Shown: positions 1-64,000 of the stretch, one piece after another
Numbering within the stretch: the first letter of the stretch is position 1
Layout: the number at the start of each line of letters is the position of its first letter
Source of the DNA: Lysobacterales bacterium
GTDB lineage: Bacteria; Pseudomonadota; Gammaproteobacteria; Xanthomonadales; SZUA-38
Direction: 5' to 3'
Length of the DNA: 64,000 nucleotides
Assembly (NCBI GenBank): GCA_028285525.1
Contig: JANQOZ010000093.1
Location: 1-64,000, forward strand
The notes under the pieces: model-generated
The model's database searches: none
What the model saw: only the letters and a program-made list of their open reading frames with translations
Told to the model about the DNA's origin: nothing
Program-made: the position numbers and the translations under genes

Positions 1-436
1 GGATCTTGAGCGTCACCGGGATTGTTACTGCGGCGACGACAGCGGACAGGATCTGCTGAACGAGCGGCGGATCGGTCAGCAGCGCTGAGCCAGCCAGCCG
101 GTTACAGACCTTCTTGGCCGGGCAGCCCATGTTGATATCAACCAGCTGCGCGCCAAGCTCCTCGCAGGCGCGTGCGGCGTCAGCGAGCATGGTAGGCTCT
201 GCGCCGGCAATCTGGATCGACCGGACGCCGTCCTCATCGTCCATGCGGATTCGCTGGCTGGATTTGCGCGTGTGCCACAGCCGCTGGTCGGCATGGAGCA
301 TCTCAGAGGTGGTCAGCGCTGCACCGTGCTGGCGGCACAGGCGCCGAAACGGCTGGTCGCTGATGCCCGCCATCGGTGCCAGGAGAACGCAGCCTCGCAG
401 CGTATGGGGTCCAATCGTGAGCGGCGGCTGGGCCAT
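1..436 (-). CDS. dusB: tRNA-dihydrouridine synthase, DusB-type (partial, C-terminus outside window)
   Basis: Flavoenzyme that reduces uridine to dihydrouridine in tRNA. The ATG at 436 opens a frame of 145 residues that runs off the left edge without a stop. The N-terminus has the family pattern LLAPMAGISDQPFRRL (residues 18-33), and the active-site stretch NMGCPAKKV lies at residues 102-110 with catalytic Cys105, followed by LAGSALL, as in DusB rather than DusA. The gene starts one base after the TGA of the TraB-family gene, so it is the last visible member of the agu operon. E. coli dusB is usually linked to fis; whether fis follows here cannot be seen. Subtype is inferred from the motif wording. 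Confidence 0.9.
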   Translation of the reverse strand, partial: MAQPPLTIGPHTLRGCVLLAPMAGISDQPFRRLCRQHGAALTTSEMLHADQRLWHTRKSSQRIRMDDEDGVRSIQIAGAEPTMLADAARACEELGAQLVDINMGCPAKKVCNRLAGSALLTDPPLVQQILSAVVAAVTIPVTLKI

Positions 437-437
437 A

Positions 438-1661
438 TCAGCTTAAGGCCCCAAAGATCCGGAAGCCGCCGATCCAGGTGCCCAGCATGGAGCCCAGGTT
501 GGAGAACACAAAAACCAGCAGAACGCGTGAAACCCGGTTGCGCCACCAGCCGGAGGGCGCAGTGACGTCGTCGCGCAGCGCGGAGAAATCAGCGACCCTC
601 GGCCGTCTAAGATAGGCCTCAACCGATGCCGTCACCATGCCCGCGGCGATGGTGGGGTTCAGCGAGGTCAGCGGGGCGGCCACGAATCCGGAGGCGACGG
701 TGAGCGGGTGGGCCCTGGCCGCGGCGGCTCCCAGGGCCGCCAGCGTTCCGTTGATCAGGACCCAAAAGACCACCAGCGACCAGCCGAGCTCGGGGCTTCG
801 ATAGAAGCCGATCCCAAAGCCGGTCAGGATCACGGCGGTGATGATCCAGGGCAGCGCCTTGACCCACTGCCCGCGGCGCGGCAGTTCGTTGAGCCGGGCA
901 AGCACTTCGGCTGGCTCAGCGTCAGCATTCTCAAGCTCCGCCGCCAGGCCTTTGAGGTGCCCGGCGCCGATGACCACCAGCACCTTGCTCACGCCTTTCT
1001 CGGCGCTCTGCTGCCGCAGGGCCGCCGCCATGTAGTGATCGCGCTCCTCGATGAGAGCCCGATACAGCGGCTCGGAGTTCTCTGCGAACTCGGCGAAGGT
1101 GTTTTCCAGCATGTCGCCTTCCTTGAGGCGCTCAATATCCTGCTCGGAGATTTCTTCCCGCGTTACGAGGCTGGTGATCAGCCCCCCGAGGATGCCAAGC
1201 TTGTCGAAAAAGCCGACAGCGCTCATCACACGTTTCAGCGTAATCCCGATATCCCGGTCGACAAGCAGGTGCGGGACACCGAGCGTCTCTGCTTCCTGAA
1301 GCGCCTGTTTCATCTCGGCGCCCGGCTCGATGCCAAACTGATCGGCCAGCCGCCGCTGGTAGGCGCCAAGCGCCAGGTTTGCGGCGACCAGGCCCGCCTT
1401 GCCCTGGCGGATGATCTTAAAGAGGTCGGTTTTTTCCCAGGAGTCGGGCTGCGTCAGGGCGTCGTATCGACTCTGGCACAGCTCGACTGCGATTGCGTCG
1501 AACGTCTGCTGCTGAGCCAAGGCGGTTACCGCCTCGACTGAACGCCTGGAGACGTGGGCGGTTCCGAGCAGAGTGTACTCAACGCCCCCGCTGGTAACGA
1601 CAACCAGCGGCTGGTCGACCAACTCCTCCGGCGCGTTTGTTGTGGTGGCTTCGCTGCTCAC
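438..1661 (-). CDS. TraB/PrgY-type (TraB/GumN superfamily) membrane protein
   Basis: 407-residue protein. The N-terminal domain opens with YTLLGTAHVSRRS (residues 29-41), the conserved GTAHVS signature of the TraB family, and has the matching internal VIGAGHLKGL motif. The last third (from about residue 265) holds several hydrophobic segments, consistent with membrane anchoring. In Enterococcus, TraB/PrgY shuts down peptide pheromone activity; the role in Gram-negative bacteria is not established. A longer frame opens at 1724, but I chose the GTG at 1661 because it forms a GTGA overlap with the stop of the amidase gene and the conserved domain begins shortly after. Being locked between polyamine enzymes and dusB suggests cotranscription, not a shared pathway. 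Confidence 0.85.
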   Translation of the reverse strand: MSSEATTTNAPEELVDQPLVVVTSGGVEYTLLGTAHVSRRSVEAVTALAQQQTFDAIAVELCQSRYDALTQPDSWEKTDLFKIIRQGKAGLVAANLALGAYQRRLADQFGIEPGAEMKQALQEAETLGVPHLLVDRDIGITLKRVMSAVGFFDKLGILGGLITSLVTREEISEQDIERLKEGDMLENTFAEFAENSEPLYRALIEERDHYMAAALRQQSAEKGVSKVLVVIGAGHLKGLAAELENADAEPAEVLARLNELPRRGQWVKALPWIITAVILTGFGIGFYRSPELGWSLVVFWVLINGTLAALGAAAARAHPLTVASGFVAAPLTSLNPTIAAGMVTASVEAYLRRPRVADFSALRDDVTAPSGWWRNRVSRVLLVFVFSNLGSMLGTWIGGFRIFGALS

Positions 1662-2545
1662 CGCGCGGACCGCTGCAGGATGGGGGCGTAGCGATCCACC
1701 CGCCGGTCGCGGAAGAAAGGCCACACCCGGCGGACCGTTTGCTGTCGCTGCCGGTCGATCGTTGCCAGCAGCGTCTCGGCCCGGTCGTGGCTGGCGCTGG
1801 CCAGCAGCTCACCCTGTGGGCCCGCGACAAACGAGGCGCCCCAGAACTGCTGTCCGGGCGAGTCGCCAGCTGGTTCCCGGCCAATGCGGTTGCAGGCGAG
1901 CACCGGCAGGCTGTTGGCGATCGCGTGACCGCGCTGCACCGTTCGCCAGGCATCGTGCTGGCGCGCCTGCTCGGCACTGTCGTCGGCGTCGTCCCAGCCG
2001 ATCGCCGTGGGATAGACCAGCAGGTCCGCACCGTCCAGCGCCAGAATACGCGCCGCCTCGGGAAACCACTGGTCCCAGCAGATCAGGACCCCGAGGCGGC
2101 CAACGCTGGTCTGGATACACTGAAGCTCGCCGTCACCGGGCGTGAAGTAGTACTTTTCGTGGTAGCCCGGGTCGTCCGGAATATGCTGTTTGCGATATAC
2201 GCCGGCGAGCCGTCCATCACTGTCGGACACGACCGCCGTATTAAAAAACAGGCCAGGCTCACGGCGTTCGAACGTCGAGCCGACGATCACCAGACCGTGC
2301 CGGGCGGACTGCTCACTCAGCCAGTCGCTGTAGGGACCAGGCAGTGGCTGCGCCAGATCAAAGCTGGTAAGGCTGTGTGTCTGACAGAAGTACGGGTGCA
2401 GATGCAGCTCCGGCAGGAGCGCCAGCTCGGCGCCAGCGTCAGCCGCTTCCGCCAGCGCGTGCTCGGCCGCTGAGCGCGCCCGATCCTGGCTGGCGTCTGC
2501 TCCGAGCTGAAGCAGCGCCACCTTGAGTGTTGCGGCGGCGATCAA
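1658..2545 (-). CDS. aguB: N-carbamoylputrescine amidase
   Basis: Nitrilase-superfamily hydrolase that converts N-carbamoylputrescine to putrescine, CO2 and ammonia, the second step of the agmatine route. The Glu-Lys-Cys triad is visible: E46 in LPELHLHPYFCQ, K119 in YRKQHIP, C156 in LICWDQWFPE. DDPGYHEKYYF after the Lys is typical of the plant and bacterial AguB group. With the TTG start at 2545 the protein is 295 residues, the usual family length; this TTG overlaps the TGA of the deiminase gene, indicating translational coupling. A longer in-frame opening to 2620 would add residues that only overlay the upstream gene. Downstream it overlaps the TraB-family gene by four bases. Confidence 0.93.
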   Translation of the reverse strand: MIAAATLKVALLQLGADASQDRARSAAEHALAEAADAGAELALLPELHLHPYFCQTHSLTSFDLAQPLPGPYSDWLSEQSARHGLVIVGSTFERREPGLFFNTAVVSDSDGRLAGVYRKQHIPDDPGYHEKYYFTPGDGELQCIQTSVGRLGVLICWDQWFPEAARILALDGADLLVYPTAIGWDDADDSAEQARQHDAWRTVQRGHAIANSLPVLACNRIGREPAGDSPGQQFWGASFVAGPQGELLASASHDRAETLLATIDRQRQQTVRRVWPFFRDRRVDRYAPILQRSAR

Positions 2546-3591
2546 TGGCGGAGTGTGCCGAGGGGCAGATTCATCGTGGCGCAGTGCACGGCGCCACCCT
2601 GGGTGATCAACACCCGACAATCGATCCCGATGACCTCAAATCCTGGAAACGCGGTACCGATCACTCGGGCTGCCTGCTGGTCGTGCTCATCGTCCCCATA
2701 GGTGGGCATCAGCACCGCGCTGTTCAACACCAGGAAATTGGCGTAGCTGGCGGGGCACCGGTAAAGCCCGCTGCCGACCGGCGAGGGCATCGGCAGTTCA
2801 AGCAGGCGGTAAGGTTTGCCGGACAGCGTTCGAAACGTTTCGAGCTGGGACCTCATCGACTGAATAAACGGGTAGTGGGGGTCGGACGGCAGCTGACACC
2901 CCTGGTATACGATCGTGTTGTCGGGCGCGAAACGCGCGAGCATGTCCACGTGGCTGTCCGTGTCGTCGCCCAGCAGTTCACCGTGCTCCAGCCACAGCAC
3001 GCGCTCTGCGCCCAGATGCAGGCCCAGGTTGGCGGCGACCCGACGCTTGCTGAAATCGGTGTCCCGGCTGCGCCAGCAGCGGGTGGTTGTCATGACGGTT
3101 CCCATACCGTCGGAGTCGATCGCGCCGCCTTCCATGACGTAGGGATAGTTTTGAAACGGCAGCGTATTGAACTGCGGCTCGGCCCACAGCCGGGATGCCA
3201 GCGATGCGTCGAGCGGGTGATGGCTGCGCCCGCCCCAGCCGTCGAAGACAAAGTTGGCCCAGGCCGGGCGGCCAAGGTCGTCGAACAGGGTGATGGGCGC
3301 GGTGTCGCGCAGCCAGGTGTCGTCGTATTCGGTGGCCACCACGATTACAGGGTGTTTGCCGCCAGGATCCGACCAGCAGTCCTCGGTAAGCAGGTCTTCG
3401 CCGCGAATGCACAGCACCACTGGCTGGTACCGCCGAATAGCCGCGATGAGTTCCCGATAAGTCTGCTGCGCGTAACGCAAGACCGGCGTCCAGTCAGACC
3501 CTTCAAACGGCCAGGCGAGCAGGACCGCGTCCTGCGGCTCCCATTCGGCCGGCAGCCGCCACCGGGCTTCGACTGTTGGCTGATTCAGCAT
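2542..3591 (-). CDS. aguA: agmatine deiminase
   Basis: Cytosolic enzyme that hydrolyses agmatine to N-carbamoylputrescine and ammonia, feeding the amidase encoded directly downstream. It belongs to the peptidyl-arginine deiminase/guanidino-modifying fold. Visible landmarks are TWLRDTAP (D96), MEGGAIDSDG (residues 153-162), LEHGELLGDDTDSHVD (H214) and the catalytic cysteine in GGAVHCAT (C337). The usual motif reads GGGIHC, so GGAVHC is a mild variant. The ATG at 3591 gives 349 residues and a standard N-terminus; the frame stays open upstream to 3765 but that part has no family similarity. A 16-bp perfect palindrome lies just upstream. Confidence 0.94.
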   Translation of the reverse strand: MLNQPTVEARWRLPAEWEPQDAVLLAWPFEGSDWTPVLRYAQQTYRELIAAIRRYQPVVLCIRGEDLLTEDCWSDPGGKHPVIVVATEYDDTWLRDTAPITLFDDLGRPAWANFVFDGWGGRSHHPLDASLASRLWAEPQFNTLPFQNYPYVMEGGAIDSDGMGTVMTTTRCWRSRDTDFSKRRVAANLGLHLGAERVLWLEHGELLGDDTDSHVDMLARFAPDNTIVYQGCQLPSDPHYPFIQSMRSQLETFRTLSGKPYRLLELPMPSPVGSGLYRCPASYANFLVLNSAVLMPTYGDDEHDQQAARVIGTAFPGFEVIGIDCRVLITQGGAVHCATMNLPLGTLRH

Positions 3592-3611
3592 CCGTATTCG
3601 GTCCTTGACGC

Positions 3612-3627
3612 GGTTGCCGCGGCAACC
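3612..3627. promoter_or_regulatory. Perfect 16-bp palindrome upstream of aguA
   Basis: GGTTGCCGCGGCAACC is a perfect inverted repeat lying 20 bases upstream of the aguA start and 7 bases past the stop of the small exported protein gene. Position suits an operator for the agu operon. It has no T-run, so it is unlikely to be an intrinsic terminator. Function is inferred. Confidence 0.4.
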
Positions 3628-3634
3628 CAAAGAG

Positions 3635-3979
3635 TCAGTTCTGCTGTGGGGCAGTTTCGCTCTGGGTGGCGCGGTTGATGACCGAGTGAATAACCCGCTG
3701 ATACTCGAAGTAAACGGTGAAATTGTCATACACCCAGCGGGCGATAGGCGGATCCCCGACGGCACCGTAACGGTTGGCCGGCTCGCCGAACTTTTGGACC
3801 ACCTCGTCCATCGTCAGGCCGTTGACCGGAACGCTCATGTGCGCGGTTTTGGCCATGCGGTCGATCAGCAGGACGTCTTTACGCACCCCATCCTGGGCCC
3901 CGACACCGGCCGCGGTTAAAAGCAAAACGCATCCGCTGAGTAGCACCGGCAGGCGCCGCATTCGTTGTATTTTTATCAT
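3635..3979 (-). CDS. Small exported protein, conserved hypothetical
   Basis: 114-residue protein with a clear signal peptide: a basic start (MIKIQRMRRL) and a hydrophobic core ending at GVGAQDG. The mature part contains GLTMDEVVQKFGEP, then a two-strand stretch WVYDNFTVYFEYQRVIHSV. This layout, a helix with xxFGxP followed by short beta strands, resembles the BamE/SmpA-like small fold, but the similarity is only structural in style and I do not assign a function. The ATG at 3979 has a strong GGGGAGG ribosome-binding site; the frame is open to 4015 but that start lacks one. It could be cotranscribed with aguA 43 bases downstream. Confidence 0.75.
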   Translation of the reverse strand: MIKIQRMRRLPVLLSGCVLLLTAAGVGAQDGVRKDVLLIDRMAKTAHMSVPVNGLTMDEVVQKFGEPANRYGAVGDPPIARWVYDNFTVYFEYQRVIHSVINRATQSETAPQQN

Positions 3980-4212
3980 GACAGCCTCCCCAAAAGACGT
4001 GGGATATCGGCGCAAATTCTACCAAATTGCCGCCTTGCTGGCTGCACGGGCTTCACATTTGACGGATCGATCGCGGCTTTGTCCCCAGGTTTGGTTTAGG
4101 CTTCGAAGATCGCAGCCAGCCTTTTGATGCCGATACCGGCGTCAGCGGGCAATTCGTGTCAACCGGTCGGGACGGTGCTGCGTTGAACCACCGAGACCAC
4201 GGGAGTGTGCCT

Positions 4213-4650
4213 ATGCGAACCCTGATTTTTTGCCTTATCGCGCTAGCCAGTCTGCCGCTGCAGGCCGCCCCGGCGCTGCAGACAGGCCTGAACGGCACCT
4301 GGTGGAATCCGGACCAGGATGGTCAGGGTTTCGTGATTCACCTGATTCCCGACAGCAACCAGGTGTTCGTCGCCTGGTTTACCTTCGCCCCCGAGGGAGG
4401 CTCCCAGCTGTGGCTCACCGGATCTGGGACGCTCGATCAGCAGCCTATCGCGCTGGAGTTGACGCTCACCCGGGGTGGGGCACTCAACTCATCGTCAGCA
4501 CCCCCGGTCAACGAAAGCTGGGGCAGCGCAGAGCTCAGCTTCAGCAGCTGCACAGCCGGGCGGTTTGATTACGCCGGAGCCAGCAGCGGAACGATCTCAC
4601 TGGAGCGCCTGACGCCGGTGGTGGACTGCACCGAAGGAGCAGGGCGATGA
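4213..4650 (+). CDS. Small secreted protein with Trp/Gly-rich domain (copy 1)
   Basis: 145 residues: signal peptide (MRTLIFCLIALASLPLQA) then almost only one domain. Its landmarks are GTWWNPDQDGQGF near the start, a strand VAWFTF, the box LWLTGSGT, and a conserved ending with a Cys pair (SFSSC and VVDC). The same pattern recurs in the next gene and twice in the exoprotein at 20032. I do not recognise a named family for it. The ATG at 4213 is chosen because it starts the signal peptide; the frame is open to 4156. The stop overlaps the next start as ATGA, making this the first gene of a coupled block. Confidence 0.8.
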   Translation: MRTLIFCLIALASLPLQAAPALQTGLNGTWWNPDQDGQGFVIHLIPDSNQVFVAWFTFAPEGGSQLWLTGSGTLDQQPIALELTLTRGGALNSSSAPPVNESWGSAELSFSSCTAGRFDYAGASSGTISLERLTPVVDCTEGAGR

Positions 4651-5363
4651 CGCGCCTGAGACTCGTGACCGCTCTCTTTGTTGTTGCTGCGGTCCAAACC
4701 GTCGCGGCGACGACCCACGAGGTCTCAATACTCAGCAACCGATTCCTGCCCGAAGTGGTGGAAGCGCGTGCCGGCGACACCATCGTCTTTCGGGTGGTCG
4801 AGGGCAGCCATCGGCTGAGTGCGCAGGAGGGTCTTGCGATCAGCGGTCTGCCGAGCGGGCGGCTGTCTCCGGGCGATCAGCTCGAGCTCGCCGTGATCGA
4901 CCCACCCGGCGAATATTTCTTTCTTAGCGACGCGGAAGCCGGGATGCGGGGAGGGCTTCAGATTCTCGATGAGGCGCCGGCTTACACGATCGACAACCGC
5001 ATTTCCGCCGGCTGGTTCAACCCGGCCGCCGCTGGGCAGGGGCTGCTTTTCGAATATGTCCCCGCGACGAACGTACTGGTGGCCTACTGGTTCACGTTCG
5101 ACTTCAGCAGCGGCGAGCAGCTGTGGCTGGTGGGCAGCGGTACGCCCAGCGAGGGTCGGGCAACGCTCGAAATGCTGAGCGCAACCGGCGGCGTCATGAA
5201 CGCCTCCAATCCCGTCGACAAACCCGTCTGGGGTGAGCTGACGGTCGATTTCTCGAGCTGCGAGCGGGCCACCGCCTGGTTTAACGCCAGTGGCGCGCAG
5301 CAGTCCGGGCAAATTCCGCTCGACCGTCTGTACCTGACCAGCCTATGCGAGCAGGACCTATGA
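4647..5363 (+). CDS. Secreted protein: cupredoxin-like domain plus Trp/Gly-rich domain (copy 2)
   Basis: 238 residues. After a signal peptide ending near VAATTHE, residues about 24-105 look like a plastocyanin-type beta sandwich (NRFLPEVVEARAGDTIVF, then GSHRLS, then GEYFFLSD). In true copper proteins the first His is followed later by a Cys-His-Met set; here the later loop has neither Cys nor His (FLSDAEAGMRGG), so type 1 copper binding is doubtful. Residues about 110-238 carry the second copy of the Trp/Gly-rich domain (GWFNPAAAGQG, AYWFTFD, LWLVGSGT, and a Cys pair FSSC/TSLC). The gene is joined on both sides by four-base ATGA overlaps. Confidence 0.8.
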   Translation: MTRLRLVTALFVVAAVQTVAATTHEVSILSNRFLPEVVEARAGDTIVFRVVEGSHRLSAQEGLAISGLPSGRLSPGDQLELAVIDPPGEYFFLSDAEAGMRGGLQILDEAPAYTIDNRISAGWFNPAAAGQGLLFEYVPATNVLVAYWFTFDFSSGEQLWLVGSGTPSEGRATLEMLSATGGVMNASNPVDKPVWGELTVDFSSCERATAWFNASGAQQSGQIPLDRLYLTSLCEQDL

Positions 5364-6973
5364 ACATGATGAGCAGAAACCTGCGTGCCGGGACGGCAGC
5401 ATTTGACGGCCAGCGCGTCGCGGCGGTCCTCAAGCGGAGCAACATCGGTCATCACCTGCACCAGTGGCAGGCGGCGCAGGCCAAAACCGTCGAGCGTTCG
5501 CGCAAGGCGGTCGGTGACACCGCACAGCAGAGCCTGGTACACCTTCTGAACCGGACCTCTTTCGGAATCGCTGGCCCTGATCTTGAGCTGGCCCTGGATC
5601 TCGGGTTTGAAGGCTTTCTCGAGTACCAGCTGGACGCCGAGCAGATTGACAACACGTTCCTGGAAGAGCTGCTGGTCGACCTGTTCCCGAGCCTGGCGAT
5701 GAGCTACGGGGAGATTTTCGATCGGCTGTCTGATGACGACTTCGATCCGGTGTCTGAACTGATCGTCGCCACGATCGCCCGGCAGCTGTTCAGCCCGCGG
5801 CAGCTTTTCGAGGTGATGGCTGAGTTTTGGACTAACCATTTCAACGTGTTCCTTCTCGACGGGCCGGTGCAATACCTGAAGACCGTCGACGACCGGGACA
5901 ACGTCAGACCCTTTGCGCTCGGGCGCTTTGAGGACCTGCTGAGGGCCAACGCCCGCAGTCCGGCGATGCTCTATTACCTCGACAATTTTTCCAACACGCG
6001 CTTTGGGCCAAATGAAAACTACGCTCGGGAGCTGATGGAGCTGCACACGCTCGGCGTCGACGGCGGCTACACCGAAACAGACGTGATCGAAGTCGCGCGC
6101 TGCTTCACGGGCTGGACCATCGATACGCGAACCGAAGAGGTGTTTGTCTTCAGCGAGGCGAACCATGATGACGGCAGCAAGCGCGTGCTTGGGGTGGATA
6201 TCCCTGCCGGCGGCGGCATCGAGGACGGCGAGCAGGTGCTGGACCTGCTGCTGGCCGATCCGGCGACCGCGCAGTTCCTGGCCGGAAAGTTATGCCGCCG
6301 CTTTGTCGCTGATCAGCAGCCCGAAGCGCTGGTGAGTCGGGTGGCCGACACCTTTGCGGCAAGCGGGGGCGACATGGTTCCAGTGCTCAGGACCCTGCTG
6401 CTGTCAGACGAGTTCCGAGCTAGTGAGAATCAGAAATTCCGGCGCCCGACCGAGCTCGTCGGCGGCATGGTTCGGAGCCTCCAACCGGCCGACGGCAGCA
6501 ATTATTTTTCGGTCATCTTCCGTCAGCTTGAGACGCTGGGCCAGATCCCTTTCTTCGCGGCTGAGCCAACGGGCTATGGCGACGAGGAGGGCGACTGGCT
6601 CAACACCAACGCGTTACTCAGCCGCTGGAATCTGGGCTACTCGATCGCCTTCGGAGAAGTCCCGGCGAGTACGCGTGTCGATAGCGGCGACGGCGACGCG
6701 GGAGACGGCCGGCGCGAACCGGTCATGGCCGACTATTTTGCGATCCGCATGCTGGATCTGCTCGGCAGCGCGCGAACGCCCGCGGAGATTGTCGACCGGG
6801 TGCTGGATCAGTTTCTCCACCGTCAGGTGGGTGTCAGCGATCGCGCTGCCCTGATCAATCTGGCTGCCGGCGGCCAGCCGGCTACGGTACCTCTGAGTTT
6901 AAGTAACGCCGTCGCCGCCGCCAGAGCCGTCCTCGCCAGCTCGCTGGCATCACGCTACTTCCAGAATCGCTGA
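5360..6973 (+). CDS. DUF1800 domain-containing protein
   Basis: 537 residues matching the DUF1800 family: HLLNRTSFGI near residue 50, WTNHFNVF, PNENYARELMELHTLGVDGGYTETDV and ARCFTGW in the middle, and KFRRPTELV in the last third. The biochemical function of the family is unknown; it is very often encoded next to DUF1501, as here. No signal peptide is evident at the N-terminus. The ATG at 5360 overlaps the stop of the preceding gene as ATGA; a frame opening at 5345 is less likely. The DUF1501 gene starts 11 bases downstream. Confidence 0.9.
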   Translation: MNMMSRNLRAGTAAFDGQRVAAVLKRSNIGHHLHQWQAAQAKTVERSRKAVGDTAQQSLVHLLNRTSFGIAGPDLELALDLGFEGFLEYQLDAEQIDNTFLEELLVDLFPSLAMSYGEIFDRLSDDDFDPVSELIVATIARQLFSPRQLFEVMAEFWTNHFNVFLLDGPVQYLKTVDDRDNVRPFALGRFEDLLRANARSPAMLYYLDNFSNTRFGPNENYARELMELHTLGVDGGYTETDVIEVARCFTGWTIDTRTEEVFVFSEANHDDGSKRVLGVDIPAGGGIEDGEQVLDLLLADPATAQFLAGKLCRRFVADQQPEALVSRVADTFAASGGDMVPVLRTLLLSDEFRASENQKFRRPTELVGGMVRSLQPADGSNYFSVIFRQLETLGQIPFFAAEPTGYGDEEGDWLNTNALLSRWNLGYSIAFGEVPASTRVDSGDGDAGDGRREPVMADYFAIRMLDLLGSARTPAEIVDRVLDQFLHRQVGVSDRAALINLAAGGQPATVPLSLSNAVAAARAVLASSLASRYFQNR

Positions 6974-6984
6974 GGAATACGAGC

Positions 6985-8205
6985 ATGCGCAGAAGACAGT
7001 TTTTGTCCCTGGCAGGATTGGCCGGTATACCGTCTCTGGGACCCCAGCTGGTGTTTGGCTCTCCCGCAGAGAAGGCCGCCAGCGGCCGTGATGTGGTGGT
7101 CGTGATTTACCAGCGCGGCGCGGCTGACGGGCTGAACCTGGTGGTTCCCTATACCGAAGGCCCATATTTCGACGCACGGCCGACGCTGGCGATCGGCGAG
7201 CCCGGAAGCCCCGGCGGGGCGCTCGACCTCGATGGGTTTTTCGGGTTCCACCCGGACTTGAGTCCGCTCCTGCCGCTATATGAATCCGGCATGCTCGGGG
7301 TCGTCCACGCCGCGGGATCGCCGAGCGACTCGCGATCGCACTTTGACGCCCAGGATTTTATGGAGAAGGGGGTGCTGGAGAAAAACGTGGCGGCTGACGG
7401 CTGGCTCAACCGCTATCTGGCTGAGGTCAGCGGCGGCACGCCGGAAACCTTCGGCGCCGTGGGTTTTGGCAACGCCCTGCCGGTGTCGCTGCGTGGGCCA
7501 ATTCCGAGTGTCGGCGTCAAGCAGCTCGATGACTATGCGCTGGCCGCGCCGGACGAGTGGCTCCCCGCGATTCGCAACAACATCACCGCGATGTTCAATC
7601 AGCAGCAGTCGCTGGATAGCGTCGCGGGCAGCATTCTGGGCTCGGTTGATTTACTGGCGGCATCTGATCCGCTGTCGATTCCCGTCGAAAATGGGGCTCA
7701 GTATCCTGACGACACCTTCGGCGTGCAGATGTCCCAGCTCGCCAAGCTGATCAAGGCGGGCCTCGGGCTCGAGATGGCGGCCGTGGACATCAACGGCTGG
7801 GACCACCACGATCGGCAGGTGGACTACCTGGGTCCGCTGGCGTCGAGCCTGGCGCAGGGTATGAGTGCGTTCTACGCCGACATGGGGGAGGCGATGAGCG
7901 GCATCACGGTCATCACCATGACCGAGTTTGGCCGACGACTGACGGAAAATGCGTCTGAGGGAACCGATCACGGGCACGGCTCGGTGATGTTCGCCTTGGG
8001 CGGTGGGGTAAACGGCGGCCAGGTGATTGCCGACTGGCCGGGGCTGCAGCCGCAGAACCTGGATCGCGGCGATCTGGACGTCACCACGGACTTTCGCACG
8101 GTCCTCAGCGACATGTTGATTAACCGCGCCGGCAGCAGCAGCGTTGACCAGATCTTTCCTAGCTTTGACGGGCCGCAATCGATCGGGCTGTTTCGTCCGC
8201 TCTAA
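6985..8205 (+). CDS. DUF1501 domain-containing protein
   Basis: 406 residues of the DUF1501 family, distantly related to sulfatase/alkaline-phosphatase-like folds. The N-terminus (MRRRQFLSLAGLAGIPSLG) is a Tat-type signal. Family landmarks are IYQRGAADGLNLVVPY, the SRSHFDAQDFME segment, GWDHHDRQ, and TMTEFGRRLTENAS followed by TDHGHGSVMFALGGGV. The His/Asp-rich motifs suggest metal binding, but activity is not known. It closes the four-gene block with DUF1800 and the two Trp/Gly-domain proteins. The downstream hairpin at 8251-8272 can end transcription from both sides. Confidence 0.92.
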   Translation: MRRRQFLSLAGLAGIPSLGPQLVFGSPAEKAASGRDVVVVIYQRGAADGLNLVVPYTEGPYFDARPTLAIGEPGSPGGALDLDGFFGFHPDLSPLLPLYESGMLGVVHAAGSPSDSRSHFDAQDFMEKGVLEKNVAADGWLNRYLAEVSGGTPETFGAVGFGNALPVSLRGPIPSVGVKQLDDYALAAPDEWLPAIRNNITAMFNQQQSLDSVAGSILGSVDLLAASDPLSIPVENGAQYPDDTFGVQMSQLAKLIKAGLGLEMAAVDINGWDHHDRQVDYLGPLASSLAQGMSAFYADMGEAMSGITVITMTEFGRRLTENASEGTDHGHGSVMFALGGGVNGGQVIADWPGLQPQNLDRGDLDVTTDFRTVLSDMLINRAGSSSVDQIFPSFDGPQSIGLFRPL

Positions 8206-8245
8206 GTTCCGACGTGCTGACCCCTAGCGTCAGAATCGACCGGGC

Positions 8246-8272
8246 AAAAAAAATCCTGCCGCAGCAGGATTT
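8246..8272 (-). terminator. Bidirectional intrinsic terminator between DUF1501 gene and rpmJ
   Basis: A perfect 9-bp stem (8251-8259 with 8264-8272, loop CGCA) is followed on the minus strand by eight T residues (complement of 8246-8253). It lies downstream of rpmJ and also downstream of the plus-strand DUF1501 gene, where the trailing sequence TTTCTCTT is a weaker U-tract. Confidence 0.85.
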
Positions 8273-8317
8273 CTCTTCATTCCTTAGTAAGCCCTGGCAG
8301 CAGGGCCTGCCGGCGAC

Positions 8318-8443
8318 TCAGCGCTGGCGCGCTTTGAATCGCGGATTGGATTTGCAGATCACAAACAGCTTGCCGCGACGGCGGACCACCTTGCAGTCGC
8401 GATGGCGCTGTTTGGCTGACTTGAGCGATGACAAGACTTTCAT
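8318..8443 (-). CDS. rpmJ: 50S ribosomal protein L36
   Basis: 41-residue very basic protein beginning [17 protein letters not shown] and containing [21 protein letters not shown]. The wording matches the second, zinc-poor L36 type (YkgO-like, with SSLKSAKxRH) rather than the short MKVRxSVKxxC form. Only two Cys remain (C17 and C30), so the zinc ribbon of standard L36 is incomplete; such paralogues are often made under zinc limitation in Gammaproteobacteria, but in some lineages this form is the only one. It is monocistronic, with its own terminator. Confidence 0.93.
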
Positions 8444-8474
8444 GGCGGCTTTCCGTTAACCAACAAAGCCTCCT

Positions 8475-8480
8475 ACTATA
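8475..8480 (-). promoter_or_regulatory. rpmJ: Likely -10 element of rpmJ promoter
   Basis: Reading the minus strand, TATAGT lies about 30 bases upstream of the rpmJ start, with a T-rich spacer before it and GTGTTT at 17-bp spacing as a weak -35. Assignment rests on position and hexamer similarity only. Confidence 0.35.
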
Positions 8481-8589
8481 GCAAAAAATCTCTGCGTAAA
8501 CACTCCCTGTGGACATGAACCGTTATCCCGCGTAGTTTGCGCCCCCGAAGGATTCGGGCGATGCCCGAGTTTTACAGGGTGGAGCACAA

Positions 8590-9318
8590 ATGGACCTATC
8601 GGTAGTTATTCCGGTCTATAACGAAAGCGAAAATCTGGAGCCGTTGGTTCAGCAGGTGTTTGGCGCGTTGACCGACCGGGTTGAGTTTGAACTGGTTTTG
8701 GTAGACGACGGCAGCAGTGATGACTCCGGCAGCGTTCTCAGCCGACTCCGCGACGAGTTCGGTATTGTTGTTGTCACCCATCCGCGCAACGCCGGTCAGT
8801 CGGCGGCGCTCTGCACCGGAATTGCTGCCGCCAGCGGCACCCTGATCGCCACGCTCGACGGCGATCTGCAAAACGATCCTGCGGACATTCCAAAACTCCT
8901 CGAGGTTGTTCAGGGCGCTGCGGAGCCCGTCCTCGTCGCGGGCAACCGGGTCAACCGTCGCGACAGCTTCATTCGTCGTCTGTCGTCGCGGGTGGCCAAC
9001 GGGATCCGACAGTGGGCGCTGAAGGATAACTGCCCCGACACGGGATGTTCACTCAAACTGTTCCGCCGCCACGATTTTCTGCTGCTGCCGCAGTTCGACC
9101 ACATGCATCGTTTTCTCCCGGCGCTGTTTGCGTCACAGGGGGTGGGGATTATCAACGTGCCGGTCAATCATCGGCCGCGCCAGGCAGGGGTTTCGAAGTA
9201 CGGTGTCGGCAACCGGCTGTGGGTAGGCATCGTGGATATGCTGGGCGTTCGCTGGCTTCGGAAGCGGCGTTTTGCGCTCAGCGCAACGCAGCGAGAGGAG
9301 TTGGCTGGCCATGAATGA
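8590..9318 (+). CDS. Family 2 glycosyltransferase, dolichol/undecaprenyl-phosphate sugar synthase type
   Basis: 242 residues with the GT2 hallmarks: start MDLSVVIPVYNESENL, VDDGSSDDS for nucleotide binding, and LDGDLQNDP for metal/sugar-nucleotide binding. The segment DTGCSLKLFRR and the FLPAL/QAGVSKYG end match the DPM1/ArnC-type enzymes that move a sugar from a nucleotide donor onto a polyprenyl phosphate. There is no C-terminal membrane pair, so it should be cytosolic-facing and peripheral. GGAG precedes the ATG at a good distance. The next gene (LAB_N) overlaps by 8 bases and the ArnT-like transferase lies opposite, which together suggest a lipid-linked sugar pathway modifying the envelope. 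Confidence 0.9.
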   Translation: MDLSVVIPVYNESENLEPLVQQVFGALTDRVEFELVLVDDGSSDDSGSVLSRLRDEFGIVVVTHPRNAGQSAALCTGIAAASGTLIATLDGDLQNDPADIPKLLEVVQGAAEPVLVAGNRVNRRDSFIRRLSSRVANGIRQWALKDNCPDTGCSLKLFRRHDFLLLPQFDHMHRFLPALFASQGVGIINVPVNHRPRQAGVSKYGVGNRLWVGIVDMLGVRWLRKRRFALSATQREELAGHE

Positions 9319-9661
9319 GTGCGAGCAGGGCGGGCAGGGGTTTCTCCAGCCGCTGCTTGAGCCGGTCGTCGGCGGCTGGCTTTACGCGGATTCGCTGTGG
9401 TGGACCGTGCTGGGGTTTGCTGGTGCTGCGGTATTCGGGTCACGGTTCTTGCTGCAGTGGCTCAGCTCCGAGAAAGAAAAGGCCCTGGTTGTACCGTGGT
9501 ATTTCTGGCACCTGAGCTTCTGGGGCAGCACGCTGAACCTGATCTATGCGATGCACCTCGACAAAGCGCCGCTGATTGCCGGCACGATTGCTTTACCGAT
9601 CCTGTACGGCCGCAATCTGGTACTGCTTAATCGCGGCGGCCGACGCCACCTCAGACAGTGA
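9311..9661 (+). CDS. LAB_N (lipid-A-disaccharide synthase N-terminal domain) membrane protein
   Basis: 116 residues with three to four hydrophobic segments. The pattern GSRFLLQWLSSEK...PWYFWHLSFWGSTLNLIYA and a final RNLVLLNR is the LAB_N domain, a small membrane module often encoded beside ArnC/DPM-type glycosyltransferases and thought to belong to polyprenyl-linked sugar transfer. The ATG at 9311 lies inside the end of the GT2 gene (8-base overlap, different frame), so the two are coupled. Its last 69 bases overlap the end of the convergent GT39 gene, which is unusually long for two conserved genes. Confidence 0.88.
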   Translation: MNECEQGGQGFLQPLLEPVVGGWLYADSLWWTVLGFAGAAVFGSRFLLQWLSSEKEKALVVPWYFWHLSFWGSTLNLIYAMHLDKAPLIAGTIALPILYGRNLVLLNRGGRRHLRQ

Positions 9662-11281
9662 GCAGCTGACGTTTTCTTGCCCGACCAGGCGCCATTCGCG
9701 CCGATGGGCGACCCCCAGATCAACCGCTTTTCCCGATCCAAAACAATAAATTAGATCTTTTTCCTGCAGTAATACCTTACCCTCAGGATTAGTGGCCAGC
9801 CAGTTCACTGCGGCTTTTGCCTGATCCTCGACCGGCATAAGAAAACCGAAGTTGGTGGTCGGTCGCCGGGACTGCAGAATCGTTTGCTCCTTAAAATCGA
9901 CCAGCGCCAGCGGCGTCTCTGCGCTGAGTTCTTCCTCTACCTTCAGCAGGAGTTCGCGGCCGGATTTTACGGCGTCGAGGCGCGGATAGACCCAGAGACC
10001 CATCGTCAGCCAAAGCGCCCCCATCATGCCCAGAAACGGGCCTCCTGGATAACGCCGCAACAGTCCAACTGCGATCAGGATACCGGTGCCGGCGAGCGCC
10101 AAGGTGGCCGGTAGGCTCAGCCCGTAACGCTCGGCGAGCTCAGCAGCCCGCTCCGGGTCGCCGAAGCTGAGCCATGCGGCGGCGGCCGTCAGCAGCAGTC
10201 CCAGCGTCAGAGGGACCAGCCAGCCAACCGTTCTCGCCCAGCGATTTTGCAGGAGGCCAGGCAAGGCAGGCGCTGCCGCCAGGCAGACCCAGGGCAGGGC
10301 CGGCAGAATGTAGACGCCCCGTTTTGCCGGGCTTAAGGAGAAAAACAGCAGCACCAGCGCGGCCCAGCCGAGGAGCAGTACGGTGACTGGCTCGGGCTTT
10401 CGCAGCTGTTTCCACCAGTACGGGACCAGGCCGGGCAGCAGCAGGAAAACCGGTAGCCACAGCGCGGGAATGACGTTGGTGAAGAAATACCACGGCGGCT
10501 TGAAGTGGTGACTGGGTCTGGCGTAACGCTCCGCAGTTTGCTGCATCAGGATGTTGTCGCGGTAGGCGTCGTAAGCAGGGTCACCGGCACTGCTGACCAG
10601 CCAGAGCATTGGCACCAGCCAGCAGCAAGCCGCCAGGAGCATCACGCCGAAGCCCGCGAGCCCATAGCCGCCAACGCGTCCGGCCAGCGGCTGGCGGCGC
10701 AGGGGCAGGAGCAGCAGGAGCATGAGCAGCGGCAAAAACCCGACCCCCTTGGTAATGATGCCGAAACCGCAGGCCGCAAAGCCGATCAGCAGCCAGCCGG
10801 GGGCAGGTCCAAGTAAAATATGCCTCAGGAATCCGTAGACACCGAGAGCAATCCAGGCGGTCACCATGGCGTCGATCTGACCCGCGCGCGCTTCGAGGAC
10901 AAACTGGGGTGCGGTGAGCAAAAGCAGTACCGCAGCGTTGGCGGTCCTGGTATCCCAGATTCGGCGGCCCAGATCGAACACGAGCAGCACCGTAATCAGG
11001 CCATAGATCAAGCTGGGCAAGGTATGTGACAGGCGCAGGGAGCCGGTCAGCTTCAAAACGACCGCCTGGCTCCACATATACATGGGCGGTTTGTCGGGAT
11101 ACAGCTCACCGCCGCGGCGCGGAAAGAACCACTCGCCGCTCTCCACCATCTCCCAAGCGACCAGCGCGAAGCGCGGCTCGTCGGATGGCCAGGGATCTTT
11201 GAGGCCAATGCCGCAGCCGATGAGCACGGCCGCAAGCGCCAGCAGCGCCGCCAGGCGCCGACGATCAATGACGTCAGTCAC
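9593..11281 (-). CDS. ArnT/GT39-like integral membrane glycosyltransferase
   Basis: 562 residues and about a dozen hydrophobic segments. The first periplasmic loop contains KDPWPSDEPRFALVAWEMVESGEWFFP and YPDKPPMYMW, the acidic signature of PMT/ArnT-like enzymes that take a sugar from a polyprenyl-phosphate donor and place it on lipid A or protein outside the inner membrane. The C-terminal soluble part is short. The start is GTG (11281) with GGAA upstream. It faces the GT2-LAB_N pair tail to tail; the three form a plausible make, flip and transfer set. The acceptor (lipid A, glycan or protein) cannot be told from sequence. Confidence 0.88.
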   Translation of the reverse strand: MTDVIDRRRLAALLALAAVLIGCGIGLKDPWPSDEPRFALVAWEMVESGEWFFPRRGGELYPDKPPMYMWSQAVVLKLTGSLRLSHTLPSLIYGLITVLLVFDLGRRIWDTRTANAAVLLLLTAPQFVLEARAGQIDAMVTAWIALGVYGFLRHILLGPAPGWLLIGFAACGFGIITKGVGFLPLLMLLLLLPLRRQPLAGRVGGYGLAGFGVMLLAACCWLVPMLWLVSSAGDPAYDAYRDNILMQQTAERYARPSHHFKPPWYFFTNVIPALWLPVFLLLPGLVPYWWKQLRKPEPVTVLLLGWAALVLLFFSLSPAKRGVYILPALPWVCLAAAPALPGLLQNRWARTVGWLVPLTLGLLLTAAAAWLSFGDPERAAELAERYGLSLPATLALAGTGILIAVGLLRRYPGGPFLGMMGALWLTMGLWVYPRLDAVKSGRELLLKVEEELSAETPLALVDFKEQTILQSRRPTTNFGFLMPVEDQAKAAVNWLATNPEGKVLLQEKDLIYCFGSGKAVDLGVAHRREWRLVGQENVSCSLSEVASAAAIKQYQIAAVQDR

Positions 11282-11315
11282 AGGTGTTCCGTCGTGTGAG
11301 TTCCAGGGGACGGGG

Positions 11316-11507
11316 CTAGCGCTGCAGGGCGTCGAGCTGGCGTCGGATTGCCTTGAGCTGGCGCTGCTGTTCCTTGAAGTCGGCCTCGATCGCGACGGTC
11401 AGCTGATAGACGGCTTTGCTCAGATTCTGCACCGCCGGGTCACACTTGGCGTTCAGGTATAGCTCGAGGTTTTTGTTGAGTTCCTCAACCGCTGCCTGGT
11501 AGCTCAT
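11316..11507 (-). CDS. Small coiled-coil protein, hypothetical
   Basis: 63 residues beginning MSYQAAVEELNKNLELYLN. The protein is nearly all helical with heptad-like spacing and ends in a basic segment (EQQRQLKAIRRQLDAL), so a short coiled coil is likely. No family recognised. The frame is open up to 11597, but the preceding residues look non-coding and the ATG at 11507 starts the amphipathic part. It lies 34 bases upstream of the GT39 gene on the same strand and divergent from the hybrid kinase. Confidence 0.6.
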   Translation of the reverse strand: MSYQAAVEELNKNLELYLNAKCDPAVQNLSKAVYQLTVAIEADFKEQQRQLKAIRRQLDALQR

Positions 11508-11617
11508 GAGAGGTGTCGCCTGCTGTGGGTCATCCACGGTATGTAACTTGCCTGCCCGGGATTTGCAAGACCAAACGTCCAGGCGCATACTGACCACAGG
11601 GGGAGTGTAGGAAGATT

Positions 11618-14368
11618 GTGATCAAAAACAGCGCGTTAAGCCTGCTGGCTGCGATGCTGGCGGTCGCGTTGCTGCAGCCCACCCTGGCCGCAACGAGCTG
11701 GCGCCAGCTCGACCAGCTGACCGCCGAGCAGCTGCTGGTGACCCAGCGACCCTTTGATGGTGTCGATTCAGCCAGGGCGAATCTTCTGCTGGCACACAAG
11801 CTTGCGCCCACGCAGGGCGAGGCGTCTCTCGAACATATAACCATAGCCCGCAAGTCTTTCGCCTGGAGTCCCGGTTCTGAGGAAGCGGTCTTCGCCGAGG
11901 CCGTTCAGTGCTACAACTGGCTGGTCTGGGGCGACCTGGCGCGTGGCCTTCAGCATTGCGCGGTCTCTGAAGATCTCTCAGCCATCAGCCCGTTTGTTGC
12001 CTCTCACCTCATGCGGGCGCGCGCCGTTGCGGCATTTCGCGACGGGCGGCCGACCGACGCCATGGAAAAAATTGCGCTCGCTATCGGCTACGCACGGCGC
12101 AGCGGAAGCGCGGCGCAGCTCGGTAACGCGCTGATGAATCGCGGGCTGATGCTGTACGAGCACGGCCTGCTCGATGAAGCCCTGATGGCCTACGACGAGG
12201 CGAGCGAGCTGACTTCGATCGTCGCGCCAGACGATCCGTTGGCCACGCTGCTCAGCTTTAACCTCGGGCTCGTGTACATCGCCGCGGGTCAGTATCAGCA
12301 GGCGCTCGTCAATCTTCGTGCAGGACTGGACTGGGCTATTGAGACCGGTCAGGTCCAACGCCAGCTCATCGCGCAAACCTATCTCGGATTTGCATTCTTG
12401 GGTCTGGAGCAACCGACCAAGGCCATTGAAGGCCTGTCGCCGCTGCTCGATCGTCCCCCGGTCACCTTCACGCCCGACGCAGTGAGCAACGGTCTGCTGG
12501 TGCGGGCGAAGGCAAATCTCGCGCTAGGCCGGCTTGCAGAGGCGCGCCGGGACATCGATCGCGGGCTCGGTATGGTCAAGGCCTCCGACGGCAGCGATCT
12601 GCGCCATTGCCAGCTGGAGCTGGTTCAGGCTGACGTGGAAATCCTCGAGGGTCGGGATGTGGTGGCACAGCAGCTGCTCAACCGGGTCCTGGCGCATACG
12701 TCGGGCGCGGGCGTCTCGGAACACCTCGAAGCGCTGGAGAAGCTGGAGGCTATTTACGAACGAGCCGGCGACTACCCCCGCGCGCTCGTGTTGAGTCGAC
12801 GTCTGTTCGAGCGTCGCCAGGAGCAGATCGGCGAAAACTATGAAAGCCGGCTGTCCATGCTTCAGGTGGCCACCGACATGGCCAATCGCGAGAATGAGCT
12901 GAGCCTGCTGGAGCAGCGTGGCATCGCCGCCAGCGCCGCCGCCAGAACCGATCGCTACGTTCGCAACGGCGTCCTTTTCGGCAGCCTGCTGGTTTGCGCG
13001 CTGATTTTTGTGCTCGTCAGTCACCGCAGCTCGCGACTGGTCTCCGAGGCGCGGCTCAAGGCTAACCAGGAACTGGAGCGGCAGGTTTTCGAGCGCACCG
13101 CCGAGCTTTCTGCACAGGCAGAGCAAACCGCAAAGCTTCAGTCACAGCGCGCCAAGCTGGCCCGGGAGCTGGCGCTGGCGGACAAGGAGCGGGCGGTTGG
13201 CCAGCTGACCCAGGGCATCACCCACGATTTCAACAACGTGTTGATGGTGCTGGCTCGTTCCGCTGAAGAGCTGCGCCATGGAGCGACCGCGCAGCAGCGG
13301 GCGTTGCTCGATGAAATCGAGGCGGCGATTGACTCGGGTTCCGGCCTGACGCGCAGCCTGCTGTCCTACGCACGCATGCAGCCCCTCAACCCGCAATACC
13401 TGCGGCTGGACTTTTTTATCGAGGAAGTCGAGTCGCTGCTGCAGCGAACCTTGGGTCCTGGCATCACGCTGAGCTGTCGGCTCTGTCCGGCGGCGGTGGT
13501 GGTGGACGCCAGCGCTTTGAGCACGGCTTTGCTCAATCTGGTAATCAACGCACGCGACGCCATGGCCGAGCAGGGTGAGGTGGCGGTAGCGGTATTTCCG
13601 GTTGCCGGCGCCAGCCCGCCGCTGATCAACATCCAGGTGACCGATACCGGCAAAGGCATGACCAAAGAGGTGCTGAACCGGGGCACGGAACCGTATTTCA
13701 CGACCCGCGGCGATTCGGGGGGCACGGGTCTCGGCCTGAGCATGGTCGCCGGCTTTGCCCAGCAGTCCGGCGGCAAGCTGGTGCTCGGCAATGCGCCTTC
13801 CGGCGGCGCCAGAATTACGCTGCAGCTGCCGGCCGCGCCGATTAGAGAGCAATCGATGATCAGTCGCGGGGCAGGTGACCAGGCCCTGCCGGAGCCCGCC
13901 AGGGGGCCCGATCGGGATGCCAATCTGATCGCAGACTCCTCGCACGAAGCCTCGTCCGAGGGACGGCAGCCGGAGGACGGCACGGCCTTGCTGGTGGAGG
14001 ATCATCCCGGCGTCGCGGCTGTCTTAACCGCCGGGCTAGAGCAGCTCGGGTACGAGGTCACTCAGGTCGACAGCGCAGAACGAGCGCTCGAAACGCTTCA
14101 GAACGCACCGCCGCCAGCTTTGCTGGTTTCTGATCTCGGGCTTACAGGACCGATGGATGGTCTGACGCTGGTCCGCCAGGTCCGGTGCGACCACCCCCGG
14201 TCAGCGGTGGTGGTCACGACCGGGCGAACCCAGCAGGGGCTCGATGATTTTGTGGTCCTGACCAAGCCGTTTCGGATGGCGCAGCTCAAGACCGCGGTCG
14301 ATCAGGCGAGAGACGAAGTGGCTGGCAAACGGCTGACCGGGCCTACCAATCCTGGCGCTGCGATCTAG
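11618..14368 (+). CDS. TPR-sensor hybrid histidine kinase with C-terminal receiver
   Basis: 916 residues. A signal peptide is followed by a periplasmic region of TPR-like helical repeats (about residues 80-430; e.g. ALMNRGLMLYEHGLLDEALMAYDEA), one membrane segment at about 447-468, a coiled coil, then the kinase core: phosphoacceptor H536 in GITHDFNN, N box LLNLVINARDAM near 640, G1 DTGKGM and G2 GGTGLGLSMV. A receiver follows from about 789 with acidic DHPG and phosphoacceptor D839 in LVSDLGL and LTKPF. The HDFNN H box places it with HisKA_4-like/PAS-less hybrid kinases. Start is GTG with AGGAAG ahead. No partner regulator is adjacent; the REC and HPt proteins at 41 kb are candidates. TPR modules suggest sensing of a peptide or protein. 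Confidence 0.9.
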   Translation: MIKNSALSLLAAMLAVALLQPTLAATSWRQLDQLTAEQLLVTQRPFDGVDSARANLLLAHKLAPTQGEASLEHITIARKSFAWSPGSEEAVFAEAVQCYNWLVWGDLARGLQHCAVSEDLSAISPFVASHLMRARAVAAFRDGRPTDAMEKIALAIGYARRSGSAAQLGNALMNRGLMLYEHGLLDEALMAYDEASELTSIVAPDDPLATLLSFNLGLVYIAAGQYQQALVNLRAGLDWAIETGQVQRQLIAQTYLGFAFLGLEQPTKAIEGLSPLLDRPPVTFTPDAVSNGLLVRAKANLALGRLAEARRDIDRGLGMVKASDGSDLRHCQLELVQADVEILEGRDVVAQQLLNRVLAHTSGAGVSEHLEALEKLEAIYERAGDYPRALVLSRRLFERRQEQIGENYESRLSMLQVATDMANRENELSLLEQRGIAASAAARTDRYVRNGVLFGSLLVCALIFVLVSHRSSRLVSEARLKANQELERQVFERTAELSAQAEQTAKLQSQRAKLARELALADKERAVGQLTQGITHDFNNVLMVLARSAEELRHGATAQQRALLDEIEAAIDSGSGLTRSLLSYARMQPLNPQYLRLDFFIEEVESLLQRTLGPGITLSCRLCPAAVVVDASALSTALLNLVINARDAMAEQGEVAVAVFPVAGASPPLINIQVTDTGKGMTKEVLNRGTEPYFTTRGDSGGTGLGLSMVAGFAQQSGGKLVLGNAPSGGARITLQLPAAPIREQSMISRGAGDQALPEPARGPDRDANLIADSSHEASSEGRQPEDGTALLVEDHPGVAAVLTAGLEQLGYEVTQVDSAERALETLQNAPPPALLVSDLGLTGPMDGLTLVRQVRCDHPRSAVVVTTGRTQQGLDDFVVLTKPFRMAQLKTAVDQARDEVAGKRLTGPTNPGAAI

Positions 14369-16095
14369 CTCGAAGCCCTGCGCTGACGGAGGCTTTTGAG
14401 CGGTTTGCCGTCCGCGGTTGTGGCGCTTGGCGTTGAACTCGCGCGTTTCCGACTCGCTTTTTTCCGGCGCTTCTTTTTGGTTCCGGCGCCGTTCAAGGAA
14501 GCGGCAGCCTTTTTGGCTTTGCTCGCGGCGGGTCCTTTGGTTTTGCTCGGCGTTTTCTTGCGGCTCGTCTGAGCTTTTTTTCGGGTCGCTTTGGCGGCGA
14601 CTTTTTTGCTGGTTTTCTTCCCGGTTTTCCGGGCGGTCTTCTTGGCGCTTCGACTAACCGCCTTCTTCTTCACCTTGGGCGATCGTTCCGCGGCTTCCGC
14701 TGCGGGTTCCTCCGCTACGGGATTGGCTGCCGCGGCTTCCTTCAGCTCGGAAAATGCCTTCTGCAGCAGCCGGCTGAGGACGTCGACGTCCGGCACGGCG
14801 TCACGGCAGGCCATGATGCCGAAGTCGACCGAGTCAACGTAGCTGAGCACGGTGATGTTCAGCGCCTGGCCGTCCACCAGCACCGACAGCGGATAGCCGG
14901 CCTTGAGCTGCGCGCCGGCAAAGTACAGCAGATTCCTGGGGCCCGGCACATTCGAGATCACCACGTTCGCTGGCGGCGGGACCAGGTCGGTGGCGCCAAG
15001 CCGGTTGAGCACCGCCACCAGCCCCTGGGCCATCACGGCAAAGTTGATCGACGCCGAGGGAAGCACCTCCGCCACCTCTTTTTTCGCGGCGCGGGTCGAC
15101 CGCCCGATATCGGCGAGCCGCCCCAGCGGCGTTTTCCGATGGGTAGCGAGTCGCGCGCTGACGTAGGTGATGGCGTTGCCGCTGCGGTTGATCTGGCGAA
15201 TTGAAACGGGGACGCTGGCGACCAGTGATCTCTTGGGCAGCGCCCTGTGCTGCTTCAGATATTCGCGGATGGCGCCGCTGCAGATCGCCAGGACGATGTC
15301 GTTAACGGTGGCGCCGGTCGCTTTGCCGAGTGCCTTGAGTTCGTGCAGCGGCATGCTGGTGGCGCCAAATTTTCGAGCGCCGGATACCGGCACATTGAAG
15401 ATGGTCTTGGGTGCGGTGAAAGGGGCGGGCGAGTCGTCCGGCTGCAGCCCGACGGCCTTCATGCCGTGGCCGACCAGGAGTTTCCCCAGGTCGATCCCCA
15501 TCTGGGCCTGCCCAAGCAGGCGGCGGCGCAGCCGGGCCGGCAGTCCGAGCAGGGCGCCGCTGGCGCGTCGGCCGCGTTGCTTTGGAGCCAATCCCGCCCA
15601 GGGTGCCTTAAGCGGAGCGTCGGACTCGGTGCTGAGACAGGCTTCGAGCAGCGCGATGCCTCCCATGCCGTCAATCGCCGCGTGGTGCATCTTCATGTAG
15701 ATGGCAAATCGTCCGCCCTCCAGGCCCTCGATGATGTGGAACTCCCACAGCGGACGTTCGCGGTCCATGACCCGGCTGTGTAGTCTGGACACCAGCGACA
15801 GGAGGTCGGCCATCGAGCCCGGCTGCGGCAGCGCCGAATGCCGAACGTGGTAGTTCAGGTCGAAGTGATCGTCCTCTACCCAGGACGGCGCGGTCAGGAC
15901 GCTGGTGCTGCTCAGCTTCTGATTGAAGGGCGGCCCAGGTGGGAGCGAGTGCAGGTTGGCCAGCAGGTCGCGCACAAAGTGGCCCGCATAGTCAGCCGGC
16001 GGCTCGAAGATCTGGAGCGATGCGACGTTGACCGGCGTTTTCTGTGTTTCCAGGCCCAGGAACGCCAGATCCAGGGCATTGAGTCGTGTTGCCAT
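14365..16095 (-). CDS. Wax ester synthase / diacylglycerol acyltransferase with Lys/Ala-rich tail
   Basis: 576 residues. The first ~460 are the WS/DGAT family: start RLNALDLAFLGLET, active-site HHAAIDG (H137, H138, D142, G143), and a C-terminal NVPGPR box. These enzymes esterify fatty alcohols or diacylglycerol with acyl-CoA to form storage lipid. The last ~110 residues are quite different: repeated KK, AKK, TARK and SRKK units typical of histone H1-like or PhaF-like tails, with no similarity to the enzyme. Such a tail could bind DNA or lipid bodies, or link inclusions to the nucleoid, as PhaF does for PHA granules; this is inference. The ATG has the expected N-terminus. Its 3' end overlaps the kinase gene by 4 bases, tail to tail. 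Confidence 0.9.
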   Translation of the reverse strand: MATRLNALDLAFLGLETQKTPVNVASLQIFEPPADYAGHFVRDLLANLHSLPPGPPFNQKLSSTSVLTAPSWVEDDHFDLNYHVRHSALPQPGSMADLLSLVSRLHSRVMDRERPLWEFHIIEGLEGGRFAIYMKMHHAAIDGMGGIALLEACLSTESDAPLKAPWAGLAPKQRGRRASGALLGLPARLRRRLLGQAQMGIDLGKLLVGHGMKAVGLQPDDSPAPFTAPKTIFNVPVSGARKFGATSMPLHELKALGKATGATVNDIVLAICSGAIREYLKQHRALPKRSLVASVPVSIRQINRSGNAITYVSARLATHRKTPLGRLADIGRSTRAAKKEVAEVLPSASINFAVMAQGLVAVLNRLGATDLVPPPANVVISNVPGPRNLLYFAGAQLKAGYPLSVLVDGQALNITVLSYVDSVDFGIMACRDAVPDVDVLSRLLQKAFSELKEAAAANPVAEEPAAEAAERSPKVKKKAVSRSAKKTARKTGKKTSKKVAAKATRKKAQTSRKKTPSKTKGPAASKAKKAAASLNGAGTKKKRRKKASRKRASSTPSATTADGKPLKSLRQRRASS

Positions 16096-16192
16096 CGCTG
16101 CAGCATACCTCGACTGGCCGGGCGTGAAAAAAAGGCCGGGGATTTTTGAAGCGGTGGCGAGCCTGGCGGCGCCGGCTCACTGAGTACCATCG

Positions 16193-18001
<1,809 letters not shown>

Positions 18002-18159
18002 CTGGGGGGTGGGCTCTCGACACAAACGTGACTGTATACGCGTGTTGCCGGGCCAAGGGCAACCGTGGAATGGAATTTGGCGCAAGATCGGGCTTCCCAC
18101 CGACCGGCCGGGCCACGACAATAGCGTCGGACCCCGTCATTGAAACAGGAACTCGCTGC

Positions 18160-19929
18160 GTGGATGAGTCTCACTTTATGTTGAAGCCGCTGGCCTATCT
18201 CGGTGCGGCGATCGTTTTTGTGCCCTTGTTCAGGCGCTCCGGACTGGGTGCGGTGCTCGGCTATCTGGCCGCCGGCGTGTCGCTCGGGCCGTCGGGCTTT
18301 GGGCTGGTGGAAAACCCGACCGACGTGCTGCATTTCGCCGAGGTCGGTGTGATCATGCTCCTGTTTGTGATCGGTCTCGAGCTCGAGCCGGCCAAGCTGT
18401 GGCAGCTCCGCCGCAATATTGTCCTCACCGGCATGAGTCAGCTGCTGATCAGCGCCGTGCTGCTCGGTATTCTGCTGATGGCGCTGGGACTCGCTATGGG
18501 ACTGGCGCTGCTGCTCGGTTTTGTGCTGGCGCTGTCCTCCACCGCGTTTGCCCTGCAGCTTATGGAGGAACGCAAAATTCTCGGCAGCCAGCTTGGTCGG
18601 CGCGGTTTCTCGATCCTGCTGCTGCAGGACATTGCGGTGATCCCGCTGGTGCTGGTGGTGGGCGCCACGGCCAAATCGACCGCTGCGCTGGAACATCAGC
18701 CCAACACGCTGGTCGGCGTGGGTGCGGTCATCGGCCTGCTGCTGGCGGGCCGGTTCCTGCTCAAGCCGCTGCTGAAGCTGATTGCTTCCTACGCGAGCCG
18801 GGAAATTATGGCGGCCACCGCGCTGTTTATTGTGCTGGGTTACGCCGGCGTGATGCAGATGGTGGGCCTGTCGGCAGGTTTGGGCGCCTTTATGGCGGGC
18901 ATTGTGCTGGCGACCTCCGACTATCGCCACCAGCTTGAGGCGGACATCAACTCGTTTAAAGGTTTGCTGCTGGGCCTGTTTTTCATGGCGATCGGCATGA
19001 CGCTAGACCTGGGCTTGCTGGCACAGCAGCCGGTGCTGATCGTGGCCTTTGCGCTGGGGCTGATGGCGGTCAAAACGGCGGTGATTGCCGTGGCGCTCAA
19101 AGTCCGTGGCGCCACCACGAAAGAAGGCGTGACGATGGGGCTGCTGCTATCCCAGGGCGGCGAATTTGCGTTTGTGTTGCTCACCCAGATGGTGACCGGC
19201 GACCACATCAGCCAGGAGACGGCAAACCTGGTGACCCTGGTGGTCGGTGTTTCCATGGCGCTTACCGCGCCCCTGCTGGTGTTGTTTGAGCGCCTGAGCG
19301 GCGGCAAGGACGGTGAGCCCGGCGAGGCTGACGACGGCTCGGGCATGGAGCGTGAGCCGGAAGTGATCATCGCGGGCTTCGGCCGGTACGGCCAGATCGT
19401 CGGCCGTATCCTGCAGGCCGGGAACATTCCCTTTACCGCACTCGACAAAGACCCGAGGCAGATCGAGTTCGTCAAGCGCTTTGGCAACCAGGTGTCGTTT
19501 GGGGACGCATCTCAGCTCGAGCTGCTGTACGCCGCCGGCATCGCGCATGCCCGGGTATTTGTCGTCGCGATTGATGATCCCGAAACCACGCTGCACATCG
19601 TCGAGCTCTGCCAGGAACACTTTCCCAATCTTCAGGTCCTGGCGCGGGCGCGTAATCGGGTCAACGCGCTGCAGCTTCGAGGCGCTGGCTGCACGCAGGT
19701 TGTTCGCGAGACCTGGCACAGCAGCCTCAACACCGCCACCAATACGCTCGTGGCGCTTGGGTACAGTGAGGGGGCCGCGATGCGTCGCGCCCAGCTCTTT
19801 GCGAATCACGACGAGGCGGTGCTCGAGCAGGCGGTTGGGAAAGAGGAGGACATGGAAGCGCTGATTGAGATCGGCAAACGTGGCCGGGCTGAGCTGGAGC
19901 AGCTGTTCGAGCAGGACCAGTCGATCTGA
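18160..19929 (+). CDS. CPA2-family cation/proton antiporter with RCK_N domain (KefB/KefC-like)
   Basis: 589 residues. The N-terminal 380 residues are a dozen hydrophobic segments of the CPA2 fold, opening with AVLGYLAAGVSLGPSGFG and a conserved LFVIGLELEPAKLW. A cytosolic Rossmann RCK_N domain follows (VIIAGFGRYGQIVGRIL, then ALDKDP and GDAS). The family exchanges K+ or Na+ for H+; KefB/C members protect against electrophiles when activated by glutathione adducts. The GTG at 18160, preceded by AGGA, gives an N-terminus aligning with KefB; ATG 18178 is the alternative. No KefG/F ancillary gene is adjacent, so glutathione control is not shown. Confidence 0.9.
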   Translation: MDESHFMLKPLAYLGAAIVFVPLFRRSGLGAVLGYLAAGVSLGPSGFGLVENPTDVLHFAEVGVIMLLFVIGLELEPAKLWQLRRNIVLTGMSQLLISAVLLGILLMALGLAMGLALLLGFVLALSSTAFALQLMEERKILGSQLGRRGFSILLLQDIAVIPLVLVVGATAKSTAALEHQPNTLVGVGAVIGLLLAGRFLLKPLLKLIASYASREIMAATALFIVLGYAGVMQMVGLSAGLGAFMAGIVLATSDYRHQLEADINSFKGLLLGLFFMAIGMTLDLGLLAQQPVLIVAFALGLMAVKTAVIAVALKVRGATTKEGVTMGLLLSQGGEFAFVLLTQMVTGDHISQETANLVTLVVGVSMALTAPLLVLFERLSGGKDGEPGEADDGSGMEREPEVIIAGFGRYGQIVGRILQAGNIPFTALDKDPRQIEFVKRFGNQVSFGDASQLELLYAAGIAHARVFVVAIDDPETTLHIVELCQEHFPNLQVLARARNRVNALQLRGAGCTQVVRETWHSSLNTATNTLVALGYSEGAAMRRAQLFANHDEAVLEQAVGKEEDMEALIEIGKRGRAELEQLFEQDQSI

Positions 19930-20031
19930 TCGGATCGTATCGGGCCGCGTGACCGGCTATCGCCGGCCCACCAGCCGGAGCGCGCCAAAGCCGCTATGAT
20001 GTACGGCACCTGCCGTAGCAAATGGTGGTCT

Positions 20032-23000
20032 ATGGTTTTTGTACGCGTGCTCGCGGTCCTGACGACGTTTGTCCTCGGCTGCCTGTGGCTGCGGCCCGAT
20101 CCGGCGCCCGCCGGTCCCGCAATTCCCCGTTCGGCCCTCGAACTGCCGAAGGCCCACGCGTATGAGCGCGCGCGATGGCACGTGCTTCGAAGACTGCCGG
20201 CCGGCGCAACGGAGCTTCCGGCACAGGCACTCGATCGGGCTCGAGACGCGGCGGCCAGGCTGCCGCGTTCACGCGCAGCGGAACGCTACGCGCAGCGGTT
20301 CAGCGAAAAGGCTGCTGCGGCCTGGGAACCGCTGGGGCCTGACCGGAAAGGCGGTCGCACCCGGCGGATCGTCTTTGACGACCAGCGACGCATGTACGCG
20401 GCCGGCGTGTCCGGCGGCGTTTGGCGTTTTGACGGTGGCCGCTGGCGCCCGCTGGGAGACCGGCTCACAAACCTCAACGTCGGCGCGCTGGCGATCGCGC
20501 CCGGCGTCGGGAAAGACGACACCGTGGTGCTCTACGCTGGGACCGGCGAACTGTATCGACGGACCAATCGGCCCTACGCCAGCATGACCGGGTCCGGGAT
20601 CTATAAATCCACCAACGGCGGCGACGACTGGGTACAGCTGTCGGCAACCGTCAACGACAACTTCCTTTACGTCAGCGACCTGGTGATCTCCCCCGCCAAT
20701 CCGAATCGGATCTATGCCGCGACCAACACGGGCGTCTGGCGATCGGACAACGGCGGTGCCAGCTTCGAGGTGTCGCTGTCGACGATGGAGGGGGAGATCA
20801 ATCGCTTTGAAGGCTGTACGGACCTCGAGCTGCTCGATCTCGGCGGCGCGGATCGTCTGCTCGCCACCTGCGCGTCGCGATCCACCGACGATCGCTATTT
20901 TCTTCCCGGACTGCTGCCCGGCGGCTGCTCGGGGCCGTGCGACGCGCGCATTCTGCTCAACGAGACGGCGGATCTTTCCGATCGCTGGGAGGTGGTGCTG
21001 ACCGAACCCGGCATGGGCAGAACTTCGCTGGCCGCTTTCGCCGGCGATCCCGGTGTGGTCTACGCGCTCAGCGCCAGCACGCGGCCCGGTCCGGACAAGA
21101 CCGGCGACGGCATCGGCGACTACGACAACGGTCTGCATGCGGTCTTCCGCAGCAACGACGCGGGCGCAACCTGGGAACCTACGTTGCGTAACACCAGCGA
21201 CGACCCGGTGAGCACCTGGATGCTGTCGTTTGCCTGGCAGGCGCGAACGGATGGCAACACGCCCTACAGCGCCGGCTGGTACAACCAGGCGGTTGCGGTG
21301 GATCCGGTGGACCCAGACGTGGTCTGGGTTGGCGGTATGCAGCTTTACCGTTCGGACGACGGCGGCCGCCAGTTCGGCCTGACCTCCAACTACTTCAGCG
21401 ACCGCGACATTCCTGCATCGCAAGGTCCCGAGATGCACCCGGATATCCACGCGCTGGTCTTCGATGAGGCCGGCCAGCTATGGGTCGGCAACGACGGCGG
21501 CGTGTGGCGCGTTCGCAATCAGTCGGCGCCAACCAACCGGACCCGCGACGGTTACCGAACCGTGCTCACATCGGGCGTGCGGTTTGACGCTGAGGTGCGC
21601 GACTACACGACGACGCAGTTCTATCACGGCACCGTGTCCCCCGACGGTCAGTTGGTGCTGGGCGGGATGCAGGACAACGGCACGGACGTCTTTAATCATC
21701 CGGGGTTTCCCGGTCAGTGGGTCACGTTTTTCGGCGGTGACGGCAGCTATACGGCATTCAATCCGATCGACGAATTGCTTTACGTGTCGGCCCAGAATGG
21801 CTACCTGGCCAGGGTTGACCGAAACCTTGAGTACACGATCCTGGCGGACCGGCTGTTCGCGGAGGCGGTTGATCCCGATGAGTTTATGTTCATCACCCCC
21901 TTTGTTCTGAACCCCGACAATCCCTCGACCGTGTTTGTCGGGGGCAAGCGGCTGTTTCGCGGCAATTTCGACGGTCAGATTTTCAACCGCGCGTCAGCAC
22001 CCTTCGGCACCACGTTTTTCGACAAGGCCAACGCGGTAGCGGCAGCGCGCGGCGGGACCGCGGTTCTGGTCGGTACCGGCAACGCCATATATCGAATCGC
22101 CTCTGGTGACGCGGCGACGCAGGCGACCGTCCCGAACCGCACCACGCCGCGAGAGGGCTGGGTATCGTCGCTGACTTTTGATCCAGGGAATCCCGACGTT
22201 GCCTACGCAACGTATTCGAGTTTTGGCGGCGACCACGTGTTCCGATCCCGCGACGGAGGTTTGAGCTTCCAGCCGATTGACGGCAGCGGGGCAGGGCGCC
22301 TGCCCGACCTTCCGGTTCACTCGCTGGCGGTACATCCCGATGAGCCGGATTCCCTATACGTCGGGACTGATCTGGGCGTCTTTTTCACCGCTGACGGCGG
22401 CGAGAACTGGCAGGTGGAGGAGACGGGCTTCGGCGGGACGATTGTCGAGCGCGTGGTGATCAACGAGCCGCAGACCGACGGGACGGCCTACCTGTTCGCT
22501 TTCACCTACGGCAGGGGCGTGTGGCGCGTGCCGCTGAGCGAGGTGGACGGCGCGCCCGGCTATGTGCTCACGTCAGCGGTCAACGGCCTCTGGTACGACC
22601 CGGCTGAGCCGGGTCACGGGATCCAGGTACAGCTCATCGAGGGTGAGTCGGCGCCGCAGCTGCTGGTGACCTGGTACGTGTACGACAACGGCGAACCGCG
22701 CTGGCTGATCGGTTCGGGAACCGTGAGCCGCGATCGCGCCGTGGTCGATATGACGGTCACACGCGGCGGCGATTTTGGCGCTGCTTTTGATGCCGGCAGC
22801 ATCATCCGAGAACCCTGGGGTCAGCTCGAGCTGGTGTTCCGCGATGAAAACTCGCTGTCGCTGCGCTGGCAGTCAGCGTATGAGTCGGGTCAGAGCGGCA
22901 CGCTGGCGATGGCGCGCCTGAGCCAGCCCCGAGATATTGCGGTGCCGGGTCTGCCGGTTTCGCTGTGTTCGACCTCTGTCTACTACAACCCGAGCCAGGA

Positions 23001-23340
23001 CGGCCACGGCATGGTGCTCGAAACGGTCGAAACGGACGGTGAACCCGGGATTGCCTGGTCCTGGTTCCACTATCGTGATGGCAATCAGCTGTGGCTGGTG
23101 GGCAGCGGCACCTTCGCGGACGGCACGCTGGAAACAGAGGCGTTTGCCGGAAGAGCGGGACAGTTCCCACCGGCCTTTACGGCCGATGCAGCATTGGTTG
23201 AACGCTGGGGAACGGTGTCGTTTGAGTTTCTCGGCGAGCGTGAGTTCATCGCAAGCTGGGCGCCGGACGATCCGACGCTGTCGCCAGACTCGCTGCACTT
23301 CAGCCAGCTGACGACACTCTCGCAAAGTGGTTGTAACTAG
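20032..23340 (+). CDS. Large secreted BNR/sialidase-propeller exoprotein with two Trp/Gly-rich domains
   Basis: 1,102 residues. A signal-like anchor (VFVRVLAVLTTFVLGCLWL) is followed by two seven-bladed propeller-type regions built of BNR/Asp-box repeats: SGGVWRF, SDDGGRQFGL, GNDGGVWRV, SRDGGLSFQP, TADGGENWQ. This is the VPS10/sortilin and glycosyl-hydrolase-like propeller layout often seen in secreted proteases and glycan-binding proteins. The last ~250 residues contain two copies of the Trp/Gly-rich domain found at 4.2-5.4 kb: GLWYDPAEPGHGIQ...RWLIGSGT and YYNPSQDGHGM...LWLVGSGT. No catalytic site is recognisable. The ATG at 20032 is preferred over 19996 because it starts the hydrophobic segment. 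The stop overlaps the MFS gene end by 4 bases. Confidence 0.85.
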   Translation: MVFVRVLAVLTTFVLGCLWLRPDPAPAGPAIPRSALELPKAHAYERARWHVLRRLPAGATELPAQALDRARDAAARLPRSRAAERYAQRFSEKAAAAWEPLGPDRKGGRTRRIVFDDQRRMYAAGVSGGVWRFDGGRWRPLGDRLTNLNVGALAIAPGVGKDDTVVLYAGTGELYRRTNRPYASMTGSGIYKSTNGGDDWVQLSATVNDNFLYVSDLVISPANPNRIYAATNTGVWRSDNGGASFEVSLSTMEGEINRFEGCTDLELLDLGGADRLLATCASRSTDDRYFLPGLLPGGCSGPCDARILLNETADLSDRWEVVLTEPGMGRTSLAAFAGDPGVVYALSASTRPGPDKTGDGIGDYDNGLHAVFRSNDAGATWEPTLRNTSDDPVSTWMLSFAWQARTDGNTPYSAGWYNQAVAVDPVDPDVVWVGGMQLYRSDDGGRQFGLTSNYFSDRDIPASQGPEMHPDIHALVFDEAGQLWVGNDGGVWRVRNQSAPTNRTRDGYRTVLTSGVRFDAEVRDYTTTQFYHGTVSPDGQLVLGGMQDNGTDVFNHPGFPGQWVTFFGGDGSYTAFNPIDELLYVSAQNGYLARVDRNLEYTILADRLFAEAVDPDEFMFITPFVLNPDNPSTVFVGGKRLFRGNFDGQIFNRASAPFGTTFFDKANAVAAARGGTAVLVGTGNAIYRIASGDAATQATVPNRTTPREGWVSSLTFDPGNPDVAYATYSSFGGDHVFRSRDGGLSFQPIDGSGAGRLPDLPVHSLAVHPDEPDSLYVGTDLGVFFTADGGENWQVEETGFGGTIVERVVINEPQTDGTAYLFAFTYGRGVWRVPLSEVDGAPGYVLTSAVNGLWYDPAEPGHGIQVQLIEGESAPQLLVTWYVYDNGEPRWLIGSGTVSRDRAVVDMTVTRGGDFGAAFDAGSIIREPWGQLELVFRDENSLSLRWQSAYESGQSGTLAMARLSQPRDIAVPGLPVSLCSTSVYYNPSQDGHGMVLETVETDGEPGIAWSWFHYRDGNQLWLVGSGTFADGTLETEAFAGRAGQFPPAFTADAALVERWGTVSFEFLGEREFIASWAPDDPTLSPDSLHFSQLTTLSQSGCN

Positions 23341-24698
23341 CCTTCGGCAGCCAGCCTGAGCTCCGTCAGTCGCTCTTTGCTGAGTTTGTACTTCAGCAGC
23401 ACCGGGATTGTTGCCAGATTCAGCACCGCCGGCAGCAGCGAAGCGCACCAGAGAACGGCGGTGATGGCTGACTCCGGCTGAGCCTCGACACCCACGTTAC
23501 CTTTGACCAGTCCAGCGGCGGTTAACGCCACCCCGACCACCAGCGGCCCGAGGGCACCCGCCAGCTTTTCGGTGGTGGTAAAGATACCGCTGTAGGCGCC
23601 GGCGTTGTCCTTGCCGCTGGCCAGGCGCCCGTACTCCATGGTGTCGGGGAGCAGGGCCTGGCCGCAGAGCAGCCCACCCGTTGAGCCGGCGCCGATCAGC
23701 ACGGCCCGGGCGTAGATCAGCCAGCCGGGCTCAGTCTCGGTCCACAGAACCCAGGTTGCGATTGCGAGCGCGTAGAGCGTGACGCAAATGATGTAGGTGT
23801 TTCGCTTGCCCACCCGGTCGATCACCGGACGCCAGAGCGGAATGGACAACAGGCCCGCCAGCGTAAACACCAGCAGGTAGTTGCCGATATCAGAGGTGCT
23901 CAGCTGCAGCACGAAGCGAAAGAGATAGGGGGCGCTGGCCAGAACGCTGGCCAGGGCGGCGAGCTGCAGAAGCTTGACGCCGACCAGCAGCAGGAACGGG
24001 CGATTACGGATCAGCAGCTTGAGACCGTCCGCGAAGCCGGCGGCCTGATCGTTGGCTTGGTCGCCGGCCTGCGCGGCGGCGCCCGCGGTCAGCCGGGTAT
24101 GGCTCGTCGTTGAGAAAAACGCCAGGGAGCACGCGCCGGCGGCGACGAACGCAAACACCAGGGCCATCAGCTGATAGCCGGCCTGCCCCTCGCCACCGAG
24201 GGCAACCAGCTTGGGCCCGCCGACAGAACCGAGCATTACGCCCAGCATCAGAAACAGCACCCGATACGACATCATCTTGGTGCGCTCGTCGTAGTCGGTG
24301 GTCATCTCGGCCGGAATCGCCAGATAGGGCACGGAAAACACGGTGTAGGCCGTGGCGTGAAACAGCAGAGCCAGGACGACAACCGTGACCGTCAAACCGG
24401 TGGTGGACAGGGGGTTGATTAAAAAGATGAGCCAGAATGACAGCCCCAGCAGTACGCCGCCAACGAGCAGGTAGGGGCGCCGCTTACCCAGCCGGTGCCG
24501 GGTGCGGTCGCTGATCATCCCCATGAGCGGGTCGGACACCGCGTCGTAGAGCTTGGTGATAAAGAACAGCGACCCGGCCAGCGCCGGCTCGAGGCCGACA
24601 ACTGTGGTCAGGTAAAACAGGCCGAACAAGGCCAGTGCGTTGTAGACGGTGCCTGTCCCGAAAGACCCGGCACCCCATCCGATCATGCCCCAGTTCAA
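23337..24698 (-). CDS. GPH-family (glycoside-pentoside-hexuronide) sugar:cation symporter, MFS
   Basis: 453 residues with 12 hydrophobic segments. The early motif FITKLYDAVSDPLMGMISDRTRHRLGKRRPYLL is diagnostic for the GPH family, which imports glycosides or uronides with H+ or Na+. Substrate is unknown and no glycoside hydrolase is adjacent. The start is TTG at 24698, supported by GAGG seven bases upstream; the next ATG (24686) has no ribosome-binding site. It diverges from the aldehyde dehydrogenase gene with 109 bases between them, a shared control region, so the substrate may belong to the same catabolic pathway. Confidence 0.88.
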   Translation of the reverse strand: MNWGMIGWGAGSFGTGTVYNALALFGLFYLTTVVGLEPALAGSLFFITKLYDAVSDPLMGMISDRTRHRLGKRRPYLLVGGVLLGLSFWLIFLINPLSTTGLTVTVVVLALLFHATAYTVFSVPYLAIPAEMTTDYDERTKMMSYRVLFLMLGVMLGSVGGPKLVALGGEGQAGYQLMALVFAFVAAGACSLAFFSTTSHTRLTAGAAAQAGDQANDQAAGFADGLKLLIRNRPFLLLVGVKLLQLAALASVLASAPYLFRFVLQLSTSDIGNYLLVFTLAGLLSIPLWRPVIDRVGKRNTYIICVTLYALAIATWVLWTETEPGWLIYARAVLIGAGSTGGLLCGQALLPDTMEYGRLASGKDNAGAYSGIFTTTEKLAGALGPLVVGVALTAAGLVKGNVGVEAQPESAITAVLWCASLLPAVLNLATIPVLLKYKLSKERLTELRLAAEG

Positions 24699-24807
24699 GA
24701 TGGTGCCTCGTCAAAAGAGATCGCGGAACATAGCAGATTTTCACCTCACCTGTATGTGTGTGGATTAAACTATTGCCTTGTTCATTAATCGCGTTCGGGA
24801 GTAAGTC

Positions 24808-26352
24808 ATGAATCGGGCACCCGGTAAGCAGGTTCGGTCGGTCGAAGCGGTCAAACAGGAATTCAACCTGACGCTGCCGGAGGTTGTCACGGGCTTTGCG
24901 GGCGGCGAAAGTCTGCCGGCGCGCGGCGACTTTCGGATGACCGCCATTTCTCCGGCCACCGAAACGCCGCTTTACGAGCTGGACGAGAACAACGCGGAGG
25001 ACGTGGACCGGGCAGTTCATGCGGCGCGATCGGCCTTCGACAACACCGACTGGCCTTCACTTCCCCACAGCCAGCGCAAGCGGGTGCTGCGCCGAATCTG
25101 TGACGCTATCGAAAAACACAAGGACGAGCTCGCGGTGATTCAGTCGCTGGAGGTGGGTTTGCCCCTGAGCGGCATCCACGCCATGCACATGCCCCGAACG
25201 CTGGAAAACTTCGATTTCTTCTCCGAGGTCGCCGGGACCCTGGCCGGGGAAAGCTTCACTCAGACCGGCAACTATCTGTCGGTGGTGACCCACGAACCGG
25301 CCGGCGTGGCGGCGCTGCTGACGCCCTGGAATGCACCACTCGTGCTGGTCTCGATGAAGCTGGCAGCCGCGCTGAGCCTGGGCAACACGGTGGTGCTCAA
25401 ACCTTCCGAATACTGCCCCTACTCGCTGCGTCGTTTTGTGGAGGTGCTCCACGAGGCGGATCTGCCGCCCGGCGTGGTCAACCTGGTGAACGGCCGCGGA
25501 CCGGTGACCGGTGACTCGCTGGTGCGTCATCCGGGGGTGGACGTTGTCGGCTTTGTCGGCGGCACGGAAACCGGCAAGATCATTATGACCAGCGCCGCCC
25601 AGGGCCTGAAAAAGGTGGGCATGGAGCTGGGCGGCAAGTCGGCCAACATCGTGACCGATTCAGCCAACCTTGAAACCGCGATCGACGGCTCGCTGCTCGC
25701 CATCTTGTCGGGCAACGGGTCCCAGTGCCTTGCCGGCTCTCGGATCCTCCTGCAGCGCGGGATCGCCGACGAGTTCATCGAGAAATTCACCGATCGCATG
25801 GCCAACGTACGCGTTGGCGATCCCTTTGATCCGCAGACTGAGGTCGGAGCCATGGCCTTCGCTTCCCACTACCAGCGCGTGCTGTCATATGCTGACGTCG
25901 CGAAGGAGGAGGGGGGTGAGCTGCTGGTGGGCGGCAAACCGGCCCCGGGCTTTGAGGCCGGCTACTTCATGGAGCCCACCGCCGTGCTGGCCAAGAGCAA
26001 CCAAACGCGAGTTTGCCAGGAGGAGATCTTCGGACCGTTTGCGTCACTGCTGAAGTTCGACACGCTCGACGAGGCCGTGGCGATCGCCAACGAATCCGAC
26101 TTTGGGCTGGTGAGCTACCTTTGGTCAGACGACCTGCCCACGGTGATGCGCGCGAGCCGGCAGATCAAGGCTGGTACTGTCTGGGTCAACACGCCGCTGA
26201 CGCGCGACCTGCGCGCGCCGTTCGGTGGTTACAAGCAGTCCGGCATCGGTCGCGACGGCCTGCGTGCCTCCGTTGAACTGCTGACCGAAGAAAAAACCAT
26301 GATGATTCCCAACGAGCCGCTGACGCTGCCGAAGCTGGGACTTGGAGACTAA
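24808..26352 (+). CDS. NAD(P)-dependent aldehyde dehydrogenase (HpaE-like)
   Basis: 514 residues of the ALDH superfamily. Visible features: TPWNAPL in the cofactor region, KPSEYCP, FVGGTETGK (nucleotide loop), general base E273 in MELGGKS, and nucleophile C307 in NGSQCLAGSR, with EEIFGPF later. The wording NGSQCLAGSR and the FGGYKQSGIGRDG end resemble semialdehyde dehydrogenases of aromatic degradation (HpaE, betaine-aldehyde group). The real substrate is unclear. It is the first gene of a plus-strand run with the methyltransferase (start 5 bases after its stop), suggesting an operon for breaking down an aldehyde-yielding compound. Confidence 0.9.
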   Translation: MNRAPGKQVRSVEAVKQEFNLTLPEVVTGFAGGESLPARGDFRMTAISPATETPLYELDENNAEDVDRAVHAARSAFDNTDWPSLPHSQRKRVLRRICDAIEKHKDELAVIQSLEVGLPLSGIHAMHMPRTLENFDFFSEVAGTLAGESFTQTGNYLSVVTHEPAGVAALLTPWNAPLVLVSMKLAAALSLGNTVVLKPSEYCPYSLRRFVEVLHEADLPPGVVNLVNGRGPVTGDSLVRHPGVDVVGFVGGTETGKIIMTSAAQGLKKVGMELGGKSANIVTDSANLETAIDGSLLAILSGNGSQCLAGSRILLQRGIADEFIEKFTDRMANVRVGDPFDPQTEVGAMAFASHYQRVLSYADVAKEEGGELLVGGKPAPGFEAGYFMEPTAVLAKSNQTRVCQEEIFGPFASLLKFDTLDEAVAIANESDFGLVSYLWSDDLPTVMRASRQIKAGTVWVNTPLTRDLRAPFGGYKQSGIGRDGLRASVELLTEEKTMMIPNEPLTLPKLGLGD

Positions 26353-26356
26353 CGAT

Positions 26357-27484
26357 ATGAGCGACAACTTTACGCAGATCTTCCAGCCGAATCAGGACGA
26401 AAACGCGCGGCAGGCGTTTGTCGGCGCCCTGAAGCGGCAGATCAACGCCAATCTTGAAAAGCGGCTGGCCACGCAGTTCGACGAAGTTTGCGCGCCGGAT
26501 TTTGAGCAGCGCCACGGGCACGAACCCGCTAACCGGGATGAAGCTCGCGAGGCGTTGGCCAATGACCCGCTGTATCAAATGTGGGGCTCGCTGACCTACA
26601 CCTCGCAGGATCTCATGTGGGAAACCGTCGGCGATACCGTTGACCGCACGGTGGCACGGCTGGAGGCACGCGCGGCGGAGCTGGAGCAGGGTGAACCGGT
26701 GGGGACCCTCACGCTCAACCCGGAACTTAAGATGCCCGAGCCGATCGGCAGCACGGAAATCCATCGACAGCCCGGCGGCTATTTTTTCGGTGACAAGCAC
26801 CTCACGGCGGCGGCGCTTTATGCCGGAACGCTGATGCTCTATACGGCCGCGAAGGGATTTTCGAGCAGCTCAGCCTCACCGTTTTCTTTTGTCGGCCAGA
26901 GCGTGGCGAAGATGGTTGAGCCGATGCTTGAGGGCCGCAAGCCGCTGAGGATCCTCGACATGGGCTGCGGTCCGGGCACGGTGACCTTTGGCCTCAAGCA
27001 GCACTTCGCAGATTCGGAGGTGCACGGCGTTGACCTGTCTGCGTCGTTTGTCCGCTTTGCCCATCTGTGGGCGGAAGAGGCCGGGGTGCCGATTCACTAT
27101 CGACAGGCAGACGCGGCCGATACGGGGCTTGAGGCGGGGTCGTTCGATCTGATTGTGTCGCAGATCATGTTCCACGAAACGTGGCACGACAAAGCGCCCG
27201 CCATCTTTGCAGAGGCCCGGCGGCTGCTGGCGCCCGGCGGGATGATGGTCAATATCGACGTGCCCTATCAGCCGGAGCGCATCAGCCTGGTCGAGCAGGT
27301 CACCAACAGCTGGCAGGTCGAGAACAACGGTGAGCCCTTCTGGACCGGCTTTGCCGACAGCAGCGTGACCGACATGATGCGCAACGGGGGCTTTGCCGAA
27401 GACGAGTGTTTTGCGCGCTATGTCGCGGCGGGTCCGACCCGCGACTACTACGTGTTCGGCGCCAGGCTGGGGACAGCGGCATGA
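26357..27484 (+). CDS. Class I SAM-dependent methyltransferase
   Basis: 375 residues. An N-terminal helical region of about 195 residues precedes the Rossmann core, where ILDMGCGPGTVTFG binds SAM, followed by VHGVDLSASFV and a SFDLIVSQIMFHE segment. The N-terminal extension resembles the accessory domains of small-molecule methyltransferases; the substrate is not evident. I chose the ATG at 26357 because the earlier opening (26342) overlaps the ALDH gene. The stop overlaps the next gene as ATGA. Between an aldehyde dehydrogenase and a hydrolase it may act on the same catabolic substrate. Confidence 0.85.
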   Translation: MSDNFTQIFQPNQDENARQAFVGALKRQINANLEKRLATQFDEVCAPDFEQRHGHEPANRDEAREALANDPLYQMWGSLTYTSQDLMWETVGDTVDRTVARLEARAAELEQGEPVGTLTLNPELKMPEPIGSTEIHRQPGGYFFGDKHLTAAALYAGTLMLYTAAKGFSSSSASPFSFVGQSVAKMVEPMLEGRKPLRILDMGCGPGTVTFGLKQHFADSEVHGVDLSASFVRFAHLWAEEAGVPIHYRQADAADTGLEAGSFDLIVSQIMFHETWHDKAPAIFAEARRLLAPGGMMVNIDVPYQPERISLVEQVTNSWQVENNGEPFWTGFADSSVTDMMRNGGFAEDECFARYVAAGPTRDYYVFGARLGTAA

Positions 27485-27771
27485 GCGATCCGGCTTCGGT
27501 CAGCGAACTGCTCCTAAAACCCCAGCGCGGTAAGCCCGACTTTGTCAGCGAGGTGAGTGCTGACCAGCTTGTGGACGTGGTGATGCGCCTGGCGATGGAA
27601 ATCTCGGCGCTGCGTGATCGGCTGGACGTCCACGAGGCGCTGGCGGAGAAGCATGGCTTTGGCGGCCCGGAGGTTGTGGACAGCTTCGAACTCGATGAGG
27701 CAACCCGGGACCGCCAGGCGGCCCGACGCGAGCGCTGGGTGCAGCGCGTTATCCACGACCTGACCACCTGA
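27481..27771 (+). CDS. Small conserved hypothetical protein
   Basis: 96 residues, mostly helical and charged, no signal or membrane segment. A central stretch (QLVDVVMRLAMEISALRDRLDVHEALAEKHG) is a likely coiled coil. No family recognised. Its ATG overlaps the methyltransferase stop by four bases (ATGA) and the hydrolase starts 11 bases after its stop, so it is locked into the operon and is probably a partner of one of these enzymes. The longer opening at 27406 overlays the methyltransferase. Confidence 0.7.
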   Translation: MSDPASVSELLLKPQRGKPDFVSEVSADQLVDVVMRLAMEISALRDRLDVHEALAEKHGFGGPEVVDSFELDEATRDRQAARRERWVQRVIHDLTT

Positions 27772-27781
27772 GACAATCGCT

Positions 27782-28624
27782 GTGGCCAACAATTCTCCAA
27801 GAAACCCTGGTCGGCGCCGGGCACTCGCCCTAGGCGGTGTGGCGCTGGCCGGTGCCGGCCTGCCGGCGATTCACGCGGCCGAGAAGGCTCGGACCTTTGT
27901 GCTGGTGCCGGGCACCTGGCACGGCGGCTGGGTTTGGCAGCCCGTGGCGCGTGAGCTGCGGCGGCGCGGGCACCGGGCGTACGCCGTGACCTGCACCGGC
28001 GTGGGTGAGCGCAGCCACCTCATGAGCCCTGAAATCGGTTTGGAGACCCACATTCAGGACGTGGCCAACGTGCTGCGCTTCGAGGAGCTCGAAGACGTTG
28101 TCCTGGTCGGCCACTCGTTTGCCGGCATTACCGTGACCGGCGTCGCGGACGCGATGAGCGATCGCGTTTCCCGGATCATCTTTTATGACGCCTTTGTGCC
28201 GACCCGGGAACGTCCGGCCTGGGTGATGCCGGACGAGGAGGGCAACTGGCCCGAGTGGTGGGTTGACCGGCAGTCTCGTTTTGTCGACGGCTACCAGATG
28301 GCTTTTAACAAGGAGTACCCGATCGAGATGCTCCTGGACCCTGAGACGCATCCCGAGCTTGCCCGGAGCGTGGCGTCGCGGTTGACCAACCACCCGTCGC
28401 GACAGTGGTCAGAGCCGGTGTCGTTTAAGAACGGCGGCTGGGAGCCTTTCCCCTGCGCCTACATCCACTGTGTCGGTCAGAAGTATCGTCAGTCCAGCGC
28501 CGCGATGTGGCAGCCGGCGCGCGACCGCCAGTGGCCGTTTGTTGAGCTAGACGGGCCGCGCCTGGCGATGCTCACCCAGCCGTCCGAGGTCGCCGACGTA
28601 CTGCAAAACCTGGCGGCCGGCTGA
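27782..28624 (+). CDS. Alpha/beta hydrolase, Tat-exported, with altered catalytic His position
   Basis: 280 residues, GTG start. The N-terminus has a twin-arginine-type signal (GRRRALALGGVALAG... ending IHAAEK). The fold is the esterase/pyrethroid-hydrolase group: oxyanion motif VPGTWHGGWVW and nucleophile elbow VLVGHSFAGI (Ser about residue 111). Relatives normally have the catalytic His as GHDAM near the C-terminus; here the matching place reads LDGPRLAML, with Pro/Arg where His-Asp is expected. Unless another His serves (YIHC upstream), the enzyme may be inactive or a binding protein. See findings. It sits fourth in the operon. Confidence 0.8.
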   Translation: MANNSPRNPGRRRALALGGVALAGAGLPAIHAAEKARTFVLVPGTWHGGWVWQPVARELRRRGHRAYAVTCTGVGERSHLMSPEIGLETHIQDVANVLRFEELEDVVLVGHSFAGITVTGVADAMSDRVSRIIFYDAFVPTRERPAWVMPDEEGNWPEWWVDRQSRFVDGYQMAFNKEYPIEMLLDPETHPELARSVASRLTNHPSRQWSEPVSFKNGGWEPFPCAYIHCVGQKYRQSSAAMWQPARDRQWPFVELDGPRLAMLTQPSEVADVLQNLAAG

Positions 28625-28653
28625 TCAGTTCGCTTGAGCCGCCCGGCAGGTCA

Positions 28654-29598
28654 ATGAACGATTTTGAATCCAATCGGTTCGCCTGTATCGGCGGCGGCAA
28701 CGTTGGGCGGGCCTGGGCGATTGTCTTTGCCCGCGCAGGTTACGCAGTCACACTCTATGACGCTGACCTCGCTGCGCTCGAGACCCAAACGCTTCCTGCG
28801 ATTCGGCGCAGCCTCGACGACCTTGCTGAGGCCGGACTTCTGGCTGACGCCGATCGGGTCTTCGAGTCGATCAGGATCGAATCCTCTTTGGCTGACGCGG
28901 TTGCCGACGCCAGCTACGTCCAGGAAAGCATCTCGGAAAACCTTGAGGCCAAGCGAACCCTGTTTCGGGAGCTCGGCGAGCTGACGCCGAAAGACGCGAT
29001 CCTGGCCAGCTCGACCTCGGCGATCCCGGGCTCGCGCTTCATGGAAACAGTCGACGAACCGGGCCGTTGCCTGATTGTTCACCCTGTCAACCCGCCTTAC
29101 CTGATCCCGCTGGTCGAGCTGTGCCCCACGCCATGGACCGATCCAGCGGTGCTCGATCGTTGCCGCGACCTGATGGTGACCTTGGGCCAGCGGCCCATTA
29201 CGGTGCAGGGCGAGATTCCCGGCTTCATCCTGAACCGCCTGCAGTTCACGCTTCTGACCGAAGCCTTGCACCTGGTCGGGGAGGGGTACTGCACCCCCGA
29301 AGACCTTGACCATGTGCTGACCGACGGCCTGGCGATGCGCTGGGCGTTTCTGGGGCCGTTCGGAGTAGGGCACCTCAACGCCACGCAGGGCTTTCAGGGC
29401 TATATGGAAAACCTGGGGCCGATGATGCGCGAGCTGGCGTTTGACGCCCGCATGGACTATCCGTGGGACGAGGCGCTGGTTGCCAGGATCCACGAAACGC
29501 TCAGCAAAACCTGTCCGGTCGAAGAGGTTCCGGAGCGCCAGGCGTGGCGGGATCGTCGGATCATGGCAACGCTCAAGCGCCGACAGTCTGACGGCTGA
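28654..29598 (+). CDS. 3-hydroxyacyl-CoA dehydrogenase-type oxidoreductase (lambda-crystallin / L-gulonate dehydrogenase-like)
   Basis: 314 residues. The NAD motif CIGGGNVGRAWA (GxGxxG at residues 13-18) opens the protein; LASSTSAIPGSRF and HPVNPPYLIPLVEL follow, and the C-terminal helical half has IPGFILNRLQF. This is the short, single-domain HADH-like family that includes L-gulonate 3-dehydrogenase, carnitine dehydrogenase and lambda-crystallin. It likely oxidises a beta-hydroxy acid. Its place at the end of the aldehyde dehydrogenase run suggests a step in the same degradation. An antisense frame of 345 residues covers it but has no family features. Confidence 0.9.
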   Translation: MNDFESNRFACIGGGNVGRAWAIVFARAGYAVTLYDADLAALETQTLPAIRRSLDDLAEAGLLADADRVFESIRIESSLADAVADASYVQESISENLEAKRTLFRELGELTPKDAILASSTSAIPGSRFMETVDEPGRCLIVHPVNPPYLIPLVELCPTPWTDPAVLDRCRDLMVTLGQRPITVQGEIPGFILNRLQFTLLTEALHLVGEGYCTPEDLDHVLTDGLAMRWAFLGPFGVGHLNATQGFQGYMENLGPMMRELAFDARMDYPWDEALVARIHETLSKTCPVEEVPERQAWRDRRIMATLKRRQSDG

Positions 29599-29649
29599 CC
29601 ATTCTCCCGGGCCTGCGCCGGCCACCAGGAGCTTAAGTGAAATGGGCTC

Positions 29650-29681
29650 GGGCAGCCCTCCCAGTTGGGGGAGGGCTACCC
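29650..29681 (-). terminator. Hairpin between convergent dehydrogenase and TonB receptor genes
   Basis: Arms 29650-29662 and 29669-29681 form a 13-bp stem that is fully paired, counting one G-U, on the minus strand (one mismatch on the plus strand), with a six-base loop. No long U-tract follows either way, so a weak terminator or RNA-stabilising hairpin is as likely. Confidence 0.45.
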
Positions 29682-29698
29682 GATTCACCGTCTGCTGA

Positions 29699-32080
29699 TC
29701 AGAAGCGATAGGTGGCGGTCACGCCAACCTGCCGGCGGTTGGCCAACGCCGCTTCCGACGAGGCAAGCTGGAAGAAGAACGGATCGGTGGCGCTGTCGCT
29801 CTGATAGCGCGACCACTCGAGGGTGTCGTCGTCAAACAGGTTGTCGACAAACGCGGTGACGTCCCAGTTATCGGCGCGCAGCCCGATGCGCAGGTTAGCG
29901 CGGGTCTGGGAGGGTACGTAGGCGAGGTTCAGGATGCTGTTCCAGCGCCGGCCGATGTAGGTGGTATCCAGGCGCGCGAACCAGCTGTCAGCGCCGAGCG
30001 TGCCCTGCAGTTCGCCCAGCGGCGCCTCGTATTCGGCCCAGGCCGCGCCGTTGGCTCGCGGCGCCAGAGCAAACTCAGCGCCCGGCGAGTCGTTCCGCCC
30101 GAAAAACCGCAGCGGCAGGACCTCGTTCAACGCCTTCGTGATCTCACCGTCCGCGTAGGCAAAGTTGGCGCCAACCGACCAGAAGTCGTTGACCTGCCAG
30201 GCGCCGTCGAGTTCGACCCCCAGCGTCTCGCTGTCGCCTGCCGCGAATGGCACCACGTTAAAGGTCTCGCCGGCCGGCGCGGAACCTGGATCGATTACGC
30301 CGTTACCGTTCAAATCGATCTGGATGGTGCGCAGCCCCTGGCGTCCAACCCACTCAAGGTAGTACAGCGATGCGTTGACGTAGTAGCTGCCGTCCGGTGA
30401 CCGATACTTGAGTCCAATCTCAAAGTTCTCCACCTCGGCTTCCGGGGCGAACGCGCGGATGCCGTTCTGTTCGGCGATGGCCTGCTCCTCGGGCGTGAGC
30501 TCGAAGAACGTCGCATAGCCCTGGGTGGGCTGATTGCCCTTTGCGTAATTCGCGTACAGGTTAGTGTTGTCGCTGAGCGCATAACGGACAAGCAGGCGGG
30601 GCAGTGTGGCGGTGGTCTCCACGGTAAACGCCGACGGTGAACCGGCGCCGCTCGTGTTGGAATCCTCCTGGCGACGCGCCTCTAGACTGACGTCGAGGTT
30701 GTCGGTGAACTGGTAGCCGACGCTGGCGAACACGGAGTCGGTTTCCGAAGCGCTGCGAATCGGATTCAGCGAGGCGGGGTTGGGGCCGCCGGCGCCCGGT
30801 CCAAAGAGGCCGCCGAGGATGAACCCGCCGATGACGTCGAACTCATTTTCCAGGCGCGCAACGCCGACCATCCAGGACAGCTTCTGATCGGCGGGCGAGG
30901 TCAGGCGGAACTCGTACGTATCCTGCGCCTGCGTGTTGTCGTAGAAAAACTGGTAGCGGTCTTCGGGCGCCAGCTCAAAATCGCGCAGCTGCTGCAGGAC
31001 CTGGTCCTGCGTGCTGAGGATGGCCGAGAACGTATAGCCCTCGCCGAAGGTCCAATCGGCCGTGAGGGCCGTCAGCTCATGATCGAGCGTGGTCTTGTGT
31101 TCGTTGAATGGCAGCAGACCCGAGTTCACCGTGGCGGCCGGCGTGTTGGTGTTGATACCAACCGGGCCGTTGGGTGCATTCAGCGGGCCGCAGAACTGGC
31201 GGCGCGACTGCTCGAGCGTAAATTCTGGCGGCAGGCCGAACAGGGGGCGGGGCTGAAAGCCGGGGAAGGGGCCACAGTTGTGTTCGTCAGCGCGCGCGAT
31301 CAGCGTGGTGGCGGCGGGCCCGTACTCGTCGCTGCGGTCCATGTGCCGGAGGCGGACGGAAATGTCTTCGGTCGGCGTCCAGCTTAGGTTTCCGGAGATG
31401 AAACGCTCGTCGGTTTCCCCCAGTCGGCCGCCGAGCGCATTGCGATAAAAGCCGTCGAACTGGCGGTCGTCAATCAGCAGCCGACCGGCCAGCTTGCCAG
31501 GCACCAGGGGGCCTTCGATGGACGCGGACAGCGTCTGGTCACCCCTTTCCGCCAAGCGGGCTGAGACCTTGCCTTTGACCTCGTCACCGGGTGTGGTGGT
31601 GATCAGGCTGATGGCGCCGCCAAACGTGGCTTTGCCAAACAGGGCTGACTGTGGCCCCTTGATGACCTCAACGCGCGCCAGGTCTTCGGTGCCGATATTG
31701 GCCGGCGAACCGATGTAGGGCACGTTGTCGATAAACACGGTCACCAGGTCGCGGCGGTTGTCGCCGACCGCTGAGATCTGGGTCATGCCGCGAATGGAGA
31801 TGTCGCCTGCGGCCCTTGAGGAACCCGCGTTGAACGTCACCCCGGGCGTGAACTTGGCGACGTCCGTAATCTGGAGTAAGCCTCGCTCTTCGAGCTGTTC
31901 GGCGGTGAAAGCCTGAATGGTCAGCGGTGCGTCCTGCAGCGACTCATCGCGGCGGCGAGCCGTCACGACCACTTCCTCCAGGTCGCTGGAGTTGGATTCA
32001 TCCTGCGCTAGCACCGGCGTTGTGGGCGCCAGAGCAAGGCTGCTGGCAATGGCAAAGAACAGTACGTTAGATGGTCTCAA
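29699..32080 (-). CDS. TonB-dependent outer membrane receptor
   Basis: 793 residues. A signal peptide (ending PVLAQDES) is followed by a TonB box-like EEVVVTA, the plug domain (ADRGLLQITDVAKFTPGV-type segments, IRGMTQ, GPQSALFGKATFGGAI) and a long beta-barrel ending in a C-terminal Phe (VTATYRF), as required for BAM. Substrates of such CirA/FecA-type receptors include siderophores, carbohydrates and plant compounds; the plug wording resembles the substrate-uptake group of Caulobacter and Xanthomonas. The start is TTG, preceded by a stop codon and by GGGGAG at good spacing, so no other start is available. It lies opposite the catabolic operon and shares a divergent region with the beta-propeller gene. 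Confidence 0.92.
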   Translation of the reverse strand: MRPSNVLFFAIASSLALAPTTPVLAQDESNSSDLEEVVVTARRRDESLQDAPLTIQAFTAEQLEERGLLQITDVAKFTPGVTFNAGSSRAAGDISIRGMTQISAVGDNRRDLVTVFIDNVPYIGSPANIGTEDLARVEVIKGPQSALFGKATFGGAISLITTTPGDEVKGKVSARLAERGDQTLSASIEGPLVPGKLAGRLLIDDRQFDGFYRNALGGRLGETDERFISGNLSWTPTEDISVRLRHMDRSDEYGPAATTLIARADEHNCGPFPGFQPRPLFGLPPEFTLEQSRRQFCGPLNAPNGPVGINTNTPAATVNSGLLPFNEHKTTLDHELTALTADWTFGEGYTFSAILSTQDQVLQQLRDFELAPEDRYQFFYDNTQAQDTYEFRLTSPADQKLSWMVGVARLENEFDVIGGFILGGLFGPGAGGPNPASLNPIRSASETDSVFASVGYQFTDNLDVSLEARRQEDSNTSGAGSPSAFTVETTATLPRLLVRYALSDNTNLYANYAKGNQPTQGYATFFELTPEEQAIAEQNGIRAFAPEAEVENFEIGLKYRSPDGSYYVNASLYYLEWVGRQGLRTIQIDLNGNGVIDPGSAPAGETFNVVPFAAGDSETLGVELDGAWQVNDFWSVGANFAYADGEITKALNEVLPLRFFGRNDSPGAEFALAPRANGAAWAEYEAPLGELQGTLGADSWFARLDTTYIGRRWNSILNLAYVPSQTRANLRIGLRADNWDVTAFVDNLFDDDTLEWSRYQSDSATDPFFFQLASSEAALANRRQVGVTATYRF

Positions 32081-32217
32081 GACTCAGGCTCCCCTATGGT
32101 TTTGCGCTTAGACGCCTTTCGACCATACCGTCGGCGTTGTAGTGACTGCCAATGCTGAAAGAGCATGCCTCGCTAGCGGGCGTGCATAATGAAGACTTTG
32201 ATTCGAAGGCCGCTCTT

Positions 32218-33087
32218 ATGAGGCGTTTTTCCGTGGTGTTTTTTTTGCCGGTATTGATGCTGATGTTTGCCGGCGGATTACAAAGAGAAGCGAATGCTGC
32301 GGACCGCAACAACTCGCCGTTCAATCTAAAGCCCCCCGGGCTTGTACCCGAACGGTTCGCTCCGGGGATCGTCGCTACCGATCACCTGGAAGTGATGGGC
32401 GTGATGTCGCCAGACATGAAGGCGTTTTACTTCGTGAGGCAGATCGTGGGTGAGCCATCAAAGAATCTGCTGGTCCGCTACGACAATGGCGCCTGGCAGG
32501 AGGCGATCGAGGAAAACCATTCCGGCGCAGTCTCTTTTTCCATTGATGGCCAGACAATGCATCTTGGTAACCGCTTCAGAGAGAAAACGTCAGCCGGATG
32601 GTCGGCGGAGAAAAGTTTGGGTGCGCCTTTTGACGGCTTTCCGATGATGCGCCTGACGTCCTCAGCGGCTCACACCTATGTGTTTGACGTCAGAGACGAA
32701 ATCGGCACGCTTCGATATTCGCGCCTGGTGGACGGTGTGCGGCAGCAGCCGATCGCATTCGGTACGCAGATCAACACCGGAAGGTATACGGCACACCCGT
32801 TTATCGCACCGGACGAAAGTTACCTGATCTGGGACAGCGAACGACCGGAGGGCTACGGCGGCTCGGATTTATATGTGAGCTTCCGTGAGCCGGACGGGTC
32901 GTGGAGTGATGCCGTGAATCTGGGTCCAGACATTAACTCAGAAAAGGAAGACGCCGCCGGAAGCGTGTCATCGGACGGCCGGTTCTTGTTTTTCCACCGA
33001 GTCGACCTGGACCAGGAAAACCCCGAGAACAGCACTGCCAATATCTATTGGGTGGACGCGAGAGTGATCCATGCGCTCAGGCCATGA
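32218..33087 (+). CDS. Exported PD40/WD40-like beta-propeller protein
   Basis: 289 residues: signal peptide (MRRFSVVFFLPVLMLMFAGG... ANAADR) then repeated propeller blades with the TolB/PD40 style (IAPDESYLIWDSERPEGYGGSDLYVSFREPDGSW and SVSSDGRFLFFHRVD). These proteins bind other proteins or sugars in the periplasm; no enzyme site is visible. The ATG at 32218 is used because the signal begins there; the frame is open to 32152. The divergent TonB receptor starts 137 bases away. The sentence-like GxSDLY repeats are shared with sugar-polymer and tricorn-type propellers. Confidence 0.8.
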   Translation: MRRFSVVFFLPVLMLMFAGGLQREANAADRNNSPFNLKPPGLVPERFAPGIVATDHLEVMGVMSPDMKAFYFVRQIVGEPSKNLLVRYDNGAWQEAIEENHSGAVSFSIDGQTMHLGNRFREKTSAGWSAEKSLGAPFDGFPMMRLTSSAAHTYVFDVRDEIGTLRYSRLVDGVRQQPIAFGTQINTGRYTAHPFIAPDESYLIWDSERPEGYGGSDLYVSFREPDGSWSDAVNLGPDINSEKEDAAGSVSSDGRFLFFHRVDLDQENPENSTANIYWVDARVIHALRP

Positions 33088-33141
33088 TGCGGCTGAATGG
33101 CGGTTGGCCTCCCTCGCCGTCAGCTCCAACCATTTGTGCGT

Positions 33142-33155
33142 ATAATATATATTAT
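33142..33155. repeat. AT-rich palindrome in intergenic region
   Basis: ATAATATATATTAT is a perfect 14-bp palindrome in an otherwise GC-rich region between the propeller gene and the serine hydrolase gene. It contains TATAAT-like sequence and could be a promoter -10 for a transcript reading right, or a binding site. No gene is visible on either strand in this 128-bp gap. Confidence 0.35.
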
Positions 33156-33215
33156 GTTAAATAAGCTATCTGGGCCAAAGTGATCCTCAGAGCGATCAAT
33201 AGTGTCCAGCTGACC

Positions 33216-34613
33216 TCAAAGTGGCTTTATCCCTTGCTGAATCTTTTCGATCATCGCGCTGGCGTTTGCATTGTCGGGGTCCAGTTCGAGCACTTTCCGA
33301 TATTGCGCCAGCGCAGCCGCTTGATCTCCTGACGCCAGCAGTGCTTCGCCAAGACTGTCGAAAACGTTGGGCGAATCTGGATAGAGCCCGGCATTAAAAG
33401 CAAAGACGTCGATAGCGTCGCTGACCTGGTCCCGACTCAGGAACGAGTAGCCAATAACGTTGAGCAGCGCTTCACCGTCAGACAGGTCGTAGCGGTCGAC
33501 CTGGCCTGCAGCAGCTTGATAAGCGGCTAGCACCTCGGCCCCTGTAGAGGTTTCATAATCGGCCAGTGCCACCATCAGCGGCGTTTTGGGCGCACTGCCC
33601 GAGATGATTTCATCGATCAGCATCCGCGCCAGCGTGATGGTCAGTTCCCGGTTTTGCGTATCGTCTGTACACACCATCACGCCAACCCTTTGGTCGGGCG
33701 CGTAGCGAATGTTCGCGCGAGCACCGCCCCCGCGATGACCGAGCGTCAGCACGCCGTTGCTGCGCTCCGTGATGTTTCCGAGGCTGTAGTTGTCGAACAC
33801 ATACTCATCGGCGAGCAGCAGATCTCGCCAGTACGCAGGCTCGGTAACAACGCCGGTGTTGATCGCCACGAAGAGTCGCGCCATGTCGGTGGCGGTAGTC
33901 TGATAACCGCCAGCACTTTGGATCAGCGCCGGCTGCGTTGCATCTTTTGTTGCGGGGTGAGCGGTATGAGTCATCCCGGAAGGCGCCGTGATGTAGCGGT
34001 CGACGAGGGCATCGAAGCCCTCCCCCAGCCGCTGCTCCAGGATCCATTCAGCCACCGCGTAGCCGGACTGACGGTAACGCGAATGCTCCCCGGGCTGGTA
34101 GTCGAGGGGTTTATCTCTGACCAGACGATAGAGGTCTTCATTGCCGGCCCTTGGGTCCGAAACGAGATCTTCGAATTCCGGCTTGTTGACGACCATGGTA
34201 ATGCCGGAGGTGTGATTCAACAGGCGAAAAAAGGGAATCTCCTGCCAGGCATTGGGTGCGTCCTCCAGCAGGCCCCCAAGCGGGGCGTTGAGGTCGATGC
34301 GCTCTGCCCTGGCGAGCTCCGCGTAGGTGAGCGAGGCAAGAACCTTGGTAGCGGAATAGAGGCCGCAGGTTGAGCTGGCGTTGAAGGGCTCGCCGTCCAC
34401 CGTCTTCCCGAAGCCCTCAGCAACCAGGATTTTGTCGCCAGACACGGCAGCGACGGCGAGGCCATCTACCTGAAACGCCTCCGTCAGGCTCGGAATCTGT
34501 TTGACGGTTGCCAGCTCCGGCGAAGTGGCGCAGGCGCCAAGCAGAATGGCGGGAGCCAGCCAAAACACGCGGATGGCATCAGCGAACGAACGCGTCCGCA
34601 TAGAAACGGTCAT
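33216..34613 (-). CDS. Lipoprotein serine hydrolase (beta-lactamase/PBP-like) with C-terminal TPR
   Basis: 465 residues. A lipobox at LLGAC (Cys28) suggests an outer-membrane or inner-membrane lipoprotein. The class C beta-lactamase-type fold is shown by SATK (Ser87, Lys90), YRQSGYAV (Tyr motif) and LGHRGGG (usual HSGG or GHTGG). The C-terminal ~80 residues contain a TPR-like pair (DSLGEALLASGDQAAALAQYRKVLELDPDNANA). Such proteins are peptidases or esterases of unknown substrate. The ATG at 34613 forms an ATGA overlap with the stop of the small upstream gene; a start at 34601 is also possible. Confidence 0.87.
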   Translation of the reverse strand: MTVSMRTRSFADAIRVFWLAPAILLGACATSPELATVKQIPSLTEAFQVDGLAVAAVSGDKILVAEGFGKTVDGEPFNASSTCGLYSATKVLASLTYAELARAERIDLNAPLGGLLEDAPNAWQEIPFFRLLNHTSGITMVVNKPEFEDLVSDPRAGNEDLYRLVRDKPLDYQPGEHSRYRQSGYAVAEWILEQRLGEGFDALVDRYITAPSGMTHTAHPATKDATQPALIQSAGGYQTTATDMARLFVAINTGVVTEPAYWRDLLLADEYVFDNYSLGNITERSNGVLTLGHRGGGARANIRYAPDQRVGVMVCTDDTQNRELTITLARMLIDEIISGSAPKTPLMVALADYETSTGAEVLAAYQAAAGQVDRYDLSDGEALLNVIGYSFLSRDQVSDAIDVFAFNAGLYPDSPNVFDSLGEALLASGDQAAALAQYRKVLELDPDNANASAMIEKIQQGIKPL

Positions 34614-34789
34614 GACTGCTCGCGGCACTGCTTGAAGTGCTGGATGGCTTTTTCGAATTTGTCTCGGCAGCCGGGGTTACAAAATCCGACGACCTCGCCG
34701 TCGAGCAGGGTCAACGAATCCGCTGAAACCGGATCTCCTGACCAGGGGCAGATTTCGTTCACGCAGTCCTCGAGCTTTAGCCTATCCAT
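34610..34789 (-). CDS. Small YHS-like/metal-binding protein
   Basis: 59 residues starting MDRLKLEDCVNEICPWSG, with an AAGGAG ribosome-binding site at ideal spacing. The body VGFCNPGCRDKFEKAIQHF contains the compact Cys/Phe pattern (CPWSG, FCNPGCRDKF) of YHS-type small proteins that bind metals or serve as maturation helpers. It is too short for an enzyme. Its stop overlaps the next start as ATGA, so it is made with the serine hydrolase. Frame to 34840 exists but lacks a good start. Confidence 0.75.
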   Translation of the reverse strand: MDRLKLEDCVNEICPWSGDPVSADSLTLLDGEVVGFCNPGCRDKFEKAIQHFKQCREQS

Positions 34790-34884
34790 CAGAAACTCCT
34801 TTAATTTTGGTTTGTGGGAGCTAAACCGCACCACCGCCACAAGGATAGCGACGGTGCGCGTCGCCTTTTGTTACCGTCTACTTA

Positions 34885-35640
34885 ATGCCTAAGAACTATT
34901 TTCAGTCTGGCGCCGAACGCTACGCCGCGTATCGGCCCAGCTATCCGTCCGCATTGGCCGAAGCCCTGGCGGGCTGTGCGGCGTATCGAAAGCTGGCGGT
35001 TGACGTTGGCTGCGGCAGCGGCCAGCTGACCCGCCTGCTGGCGCCGCTGTTCGATGAGGTGATCGGCGTTGATCCAAGCGCCTCGCAGCTCGAACAGGCA
35101 AGAAGCCAGGCGGGCGACGTGTCGAATCTCACCTTCCACGAAGGGCCCGCAGAGCACATCGAAGCTCCCGATCGCTCGGTGGACCTGATCGTCGCGGCCC
35201 AGGCTGCGCACTGGTTTGAGCTGCCCGAATTTTACAGGGAGGTCCGGCGCGTTGCCGCGAGCGGAGGCGTGATTGTGCTGGTCACGTATGGCGTTCCTTA
35301 CATCCACCACTGGGTCAACACGATATTCCAGCAGGGCTACTGGCAGCGCGTCTACGAGTTCTGGCCGCCGGAAAGAGCGCACGTGGAGTCCGGCTATGTG
35401 GACCTGGAATTTCCCTTTTCACCGATCGAGCTGCCGTCGTTCGAGCAGCGCAAGGCGCTGACCTGCCGCGAGTTCATCGGCTACATCACCACGTGGTCAG
35501 CCTATAAGAACGCGCTGGCGCGCGGGGCCCAGGAACGCTTTGACGCGTTTTTTGCCCGTCTGGAGCAGGCGTGGCCGACGTCTAACGCCTGCGAGGTCGC
35601 CTGGCCGATTGTCGCCAGAGCGGGTTACGTCCACGCCTGA
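34885..35640 (+). CDS. Class I SAM-dependent methyltransferase
   Basis: 251 residues. SAM binding shows as VDVGCGSGQLTRLL (motif I, from residue 39), then VIGVDPSASQLEQA and LIVAAQAAHWFE. The short form and YAAYRPSYP start match the Methyltransf_11/25 type that act on small molecules (SAM-dependent methyltransferase of the trans-aconitate/UbiE-like group). Substrate unknown. Single gene, divergent from the YHS-like/serine hydrolase pair with 95 bases between. Confidence 0.88.
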   Translation: MPKNYFQSGAERYAAYRPSYPSALAEALAGCAAYRKLAVDVGCGSGQLTRLLAPLFDEVIGVDPSASQLEQARSQAGDVSNLTFHEGPAEHIEAPDRSVDLIVAAQAAHWFELPEFYREVRRVAASGGVIVLVTYGVPYIHHWVNTIFQQGYWQRVYEFWPPERAHVESGYVDLEFPFSPIELPSFEQRKALTCREFIGYITTWSAYKNALARGAQERFDAFFARLEQAWPTSNACEVAWPIVARAGYVHA

Positions 35641-35664
35641 CCGATAGCCCGGCGGCGGAAGGGA

Positions 35665-36651
35665 TCAGACCTCAATAACCACCTTGCCCATAGCCTGCCC
35701 GCTCACCAGTCGTTGGTAAGCCTCTCCGGCCTGCGCGAGGCGAAAGGCGGGTTCATCCAGCAGGGGTTTGAGATCACCGGCGTCAGCGATTTGCGCAAGC
35801 TTCTTAAGGATCGCCCCATGCTCCTCGCGGCCCACGTTATGCAGCATCGGAATCAGCATGAAGACAACATGCAGCGAGAGACCTTTGAAATGCGCTTCGG
35901 TCAGATCGATTTCGACCAGCGACACCGTTGAGACCACGTGGGCATTGAGGCCCGCAGCGGCAAAGGAGTTCAGCATGTTCATGGCGCCGACCGAATCGTA
36001 AACCACGTCAAAACCCGCGCCGCCCGTATGGGTCTGAACATAATCCGCGACCGCTTCGGTCTTGCGGTTGATCGGAGTCGCGCCGTAGCCGGTGACTACT
36101 CCCGCCTGCGCGTCGCTGGACACGGTGCTGTAAACGTCGGCGCCCATATGCCTGGCCAGCTGAACCGCCACGTGCCCGACCCCGCCGGTGCCGCCGTGGA
36201 CCAAAACCTTTTGACCATTGCCGGTGCCTGCTCGGATGAGGCCCTCATAGGCTGTGATGCCAACCAGCGGCAGCGCCGCGGCTTCTCGCATGCTCAAGGC
36301 TGCCGGCTTGTGGGCGAGCAGGCGGACGTCGGCTGCGATGAACTCAGCGAGGGCGCCGGGAAGGTCCGCCAGACCGCCGGCGCAGCCGTAAACCTCATCG
36401 CCAGGCGCGAACTGATCGACGCCGTCGCCGACGGCCTCGACGACACCGGCGAAGTCCATGCCCAGCAGGGCCGGAAGCTTCGGGGAGAGCGGCAGGGCCT
36501 CGCCCGCGGCTCGGATCATTGTGTCGACGGTATTGACGCTGCTCGCCGCAACCCGAACCAGGACCTGGCCGGGTGCCGGCGTAGGCGTCGGCAGTTCGGT
36601 AGATTGAAACTCAGCGTTTTCGCCGTATTCGTTGAGGATCATGGCTTGCAT
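35665..36651 (-). CDS. Zinc-independent medium-chain quinone oxidoreductase (QOR-type)
   Basis: 328 residues of the medium-chain dehydrogenase/reductase family. ALLGMDFAGVVEAVGDGV, GDEVYG and KVLVHGGTGGVGHVAVQLARHMGA (NADPH loop) are clear; there are no zinc-ligand Cys, so the QOR (zeta-crystallin) branch. It reduces quinones or enones with NADPH. A LysR gene in the same orientation 116 bases upstream is the probable regulator. The ATG gives a standard N-terminus (MQAMILNEYG). Confidence 0.9.
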   Translation of the reverse strand: MQAMILNEYGENAEFQSTELPTPTPAPGQVLVRVAASSVNTVDTMIRAAGEALPLSPKLPALLGMDFAGVVEAVGDGVDQFAPGDEVYGCAGGLADLPGALAEFIAADVRLLAHKPAALSMREAAALPLVGITAYEGLIRAGTGNGQKVLVHGGTGGVGHVAVQLARHMGADVYSTVSSDAQAGVVTGYGATPINRKTEAVADYVQTHTGGAGFDVVYDSVGAMNMLNSFAAAGLNAHVVSTVSLVEIDLTEAHFKGLSLHVVFMLIPMLHNVGREEHGAILKKLAQIADAGDLKPLLDEPAFRLAQAGEAYQRLVSGQAMGKVVIEV

Positions 36652-36767
36652 CAGCGGACTCCAAAGCTCAGAAACGATCCGCTGCAGCTTAGGTTTCGCT
36701 GAGATACGAAAACACCGGGCGATGACAGATTCAGTATTCGGAATTCAGGGGAAATGCACCCTGGCTC

Positions 36768-37682
36768 TCAGGCGGGCCGCATCCACACCGGCGGATTTCC
36801 GATCTTTTCCAGGAGAAAGTCGATCAGCGCCCTCACCTTCGCTGTGAGCACGTTGGACTTTGGATACACGAGCCAGATCGCCGAGCGGTCCGCAATTTCG
36901 TAGTCGGGCAGCACCCGCACGAGCGACCCGTCCGCAATCGCCGGAGCGACACTCCAGTAAGAGTTCATCGAGATTCCCGCGCCGGCGCTGGTGGCGATCC
37001 GCATGCTGGTGCCGTCATCGCAGACCACGCGCCCGGCGGTGCCCGGAGGTGGAAACAGGCCTTCCGCGCCGGCGACGGCGGAAACAAGCTTTCGCGGACT
37101 GCTGTCCCCGAACGTCAGCAGCTGGTGTCCGGCCAGCGCTTCGGGCGTGTTTGGCGTGCCCCGGCGCGCCAGGTAACTGGGGGCCGCGCAGAGAATACGC
37201 AGGTCGTCAGCCAGCTTTCTTGCCCGCAGACTGCTCTCCTCAATCGGATAGTTGCGAAGCGCCAGATCGAAACCGCCTTCGATCAGATCCTGCGGCATGT
37301 CCGAGAGCCGCAGCTCCAGACTGACTTTGGGGTAGCGGCCCAGAAACTCCGGCAGGATCGGCGCGACATAGAGCTGCGCAAAGGAGCTGGAGGCGGCAAA
37401 TCTCAGGGTGCCGGTAATCTCTGCGGTGCCCTGCCCCAGTGCCGCCAGCGCCCCATCCTCCTGTGCGAGCATCTCCCGGGCAAAAGGCAGAAACTCAGCA
37501 CCCTCTCGGGAGAGCGATATCTTCCGCGTCGAACGGTGCAGCAGGTCGGCGCCGAGCTGTTTTTCGAGCTTGGCTAAACGGGCGCTGGCCACTGCCGGCG
37601 CCAGCCCGAGCTGACGGCCCGCAGCGCTGATATTCAGCCGTTCAGCCGCCAAGACAAAGAGACGTACGCCTTCGGTGTCCAC
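36768..37682 (-). CDS. LysR-family transcriptional regulator
   Basis: 304 residues. N-terminal helix-turn-helix: LFVLAAERLNISAAGRQLG and SARLAKLEKQLGADLLHRSTRK. The rest is the two-lobed effector-binding domain (FAASSSFAQLYVAPILPEFL). LysR proteins bind a coinducer and control neighbours, here most likely the quinone oxidoreductase downstream, or the divergent glyoxalase gene 189 bases away. The start is GTG at 37682 because the helix begins there. No ligand can be assigned. Confidence 0.93.
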   Translation of the reverse strand: MDTEGVRLFVLAAERLNISAAGRQLGLAPAVASARLAKLEKQLGADLLHRSTRKISLSREGAEFLPFAREMLAQEDGALAALGQGTAEITGTLRFAASSSFAQLYVAPILPEFLGRYPKVSLELRLSDMPQDLIEGGFDLALRNYPIEESSLRARKLADDLRILCAAPSYLARRGTPNTPEALAGHQLLTFGDSSPRKLVSAVAGAEGLFPPPGTAGRVVCDDGTSMRIATSAGAGISMNSYWSVAPAIADGSLVRVLPDYEIADRSAIWLVYPKSNVLTAKVRALIDFLLEKIGNPPVWMRPA

Positions 37683-37871
37683 TCGATTATCCCCAAAACC
37701 CGCAAAAACTGCCTTCTAAGCGTGGCATTGTTCGGGTTTTGTCGCAAATTATCGCTCGAGCCGGCAGCAAAGAGTCTGGCATTCATCGTGCGTCACGGGC
37801 CGCAAAACACTCCCCTTTAATCCAGAAAACTGCTAGAAACTCCGCCTGGGTTTTCGAGGAAAATTACTTTC

Positions 37872-38312
37872 ATGAACTATCTGCACACGATGGTCCGGGT
37901 CAGCGATCTGGACAAGTCACTCGAGTTTTACTGCGACCGCCTGGGGCTGGTGGAGGTCAATCGCTTCGACAATGAGGGCGGGCGTTTTACGCTGGTTTTC
38001 CTGGCGGCACCGGATGACGTGGAAGCCGCGAAGCACAGCAAGGCTCCGCTGGTTGAGCTCACCTACAACTGGGATCCGGAGGAATATCAGGGTGGACGAA
38101 ACTTTGGCCATCTGGCCTATCGGGTGGATGACATCTACGCCCTGTGCCAGCGGCTGATGGATGCTGGCGTCACCATCAACCGGCCGCCGCGCGATGGGCA
38201 TATGGCTTTCGTCCGTTCACCAGACGGTATCTCGATTGAGCTGCTGCAGCGGGGTGAGTCGCTGCCAGCGCAGGAGCCCTGGGCCTCAATGCCCAATACT
38301 GGTCAGTGGTAG
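37872..38312 (+). CDS. gloA: Lactoylglutathione lyase (glyoxalase I-like, VOC family)
   Basis: 146 residues. Two betaalphabetabetabeta modules with metal ligands in the glyoxalase I positions: His5 (LHTMVRVSDL), Glu (LVELTYNW), His (FGHLAY) and Glu (SIELLQR). It isomerises the methylglyoxal-glutathione hemithioacetal. The start is ATG with AGGA ahead. It is divergent from the LysR gene and ends 10 bases inside the convergent acyl-CoA dehydrogenase gene, so the two overlap tail to tail. Confidence 0.92.
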   Translation: MNYLHTMVRVSDLDKSLEFYCDRLGLVEVNRFDNEGGRFTLVFLAAPDDVEAAKHSKAPLVELTYNWDPEEYQGGRNFGHLAYRVDDIYALCQRLMDAGVTINRPPRDGHMAFVRSPDGISIELLQRGESLPAQEPWASMPNTGQW

Positions 38313-39994
38313 ACCGGCATAAGCGCTGCCAGGATCTTCCTCGGCTCGACGCCGGCCGGCAGCGTTCCGTAACTCGGCAGGCCGGCGCCCTGCGGATTCA
38401 GACGGTGCCGACACCACGCGTCGGCGAGCTCGGCCTGATCGTTCCGCAGCAGCAACAGGGCCTGCAGGGTGACGATCAGCTGATGGGTCATGCGTCTGGC
38501 CTGTGAGGGGTCCGGCGTCTTCAGCCCGCTCAGCGTCAGATCGGCCGCCTGATCAAAGGCGGCCAGCCTGCCCCGACCCGCCTCGAGCCGCTCTGCGAGC
38601 CCGTTGACGGCCGCTGGCTCTCTGGTGAGCGAACGAATCACGTCCAGGCACATGATGTTGCCCGAACCCTCCCAGATCGACAGCAGCGGCATTTCGCGAT
38701 ACAGACGCGCCAGCTCCCAGTCTTCCACATAGCCGTTGCCGCCCAGCACCTCCATAGCCTCACCGACAAACGCGGGCCCGCCTTTGCATACGTGGTATTT
38801 CGCGGCTGCCACCAGCAGCCGGCCCAGGGAACGATCTTCGGGGCTTCCGCTGGGTTCAAACAGGTGCGCCAGCCAGAGAGCCAGCGTGGTCGTGGCTTGG
38901 GATTCCAGTGCGAGGCTGGCGAGAACGTTCTCCATTAACGGCTGGTTTATCAGCTTCTTACCAAAAACTTCTCGATCATTTGCATGACTGAGCGCAATGC
39001 ACAGCGCTCGTCGCTGGAGGCCCGCGGTCGCCAGCACGCAGTCCATTCGCGTGTGGGTCGCCATTTCGATGATTTCGGCGACGCCTCGGCCTTCATCCCC
39101 GAGCAGCCAGCCTTCAGCATTCACGATGTCAACTTCCGAACTGGCGTTGGATCGATTGCCCAGCTTGTCCTTCAGCCGACGCGGCCAGATGCCGTTGAGC
39201 TCGCCATCGGTGGTCCGGCGCGGCACCAGGAAACAGCCCGGGCCCCGGTCCGTCATGGCCGTGATCAGAAAGCCGTCACACTGCGGGGCGGAAAAGAACC
39301 ACTTGTGACCGTTGAGCCGGTAGCGCTGCCCGGCACCCGCCTGCCCCAGCGGCACCGCGCACGTCTGGTTGGAACGAACGTCCGATCCGCCCTGCTTTTC
39401 GGTCATGCCCATACCGAGCAGCAGCCCCTTCTTGCTGGGGACCGACACGTCGCTCGGGTCGTAACGCTGACTGAGCAGACCTGGCAGCCAGAATTCGCCG
39501 ATTTCCGGAACGCGGTCCTGGTGGCGCCGCAAGACCGGTATTGCGCCGTGGGACATGGAAATGGGGCACTGATGGCCTGCTTCGGTCTGGGCGGTCAGAT
39601 ACATCTGTGCGGCGCGCGCCGCGTAGGCGCCCTGGCCTCCCGCGCGCCAGGAACGGGCAATCGCGCCGGCCTCAATGTTCATCGCCATCAGCTCATGCCA
39701 GGCCGGATGAAAAGTAAGCCTTGCCTCAGGCTGACCGCGCCGGTCTAGGGTGGAAAGCTCCGGCGCAATCGTATTGGCGTCTCGAGCGAGCTGCTGCGAA
39801 GCCTCAGCGGCGAAACGTTTGCCGATCGAGCGCAATTCAGACTGATGGTCGGGCGCATACGCCTGAACCGCCGCCAGAAGCGCCGGGTCCTGGTCAAAAC
39901 GGTCCTCGTTCAGCAGCAGCGCGGTCTGGTTGGTTTCAGGTTCTGACGCTTGCGTTGGAGCCGCGGTGGCGGACTTTTTGGTGAGATTTCGCAT
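38303..39994 (-). CDS. aidB: AidB-type acyl-CoA dehydrogenase
   Basis: 563 residues of the acyl-CoA dehydrogenase superfamily in its AidB branch. The flavin and substrate pattern is visible: MGMTEKQGGSDVRSNQT, HKWFFSAPQCDGFLI, and KDKLGNRSNASSEVDIVNAEGWL. AidB members are alkylation-response flavoproteins; the isovaleryl-CoA dehydrogenase branch is the alternative, but the SAPQC wording favours AidB. The N-terminal ~25 residues (MRNLTKKSATAAPTQAS) are low complexity and may not be part of the core. The start ATG at 39994 is used. A downstream partner is absent. Confidence 0.88.
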   Translation of the reverse strand: MRNLTKKSATAAPTQASEPETNQTALLLNEDRFDQDPALLAAVQAYAPDHQSELRSIGKRFAAEASQQLARDANTIAPELSTLDRRGQPEARLTFHPAWHELMAMNIEAGAIARSWRAGGQGAYAARAAQMYLTAQTEAGHQCPISMSHGAIPVLRRHQDRVPEIGEFWLPGLLSQRYDPSDVSVPSKKGLLLGMGMTEKQGGSDVRSNQTCAVPLGQAGAGQRYRLNGHKWFFSAPQCDGFLITAMTDRGPGCFLVPRRTTDGELNGIWPRRLKDKLGNRSNASSEVDIVNAEGWLLGDEGRGVAEIIEMATHTRMDCVLATAGLQRRALCIALSHANDREVFGKKLINQPLMENVLASLALESQATTTLALWLAHLFEPSGSPEDRSLGRLLVAAAKYHVCKGGPAFVGEAMEVLGGNGYVEDWELARLYREMPLLSIWEGSGNIMCLDVIRSLTREPAAVNGLAERLEAGRGRLAAFDQAADLTLSGLKTPDPSQARRMTHQLIVTLQALLLLRNDQAELADAWCRHRLNPQGAGLPSYGTLPAGVEPRKILAALMPVYH

Positions 39995-40068
39995 GATGTA
40001 TGGGCCGTAGCTGCTTCAGTTTGCGCCTCTTTTAATGAGTTTGTGACAAATCTCGCTAGGGCGCCAAT

Positions 40069-40085
40069 TGTTACACGTGTTTACA
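40069..40085. promoter_or_regulatory. TGTTAC-N4-GTTTACA element upstream of the response regulator gene
   Basis: An inverted-repeat-like element (TGTTAC, four bases, GTTTACA) 51 bases upstream of the regulator start. A closely matching copy lies upstream of the HPt gene at 40926-40942 and a half site occurs upstream of the FleQ-like gene. Its recurrence only around this regulatory cluster suggests a common binding site, possibly of the OmpR-type regulator itself. Inference from pattern only. Confidence 0.45.
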
Positions 40086-40136
40086 TTGTGTTGCTGAATT
40101 GGGACAATGGCTTTGGGGGAGGTCGGGAGTTTTTTC

Positions 40137-40826
40137 ATGCAAATCGCTTTGCTAGAGGACGATAACGACCAAATTGCCCTCATCAGCCTGTGGCTGACCC
40201 GGATGGACGCCAAGGTCTCCAGCTTCACAACCGGCCAGAGTCTCAAGGCCGCGCTCAAGAAAGCACATTTCGATTTATTCCTTCTCGACTGGGAACTGCC
40301 CGACACCACAGGGCTTGAGGTTCTCGACTGGATTCGCAACCAGATGGATTGGCGTGTTCCCGTGGTTTTCTTGACCCTGCGCGACGCTGAAAACGACATT
40401 GTTCGGGCGCTTGACGGCGGCGCTGATGACTACATCGTCAAGCCGCTTAACGCCGAAATCACGCTGGCCCGGATTCGCAACGTGTTGCGACGCACCAGCC
40501 CGAACTCCACCAAAGGCATTATCGAGGCGGCGCCCTACCGAATCGACCTGGAACAGCGCGCAATCACGGTCAATGGCGAGCCGGTCGCCGTGACGCAGCG
40601 CGAATTCAACCTGGCGAGCTACCTGTTTCAGCACCCCTCGCAGGTATTGTCGCGCGAAACATTGCTTCGAGAAGTCTGGGGGATCGACGCGGAGCTCAAT
40701 ACGCGCACGGTCGACACCCACATTTCGCGCGTGCGCTCCAAGCTGGGGATCAACGTTGATAACGGGTGGCTGCTGCACAGCATTTACCAGTACGGTTACC
40801 GCCTGGAGCCGCTGAGTCAGCCCTGA
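40137..40826 (+). CDS. OmpR/PhoB-family response regulator
   Basis: 229 residues. Receiver: acidic LEDDN (residues 6-10), phosphoacceptor D51 in LLDWELP, VVFLT and VKPLN near residue 100. The C-terminal winged helix has the OmpR form (ITVNGEPVAVTQREFNLASYLFQHP, then SRETLLREVWG and VDTHISRVRSKLG). No sensor kinase is adjacent; the hybrid kinase at 11.6 kb or an unseen one may act on it. ATG 40137, with GGGAG ahead, is preferred over the opening at 40107. It may regulate the GTTTACA-bearing genes around it. Confidence 0.93.
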   Translation: MQIALLEDDNDQIALISLWLTRMDAKVSSFTTGQSLKAALKKAHFDLFLLDWELPDTTGLEVLDWIRNQMDWRVPVVFLTLRDAENDIVRALDGGADDYIVKPLNAEITLARIRNVLRRTSPNSTKGIIEAAPYRIDLEQRAITVNGEPVAVTQREFNLASYLFQHPSQVLSRETLLREVWGIDAELNTRTVDTHISRVRSKLGINVDNGWLLHSIYQYGYRLEPLSQP

Positions 40827-40925
40827 ACTGCGGTGTCGGCGAAAGCCTTGTAAACAGTTGTGTGTGTTGCTTGCGATCTTCAGCAAAAGCTCGCAAAGTG
40901 TTTAGAACCAAGGGCTGAGCGCGTT

Positions 40926-40942
40926 TGTAACGCCAGTTTACA
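40926..40942. promoter_or_regulatory. TGTAAC-N4-GTTTACA element upstream of the HPt gene
   Basis: Second copy of the element seen at 40069: TGTAAC, four bases, GTTTACA, 126 bases upstream of the HPt start. A further half site TGTAAAC lies at 40849-40855, just after the response regulator stop. The 241-bp gap holds no gene that I can see. Confidence 0.45.
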
Positions 40943-41067
40943 TTTGATGTGCAGCTTTTTTCCCCGTTTTGTTGTGAAATGAAGTTGGGGGAACTTCCGG
41001 CAAAGACATGAAGTCACGCTGGAAGGTCCAGGAAAAGAAATTACAGCTTGTTTAACGAGGGTTTGTA

Positions 41068-41412
41068 ATGGCGGCCTCAACTCTACAATACGAGTCAGAA
41101 CTCGTCCGGATTCGACGCGAATATCTCGACTCTCTTCCGAAGAAAATCAACGCCTTGGAGAACGCTCTGAGCGGCCTAAGCGGTTCAGAACGACCGCAGC
41201 AGGAGCTCAACGAGCTCAACCGGCTCGCTCACCAGCTTGCCGCTTCAGCGGGTTCACATGGATTTGTTGAAGTGTCCAACGCCGCGCGCGAACTGGACCT
41301 CGCGTTCGACGATATCGACGCGCCCGACTCTGCTCTGGACCACACGGTCGCAGAAGCAGTCCAGGAAATGGGTGACGCGCTGGTTGACCTGCTCCGTCAG
41401 GTCCCTGCCTGA
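41068..41412 (+). CDS. Histidine phosphotransfer (HPt) protein
   Basis: 114 residues, all helical. The phosphorylatable histidine is H55 in RLAHQLAASAGSHGF, the HPt pattern (HxLxGxAGxxG), slightly altered in the Gly positions. HPt proteins carry phosphate between a hybrid kinase receiver and a response regulator; here a hybrid kinase lies at 11.6 kb and a REC-only protein is encoded opposite. The last 16 bases overlap that REC gene, tail to tail. Confidence 0.85.
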   Translation: MAASTLQYESELVRIRREYLDSLPKKINALENALSGLSGSERPQQELNELNRLAHQLAASAGSHGFVEVSNAARELDLAFDDIDAPDSALDHTVAEAVQEMGDALVDLLRQVPA

Positions 41413-41789
41413 TCCTTAGACTCCCATAAGGCGAGCAGCTGGTCCCCGATTTCCCGGGGACTGAAAGGCTTGTCGATCACTCCCAGACAACCCGGCAGCT
41501 CATCAAAGCGTTCCCGCCGACCGGTTAGAAACACCACAGGCACGTCGCAGGCCGGCGTGGTCAGCTGCCTCAGTCGCGTATAGGTTTCGCGACCGTCCAT
41601 CTCCGGCATATTCACATCGAGAACCACCAGGTCCGGTTGTTCCTCAGTTACCCGGTTTAGCGCCCCAACGCCGCTGCCGGCGGTTTCGATGCGTAGGTCC
41701 GGGCACGCGAGGCCGATGCCCAGTTTGGCCAGCTTTAGGATTTGCGGGTCGTCATCGACCATCAGAATGTGACTGAGTGGTGTTTGCAT
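41397..41789 (-). CDS. Single-domain response regulator (REC)
   Basis: 130 residues of one receiver only. Acidic VDDDP (residues 11-15), phosphoacceptor D58 in VVLDVNMPEMDG, T in VVFLTG and K in VIDKPF. With no output domain it works by protein contact, for example as a CheY-like switch or as a phosphate sink between a kinase and HPt. ATG 41789 starts the domain directly. It converges on the HPt gene with a 16-base overlap, so the two could influence each other's transcript. Confidence 0.9.
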   Translation of the reverse strand: MQTPLSHILMVDDDPQILKLAKLGIGLACPDLRIETAGSGVGALNRVTEEQPDLVVLDVNMPEMDGRETYTRLRQLTTPACDVPVVFLTGRRERFDELPGCLGVIDKPFSPREIGDQLLALWESKDQAGT

Positions 41790-41831
41790 TGATTCGAGAA
41801 AAAATCCCGTAATTCAATTGTTATCGGTCAA

Positions 41832-41869
41832 GATACAGTTGTGTCAGCTTGTATCAGCAACGGTTTACA
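41832..41869. promoter_or_regulatory. Regulatory region upstream of fleQ-like gene with GTTTACA half site and GATACA/TGTATC arms
   Basis: GATACA (41832-41837) and TGTATC (41850-41855) form an inverted repeat with a 12-base spacer, and GTTTACA (41863-41869) follows, inside TTGTATC...GTTTACAA. The 229-bp divergent gap between the REC and FleQ-like genes holds this and nothing else recognisable. It relates this promoter to those of the response regulator and HPt genes. Confidence 0.4.
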
Positions 41870-42018
41870 AGCTATTTCTCCTTTAGTTATTTGCTATGTT
41901 AACTCCGCGGGAGTTACTCCCGCCAGTCCATAGGGGGACCGAAGTAAGAAAAGTGCTTCAGACGCATCGAGAGCAAACGAATGAACGTCTGAAATACTGA
42001 CACCTACCGGGAGGTGCT

Positions 42019-43368
42019 ATGAATCTGGCTCAGGACAGCCTATATATCTGCGACGACCACGCAGAACGTGCGGAGGCATTTGCGAGATCAGCGGACGCGT
42101 TAGGATACGCGACGAAGATCGTTGATGGTCGAGAGGCGACAGAACAGTCGGCTCCTAAACTCATTTTGCTGGGGTGCGACACCCGCAACCCCGAATGGTC
42201 TTCCAAGAAAGCGGATCTGGCGACGCGCTATCCGGAAGCCCGTATTGTTCATATTGACGAAGAATCGGAGAAGCTCACTGACCCCAAGCAGCTTCGCCGC
42301 CTTCTCAAGCCGAACGAAGAAGAGCCCCGAACCCTGGCGCTCGGCCGAAGCCGCTCCATGCGGGAGCTGTGGGCCGCGGTGGAACGGGTTGCCAAATTCA
42401 ACGTCACGGTACTGATCACTGGCGAGACGGGAACCGGCAAAGAGGTGGTTGCTCGCCGGATCCATCAGCTATCAGCCCGCTCCAACAAGCCTTTTGTGGC
42501 CGTTAACTGTGCCGCGATTCCGTCCGAGCTGCTCGAAAGCGAGCTTTTCGGACACGAGAAAGGCGCGTTTACCGGCGCCACGAAGCGCCGACCCGGCCGC
42601 TTCGAGCGCGCCCAGGGCGGAACGCTGTTTCTCGACGAAATCGGCGACATGCCGCTGGCCATGCAGGCCAAGCTCCTGCGGGCACTCCAGGAGCGCAGCA
42701 TTGAGCGCGTCGGCGGTGATCAGGAAATTCCGATCGACGTGCGGGTGGTGGCAGCGACTCACCAGAACCTGCATCACGCGATTCAGGAAGGCGAGTTCCG
42801 CGAGGATCTCTACTACCGACTGAACGTGTTTCCGGTGAAGGTTCCCGCGCTGCGCGACCGTGCGGAAGACCTGCGCGACCTGATCGAGTTTTTCTGTGAA
42901 AAGCTGCAGCGTGAAGGGCGCCCCACCCCGCTGATCTCTGGCGAGGCCATGGCGCGGCTGCACCAATACGCGTGGCCCGGTAACGTTCGCGAGCTGTCCA
43001 ACCTCGTTGATCATCTGTCGGTGATGTATCCGGATGAGCGCGTCTTTGAGGCCGACCTTCCGGAGAACGTGCGCGGACCCGTTAAGCAGCAGGTGGAGGA
43101 AGCTCCCCCAACCCGTGATCGCCTGCCCAACGAACTGCTGACGGATCGCAGCCCCGAGGATACCGCCCCGGTGCTTCCTCGCTGTGGCGTTGACCTGGCC
43201 GATTATCTCAAGACGCAAGAACAGTCGTTGATTCTCCAATCACTCTCTCAGGCAGGAGGCGTCGTGGCGAAAGCCGCCAAGCTTCTGGGGCTACGGAGAA
43301 CAACGCTGGTAGAAAAGATGCGCAAGTACGGCATCGAAAAAGAAGACGGTCTGTCCATGGCGGGCTAG
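42019..43368 (+). CDS. FleQ/FlrA-like sigma-54 enhancer-binding protein
   Basis: 449 residues. The N-terminal ~110 residues look like a receiver but with Leu-Leu-Gly-Cys in place of the phospho-Asp ([10 protein letters not shown]), so phosphorylation is unlikely, as in FleQ. The AAA+ core has Walker A GETGTGKE (135-142), the sigma-54 contact loop GAFTGA (182-187), and [10 protein letters not shown]. The C-terminus [45 protein letters not shown] matches FleQ almost by wording. FleQ commands flagellar and exopolysaccharide genes and responds to cyclic di-GMP. No flagellar gene is in the window. GGGAGG precedes the start; a strong terminator follows. Confidence 0.93.
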
Positions 43369-43390
43369 GCCGCGACACATCCGGGAGTCT

Positions 43391-43418
43391 AAAGCCGCCT
43401 TCGGGCGGCTTTTTTTTT
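43391..43418 (+). terminator. Intrinsic terminator of the FleQ-like gene
   Basis: Perfect 9-bp stem AAAGCCGCC/GGCGGCTTT (43391-43399, 43404-43412) with loop TTCG and a run of nine T (43410-43418), 22 bases after the stop. Confidence 0.95.
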
Positions 43419-43514
43419 GGCCTGCCGTCCTCAGAGAACAACCGCGTAGCACCAGCCCGCTGGCCGTAGTTTTGCGATAATGACGGGCTTTGCCGTCACG
43501 ACATCACAACCCTC

Positions 43515-44438
43515 ATGAACAAGATCATCAGCGATACGGTACGAATCATCGGCGTGCCGATGGACCTGGGCGCAAGCCGCCGGGGCACGGACATGGGCCC
43601 TTCCGCACTTCGGGTGGCCGGCCTGGGGGCGTCACTGCGGGAGCTGGGGCATTCCGTGGCCATCGAAGAAGATATCCCGGTCCCTGCCATGGAAACCCGC
43701 AGCGCCGAAGCCGCTTCCGCGCGTTTCAAGTCCGAGATTTTGAGCGTCTGTGAGACGCTGTGTGCCCGGGTCAAGCGCTGCCTGGATGAGGGTGAGAAGC
43801 CGCTGGTGCTCGGTGGCGACCACTCGATTGCCATGGGCACGGTTTCGGGCGTGGCGGCGCACTATCGCGAGAAGAAGAAGTCACTCGGCCTGATCTGGTT
43901 CGATGCCCATGGGGACATGAATACCCCCGGATCGTCACCCACCGGCAACATTCACGGGATGCCGCTCGCACACCTCCTGGGCACCGGAGATCCGGATCTG
44001 TGCAACATAGGCGGGTTTTCCGGGAAACTCGAACCCGACTGCGTGGCGCTGGTGGGCATTCGGGACATCGATGACGACGAGCGCCGCATCATTCGAGAAT
44101 CAGGCATTCACGCCTACACCATGCGGGATATCGATGAGAAAGGCATGGCTCGAGTCGCCAGCGAGATCATCAATGTGGTGGCGGAGCACACCGACGGCTT
44201 TCACGTGAGCTTCGACGTTGACGGATGTGATCCCGCGGTGATCCCGGGTTCCGGCACGCTGGTACCGGGCGGCGTGAACTTTCGCGAGGCGCACCTGCTG
44301 CTGGAGATGTGTGCCGATACGCACCGAATGACGTCGATGGAGGTGGTGGAGCTAAACCCCTTCCTCGACACCGGAAATGTCAGCGCTGAACGAGCCATGG
44401 GGATGATTCTCAGCGCATTTGGTAAGAGAATACTTTAA
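43515..44438 (+). CDS. rocF: Arginase
   Basis: 307 residues of the arginase/ureohydrolase family. Metal and substrate motifs: GGDHS (about 100-104), WFDAHGDMNTP (about 128-138), SFDVDGCDPAVIPG (about 231-244) and MEVVELNPFLD. It hydrolyses L-arginine to ornithine and urea in the cytosol. The STN pattern SSPTGNIHGMPLAHLLG favours arginase over agmatinase. Together with AguA/AguB it gives two routes from arginine-derived guanidines. It stands alone on the plus strand, followed after about 250 bases by a strong terminator, so a 3' untranslated RNA or separate small RNA lies between. Confidence 0.93.
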   Translation: MNKIISDTVRIIGVPMDLGASRRGTDMGPSALRVAGLGASLRELGHSVAIEEDIPVPAMETRSAEAASARFKSEILSVCETLCARVKRCLDEGEKPLVLGGDHSIAMGTVSGVAAHYREKKKSLGLIWFDAHGDMNTPGSSPTGNIHGMPLAHLLGTGDPDLCNIGGFSGKLEPDCVALVGIRDIDDDERRIIRESGIHAYTMRDIDEKGMARVASEIINVVAEHTDGFHVSFDVDGCDPAVIPGSGTLVPGGVNFREAHLLLEMCADTHRMTSMEVVELNPFLDTGNVSAERAMGMILSAFGKRIL

Positions 44439-44719
44439 ATAAATATAAATAATTATTGAAAAATAACGGTTTTTGAAATTCTGCCACTGTTCAAAACATG
44501 TGCAAACCAATGTCACAAGCTTTGTTACGGCATTGATCGAAAACCCCGTTCGCGGTCCAATAAACGTGCTCTCGATGTGTGTGTAACGCAAAGTCTTCAG
44601 GACGAAGCAGGGGGAATCGGCAGGGATGTCGACACAGCGCACGCGGCGGTTGTTGAGTGGAATTAATTACCGTCGCAGTGCCCAAGCCCGGTTTGTTGAA
44701 GCCAAACCGGGCTTTTTTT
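44439..44719 (+). ncRNA. Candidate small RNA or long 3' UTR with GGA motifs
   Basis: The gap after arginase is AT-rich and has no coding frame. Four GGA-type motifs fall in a 60-base stretch: AGGA (44599-44602), AGGGGGA (44609-44615), AGGGA (44622-44626) and TGGA (44658-44661). It ends in a perfect 12-bp intrinsic terminator. GGA clusters plus a terminator are the form of CsrA/RsmA-sequestering RNAs such as RsmZ, but hairpin presentation of the motifs is not evident. An alternative is simply arginase 3' UTR. Confidence 0.3.
44684..44719 (+). terminator. Strong intrinsic terminator downstream of arginase / candidate sRNA
   Basis: Perfect 12-bp stem AAGCCCGGTTTG with CAAACCGGGCTT (44684-44695 and 44703-44714), seven-base loop and a T run to 44719. 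Reading the other way, the A-rich side also allows termination of the DUF3299 gene region. Confidence 0.95.
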
Positions 44720-44765
44720 ATGCCTGGGATTAGTGGTTCGCTGGCAGCCAGCTGCGGCCAGTGCC

Positions 44766-45323
44766 TTATTCCGGCCACTCGTAGGGGCTGATTTCGCCGG
44801 CTTCCATTGTGTAGCCAGCCGACCCCATATAGCTCTCAAAGCTCTTGGTTCTCAGAGTCCCCTCAATCCAGAACGGGTCCCACAGCGATTTCAGCTCAAA
44901 GGGCTCTTTGAGCTTCACGTACACCAGCTGGTTGGGTGGCGGCGGCGGCACATGGATGCAGGCCCCGAAGTAAGGCACGAGGAAAAACTCGGACATCATG
45001 CCAACCTCGTCGGACTCGAGCGGTACCACAAAACCCGGGAGCTTGACCTTCTGCTTGTCCAATTCCGGTACGAGGGCGCCAAACGCTGACGCTGGGGAGG
45101 CCTGCTCCAGCAGATCGTCGAGCGCGTCCTCACGGCTAGTAGTCCAGGCGGCCTTTTCTGATTCCGGGATCAGGTCGTCCCAGTTGAGTTCCCGGTATTC
45201 GTCGTCAGCATAGGCCATCCCCACCGCGCAAAGGCAGGTGAGCACCAGTAGTTGGCTTAGGATCTTCCAGACTTTCTTATTCAGTGTCGCTCGTGCCGCC
45301 ACGTTGACGTCCTTTAGCTGCAT
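44766..45323 (-). CDS. DUF3299 exported protein
   Basis: 185 residues. After an N-terminal membrane/signal segment (KILSQLLVLTCLCAVGMAYA) comes the DUF3299 domain: KLPGFVVPLE, SEFFLVPYFGACIHVPPPPPNQLVYV and a YMGSAGYTMEAGEI-type end. The family is found in proteobacterial envelopes, often with ABC transporter or copper-linked genes; its function is unknown. ATG 45323 is used; a GTG at 45350 is possible. It is divergent from the tricorn-type protease gene with 132 bases between. Confidence 0.88.
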   Translation of the reverse strand: MQLKDVNVAARATLNKKVWKILSQLLVLTCLCAVGMAYADDEYRELNWDDLIPESEKAAWTTSREDALDDLLEQASPASAFGALVPELDKQKVKLPGFVVPLESDEVGMMSEFFLVPYFGACIHVPPPPPNQLVYVKLKEPFELKSLWDPFWIEGTLRTKSFESYMGSAGYTMEAGEISPYEWPE

Positions 45324-45455
45324 TGTGAGATCTGACCAAAGACCGTTCACCTAGTTCTTTGGTCACTTGCTTTGCCCCTTTTCGAAAGGCACTCTTGCGG
45401 GCTTGCTGTGGTCTCACTCGACCACCGCCACCCGTACTTTCAACAAGGATTACCC

Positions 45456-48400
45456 ATGAAGTCAACCGTTGTCCCATCACGGCGCCAGGCGGGCGTCCTG
45501 CTGGCGCTGCTGCTGGCCTTTGGCGCCGTTGCGCCCGCAATCGCCGGCACGCGCATGCTGCGTTATCCAGACGTTCACGCTGACCAGGTCGTATTCAGCT
45601 ACGCTGGTGATCTGTGGCTGGCACCCATCAGTGGTGACACCCCTGCACGTCGCCTGACCTCCCATCCCGGCCTCGAGCTGTTTCCGCGCTTTTCGCCTGA
45701 CGGCACTCAAGTTGCATTCACCGGACAATACCGGGGTGATGATCAGGTTTATGTGATTGACGTGGCCGGCGGCGAACCGCGGCAGCTCACCTGGTACCCC
45801 ACCGACGGGCCCCTGCCGGCCCGCTGGGGTGTAGAGCATCAGGTCTACGGCTGGAAGCCAGATGGCTCAGCGGTGCTGTTCCGCTCGCAGCGCGAGGATT
45901 TCAACGACCGACGCCTATATACCGTCGACCTGGCCGGTGGCCTTCCCCAGGTATTACCCATGCCTCGGGCTGGCTCAGGCGATTTCTCGCCGGACGGTAC
46001 TCAGATCGTTTACTCGCCGCTGTTTCGCGACTTCCGGACGTGGAAACGCTACCAGGGCGGCTGGGCGCAGAACCTTTACGTATACAACCTCGACGAGACC
46101 AGCTCGAGCCAGCTCACGAGCCACATCCGCACCGAGCGCGACCCGGTCTGGCTGAGCAGCGGCATCTATTTTGTCTCCGATCGAAACGGCAAGCTTGAGC
46201 TTTACGGTCCGGGTGCCAATGGCGCTACACAGACGAAGCTGACCGACAGCAACGGCTGGGACATCAAGTGGGCCAGCGGTGACGGAAAGCAGCAGATTGT
46301 CTATGAAGCCGCCGGCACCATCGGTCATTTCGACGCCGCGACCGGGCGCCAGCAGCTGCTGGACATCACCGTGCCTGACGACCGGGTGCGCCGCACGATG
46401 CGTCGCATCGATGCGTCCAAGCAAATCGAAGGTTTCGACCTTTCCAGCGACGGTAAGCGGGTCCTGTTCACCGCACGTGGCGACGTTTTCAGCGCGCCGG
46501 TCGAGCACGGCATCACCCGCAACCTGACACAACGCGGCAACGCCCATGATCGCGAGGCCACGTGGTCTCCGGACGGATCAATGGTGGCCTTCGTCAGCGA
46601 CCGAAGCGGCGAAGAGCAGATCTACGTGGTGCCGCACGACGGCGGCGAAGCCAGAGCACTGACGCCATCGCGCGCAGCACGGATCTACGGCTTGAGCTGG
46701 GCGCCGGATGGTGAGTCGCTCGCTTTCCGGGACCATACCGGCCGTGTTCGGGTGGTGGACTTGGAAGGACAGGAGACCGACGTGGTTTACACCACGCTGG
46801 ACGGCGTTAATGACTACGTCTGGTCGCCGGATTCTCGCTACCTGGCATTCAGCCAGGAAATGGAAAGCGGCATGAACGCGGTCTTTGTGTGGTCAAAGGA
46901 CACCGGCGACATCCGGATGGTGACCGATGGTTTCTTCCAGGCGTTCGGGCCGGCGTTCGGCGCTGACGGACAGCACCTGTTTTTTATTGGCGACCGCGAA
47001 TTTGCGCCGCAGATCGGCTCGTTTGAGTGGAACTATGTGGTCGATCGCGAGAGCCGTGTCTATGCGCTCGCCCTCAACACCGATTCACCGAATCCGTTTG
47101 GGCCGCGGAACGACGAGACCGGGAAGTCGGAGGACGAAGCGTCCGAAGACGAAGACAACGGTGAAGAAGAAGAAGAGATGCAGGTGGAGATCGATTTCGA
47201 CGGCATTGCCCGACGCGTGATTCGCTTGCCGATCGACGCCTCCAACATCTATGGAGTTCAGTCGGTCGACGGTGGTCTGCTCTATATCACCGGCAGCCCG
47301 TTTGTTTACGGCCGTCAGGGACCGACGCCAAACAAGCTTTTCCGCTTCGATTTTGAGAAACGGGAGAGTAAAGAGCTGGCCAGCAGTTTCCGCGGGCTGT
47401 CGGTACCCAGCAGCGGGAAGTATCTGCTGCTTCGCACCGGCGAGGGCTTCGCACGGATCGAGGTGAGTGACGGCGACAAGAAAACGTCGGTAAGCACCGC
47501 CAACCTGATCGTTCACCGTGCACCGGCCGAGGAATGGCCGGTGGTCTTCGACGAAGTGTGGCGCCGCTTCCGCGACTACTTCTACGTCGCCAACCTGCAC
47601 GGCTACGACTGGGAGGCGCTGCGTGAGCAGTATCGACCGCTGGTAGCCGACGTCTCGACGCGCGAGGACCTCAATACCCTCATGGGTGAGATGATCGCCG
47701 AGCTGAACGCAGGGCACGCGTACGTATCCGGTGGGGATCTGCAGGCCGGTGATCGGTCGAGCGTGGCGCTCCTGGGAGCACGGTTTGAGCTTGACGGCGA
47801 CCACTACCGTTTCGCGCACATCTACGACGGCGACAACGCCGAGCCAAAGTATCGATCGCCGCTGAATGAAGTGGGAGTGAATATCAGCGAGGGCGACTAC
47901 CTGCTTGCCGTCAACGGCCGCACGCTCACCTCGTCCGATAACCCGTACGCGCTGCTGACCGACCTTGGCTCGCAGCCGGTTGAACTGCTGGTGAACGATG
48001 AGCCTTCAACCGAGGACGCTCGACGTGTGCTCGTGGAACCTATTTCGGGCGAGAGCGATCTGGTTTACCTGGAATGGGTGGAGAAGAACCGCCAATACGT
48101 CGCTGAGAAGACCGACGGCAAGGTGGGCTACCTGCACATTCCCGACATGGGCTCAGCCGGCATTTATGAGTTCATCAAATGGTATTACCCGCAGCGCCGC
48201 AAGCAGGGCCTGATTGTCGACGTCCGGGGCAACGGCGGCGGCAACGTGTCGCAGATGATCCTGCGGCGGCTGATGCTTAAACCCCTGGGCTATGGCTACC
48301 AGGCGCACCGCACGGCGGTGGAAAGCTATCCGGGGCCGGCGTTCAACGGCCACATGGTGGCGCTGATCAGCGAAGACTCAGCCTCAGATGGCGACATCTT

Positions 48401-48716
48401 CCCGCACTACTTCCGCAAGGCCGGGCTCGGGCCGCTGATCGGCAAGCGGTCCTGGGGTGGCGTGGTCGGTATCACCAACCACGGCCCGTTGATCGACGGC
48501 GGCAGCGTCAACGTGCCGGAATACGGTATCGGGGATGCGGAAGACGGCTGGATCGTTGAGGGTGAGGGTGTGCCGCCGGACATCGAGGTGGCCAACGACC
48601 CGGCGACGGGCGCCGACGCTCAGCTCGATCGCGGTATTGCTGAGGTGATGGCGAAGATCGAGGCTGACCCGCCCCAGTGGCCGGCCAAGCCGGCCGACCC
48701 GGTAAAGCTGGACTAG
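45456..48716 (+). CDS. Tricorn-like S41 serine protease with beta-propeller domains
   Basis: 1,086 residues, exported. After a signal peptide come two beta-propellers of PD40/TolB type (SPDGTQVAFTGQYRGDDQVYVIDVAGGEPRQLT-style blades), an acidic low-complexity insert (EDEASEDEDNGEEEEE) about residue 570, a PDZ-like region and an S41 peptidase domain near the C-terminus: VGYLHIPDMGSAGIYEF, LIVDVRGNGGG, nucleophile Ser about residue 975 in ISEDSASDGD. Tricorn degrades oligopeptides; bacterial secreted relatives act in the periplasm. ATG 45456 with AAGGA ahead is chosen over 45372. Downstream an M28 peptidase gene converges, so both ends of a peptide-digesting system are here. Confidence 0.92.
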   Translation: MKSTVVPSRRQAGVLLALLLAFGAVAPAIAGTRMLRYPDVHADQVVFSYAGDLWLAPISGDTPARRLTSHPGLELFPRFSPDGTQVAFTGQYRGDDQVYVIDVAGGEPRQLTWYPTDGPLPARWGVEHQVYGWKPDGSAVLFRSQREDFNDRRLYTVDLAGGLPQVLPMPRAGSGDFSPDGTQIVYSPLFRDFRTWKRYQGGWAQNLYVYNLDETSSSQLTSHIRTERDPVWLSSGIYFVSDRNGKLELYGPGANGATQTKLTDSNGWDIKWASGDGKQQIVYEAAGTIGHFDAATGRQQLLDITVPDDRVRRTMRRIDASKQIEGFDLSSDGKRVLFTARGDVFSAPVEHGITRNLTQRGNAHDREATWSPDGSMVAFVSDRSGEEQIYVVPHDGGEARALTPSRAARIYGLSWAPDGESLAFRDHTGRVRVVDLEGQETDVVYTTLDGVNDYVWSPDSRYLAFSQEMESGMNAVFVWSKDTGDIRMVTDGFFQAFGPAFGADGQHLFFIGDREFAPQIGSFEWNYVVDRESRVYALALNTDSPNPFGPRNDETGKSEDEASEDEDNGEEEEEMQVEIDFDGIARRVIRLPIDASNIYGVQSVDGGLLYITGSPFVYGRQGPTPNKLFRFDFEKRESKELASSFRGLSVPSSGKYLLLRTGEGFARIEVSDGDKKTSVSTANLIVHRAPAEEWPVVFDEVWRRFRDYFYVANLHGYDWEALREQYRPLVADVSTREDLNTLMGEMIAELNAGHAYVSGGDLQAGDRSSVALLGARFELDGDHYRFAHIYDGDNAEPKYRSPLNEVGVNISEGDYLLAVNGRTLTSSDNPYALLTDLGSQPVELLVNDEPSTEDARRVLVEPISGESDLVYLEWVEKNRQYVAEKTDGKVGYLHIPDMGSAGIYEFIKWYYPQRRKQGLIVDVRGNGGGNVSQMILRRLMLKPLGYGYQAHRTAVESYPGPAFNGHMVALISEDSASDGDIFPHYFRKAGLGPLIGKRSWGGVVGITNHGPLIDGGSVNVPEYGIGDAEDGWIVEGEGVPPDIEVANDPATGADAQLDRGIAEVMAKIEADPPQWPAKPADPVKLD

Positions 48717-48727
48717 CTTACGAACGG

Positions 48728-48752
48728 ACGGAGCCGGCATTGCCGGCTCCGT
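48728..48752. terminator. Shared hairpin between convergent peptidase genes
   Basis: A 12-bp stem (48728-48739 with 48741-48752) ending in GTTTC lies 11 bases after the protease stop and just before the M28 peptidase stop on the other strand. The stem is strong, the U-tract weak on both sides; it likely serves both convergent genes. Confidence 0.6.
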
Positions 48753-48759
48753 TTCAAAC

Positions 48760-50532
48760 TCAGGGTCGCCCTGCCCCTTCTGCAAGGCTTGCCACCTCGG
48801 CCAGCGCGGCTTTCCGGGCGGCTTCAAATTCATCGCCGGGCTTCCACTGCTGCATCTCGTCAGCATTGGCGGCGATCATGCCGCAGTAAAACCCGAAGCG
48901 CGCGTCGTTGACCATCCCCTCAAAGTTCCAGTCCGCCGTAAGCTCGTCGCTCGGCTGATGGTAGTTGCGGGTGGTGTATTGACCCATTTTCTGGGCACCC
49001 CATCCTTCCGGGCGGCCGACAAAATCCGTGCCGCCGCTGAGATACAGGGCGGGAACGCCGATCTTGGCCAGGCTGAACTGGTCGGAGCGGTAGAAAAAGC
49101 CTTTGTCGGGAAACTGGTCTCCCAGCACAACCCGATCCTCCATTTCGGCCACCATGGCCGTGACTTCGTCCAGGCTGGATTTGCCCTTACCGATAAACGT
49201 GATGTCGCGCGTGGCGCCCCAGATATTTCCGCTGTCGAAGTTGACGTTTGCGGCGATTTTGCCGGGGTGGAAAGTGGGCTCGCGGGCCAGGAACTTCGAT
49301 CCGAGGAGCCCCTGCTCTTCAGCGCCGACAAACGCCATCAGCACGGACCGCCGCGGTTTGCTTTGCGCAACAGCCCTGGCGATGGCCATCACCATGCCCG
49401 TTCCGCTCGCGTTATCCCTGGCGCCGTTGTAGATCCGATCTTCCGGGTCTCCGGCAAAATTGGGTAAGCCGATACCCAGATGATCGTGGTGCGCCGTAAA
49501 GACCACGACCTCGTCCGCCAGCTCCGGATCGCTACCCGGGAGGAGACCAAGAACGTTGGCGGACTGTACCCGGTTGATCTCGTTATTCAGGGTGATCGAG
49601 GTGTTCAGATTCAGATCGACCGGCTCGAACTCCCGCGTCTTGGCGGCTTCAATCAGCTGATTGAGGTCCTGGCCTCCGAAGCGGACGAGTTTTTCTGCCG
49701 CGTCGCTGGTGAGCCAGGCCGCCGCCTGAATGCGCGGCTCGTCGCCCGCCGGCAGCTCGAACTGTTCGCCGGTCCAGGACGTCTGCACCACCTGCCATGG
49801 ATAGCCTGCCGACGGATCTGTGTGGATGATAATTGCGCCCGCAGCGCCCTGCTTGGCGGCGCTTTCGTACTTGTAGTCCCAGCGACCGTAGTACAGGCGC
49901 CGGTTGCCGGCGAAAAGGTCGTCGTCCCAGTCAGGGTCGTTGTTCAGCATGACCAGCGTCTTGCCAGTGAGGTCCTGACCTTTGTAGTCGTCCCACTCAT
50001 ATTCCGGTGCCTGAATGCCGTACCCGACAAACACCAGATCGGATTCGGTGATGATTGACTGCTGGGACTGAACGCCGCTACCGACAATGAACTCCGTGCT
50101 CTGAATCAAATCGAGCTTTTCGCCGCCGGAGCTGAACGACCACGTTGGCGGCTGATCTGCGTTGATCCCAACCAGGTCGAACGCCTGCTCCCAGCTGCCG
50201 TCAGCCGCGCCGGGCTTGTAGCCCATGGCCTCAAGGCCCTCAGCGATGTACTTACGCGCTTTGACGTCACCCTCGCTTCCCGGGCCCCTGCCCTCATACG
50301 CATCGCTGCCGATTTCCGCGACGACGGTTCGTATCGCCTCGCCGGTGATGGTTTCTGCCGCGGCTCGAATCGCTGCGCTGATGGGGCCATCGGTCTCCAC
50401 CGCAGGCGTATCAACCGGCGCCGGGGCGGGATTGTCGGTTTGTCCTGTAGTTGGGTCGGATTCGGAGGAGCAAGCCGCGAGGAAGAGCGGCAGCAGCAGA
50501 AACGGGGTTGCCCGTCGGGGAAATGGTTTCAT
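48760..50532 (-). CDS. M28 family peptidase lipoprotein with PA insert
   Basis: 590 residues with lipobox LFLAAC (signal peptidase II). The zinc aminopeptidase core is clear: TAHHDHLGIG, ARDNASGTG, VGAEEQGLLGS, NFDSGNIWG and YHQPSDEL, giving the His/Asp/Glu metal ligands. A protease-associated (PA) insert lies before it (SIITESDLVFVGYGI to QGAAGAIIIHTDPSAGYPW). It trims amino-terminal residues of peptides at the cell surface or in the periplasm. The ATG at 50532 begins the signal; the frame is open to 50601. It pairs functionally with the tricorn-type protease. Confidence 0.93.
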   Translation of the reverse strand: MKPFPRRATPFLLLPLFLAACSSESDPTTGQTDNPAPAPVDTPAVETDGPISAAIRAAAETITGEAIRTVVAEIGSDAYEGRGPGSEGDVKARKYIAEGLEAMGYKPGAADGSWEQAFDLVGINADQPPTWSFSSGGEKLDLIQSTEFIVGSGVQSQQSIITESDLVFVGYGIQAPEYEWDDYKGQDLTGKTLVMLNNDPDWDDDLFAGNRRLYYGRWDYKYESAAKQGAAGAIIIHTDPSAGYPWQVVQTSWTGEQFELPAGDEPRIQAAAWLTSDAAEKLVRFGGQDLNQLIEAAKTREFEPVDLNLNTSITLNNEINRVQSANVLGLLPGSDPELADEVVVFTAHHDHLGIGLPNFAGDPEDRIYNGARDNASGTGMVMAIARAVAQSKPRRSVLMAFVGAEEQGLLGSKFLAREPTFHPGKIAANVNFDSGNIWGATRDITFIGKGKSSLDEVTAMVAEMEDRVVLGDQFPDKGFFYRSDQFSLAKIGVPALYLSGGTDFVGRPEGWGAQKMGQYTTRNYHQPSDELTADWNFEGMVNDARFGFYCGMIAANADEMQQWKPGDEFEAARKAALAEVASLAEGAGRP

Positions 50533-50683
50533 GGAATCAGTCTCGAAAGTGGTCAGTAGTGGCCTCAGCGACCGCCGGACGGCCTCTTGAGCGTTGCGCA
50601 ATCCTACCTGCCCACGCCCAAACTGGCCACCGGGCCCGAACCACTAAACCTTCGTGCTGATTGAGGTAAACTAGCGCCGGCCT

Positions 50684-50770
50684 GCCCGGGTGGCGAAATT
50701 GGTAGACGCAAGGGACTTAAAATCCCTCGGAGGAAACTCCGTGCCGGTTCGAGCCCGGCCCCGGGCACCA
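50684..50770 (+). tRNA. tRNA-Leu (anticodon UAA)
   Basis: 87-base cloverleaf with class II variable arm and encoded CCA. Acceptor stem GCCCGGG/CCCGGGC (50684-50690 and 50760-50766), discriminator A, then CCA. The D loop has AAATTGGTAGACGC, the anticodon loop is CTTAAAA with anticodon TAA, the variable arm CTCGGAGGAAACTCCG and the T loop GGTTCGAGCCC. It marks the left edge of the AT-richer region with many unknown genes, a common integration target; no duplicated 3' end was found downstream. Confidence 0.97.
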
Positions 50771-51066
50771 AATTACCTTCTGTGATCATGGGCTTGCGGT
50801 AACGCTAATAACCTTCATCTGTGTGGTCCCAACGTCTTGTGCCAGTTTGGTGTCACAGTTGCCAGCAGAAGCGGCAATTTGCCCTGGGGCAGTTCTTAGA
50901 ATGGGCCGAAGTGGCCGCGATAACCGGGGTGGCTCATCCTAAACCTTTGGATTCCTCAGGAAACTGAGGCGCACCGAAAAGGCGCTCGTTTCAACAGCGT
51001 AGGTCCTACCCCAACGGTCGTGGTCTTCTGTATAGGGGAAATGCTCGCGCCTTTCGTTTAAAGGCC
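50771..51066. other. Gene-free region after tRNA-Leu
   Basis: About 300 bases with no coding frame on either strand. A hairpin with a GNRA-type loop is visible (CCTCAG-GAAA-CTGAGG, 50954-50969), followed by a short GCGC palindrome. It may belong to the 5' leader of the unknown gene at 51067, or be a remnant of an attachment region. No known riboswitch recognised. Confidence 0.4.
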
Positions 51067-53304
51067 ATGAAAATGGTCGTGATCGTGCTTTTGTTATTCG
51101 CCTCGGCTTGCTCTGCGGTCACCATCAGCCCCGATCAGCAGGGCGACGTCTTGATTTTTCCTTACTACACAGGCCTGTCGCCATACAGTTCCCTGGTTTC
51201 AGTCAGCAACGCCAGTCGCGGATCGATCGCTGCGGTGCGAATTACCTTCCGTGGGCGGAACGGCGAAGACTATTCTCTGAATACCTATCTCGCTCCTGGC
51301 GCCGCGTGGGTAGGCGCTGTGGCTGATCAGGGGCTGATTCTCGGTCCCGACCAATGTGCTTTCGGTCCGGGCTTTACGCCTTTGACATCCGAACCTGTGG
51401 ATGTGCCGCGCGAGGGGTTTGTCGAGGTCTACGAATTGGGGCGACTGGACTCCGATCGGGCGGCAACAGACATAGCGGACCAGAACTGTGGCAACTGGGT
51501 TTCCTCAACAGCGCAGTGGCTATCAGGCCGTTCGGCCTTGGCAGCTCAGATGCACCTCATCGATGCCGAATCGGGCACCAGCTTCAGCATCGCGCCTTTG
51601 GTTTTGGATGACTTCAGCGATGTGCCTTTGCACGCCGACCCGGCATTCGCTGGACCGAACCTCACAGACGCTAACCCCCTGCGGGCTCAATTCGTGGTCG
51701 ACGGCCTGCCCGTCAGCACAACATGGCGGGATTCACTGCCCATGATCAATGCCGTACTGGCGGCCTACCGCATTGAGTCCGACTTCACGATCGAAAAGTC
51801 GATTGGCGCAAAACACGAGCTTGTACTTACTCTACCCACGCTGGATGCGGGGGGCAGTCCCGGCGATTTTCCGACCCCGTTGTTCATCTCGGGACGGAAT
51901 CGCAAGGGGACCGTGAGTTCCGACGACGGCGGCCTAGCCAAATGCACACCCTTCTTCCGGCCGCCGCCACCGTTCGCAGAACAGCGTCTGACCAGGGTCG
52001 TGCTCGGTGGACAGCGGGTTTTCCCGGGAACTGCCTCGGAGGCCGTTCATGTCAGTCCACAGGGCAATGGATGCGGATTCTCAACGCAGCGGGCGTTCGA
52101 CGAACTGTTCACCGCAGGGCGAGTCGCAATCCAACCCGGTGAAACCGAGTACGTATCTCAGGAGGGGGTGGTGATACGTGGGTTTCCCCTGCTTGTCGCA
52201 TCGGTGAGCACTCTGAGCAACGAGGAGCTTGGCGTATTCCCAGCGAGCTACGGTTTGAGCCACGCGATTGATCGGAGGCAAAACGTAGAGCGGGCGGGAC
52301 TTGCGGTCAGCGCAAGCGCGTGCCGACCATATTCGGGAAGCCTTTTTGGAATGAACCCTCGCAACGGGACGATCGTCTTCCAGGAAGGCAACCGGGGCTC
52401 GCTCCTGATCCTAGATGCCAATCTTGATGCAGCGCTGACGCTCGGAGGCCCGTTCGTCGACGTGGTTTTTTCGCCGGGCGGTCAAACGCTGTTGGCGTTC
52501 CAAGACGGCCGTATTGTCAGGCTTGACTTGAATCAGCCAGAGCTGGGCCTGACACCAATCGAAGATCCGCCGTTTCTCCCCGACCTGCCGAGGCTGACGG
52601 GCGTGAGTGATGACGGAACGTACGTGTACTTTCGCGTTCCGGATAGGAACATTATTCGCTATGACACCCGCAACGGTGACCAATTTAGGCTTGAAGCCGC
52701 CGACACATTCTTTCGCGGACTTCTGGCTATCTCGTCTAACGGCGAACAAGCCATTGTGCAGAGCTCCGGACCCGTACCGCTGGAATTCTGGGATCTTCGG
52801 ACAGCTGCTGTCAGCCCTGTCCTGAACACTGATGAGCCGCTGTTCCTGCAGGATCCACTCACTCTTATTGAACTGCTGGCAGCGAATCCCTTGCTGGACG
52901 ACCTGGTCCTGTCTGTCAGGACGCTCGAACAGCGGTTTCTCTACCGGCTAAACCTCGTCGAAGACCAGCTTACCCTTCTCAATCCAGAAAATTTGAGCGC
53001 GTCCTTTGTCGACATTTTGAACTTGGCGGAACCGCAAGCTAGCCTCAACAGCTCAGGCGACGGACTGCTGACCACGTTCCTTGAACTAGGAACGAGCAGC
53101 GTTCGCAGCAATCGGTCCCGCCTTTGGCGATTGTCATCAACTGGCGATGCGCCTGAGCGCCTACAGCTGTCAGGCGAAGATTTGGTTCGAGCGAAATCAG
53201 TTGGTAGAGCGTTGATGAGTGACGATGGCCAAGTGTTAGTTGCGGCACTGGGCGATCTCAGTGACCGCTCCGACCGGCTGTGCCGTTTTGATTTAGTGCA
53301 TTAG
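51067..53304 (+). CDS. Exported protein with beta-propeller-like C-terminal half, unknown
   Basis: 745 residues. A signal peptide (MKMVVIVLLLFASACSA) is followed by an N-terminal beta domain opening TISPDQQGDVLIFPYYT, a wording seen in other proteobacterial exported proteins of unknown role. The C-terminal half from about residue 440 has WD/YVTN-type repeats (SPGGQTLLAFQDGRIVRLDLNQ, ISSNGEQAIVQ, SSGDGLLTTFLE). A pair of Cys near both ends of the first domain suggests disulfides. No catalytic motif. It is the first gene after tRNA-Leu and starts the region of unusual genes. Confidence 0.7.
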   Translation: MKMVVIVLLLFASACSAVTISPDQQGDVLIFPYYTGLSPYSSLVSVSNASRGSIAAVRITFRGRNGEDYSLNTYLAPGAAWVGAVADQGLILGPDQCAFGPGFTPLTSEPVDVPREGFVEVYELGRLDSDRAATDIADQNCGNWVSSTAQWLSGRSALAAQMHLIDAESGTSFSIAPLVLDDFSDVPLHADPAFAGPNLTDANPLRAQFVVDGLPVSTTWRDSLPMINAVLAAYRIESDFTIEKSIGAKHELVLTLPTLDAGGSPGDFPTPLFISGRNRKGTVSSDDGGLAKCTPFFRPPPPFAEQRLTRVVLGGQRVFPGTASEAVHVSPQGNGCGFSTQRAFDELFTAGRVAIQPGETEYVSQEGVVIRGFPLLVASVSTLSNEELGVFPASYGLSHAIDRRQNVERAGLAVSASACRPYSGSLFGMNPRNGTIVFQEGNRGSLLILDANLDAALTLGGPFVDVVFSPGGQTLLAFQDGRIVRLDLNQPELGLTPIEDPPFLPDLPRLTGVSDDGTYVYFRVPDRNIIRYDTRNGDQFRLEAADTFFRGLLAISSNGEQAIVQSSGPVPLEFWDLRTAAVSPVLNTDEPLFLQDPLTLIELLAANPLLDDLVLSVRTLEQRFLYRLNLVEDQLTLLNPENLSASFVDILNLAEPQASLNSSGDGLLTTFLELGTSSVRSNRSRLWRLSSTGDAPERLQLSGEDLVRAKSVGRALMSDDGQVLVAALGDLSDRSDRLCRFDLVH

Positions 53305-53534
53305 GCCGGTGAGCGCGAGAGCGGAAAAAGCTCCTGGAAGGTGCCAGCTGTTCGACCGTTCTATCTACTTCGCTGTGCCAACTTTACCTCGCATGCCCCG
53401 TCGCGCGGCGTTTCTTTTGGTCGGCGCTCGGTGAACGATTTTTACACCAGTGTTTATGTTTGCCTCAATTCGATTGATCAGGGTTTCCAGAATCGGCACT
53501 TTTTCCTGACAACGATCTCCCCTATCCTAGCGCT

Positions 53535-54761
53535 ATGAAAACGTACCTCAACGCTGCAGCCTTTCTCGGTTTATCCATGCTCTCTTCGAGCGCATTGACC
53601 GTGAACATCGACCCCTCGCGTTACTACACCTTCATTGACGGCAAACATGATCCTGAGCTTATCCCCGTTGGGGCCATAGTGGGTCATCTTTTCGGGAGGT
53701 TTCCGCAGTACCCAAGCACGTTAAGTTTTGAGCTTGACGACGCCCGGGCGCTGGCGAGCACGGCGTGGGACATTTGCCAGCACCGAGCTGGATCAAGCGA
53801 ACGCTGGGAAGCGCTAAAGACCCCAGAAAACCTGTCTGACCCGGCAGCTGCCGGACGGGCTGCGATGGCTTACCAGATCGCGGAGCTTGAATTCCGGGAG
53901 GACCGGTGGGTATCCGCTCAATCAGAACTCTCCGAGGAGGCATTGCGGCAGCTAGAAGATCACATCGAAGAAGATATCCTCCCTGTAATTCGGCATCAAA
54001 TCGTCGACTACGAAACGATGTTCACCGAGCAACGTCATATCTTCGACAATTTTCGGAGCACCCCACAAGAGACTCGCCCGAATCCGCAAATATCAGCTTC
54101 GGTTGCCGCCCCTGCACTAATGGACGAAACGGGTGCCGTCATCCTCTCCGGCGGCAGCTTCTATCCAGACAGGAACACTGAGTGCCTGCAGACGTTTGCC
54201 GTCTGGCTGGAACCTGCCCTGGCAGCTCGATACGCGGCGGACCAGGGTCTCGACCTCTCTTTGGATGGTATTAAGCAATTTGCCCAGGATCTTCATCCCC
54301 AGTCTTTTGACCCGGCATCTGCTGAGCAAAGTCGGGTTAACATGTTGGCAATGGCTGACGCGCTGGAATCCGTAGCGGCGGGAGACACGCCGGAGGAAGC
54401 CTATCAACGGCACGCGTTGGCGGATGGCGGCTTGCCCTTGAAGTCGTGGCGCGCCATGGCTCAGAGGCCCTACGCTGATCGGATCATGCAATTCCGAGCA
54501 TCTGCCGCTGAAATGTATCCCGAGTTGATGCTGGAAAAAGCTGCCGCCGAACCCTGGTTTCGTTATGCTTATCTGGAGGCCCAACTTGGTGATCGGTCTG
54601 AAGCACCGGAGTGCGATGGTGGCCCGCTTCAACCTAAGCAACCGTTATGCCGACAGCGATTGCGGGAGCAGTATCTCGAATACGCTGAACTCCAGGTTCC
54701 GAACGCGCCGCCCGGCTGGCGTGACTTACTATTGCTGATGCGTATGTCAGGCGGGCGTTAA
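53535..54761 (+). CDS. Exported protein, unknown
   Basis: 408 residues with signal peptide (MKTYLNAAAFLGLSMLSSSALT). The mature part is largely helical, with two possible Cys pairs near the end (PECDGG, LCRQRL). No domain or motif I recognise. An opening of 230 bases separates it from the gene at 51067 on the same strand; the gap is AT-rich without a coding frame. Could be a periplasmic or secreted protein of an accessory module. Confidence 0.6.
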   Translation: MKTYLNAAAFLGLSMLSSSALTVNIDPSRYYTFIDGKHDPELIPVGAIVGHLFGRFPQYPSTLSFELDDARALASTAWDICQHRAGSSERWEALKTPENLSDPAAAGRAAMAYQIAELEFREDRWVSAQSELSEEALRQLEDHIEEDILPVIRHQIVDYETMFTEQRHIFDNFRSTPQETRPNPQISASVAAPALMDETGAVILSGGSFYPDRNTECLQTFAVWLEPALAARYAADQGLDLSLDGIKQFAQDLHPQSFDPASAEQSRVNMLAMADALESVAAGDTPEEAYQRHALADGGLPLKSWRAMAQRPYADRIMQFRASAAEMYPELMLEKAAAEPWFRYAYLEAQLGDRSEAPECDGGPLQPKQPLCRQRLREQYLEYAELQVPNAPPGWRDLLLLMRMSGGR

Positions 54762-54917
54762 TGTAAAAAAGTCTGAGGCACTAGCACCCGCAAGTGCCTT
54801 GAACCGGAGAGCTTCAACGTGATGACGCACTCGTCGCCGTCAATTCTCTATAAAACCAGCAAGCCTCAAGCCCGGACTTATCGACGATAAGGCTTGACGA
54901 GAAGCGGGCATGCACTA

Positions 54918-55364
54918 TCAGTCAACTGCCTTCATTTCATTCAGCGCAGCTAGCTTCTTTTGAGAATTGGCAAGCAGTCGGGTCGGAGAACAATCGCCAA
55001 CGATCGCGTAGCCAGCCTTCACTCGCCCAAAAACCAAATACTCACGACCCGGCGCAAATTTGTAGCTTCGATCGAATGGCGACACTTTGACTCGATAAGA
55101 CCGCTCTTTCTCCGAGCCCTTTATTGACCGAATGATTTTCAAGTCGAGTTCGAGGTTACCAGAAGGACTTTCTGCAAGGGCTTCATCCTGACTCATTTCA
55201 ACTATTGCTGTGGCTATCAAGTCGTATGTGCTGAAGGCGCTGGCCATATCCTTCTCAACACTCCCGTAGGTAATTGTTCGGCAGCTGGTTGATTCACTTG
55301 TTGTTGATGCGCCGATCAGAACGATTAGCAGAAAAAATTTCACGGATTTGAATGCGACCCGCAT
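54918..55364 (-). CDS. Small exported NTR/TIMP-like domain protein
   Basis: 148 residues with signal peptide ending near STTSES. Then SCRTITYGS, a strand-rich middle (YDLIATAIVE, LDLKIIRSIKG, RSYRVKVSP) and GREYLVFGRVKAGYAIVGDCSPTRLL. The first Cys, the LVFGRV strand and the late Cys in GDCSPT match the layout of the TIMP/netrin (NTR)-like fold. This is a low-level match. Its ATG overlaps the stop of the upstream small gene as TAATG, so both are cotranscribed. Confidence 0.6.
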   Translation of the reverse strand: MRVAFKSVKFFLLIVLIGASTTSESTSCRTITYGSVEKDMASAFSTYDLIATAIVEMSQDEALAESPSGNLELDLKIIRSIKGSEKERSYRVKVSPFDRSYKFAPGREYLVFGRVKAGYAIVGDCSPTRLLANSQKKLAALNEMKAVD

Positions 55365-55837
55365 TAGCGCCGCGGAACCGCTTCTTCCGGCTTAACATTC
55401 CTCTTAGGGCGGCCCGGAACCCCATGAGTCTTAAATCCGAATTCGATGATGTAACGCATTTCCTCGAGACCAAATTCGGTATATCGCTTACTGAGCGAGC
55501 ATGCACTGATGTTAACGATTTCGCCAGATCGATATAGCAGCAAATAGCTGTCCCCCACGATCAGCGGTCGTGAACAGGTGTGGCCACGCCCATAGCCCGA
55601 AACTTGAACAACATCCGGCACCGTTCCCCAAATTAGTTCGACAACTTCAGCTTCGCCTTTGATGGGAGTTGGATCAATTGCCGCGCGGGTCACCTCAACA
55701 AGCTCAGCTTTTCTCAACTTTGCTCGAGCGACACCGTCAATGCTGGGCAGGAAATTGAACAATGCCCGCGCGTCACAGCTGCAGGCATCAGAAGCGCTGA
55801 CAAAACACAAGAAAACCGAAAGCACGACAGCTCGCAT
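55364..55837 (-). CDS. Small exported Cys-containing protein, NTR/TIMP-like
   Basis: 157 residues, signal peptide ending at VSASDAC with CSC at the cleavage. It continues with strands ELVEVTRAAID, EAEVVELIWG and a closing DSYLLLYRSGEIVNISACSLSKRY, again the Cys-strands-Cys layout of TIMP-like proteins, plus a basic C-terminal tail. It is translationally coupled (TAATG) to the next gene. Function unknown. Codon and base use is AT-richer than elsewhere in the window. Confidence 0.6.
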   Translation of the reverse strand: MRAVVLSVFLCFVSASDACSCDARALFNFLPSIDGVARAKLRKAELVEVTRAAIDPTPIKGEAEVVELIWGTVPDVVQVSGYGRGHTCSRPLIVGDSYLLLYRSGEIVNISACSLSKRYTEFGLEEMRYIIEFGFKTHGVPGRPKRNVKPEEAVPRR

Positions 55838-56253
55838 AGGCTCTAACTGACAGATTCAAGAAACGGCGATTCGTCAAGAATGCCACGTTTCTTATTTCCA
55901 AATGAACCATGTTTGAACGATGATCCACGGATAAAGCCTGAGTTCTGGTCCAGTCCTTTAGGCCGCTGCGTCGTTCTCTGGTCAAGGCGTGGGTGCGCCA
56001 CAAATGGCCAGAAAAAACAGTCGCCATTAGTGCTGCGATGCCGACGATTTTCGTCGCAGGAACAGCGACAGGTGAACCAATGATTGCAGAACTGCCAGAA
56101 GTTCATTCGGCTATTACTCCTGCATGCCCTGCCATCGATGCAGGTGCGAATGCCGCAAGAAAAAGTGCTGCTAACCACCGGTGAATGCGGACATTGTCCA
56201 CAACCAGACACCGAAAACTTAGCTTCGCGTCAGCCAACTCTGCGTAGAACTCC
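55838..56253. other. Interval without a confident gene
   Basis: About 416 bases between two exported-protein genes. On the minus strand a signal-peptide-like stretch (RIHRWLAALFLAAFAPASMAGHAG) lies at about 56110-56190, but its frame stops after some 30 codons; a different frame carries on with Cys/His-rich but unconvincing sequence. This may be a frameshifted or decayed small exported protein of the same kind as its neighbours. No terminator was recognised. Confidence 0.4.
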
Positions 56254-56655
56254 TCAGTCAGGTACAGTCGGATAAGGATCTCTTCCTGAGCAACGGTCAT
56301 CGCGCACTGATCGCTCCAAAGCATCGCGGTAGGAATCCTCTGGCCAGTCGCTCTTTGGATCGTGGATTGAGACGCTTACGCGCGGCTGCTCGTTCGCACT
56401 CCGCGCGTTGAATGAATCGATCAGGAGATCGGCGACTTGATCGGTGCGAAGTCCTTCTACGCTCAGAATCGTCTTGCCAAGCTTGATCTTTCCTGACCGA
56501 CGAACTCGCCCATAATCGTATAGCTGCCCCCAGCAACCGTTGAACTCCACGTATACGATCAGTCGATCTCCAGGCCGAATTACTGGTGCTTCGGCAGCTT
56601 GAATGCTGATTACAGATGCTAGGTAGGTAATGAAAGCCAGTTTTCGAAATCGCAT
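56254..56655 (-). CDS. Stand-alone polysaccharide-export (Wza N-terminal-like) domain protein
   Basis: 133 residues, signal peptide (FRKLAFITYLASVISIQA), then PVIRPGDRLIVYVEFNG, a short loop, GRVRRSGKIKLGKTILSVEGLRTDQVADLLIDSF and VSVSIHDPKS. This is the Poly_export pattern of Wza/KpsD-type proteins: PGD, then the strand with Gly-Lys-Ile and the helix ending DLLxDSF. Full-length Wza has SLBB repeats and a C-terminal membrane helix; here nothing follows. It might be a truncated or reduced version. The start ATG at 56655 is chosen as the start of the signal; the frame is open to 56700. Confidence 0.6.
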   Translation of the reverse strand: MRFRKLAFITYLASVISIQAAEAPVIRPGDRLIVYVEFNGCWGQLYDYGRVRRSGKIKLGKTILSVEGLRTDQVADLLIDSFNARSANEQPRVSVSIHDPKSDWPEDSYRDALERSVRDDRCSGRDPYPTVPD

Positions 56656-56805
56656 CGACAAGGCCTCGATAAAAAGGCGAACTTTACTTAGTCGATCCAA
56701 CCTGAGATTCCCCCTGTTTCTGAGTAACTTGTATCGCGTCCGGGCCGATAAGCCTGAGCACGATAACGAGTTTGCGCATGCACGATAAGCGCTGGATTTT
56801 CTCTT

Positions 56806-57504
56806 TCAGCGACCGACCCGAATCGATGGCTCATAGTTAAACCAGCTCTCTGGCTTTTCTCTGGATAGAACCACGATCGATCTTGGAACCAGACACAGAC
56901 CTCTGAACGGTTCCTGATCACAGCATAGTGGGTAGGTAAAGAAAACGTGCTCAGTGCCCTTATCAAAGCTCTTGCAAGCTTGGTCTGCAGGTTCGCGCAA
57001 GAAGAATGCGTATGAGCGATCCTCTTCAAACTTCGCTCGTTGGGCGCTATACCCGAAATGTGGCGGAGGGTAGCCAACATAACGTTCAGCGATGGAGACG
57101 TGACCTGATATCAGCGTTCCATGCACTGAGTACCTCCTCGAACGCGTCTCTGTGAGCCTCAGCAGCTCGCTTAGCGTCTGACTGCTATCGTTGTTTTTCC
57201 TCGGCTCCAACGGCACAGACTCGCGCCAGCTGTTGCCAATTTCGACCGACTGGCATTCCGCGACTTTCACCGAAAGCTCAAGTTCAACGTGTGCTAGACA
57301 CATTGGTTGAGCAGCGCCCGTCATGCCGAGACTTACAGCGAAACATAGGAGTAGCCTTTGACCGAGATTGAGATTGCGTCGCCGCAGCCGCCGTGGGCTC
57401 AATATCTCGCAGCTTTGAACCGATTCCTGGTGCCAACGGTTGCTAAAAGCACGACGTATCGCAACGAAGCCTCGGCGCCATTTTTCTTGCCTGGCGAGTC
57501 TCAT
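56806..57504 (-). CDS. Exported Cys-rich protein, paralogue of the next gene
   Basis: 232 residues if the ATG at 57504 is used. A signal-like segment (LGQRLLLCFAVSLGMTGAAQP) begins only near residue 50, so the true start may be lower; a TTG at 57402 is possible. The mature part ends with FFLREPADQACKSFDKGTEHV, LCCDQEPFRG and SIVVLSREKP. The CCD, Cys and REK spacing closely follows the gene at 57529-57963, so the two are diverged copies. No fold recognised beyond the Cys pairing. The gap to the copy is 24 bases. Confidence 0.6.
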   Translation of the reverse strand: MRLARQEKWRRGFVAIRRAFSNRWHQESVQSCEILSPRRLRRRNLNLGQRLLLCFAVSLGMTGAAQPMCLAHVELELSVKVAECQSVEIGNSWRESVPLEPRKNNDSSQTLSELLRLTETRSRRYSVHGTLISGHVSIAERYVGYPPPHFGYSAQRAKFEEDRSYAFFLREPADQACKSFDKGTEHVFFTYPLCCDQEPFRGLCLVPRSIVVLSREKPESWFNYEPSIRVGR

Positions 57505-57528
57505 TTAGTCAGGAACCTCGATCCATGG

Positions 57529-57963
57529 TCACGGATCTTTTTCTCTCTGCATCAACGGCAGAGACTCTGGCAACCAACACTCTGGACCCGGAGGAACCGT
57601 ATCGCAGCAAGGATTGACTGAGATAAGCCAGAACGTGTTCGCCCTTTCTACCGCCTCACAAAAGTCGGTTGACCGCCCCCCCACAAAAAAGGACCCGAAT
57701 TCTCCAGCTTGTGGCTTTTTGGTGCGCGCGAATACTGGGCTGTTCGGAACAGCCTGCTTTGAGTCCAAGATTTTGCCAGTTACCAAGGTTCCGCGCACTG
57801 GATCCGATTTCCATCCCTCCATCTGACTTTGATCTGGGAACACCGCCAAACCCTGGCAGCGCGTCGCGGATATCTGGACCAAAGATCTCGTGGAAGGCAA
57901 ACAGTCTGCTGAACATTCAAATGACAAGCAGGCTCCCAGCAAGACAGTGGCCATGCGCTTCAT
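57529..57963 (-). CDS. Exported Cys-rich protein, paralogue of the previous gene
   Basis: 144 residues with signal peptide (MKRMATVLLGACLSFECSAD). The mature part has STRSLVQISATRC, VFARTKKPQAGEFG, DFCEAVERANTFWLISVNPCCDTVPPGPECWLPESLPLMQREKDP. Comparison with the neighbour: Cys-x(n)-NPCCD...PEC and final QREK align with LCCD...GLC and SREK. A small Cys-crosslinked exported protein. The ATG at 57963 is the only good start. Transcription seems to continue into the paralogue. Confidence 0.6.
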   Translation of the reverse strand: MKRMATVLLGACLSFECSADCLPSTRSLVQISATRCQGLAVFPDQSQMEGWKSDPVRGTLVTGKILDSKQAVPNSPVFARTKKPQAGEFGSFFVGGRSTDFCEAVERANTFWLISVNPCCDTVPPGPECWLPESLPLMQREKDP

Positions 57964-58104
57964 GAGGGATACTGCAATTGCGGATTGGAAGGAGAACCAA
58001 TCCCCGATTTTCGCGCTATATCGACGTCTTCAAGCTGTGCCCACCGATATGGGTTCACCTGGGTCTTGACGATTCCCGGCTGCCGGCGCAGCGAGATGCC
58101 GGGT

Positions 58105-58701
58105 CTACTTTCCATTCTTACCGTATTCAGACTCTATTCGCTTAACTAGCGCATTCTCGTCTTCTGGGCCGCTTGGCGGTGAACAGACAGGGGACACAAA
58201 GAGTCCGGCAATTTCTCTGGCCAGCACAACTTGCTGTTGGCCCACCTGAAATCCACGATCATGTGCCATTGGGCGACGGCGGGAACTGATAACGACACTT
58301 CCTCCCTCTTCCACGTCGCCGTGCCAAACTCTTTCAACTTCAAAGGTGGCTTCGGTTCTTACAGGCCAACGGTTTAGCCCTTCCCCGCTCATGATCTGCT
58401 GGATTTCTTTTACCTTGCCGGCAAAAACAAGATCGTAGCCATCAACGGATAAGGTCGGGACGTTTGAGCCATTCCGGATGACGTAAACGCATTGAGTTGC
58501 GCTTGCGGGAAGGGAGCAAAAAGTTAAAACAGCAAAGTACAGAGCCCTTAGCGTCGGCTGGCGTACCCGGTCCTTGGCTGACCTAAGACGGCCAGATGGG
58601 AAACCTCCCAACTCGGTCCGCGCACTACTCGCTATCGTCGGTGAGGGAGACCTATAACCGGCCTGCTGGCTACTATTATGGTCTCGTGACGGAAAACGCA
58701 T
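58105..58701 (-). CDS. Exported NTR/TIMP-like protein
   Basis: 199 residues from the ATG at 58701. A membrane/signal segment at about residues 49-67 (LRALYFAVLTFCSLPASATQ) is preceded by a long basic stretch, so the true start may be a later non-ATG codon. After QCVYVIRNGS come a strand VDGYDLVFAGKVKEI, then EATFEVERVWHG, VVISSRRR, QQVVLAREIAGLFVSP and the Cys in VCSPPSGPED. The [DLVFAGKV...FEVERVWHG...V.SP.C] order is the strongest TIMP/netrin-like match in this region. It overlaps the stop of the membrane protein upstream. Confidence 0.65.
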   Translation of the reverse strand: MRFPSRDHNSSQQAGYRSPSPTIASSARTELGGFPSGRLRSAKDRVRQPTLRALYFAVLTFCSLPASATQCVYVIRNGSNVPTLSVDGYDLVFAGKVKEIQQIMSGEGLNRWPVRTEATFEVERVWHGDVEEGGSVVISSRRRPMAHDRGFQVGQQQVVLAREIAGLFVSPVCSPPSGPEDENALVKRIESEYGKNGK

Positions 58702-59011
58702 AGCTCGCACCAAAAAGCACCAGGAGAGCCATCCCAACTCCTACGATGATATCTATCAGGAAGTTGTGACTATTGGGTATGACCGTCGGAAACAGCAAAA
58801 TACTCACGCCACTCCAATACAGTGCGGATAGTCCTAACCGCCACGAGCCACCGATGGTCGCGACCATGGCGAGCGGCACCGTCAGCAAAACCAGCACGAT
58901 TGCTGGAGTGAAAGGGGCATATGAAAAATAGCTGGATACCATCGAGATGGTGAGGGCTGCGGCCCCCGTCCTCCACGATGACGATTTTCTTTTCTCTCGA
59001 ATGGCGACCAT
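58676..59011 (-). CDS. Small integral membrane protein
   Basis: 111 residues, ATG at 59011, with four hydrophobic segments (e.g. FTPAIVLVLLTVPLAMVATIGG, NFLIDIIVGVGMALLVLFGASYAF) and a basic amino end (MVAIREKRKSSSWR). No family recognised. The stop lies inside the start of the NTR/TIMP-like gene, so the two are likely cotranscribed. Possibly anchors or assembles the secreted partner. Confidence 0.6.
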   Translation of the reverse strand: MVAIREKRKSSSWRTGAAALTISMVSSYFSYAPFTPAIVLVLLTVPLAMVATIGGSWRLGLSALYWSGVSILLFPTVIPNSHNFLIDIIVGVGMALLVLFGASYAFSVTRP

Positions 59012-59147
59012 TTGGCCCAACCTAGCTCGGGTATTTGTTCCGAACGCGCACTAGCGAACTCTGTTGATTTGGCCTTCGTATCGATACCAGCTTTCTGGCT
59101 TGGCCTCTACGTGCGTCACAGAAAGGCTTTGTATTCGAAATCGCCTG

Positions 59148-59549
59148 TCAGTGAACCCAATTCTCTTTGCGCAATCCCGGTACGCGCTCAAACTCGCTCT
59201 CGTTGTTTGTGACGATAGTCAGTCCAATACTCCGGGCATGGCCAGCAATCATCTGATCATAGGGGCCGATGGGCTTGCCCAGTTTCTTGAGTTCAGCCCG
59301 AAGCTGGGCAGTATGCGCTGCGGCACGGAGGTCGTAATCCAGGACCGCCAGTCTAGCGAGAAAGCTGTCTAAGACTCTGAGGTCTTTCTCGGGCGCCCCC
59401 GATTTCTCGGCGCCAAAAAGGAGCTCCATTGCAGTGACCGTACTGACGCATAACTGCTCCTGGTGACGAATGAAAGCATTGCGTACCTCGCTGGGTTGAT
59501 TCTTGATGGTGTAGATACAGATGTTCGTATCCAGCATGTACCTGTACAT
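59148..59549 (-). CDS. vapC: VapC toxin (PIN-domain ribonuclease)
   Basis: 133 residues. PIN-domain acidic residues are in place: D7 in YMLDTNICIYTI, E in TAMELLFGAE (about 42), D98 in GPYDQMIAGHA and the VTNNESEFERV end. VapC cleaves tRNA or rRNA (initiator tRNA in several relatives). The ATG at 59549 overlaps the antitoxin stop by one base as TGATG, so it is coupled to and follows vapB, the usual order. The N-terminus starts directly with the D7 motif. Confidence 0.93.
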   Translation of the reverse strand: MYRYMLDTNICIYTIKNQPSEVRNAFIRHQEQLCVSTVTAMELLFGAEKSGAPEKDLRVLDSFLARLAVLDYDLRAAAHTAQLRAELKKLGKPIGPYDQMIAGHARSIGLTIVTNNESEFERVPGLRKENWVH

Positions 59550-59779
59550 CAAAGGCCTTCCCGTTCCTGTTCCTCAGGTTGCTCGCGTTCCGACATAAAA
59601 TCATCGGTGACCGTCTCGCCGGCAAACCATTCCTCCCAAGATGTACCCTCGGGCGTGATGATACGCGTTCGGCCTACTGCCACGACATCGACGCGTTTGA
59701 CGTCATCGGGCAGCGCCACGGACTTGGGTAACCTAACTGCCTGGCTCTTGTTGCTCTTGAAAACCGATGCCTTCTCCAT
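59549..59779 (-). CDS. vapB: VapB antitoxin (AbrB/MazE-type)
   Basis: 76 residues. N-terminal AbrB-like swapped-hairpin: ASVFKSNKSQAVRLPKSVALP and KRVDVVAVGRTRIITPEG; the C-terminal acidic arm (ETVTDDFMSEREQPEEQEREGL) wraps the toxin. The antitoxin binds its own promoter; two matching palindromes lie upstream (59793-59813 and 59831-59851). Good start ATG. Confidence 0.92.
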   Translation of the reverse strand: MEKASVFKSNKSQAVRLPKSVALPDDVKRVDVVAVGRTRIITPEGTSWEEWFAGETVTDDFMSEREQPEEQEREGL

Positions 59780-59792
59780 TGCTATTTCTCAC

Positions 59793-59813
59793 GTATATCC
59801 CTAAAGGATATAC
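59793..59813. promoter_or_regulatory. vapBC operator palindrome 1
   Basis: GTATATCC-CTAAA-GGATATAC, a perfect 8-bp inverted repeat with a 5-bp centre, 14 bases upstream of the vapB start. It overlaps the likely promoter; typical for self-repression by VapBC. Confidence 0.8.
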
Positions 59814-59830
59814 AGTGTAGATAAGTGATG

Positions 59831-59851
59831 GTATATGTCAACGGGATATAC
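59831..59851. promoter_or_regulatory. vapBC operator palindrome 2 (imperfect)
   Basis: GTATATGT-N5-GGATATAC, the same arms with two changes and the same 5-bp centre and 21-bp size. The two copies lie 38 bases start to start, a spacing suited to cooperative binding. Confidence 0.7.
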
Positions 59852-59935
59852 AACGCTCTAGGCGTGTGCCAATTTTGTGTTAATCACTGCGTTGCCAGTT
59901 CCTCGCGACCATGTCATTCCTTAACGGCACCTTGC

Positions 59936-60319
59936 TTAAGTCATGCCAGGGTCCTGAAAGCGAATTCTTGTCTTGCGCAGTACAGAACTGGAACGATCGG
60001 TAACCGAGTCGATAAACGCGTCATCGCCGCTATCGAAATCTAACTGCGCCGTAAGCGGCGTTTGATGATCCCGCTCAGCCGACACAACGACATAATCGGG
60101 TGTTGCGGCGCAGGCGTCTTGCGGGTCATCACATCCGGGACAGTCAAGATGCTCGCACGGCATATGGCCAGAAACGTCAGTATCAGCACCATGGTGATGC
60201 CCGCCAGCTACGTGATGAGTATCGTTGCTCGCAGCATCGGTCGACGCGCACGCACAAGCGATGTTGGAGAACATCAGCGCGCAAGCAAGAACGACCGTTA
60301 TTAGCCTTGAGCTCAACAT
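59936..60319 (-). CDS. Exported His/Cys-rich protein, possible metal binding
   Basis: 127 residues. Signal peptide ending at SNIACACAS. The mature stretch has HHVAGGHHHGADTDVSGHMPCEHLDCPGCDD with four Cys and eight His in about 40 residues, typical of metal-binding (Cu, Zn or Ni) periplasmic proteins. The tail is acidic and polar. ATG 60319 is used. It follows the ABC ATPase gene by 65 bases on the same strand as the last gene of the transport operon, which suggests a metal-linked function; no homologue recognised. Confidence 0.65.
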   Translation of the reverse strand: MLSSRLITVVLACALMFSNIACACASTDAASNDTHHVAGGHHHGADTDVSGHMPCEHLDCPGCDDPQDACAATPDYVVVSAERDHQTPLTAQLDFDSGDDAFIDSVTDRSSSVLRKTRIRFQDPGMT

Positions 60320-60384
60320 ATTCCGATCGAAGCTATGCACCTGGGGAGCATCAGTCAAGATCCGCATTATCTGTTCGGATACTT

Positions 60385-61083
60385 TCAGTGCATGTGTTCG
60401 AGGTAAATGCGCTCAAGATCGACGTGTGAAACCTCCCCGGCATCCAGTTCCCGCACCAGTACGCCTTCCCGCATGATGCCGATGCGCGTGCCGGTTTCTT
60501 TGGCACGGAACAGGTCATGTGTTGCCATCAGAATCGCCACTCCGTCCGCCTGAAGCTCTAGCAGCAAAGCTGAAAATTCATTGCTCGCTTTTGGGTCCAG
60601 TCCCGAGGTCGGTTCATCGAGCAGCAGCGCTTTTGCTTGTTTGGCCAGCGCGATGGCAACCCCGACCTTTTGTCGCATACCTTTCGAATAGGTTTTGACC
60701 GGCTTGTCCATGGCATCCGCCTGCAGTCCGCAGCGGCGGAGAAACGCGGTGTACTCGTCATCCGAATACCGGTTCCCACCAAGCCGAGCGAAATAGACAA
60801 GGTTTTCCCGACCGGAGAGATTGCCGTAGAGCATCACCTGCTCCGGGATGTAGGCCAGGTACCGCTTGCTTCCCCTAGGATCTTCAGTCACATCAATCCC
60901 GTTGACCCGGGCTGTTCCACCGCTGGGTGAGATGAAGTTCAGAAACAGGTTGATGGTTGTTGTCTTGCCTGCGCCGTTGGCGCCGAGCAGGCAGTAGATC
61001 TCACCGCCATTCACCGTCAGGTTCAGCGCCTTCAGCGCCTCGTGAGTTCCGTAGTTTTTACTAAGATCGTTGGCTTCGAGCAT
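60385..61083 (-). CDS. ABC transporter ATP-binding protein
   Basis: 232 residues. Walker A GANGAGKTTT, Q-loop YIPEQ, signature YSKGMRQKVGVAIAL, Walker B ALLLDEPTSGLDP and H-loop ATHD are all present. The CcmA/NosF-like type pairs with ABC-2 permeases. It follows the two permease genes after 11 bases, forming a complete ABC exporter. The substrate may be a metal complex, peptide or lipid. Confidence 0.95.
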   Translation of the reverse strand: MLEANDLSKNYGTHEALKALNLTVNGGEIYCLLGANGAGKTTTINLFLNFISPSGGTARVNGIDVTEDPRGSKRYLAYIPEQVMLYGNLSGRENLVYFARLGGNRYSDDEYTAFLRRCGLQADAMDKPVKTYSKGMRQKVGVAIALAKQAKALLLDEPTSGLDPKASNEFSALLLELQADGVAILMATHDLFRAKETGTRIGIMREGVLVRELDAGEVSHVDLERIYLEHMH

Positions 61084-61094
61084 CCGTACTCCGA

Positions 61095-62519
61095 TCAGGT
61101 GGCCTGCAGCACTGGGTAGCGACGGTATAAGCGAAGCGCAGCGACGATCAGCACCAGGCTGAAAAACGCCAATGTAAGGGCGGCGCCAGCAATGCGCACG
61201 CTACCACCTGAATCCGTAAAGGCAAAAGCCGGGACGCGATCGATATCGGCGCTGTGAAACTCCCGCTCCGTCAGCAGGCGCTGCACAAAAAAATCACGAT
61301 ATACCGAGTGAAACGCCTGAAGCTGATCGCGGAACTCAGCGTAACGTTGGTCGTCGGTGCCAGCGATCGCGGTAAGCGCCTGGTGGGTGACGATCGCCGG
61401 TGACAGGTACTTCATGAACTCGACGACACGCGAGCGTTCTCTGGCTCGACGCTCAAAGCTGGCGAGCAACGGGGCCATGCTGTCCCCAATATCCTTCTCG
61501 CTGGCCAGTACCTCGCGGAAGAATGCAGCCGGTGCTTCCCCCTCATCGGCCAGCTCCGGGTGATCGAAGTAGTATGCCTCACGAGCGGCCGCCGCCCTCT
61601 TCTCGGCTTCGCTGGCCGCTTCACGCAGTTCTGTCGTCAGGTTGACCCGTGACGGCGCCGGGTAAGCCGCCGTTGCAACCACGTTTACCAGCGCAGGGAG
61701 CACCACCACAGCCACCAGCCAGGCGTTTGCCAGCACGACGCCGTTGGTTTCCGATCGCCAGTTGAGAGCGTTTACAAACAGACCCGCGGCAAACCAGAAC
61801 AGGGCGTAGAGCAATACGATCAGAAGCCAACCTGAAGCGTCTTCGAGCGCACCCGTGGCGCCGAAGTCCACGCCGGTAACGAGCAAACTCAGCAGCGACA
61901 CCACCAGCGTGACAGTCAGCACCATGAGACAGCGTGCTGCGCATTTCGCCAGTGTATAACCCGGCAGAGACACGCCCTGGGCCATTGTCAGCGCCAGCAA
62001 ACCGTTTTCCTTTTCCCGCGACAAGAGGTCGAAGACCAGCGCGATGATGAATACTGGCAACACAAACACGATGACAAACGCGACGTCGAAGCTCCCGGCG
62101 AGGAGGTTTTTCGGATTGACGATGTCACTTTCGTTCATGAAGCTGTAGGTGGCATGAGCGGTAACGGCATAATGATTGGGCAAGGCGTCACTTTGCCCTA
62201 GTGCCAGGGCATGGAGCGGCCGCAGCGGAAGATCCGCCGGTTCGGTCAAGATACTGAATCCTAGAGCGCCGGCACTCGCCACAGCGGGAACCTCTGCGGC
62301 GTTTGACTGCTCGTAAGACTGCAGCTGCGCTTTGATCGTCTGCTGAAGCTGAGCAGCAGCGCCGTCAAGTTCGGCGACCTGCCGGATCTGCGAATCGCTG
62401 CGTGTCCCGCCATTGAAGGCAGCAATGATCGTCAGCGCAGCAAGTGTCAGCAGGCTGCCCCACCAGACGGGGTTCTGGCGAAACAGTCGCAGCTCGTGAC
62501 CAAAAACGTGCCGAAACAT
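61095..62519 (-). CDS. ABC-2 type permease (DUF3526-like), second subunit
   Basis: 474 residues. An N-terminal membrane segment (HELRLFRQNPVWWGSLLTLAAL), a large extracytoplasmic domain (residues about 50-160 and 270-420) and five or six C-proximal membrane segments (VIVFVLPVFIIALVFDLLSREKENGLLALTMAQGV). The EKENGLLxL motif is shared with the partner permease and with NosY/DUF3526 proteins. ATG overlaps the preceding stop as TGATG. Confidence 0.87.
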   Translation of the reverse strand: MFRHVFGHELRLFRQNPVWWGSLLTLAALTIIAAFNGGTRSDSQIRQVAELDGAAAQLQQTIKAQLQSYEQSNAAEVPAVASAGALGFSILTEPADLPLRPLHALALGQSDALPNHYAVTAHATYSFMNESDIVNPKNLLAGSFDVAFVIVFVLPVFIIALVFDLLSREKENGLLALTMAQGVSLPGYTLAKCAARCLMVLTVTLVVSLLSLLVTGVDFGATGALEDASGWLLIVLLYALFWFAAGLFVNALNWRSETNGVVLANAWLVAVVVLPALVNVVATAAYPAPSRVNLTTELREAASEAEKRAAAAREAYYFDHPELADEGEAPAAFFREVLASEKDIGDSMAPLLASFERRARERSRVVEFMKYLSPAIVTHQALTAIAGTDDQRYAEFRDQLQAFHSVYRDFFVQRLLTEREFHSADIDRVPAFAFTDSGGSVRIAGAALTLAFFSLVLIVAALRLYRRYPVLQAT

Positions 62520-63928
62520 CAGCTCGCGTGGGCCTTGAGGTCACGCGCTGCAAGCCACATCGCGACCATGGCAACCAGCAGCCAGAGGGCCAGGGTCATA
62601 AAACTCGGTCCCAGCGAGGCGAGCGCGGTGGAAAGCGCCGTACCCTCCCAACGGAAATTGCCGACCTGCGACCACAGGTCTTCTCCGGCACGATAGCTGG
62701 CCTCACCAGGGCGAGAATTGAACGTCAGGTCGCGGTTCATGACTTCGATCATTTGCATACGAAAGTCCTCGGTAGCACGTGCAAAAGCCCAGTGAGCACG
62801 CAGACTGGTGCCGGAGAGCTCCATGGAAATGGCCTGTACGGGCAGCCGTGGTGACAGCAGCCCCAGCGCCTCATGAACATCAAGCTGACGGTCGATAGTG
62901 GCCTGCAGTTCGCCAAAGTGCTTCTCGAATACCCGCGCCCCGAGTTCTTCCTGAATACTGAAAACGATGCCCTGGAAGTTAATCGGCAGGTCTTCAACAT
63001 TTTCCTTTTTGTACAGCCTAAGCGTCTGTTCGCGTCGATCACGGATGGCGGCGGCAGGACTCACGCCGTCAAGTCCCGTAGCGAGATCAGCGTCGAGAGC
63101 GGCCTGGAACTCGGCCGAAGTTGGGAGCGGAAACAAGTGCGCGGAAACATCGGCAGCCACTCGCGGAATGGCAAACGTGCACAACGCCCAGAACCCAATC
63201 ATCACGACGAGCACCGTCTGGGCAGAGCGACCGCGGGCTGACACGGCGAGCGTAAGCGCCAGAAACACGACCGCGTAAACAGCGTAGACGACCAGTAGCA
63301 GCACCGCGGCCAGCACCAGCTGCGGCGCCGTCAACGCCAGCGCAACCAATCCAAGAGCAAACAGCGGCAGCACGATGGTTGCCACGGCAGCAAGGATTCC
63401 CAAACCTTTGCCCAGGAACAGCTGCCACGGGGCTACACCGGTGCTGAGAACTTGCCGTAGCGTGCCGTCTTCGCGCTCTCCCGCGAACGCTGAAAAAGCC
63501 ATCAGGATGACAAACAGCGGCAGCAGCACCTGCAACGTAAAGGCTGTCGTCAGTTCACCGAAACGCAGCATGGCGGTCATGTCTTGTGCTGGCGGGGCGA
63601 CCGCACGGTTGCGTCGGTGCGCTTCAAGCCAGATCGACACGCCGAGATGGTTGGCAACGCCCGTGTCGAAAAATGCCAACGGCGTAACCGGCTTGAACGC
63701 GTAGAGCCCGTAATGTGCCGCTGCATGCGGGTTTTTCTCGCCCTGCGACTGCCACTGCTCTTCAACCAGGGCCTGGGCGGCAGCGCGCTCCTCGGATATG
63801 CCGCGGTACCGTTCGACCGCAGTCGCTGCCGCTACGATCAGCATTAACACCAGGATGCCTGCGGTCCACAGAATTCGGCCATCACGGCAGATTAGCTTGA
63901 ACTCTTTGCGAGCAATGACTCCGATCAT
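62519..63928 (-). CDS. ABC-2 type permease (DUF3526-like), first subunit
   Basis: 469 residues, same layout as the next gene: membrane anchor (ILWTAGILVLMLIVAAATAV), extracytoplasmic loop, then VLLPLFVILMAFSAFAGEREDGTLRQVLSTGV with five to six membrane segments. GEREDGTLRQ corresponds to the EKENGLLAL motif of its partner, so the two form a heterodimeric permease and likely arose by duplication. ATG 63928 is used because the membrane anchor starts soon after; the frame is open to 63979. It is the first gene of the operon and a promoter should lie in the last 70 bases of the window. Confidence 0.87.
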   Translation of the reverse strand: MIGVIARKEFKLICRDGRILWTAGILVLMLIVAAATAVERYRGISEERAAAQALVEEQWQSQGEKNPHAAAHYGLYAFKPVTPLAFFDTGVANHLGVSIWLEAHRRNRAVAPPAQDMTAMLRFGELTTAFTLQVLLPLFVILMAFSAFAGEREDGTLRQVLSTGVAPWQLFLGKGLGILAAVATIVLPLFALGLVALALTAPQLVLAAVLLLVVYAVYAVVFLALTLAVSARGRSAQTVLVVMIGFWALCTFAIPRVAADVSAHLFPLPTSAEFQAALDADLATGLDGVSPAAAIRDRREQTLRLYKKENVEDLPINFQGIVFSIQEELGARVFEKHFGELQATIDRQLDVHEALGLLSPRLPVQAISMELSGTSLRAHWAFARATEDFRMQMIEVMNRDLTFNSRPGEASYRAGEDLWSQVGNFRWEGTALSTALASLGPSFMTLALWLLVAMVAMWLAARDLKAHAS

Positions 63929-64000
63929 CCCGACTTGGATAACATTCCCCTGTTGGCTGGCCGGCGGAAACGCCGCCAAATATAGCGTTGTCGGATTCTT

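Follow-up and report, generated by a model that had tools for sequence, protein, structure and literature searches.

The four genes at 4213-8205 of the window (the whole stretch of 64,000 nucleotides of a Lysobacterales genome that was analysed) almost certainly form a conserved operon, in which a DUF1800/DUF1501 pair is preceded by two genes that share a Trp/Gly region of about 110 amino acids, hereafter the WG domain. The association is more than chance: 10 genomes show the same gene order with tight junctions, and dN/dS is low. There is strong support for regarding the WG domain, a predicted beta barrel, as one unnamed domain family.

The four-gene block and its conservation

Open reading frames and Pfam matches confirm a block of gene 1, gene 2, DUF1800 and DUF1501, all on the plus strand (Table 1). 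The two ATGA overlaps, at 4647 (gene 1/gene 2) and 5360 (gene 2/DUF1800), and the gap of 11 bases between the DUF1800 stop codon and the DUF1501 ATG, as given in the preliminary description, were read directly in the DNA of the window. The DUF1800 and DUF1501 proteins score above the cut-offs of their Pfam models (26.1 and 27, respectively), gene 1 has no family match in Pfam, NCBIfam or PHROG, and the sole Pfam match of gene 2 is a sub-threshold cupredoxin.

Table 1 Features of the four-gene block
Feature	Coordinates	Strand	Remarks
Gene 1	4213..4650	+	145 aa; signal peptide and a single free-standing WG barrel domain; orthologs in f1 and f8
WG barrel domain of gene 1	4288..4614	+	WG profile 124 bits; model pLDDT 93.4
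Gene 2	4647..5363	+	238 aa; signal peptide, cupredoxin-like domain with a broken copper-ligand set, WG barrel
WG barrel domain of gene 2	5001..5333	+	WG profile 106 bits
Gene 3, DUF1800 protein	5360..6973	+	537 aa; PF08811 399 bits; no evident signal peptide; helical model, pLDDT 88.5
Gene 4, DUF1501 protein	6985..8205	+	406 aa; PF07394 105 bits; Tat signal MRRRQFLSLAG; conserved Asp/His positions
Hairpin 3' of DUF1501, possible terminator (weak candidate)	8251..8272	+	4 such sites found, 4.5 expected by chance

When close DUF1800 relatives were taken with their upstream DNA, WG genes were found directly 5' of DUF1800 in 10 genomes from three families of one order (Lysobacterales/Xanthomonadales): four in the family of the window's own genome (f1: G000, which is that genome, G001, G002 and G003), four in f8 (G035, G353, G363 and G378), whose block holders include the cultured Marinicella litoralis and M. 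meishanensis, and two in f6 (G008 and G018, in the latter of which a contig end cuts the first of the two WG genes). The preliminary description had conceded that the association would be local chance if the small genes were absent 5' of the pair in close relatives; the block's presence in these 10 genomes speaks for its view that the small genes belong with the pair, as do the full-length gene-2 relatives in named genomes, all six of which directly precede DUF1800-DUF1501. Where gene starts were resolved, the junctions among relatives range from -4 to +15 bases, the exceptions being gaps of +34 and +36 before DUF1501 in two genomes; the junction script left gene 2 unresolved in two genomes, one of them that of the window. 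Between the window's genome and its congener G001, dN/dS is 0.14, 0.08, 0.07 and 0.06 for genes 1-4, values that are rough because dS is near 1, and that indicate purifying selection on all four genes.

In a tree of 40 DUF1800 proteins, the eight block members of f1 and f8 form one clade (support 98/96) divided by family, and the f6 block pair falls outside it. The genes flanking the block in f1 are unlike those in Marinicella. The block is missing at 30 of the 40 tree loci, among which L146, L148 and L149 have upstream DNA too short for a judgement. At the other DUF1800 loci in the window's genome no WG gene or gene-2 relative lies close by, and most DUF1800/DUF1501 pairs in the order lack WG partner genes. 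The term "obligate" that had been applied to the small cistrons is thus not supported. In f11, a DUF2145 gene encoding an accessory exported protein stands before DUF1800/DUF1501 (L100:4261-5070, L103:1804-2619).

A DUF1800/DUF1501 gene pair occurs, for example, beside bacterial chitin synthases (PMC5122149). The pair described there shares with the present one the adjacent, co-oriented genes and the twin-arginine signal on DUF1501, whereas here no chitin synthase lies in the operon and two coupled WG-barrel genes precede the pair. The flanks are instead a small secreted protein and, on the other strand, an agmatine-deiminase-type gene, with a separate 242-aa GT2 gene on the 3' side. The region 1658-4015 comprises agmatine-deiminase-type and nitrilase-type genes and a small exported protein, which has a DVLLIDRMAKTA motif and no Pfam match; G001, G002 and G003 likewise have this protein and the deiminase adjoining the block, and in G006 there are agmatine genes close to DUF1800. 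At 8323-8445, on the minus strand, a reading frame judged by eye to resemble ribosomal protein L36 converges on the end of the block.

The WG domain, its hosts and its predicted fold

Genes 1 and 2 have one homologous region in common (37% identity, E 4e-19). The preliminary description, in speaking of two small Trp/Gly proteins, had recognised this region correctly but too narrowly, since the two are members of a genome-wide domain family. Searched against the window's own genome, gene 1 matched 58 places, of which 50 reached E 4e-4 or lower, and an iterated WG profile run on the fetched stretches of this genome found 56 copies in 43 proteins. The hosts include peptidases (S41, M14, M64), alpha/beta hydrolases, a GDSL lipase, a cyclophilin, a sorbosone dehydrogenase, several beta-propellers and a cytochrome-like CXXCH protein; by a hydropathy rule rather than a trained predictor, 39 of the 43 have a hydrophobic, export-like N-terminal stretch. 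The profile matches 140 of 200 genomes of the order compared with 3 of 274 drawn from the class, and the further matches in a phylum-wide draw are weak, partial and confined to three genomes of one other family. In six relatives the copy numbers are 61, 29, 75, 18, 17 and 46. CylK, the best match of the WG profile among PDB sequences (E 0.002), was rejected as a relative because the match is partial and spans only 30 residues. Within the same window, a large sortilin/BNR-type exported protein (19996-23340) has two WG barrels at its C-terminus, and on contig C94 of the same genome three WG-domain proteins are clustered on one strand within about 6 kb (L031:4650-11020).

Single modules borne by many exported proteins are familiar from carbohydrate-binding modules (CBMs) and from sorting domains such as the T9SS CTD and PEP-CTERM. 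The WG domain resembles these in being attached to many unrelated exported proteins, mostly at the C-terminus (32 of 43 hosts), but it also occurs at the N-terminus (6), internally (5), in two copies (13) and, as gene 1, free-standing, which is not the behaviour of a C-terminal sorting domain.

AlphaFold predicts the mature gene 1 protein with confidence (pLDDT 93.4, pTM 0.85) as an almost all-beta, eight-stranded up-and-down barrel of the calycin type. The natural structures nearest to the model are streptavidin (VIA Z 9.3, 99 residues, rmsd 3.2) and avidins; the top matches as a whole are designed barrels (up to Z 10.2) and avidins, at Z 8-10, and Foldseek alone returns nitrophorin-type lipocalins with E 0.02 at best. 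A GxW motif on the first strand and an Arg on the last one is the calycin pattern. The corresponding WG residues are G11-x-W13 on strand 1 and R115-L116 on strand 8, with G, W and R conserved in 79%, 84% and 78% of the sequences at positions 11, 13 and 115; also conserved are W38-F39-T40-Y41 on strand 3 and W50 on strand 4. By hhalign, no relation of WG to lipocalins (E 0.15) or avidins (E 0.14) is detectable, both comparisons giving a probability under 1%, and so the likeness to the avidin/streptavidin family and to lipocalins stays at the level of a predicted fold and we do not claim common descent. A search of 143 genomes of the class for the avidin family gave no match and is uninformative since the control was silent too; a viral structure library gave no match under E 0.15. 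WG further differs from the calycin barrels in being attached as a module to dozens of proteins in each genome and in having an extra pair of Cys residues, one in mid-domain and one just after the last strand. Both Cys residues are present in 37 copies, only one or only the other in 4 and 2, and neither in 13 (Fisher p 1e-7, a rough value because the copies are related); this coupling suggests that they form a disulphide.

The cupredoxin-like domain of gene 2 and WG domains fused to DUF1800

A profile search identifies the N-terminus of gene 2 as plastocyanin/amicyanin-like (E 3e-10; the cupredoxin fold of PF00127 and PF13473), which might be taken to mean that gene 2 is a blue copper protein and the block a copper electron-transfer system. 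A Copper-bind match with its Cys, His and Met ligands in place in the gene-1 counterpart of G008 lends itself to the same interpretation. The His-Cys-His-Met set of a blue copper site is, however, broken in gene 2: in all seven aligned gene-2 proteins the first His is kept, the Cys is replaced by Ser and the second His is gone, and gene 1 has no cupredoxin domain. On these ligand losses we rejected copper electron transfer as the role of the block, which is highly improbable. Plastocyanin-WG genes with intact copper ligands occur without DUF1800 in G013 and G014. Fusions of this type that retain the ligands lie at L181:2975-3736, L184:3217-3984 and L180:2911-3681, and two of the three are not beside a DUF1800 gene. 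A likely history is that a plastocyanin-WG gene was duplicated, the gene 1 copy having lost its whole cupredoxin domain and the gene 2 copy its copper site.

A second, independent link between WG and DUF1800 is provided by G017, where two WG domains precede DUF1800 within a single protein of 904 residues, with an intact plastocyanin-WG gene before it and a DUF1501 relative after it. Families f4, f11 and f2 yielded eight such WG-WG-DUF1800 genes, spread over seven genomes, and among those checked only that of G017 has a plastocyanin gene in front. Their DUF1800 is far from that of the window (about 16 bits). A separate DUF1800 lineage thus has two WG domains in cis, so that two WG domains accompany each DUF1800 in both arrangements, in trans here and in cis there; this shows that DUF1800 proteins gained WG modules more than once. 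WG being promiscuous, its fusion to DUF1800 says little on a direct WG-DUF1800 contact. The fusion loci (L180:3802-6513, L217-L222) encode WG-WG-DUF1800 proteins of about 900 aa, and in several of them DUF1501 then follows.

Export, possible function and alternative readings

Genes 1 and 2 encode Sec-type signal peptides and DUF1501 has, by eye, a twin-arginine (Tat) signal, an RR signal being present on DUF1501 in nearly all relatives. At the N-terminus of the block DUF1800 proteins of f1 and f8 no hydrophobic stretch is seen (12-residue maxima of 0.2 to 1.14), and several other DUF1800 proteins begin with an RR signal of their own. The preliminary description of a four-gene secreted block is accordingly supported by signals in genes 1 and 2 and in DUF1501, but not by one in DUF1800. 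If DUF1800 and DUF1501 were exported together through Tat as a folded complex, both the signal-less DUF1800 and the RR signal on DUF1501 would be explained, and from the hydropathy scan we infer that the two proteins may leave the cytoplasm in this way.

DUF1501, which we take to belong to the alkaline-phosphatase clan, has the invariant residues D48, S118-H119, D273, H275 and D328-H329, and is probably the catalytic part of the pair, a putative metallohydrolase of the alkaline-phosphatase type. The DUF1800 model is confident (pLDDT 88.5) and mostly helical. Against the PDB, Foldseek found nothing for it under E 0.27 and its VIA Z did not exceed 3.0, although a long model can hide single-domain matches; it therefore yields no functional hint, and DUF1800 may have an undescribed fold. 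A sequence search of the PDB with DUF1800 and DUF1501 found nothing, and the literature found on the two together gives no function.

We propose that the operon yields the DUF1501/DUF1800 pair and two separately exported WG-barrel proteins. DUF1501 would take DUF1800 out as a folded complex, the products of genes 1 and 2 would exit through Sec, and the WG barrels would be modules for docking or ligand binding, bringing the pair to the place where many other WG-tagged enzymes work, probably at the cell surface or on a surface polymer. Taken as a whole, with DUF1501 as the probable catalyst, we put this reading forward tentatively, as plausible and falling just short of probable. It is consistent with the block in 10 genomes, the DUF1800 clade, the adjacency of gene 2, the WG domains in cis and the exported WG hosts; against it stand the promiscuity of WG, the many DUF1800/DUF1501 pairs of the order that have no WG partner, and an alkaline-phosphatase-type assignment of DUF1501 that no PDB sequence match accompanies. 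A study of Wenzhouxiangella AB-CW3, of the same order, detected no proteolysis in the medium and inferred that the proteases of this bacterium are anchored to the outer membrane (PMC7691419). This would fit WG as a retention module, though the WG domain goes unmentioned in the passages of that paper concerned. The suggestion in the preliminary description that the small proteins are substrates of the pair finds no support, and the idea that the pair processes WG proteins generally was dropped, since 140 of the 200 genomes searched in the order have WG whereas the block is in 10; a secretion system, also suggested in that description, is not supported.

The same barrels might instead be substrate-binding, CBM-like modules that bring the pair and other enzymes to a polymer outside the cell rather than to its own surface. 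WG is attached to many hydrolases, its conserved aromatics are neighbouring residues of strands 1 and 3 that could give an exposed binding face, and weak CBM_56 matches exist, but these cover only about 25 residues and fall below the cut-off, and the cyclophilin, the cytochrome-like CXXCH protein and the propellers among the hosts suggest no obvious common substrate; we regard the CBM-like role as somewhat unlikely. WG could also be a folded signal for export or sorting that a secretion system of, for instance, type II reads. This would account for the predominance of C-terminal WG domains and for their expansion across the order, yet N-terminal and two-copy hosts and a gene 1 that is the domain alone make it very unlikely. 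The WG genes could also be inherited baggage, a plastocyanin-WG gene pair having landed before one DUF1800 lineage and been carried along without a joint function. Plastocyanin-WG genes do occur elsewhere without DUF1800 (G013 and G014), and in G006 the same agmatine-gene neighbourhood carries DUF1800-DUF1501 without WG genes. Mere carriage is nonetheless hard to reconcile with the start/stop overlaps and purifying selection, or with a block kept in two families with differing flanks and a similar pair in f6, and we consider it quite improbable. A further reading, in which the WG barrel defines an order-wide surface-display system with one shared receptor or polymer on the cell surface holding the 17-75 WG-tagged exported proteins of each genome, DUF1501/DUF1800 being tagged in trans or in cis, is speculative and in our judgement unlikely.

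DUF1800 and DUF1501 are widespread and have no known job, and their four-gene form in culturable Marinicella offers a small, testable unit that comes with partners. The WG domain, of which genomes across a bacterial order hold dozens of copies each, is not named in Pfam, NCBIfam or PHROGs. A name would bring annotation to some 45 proteins in the window's genome alone, and could show by what means these bacteria hold enzymes at their surface.
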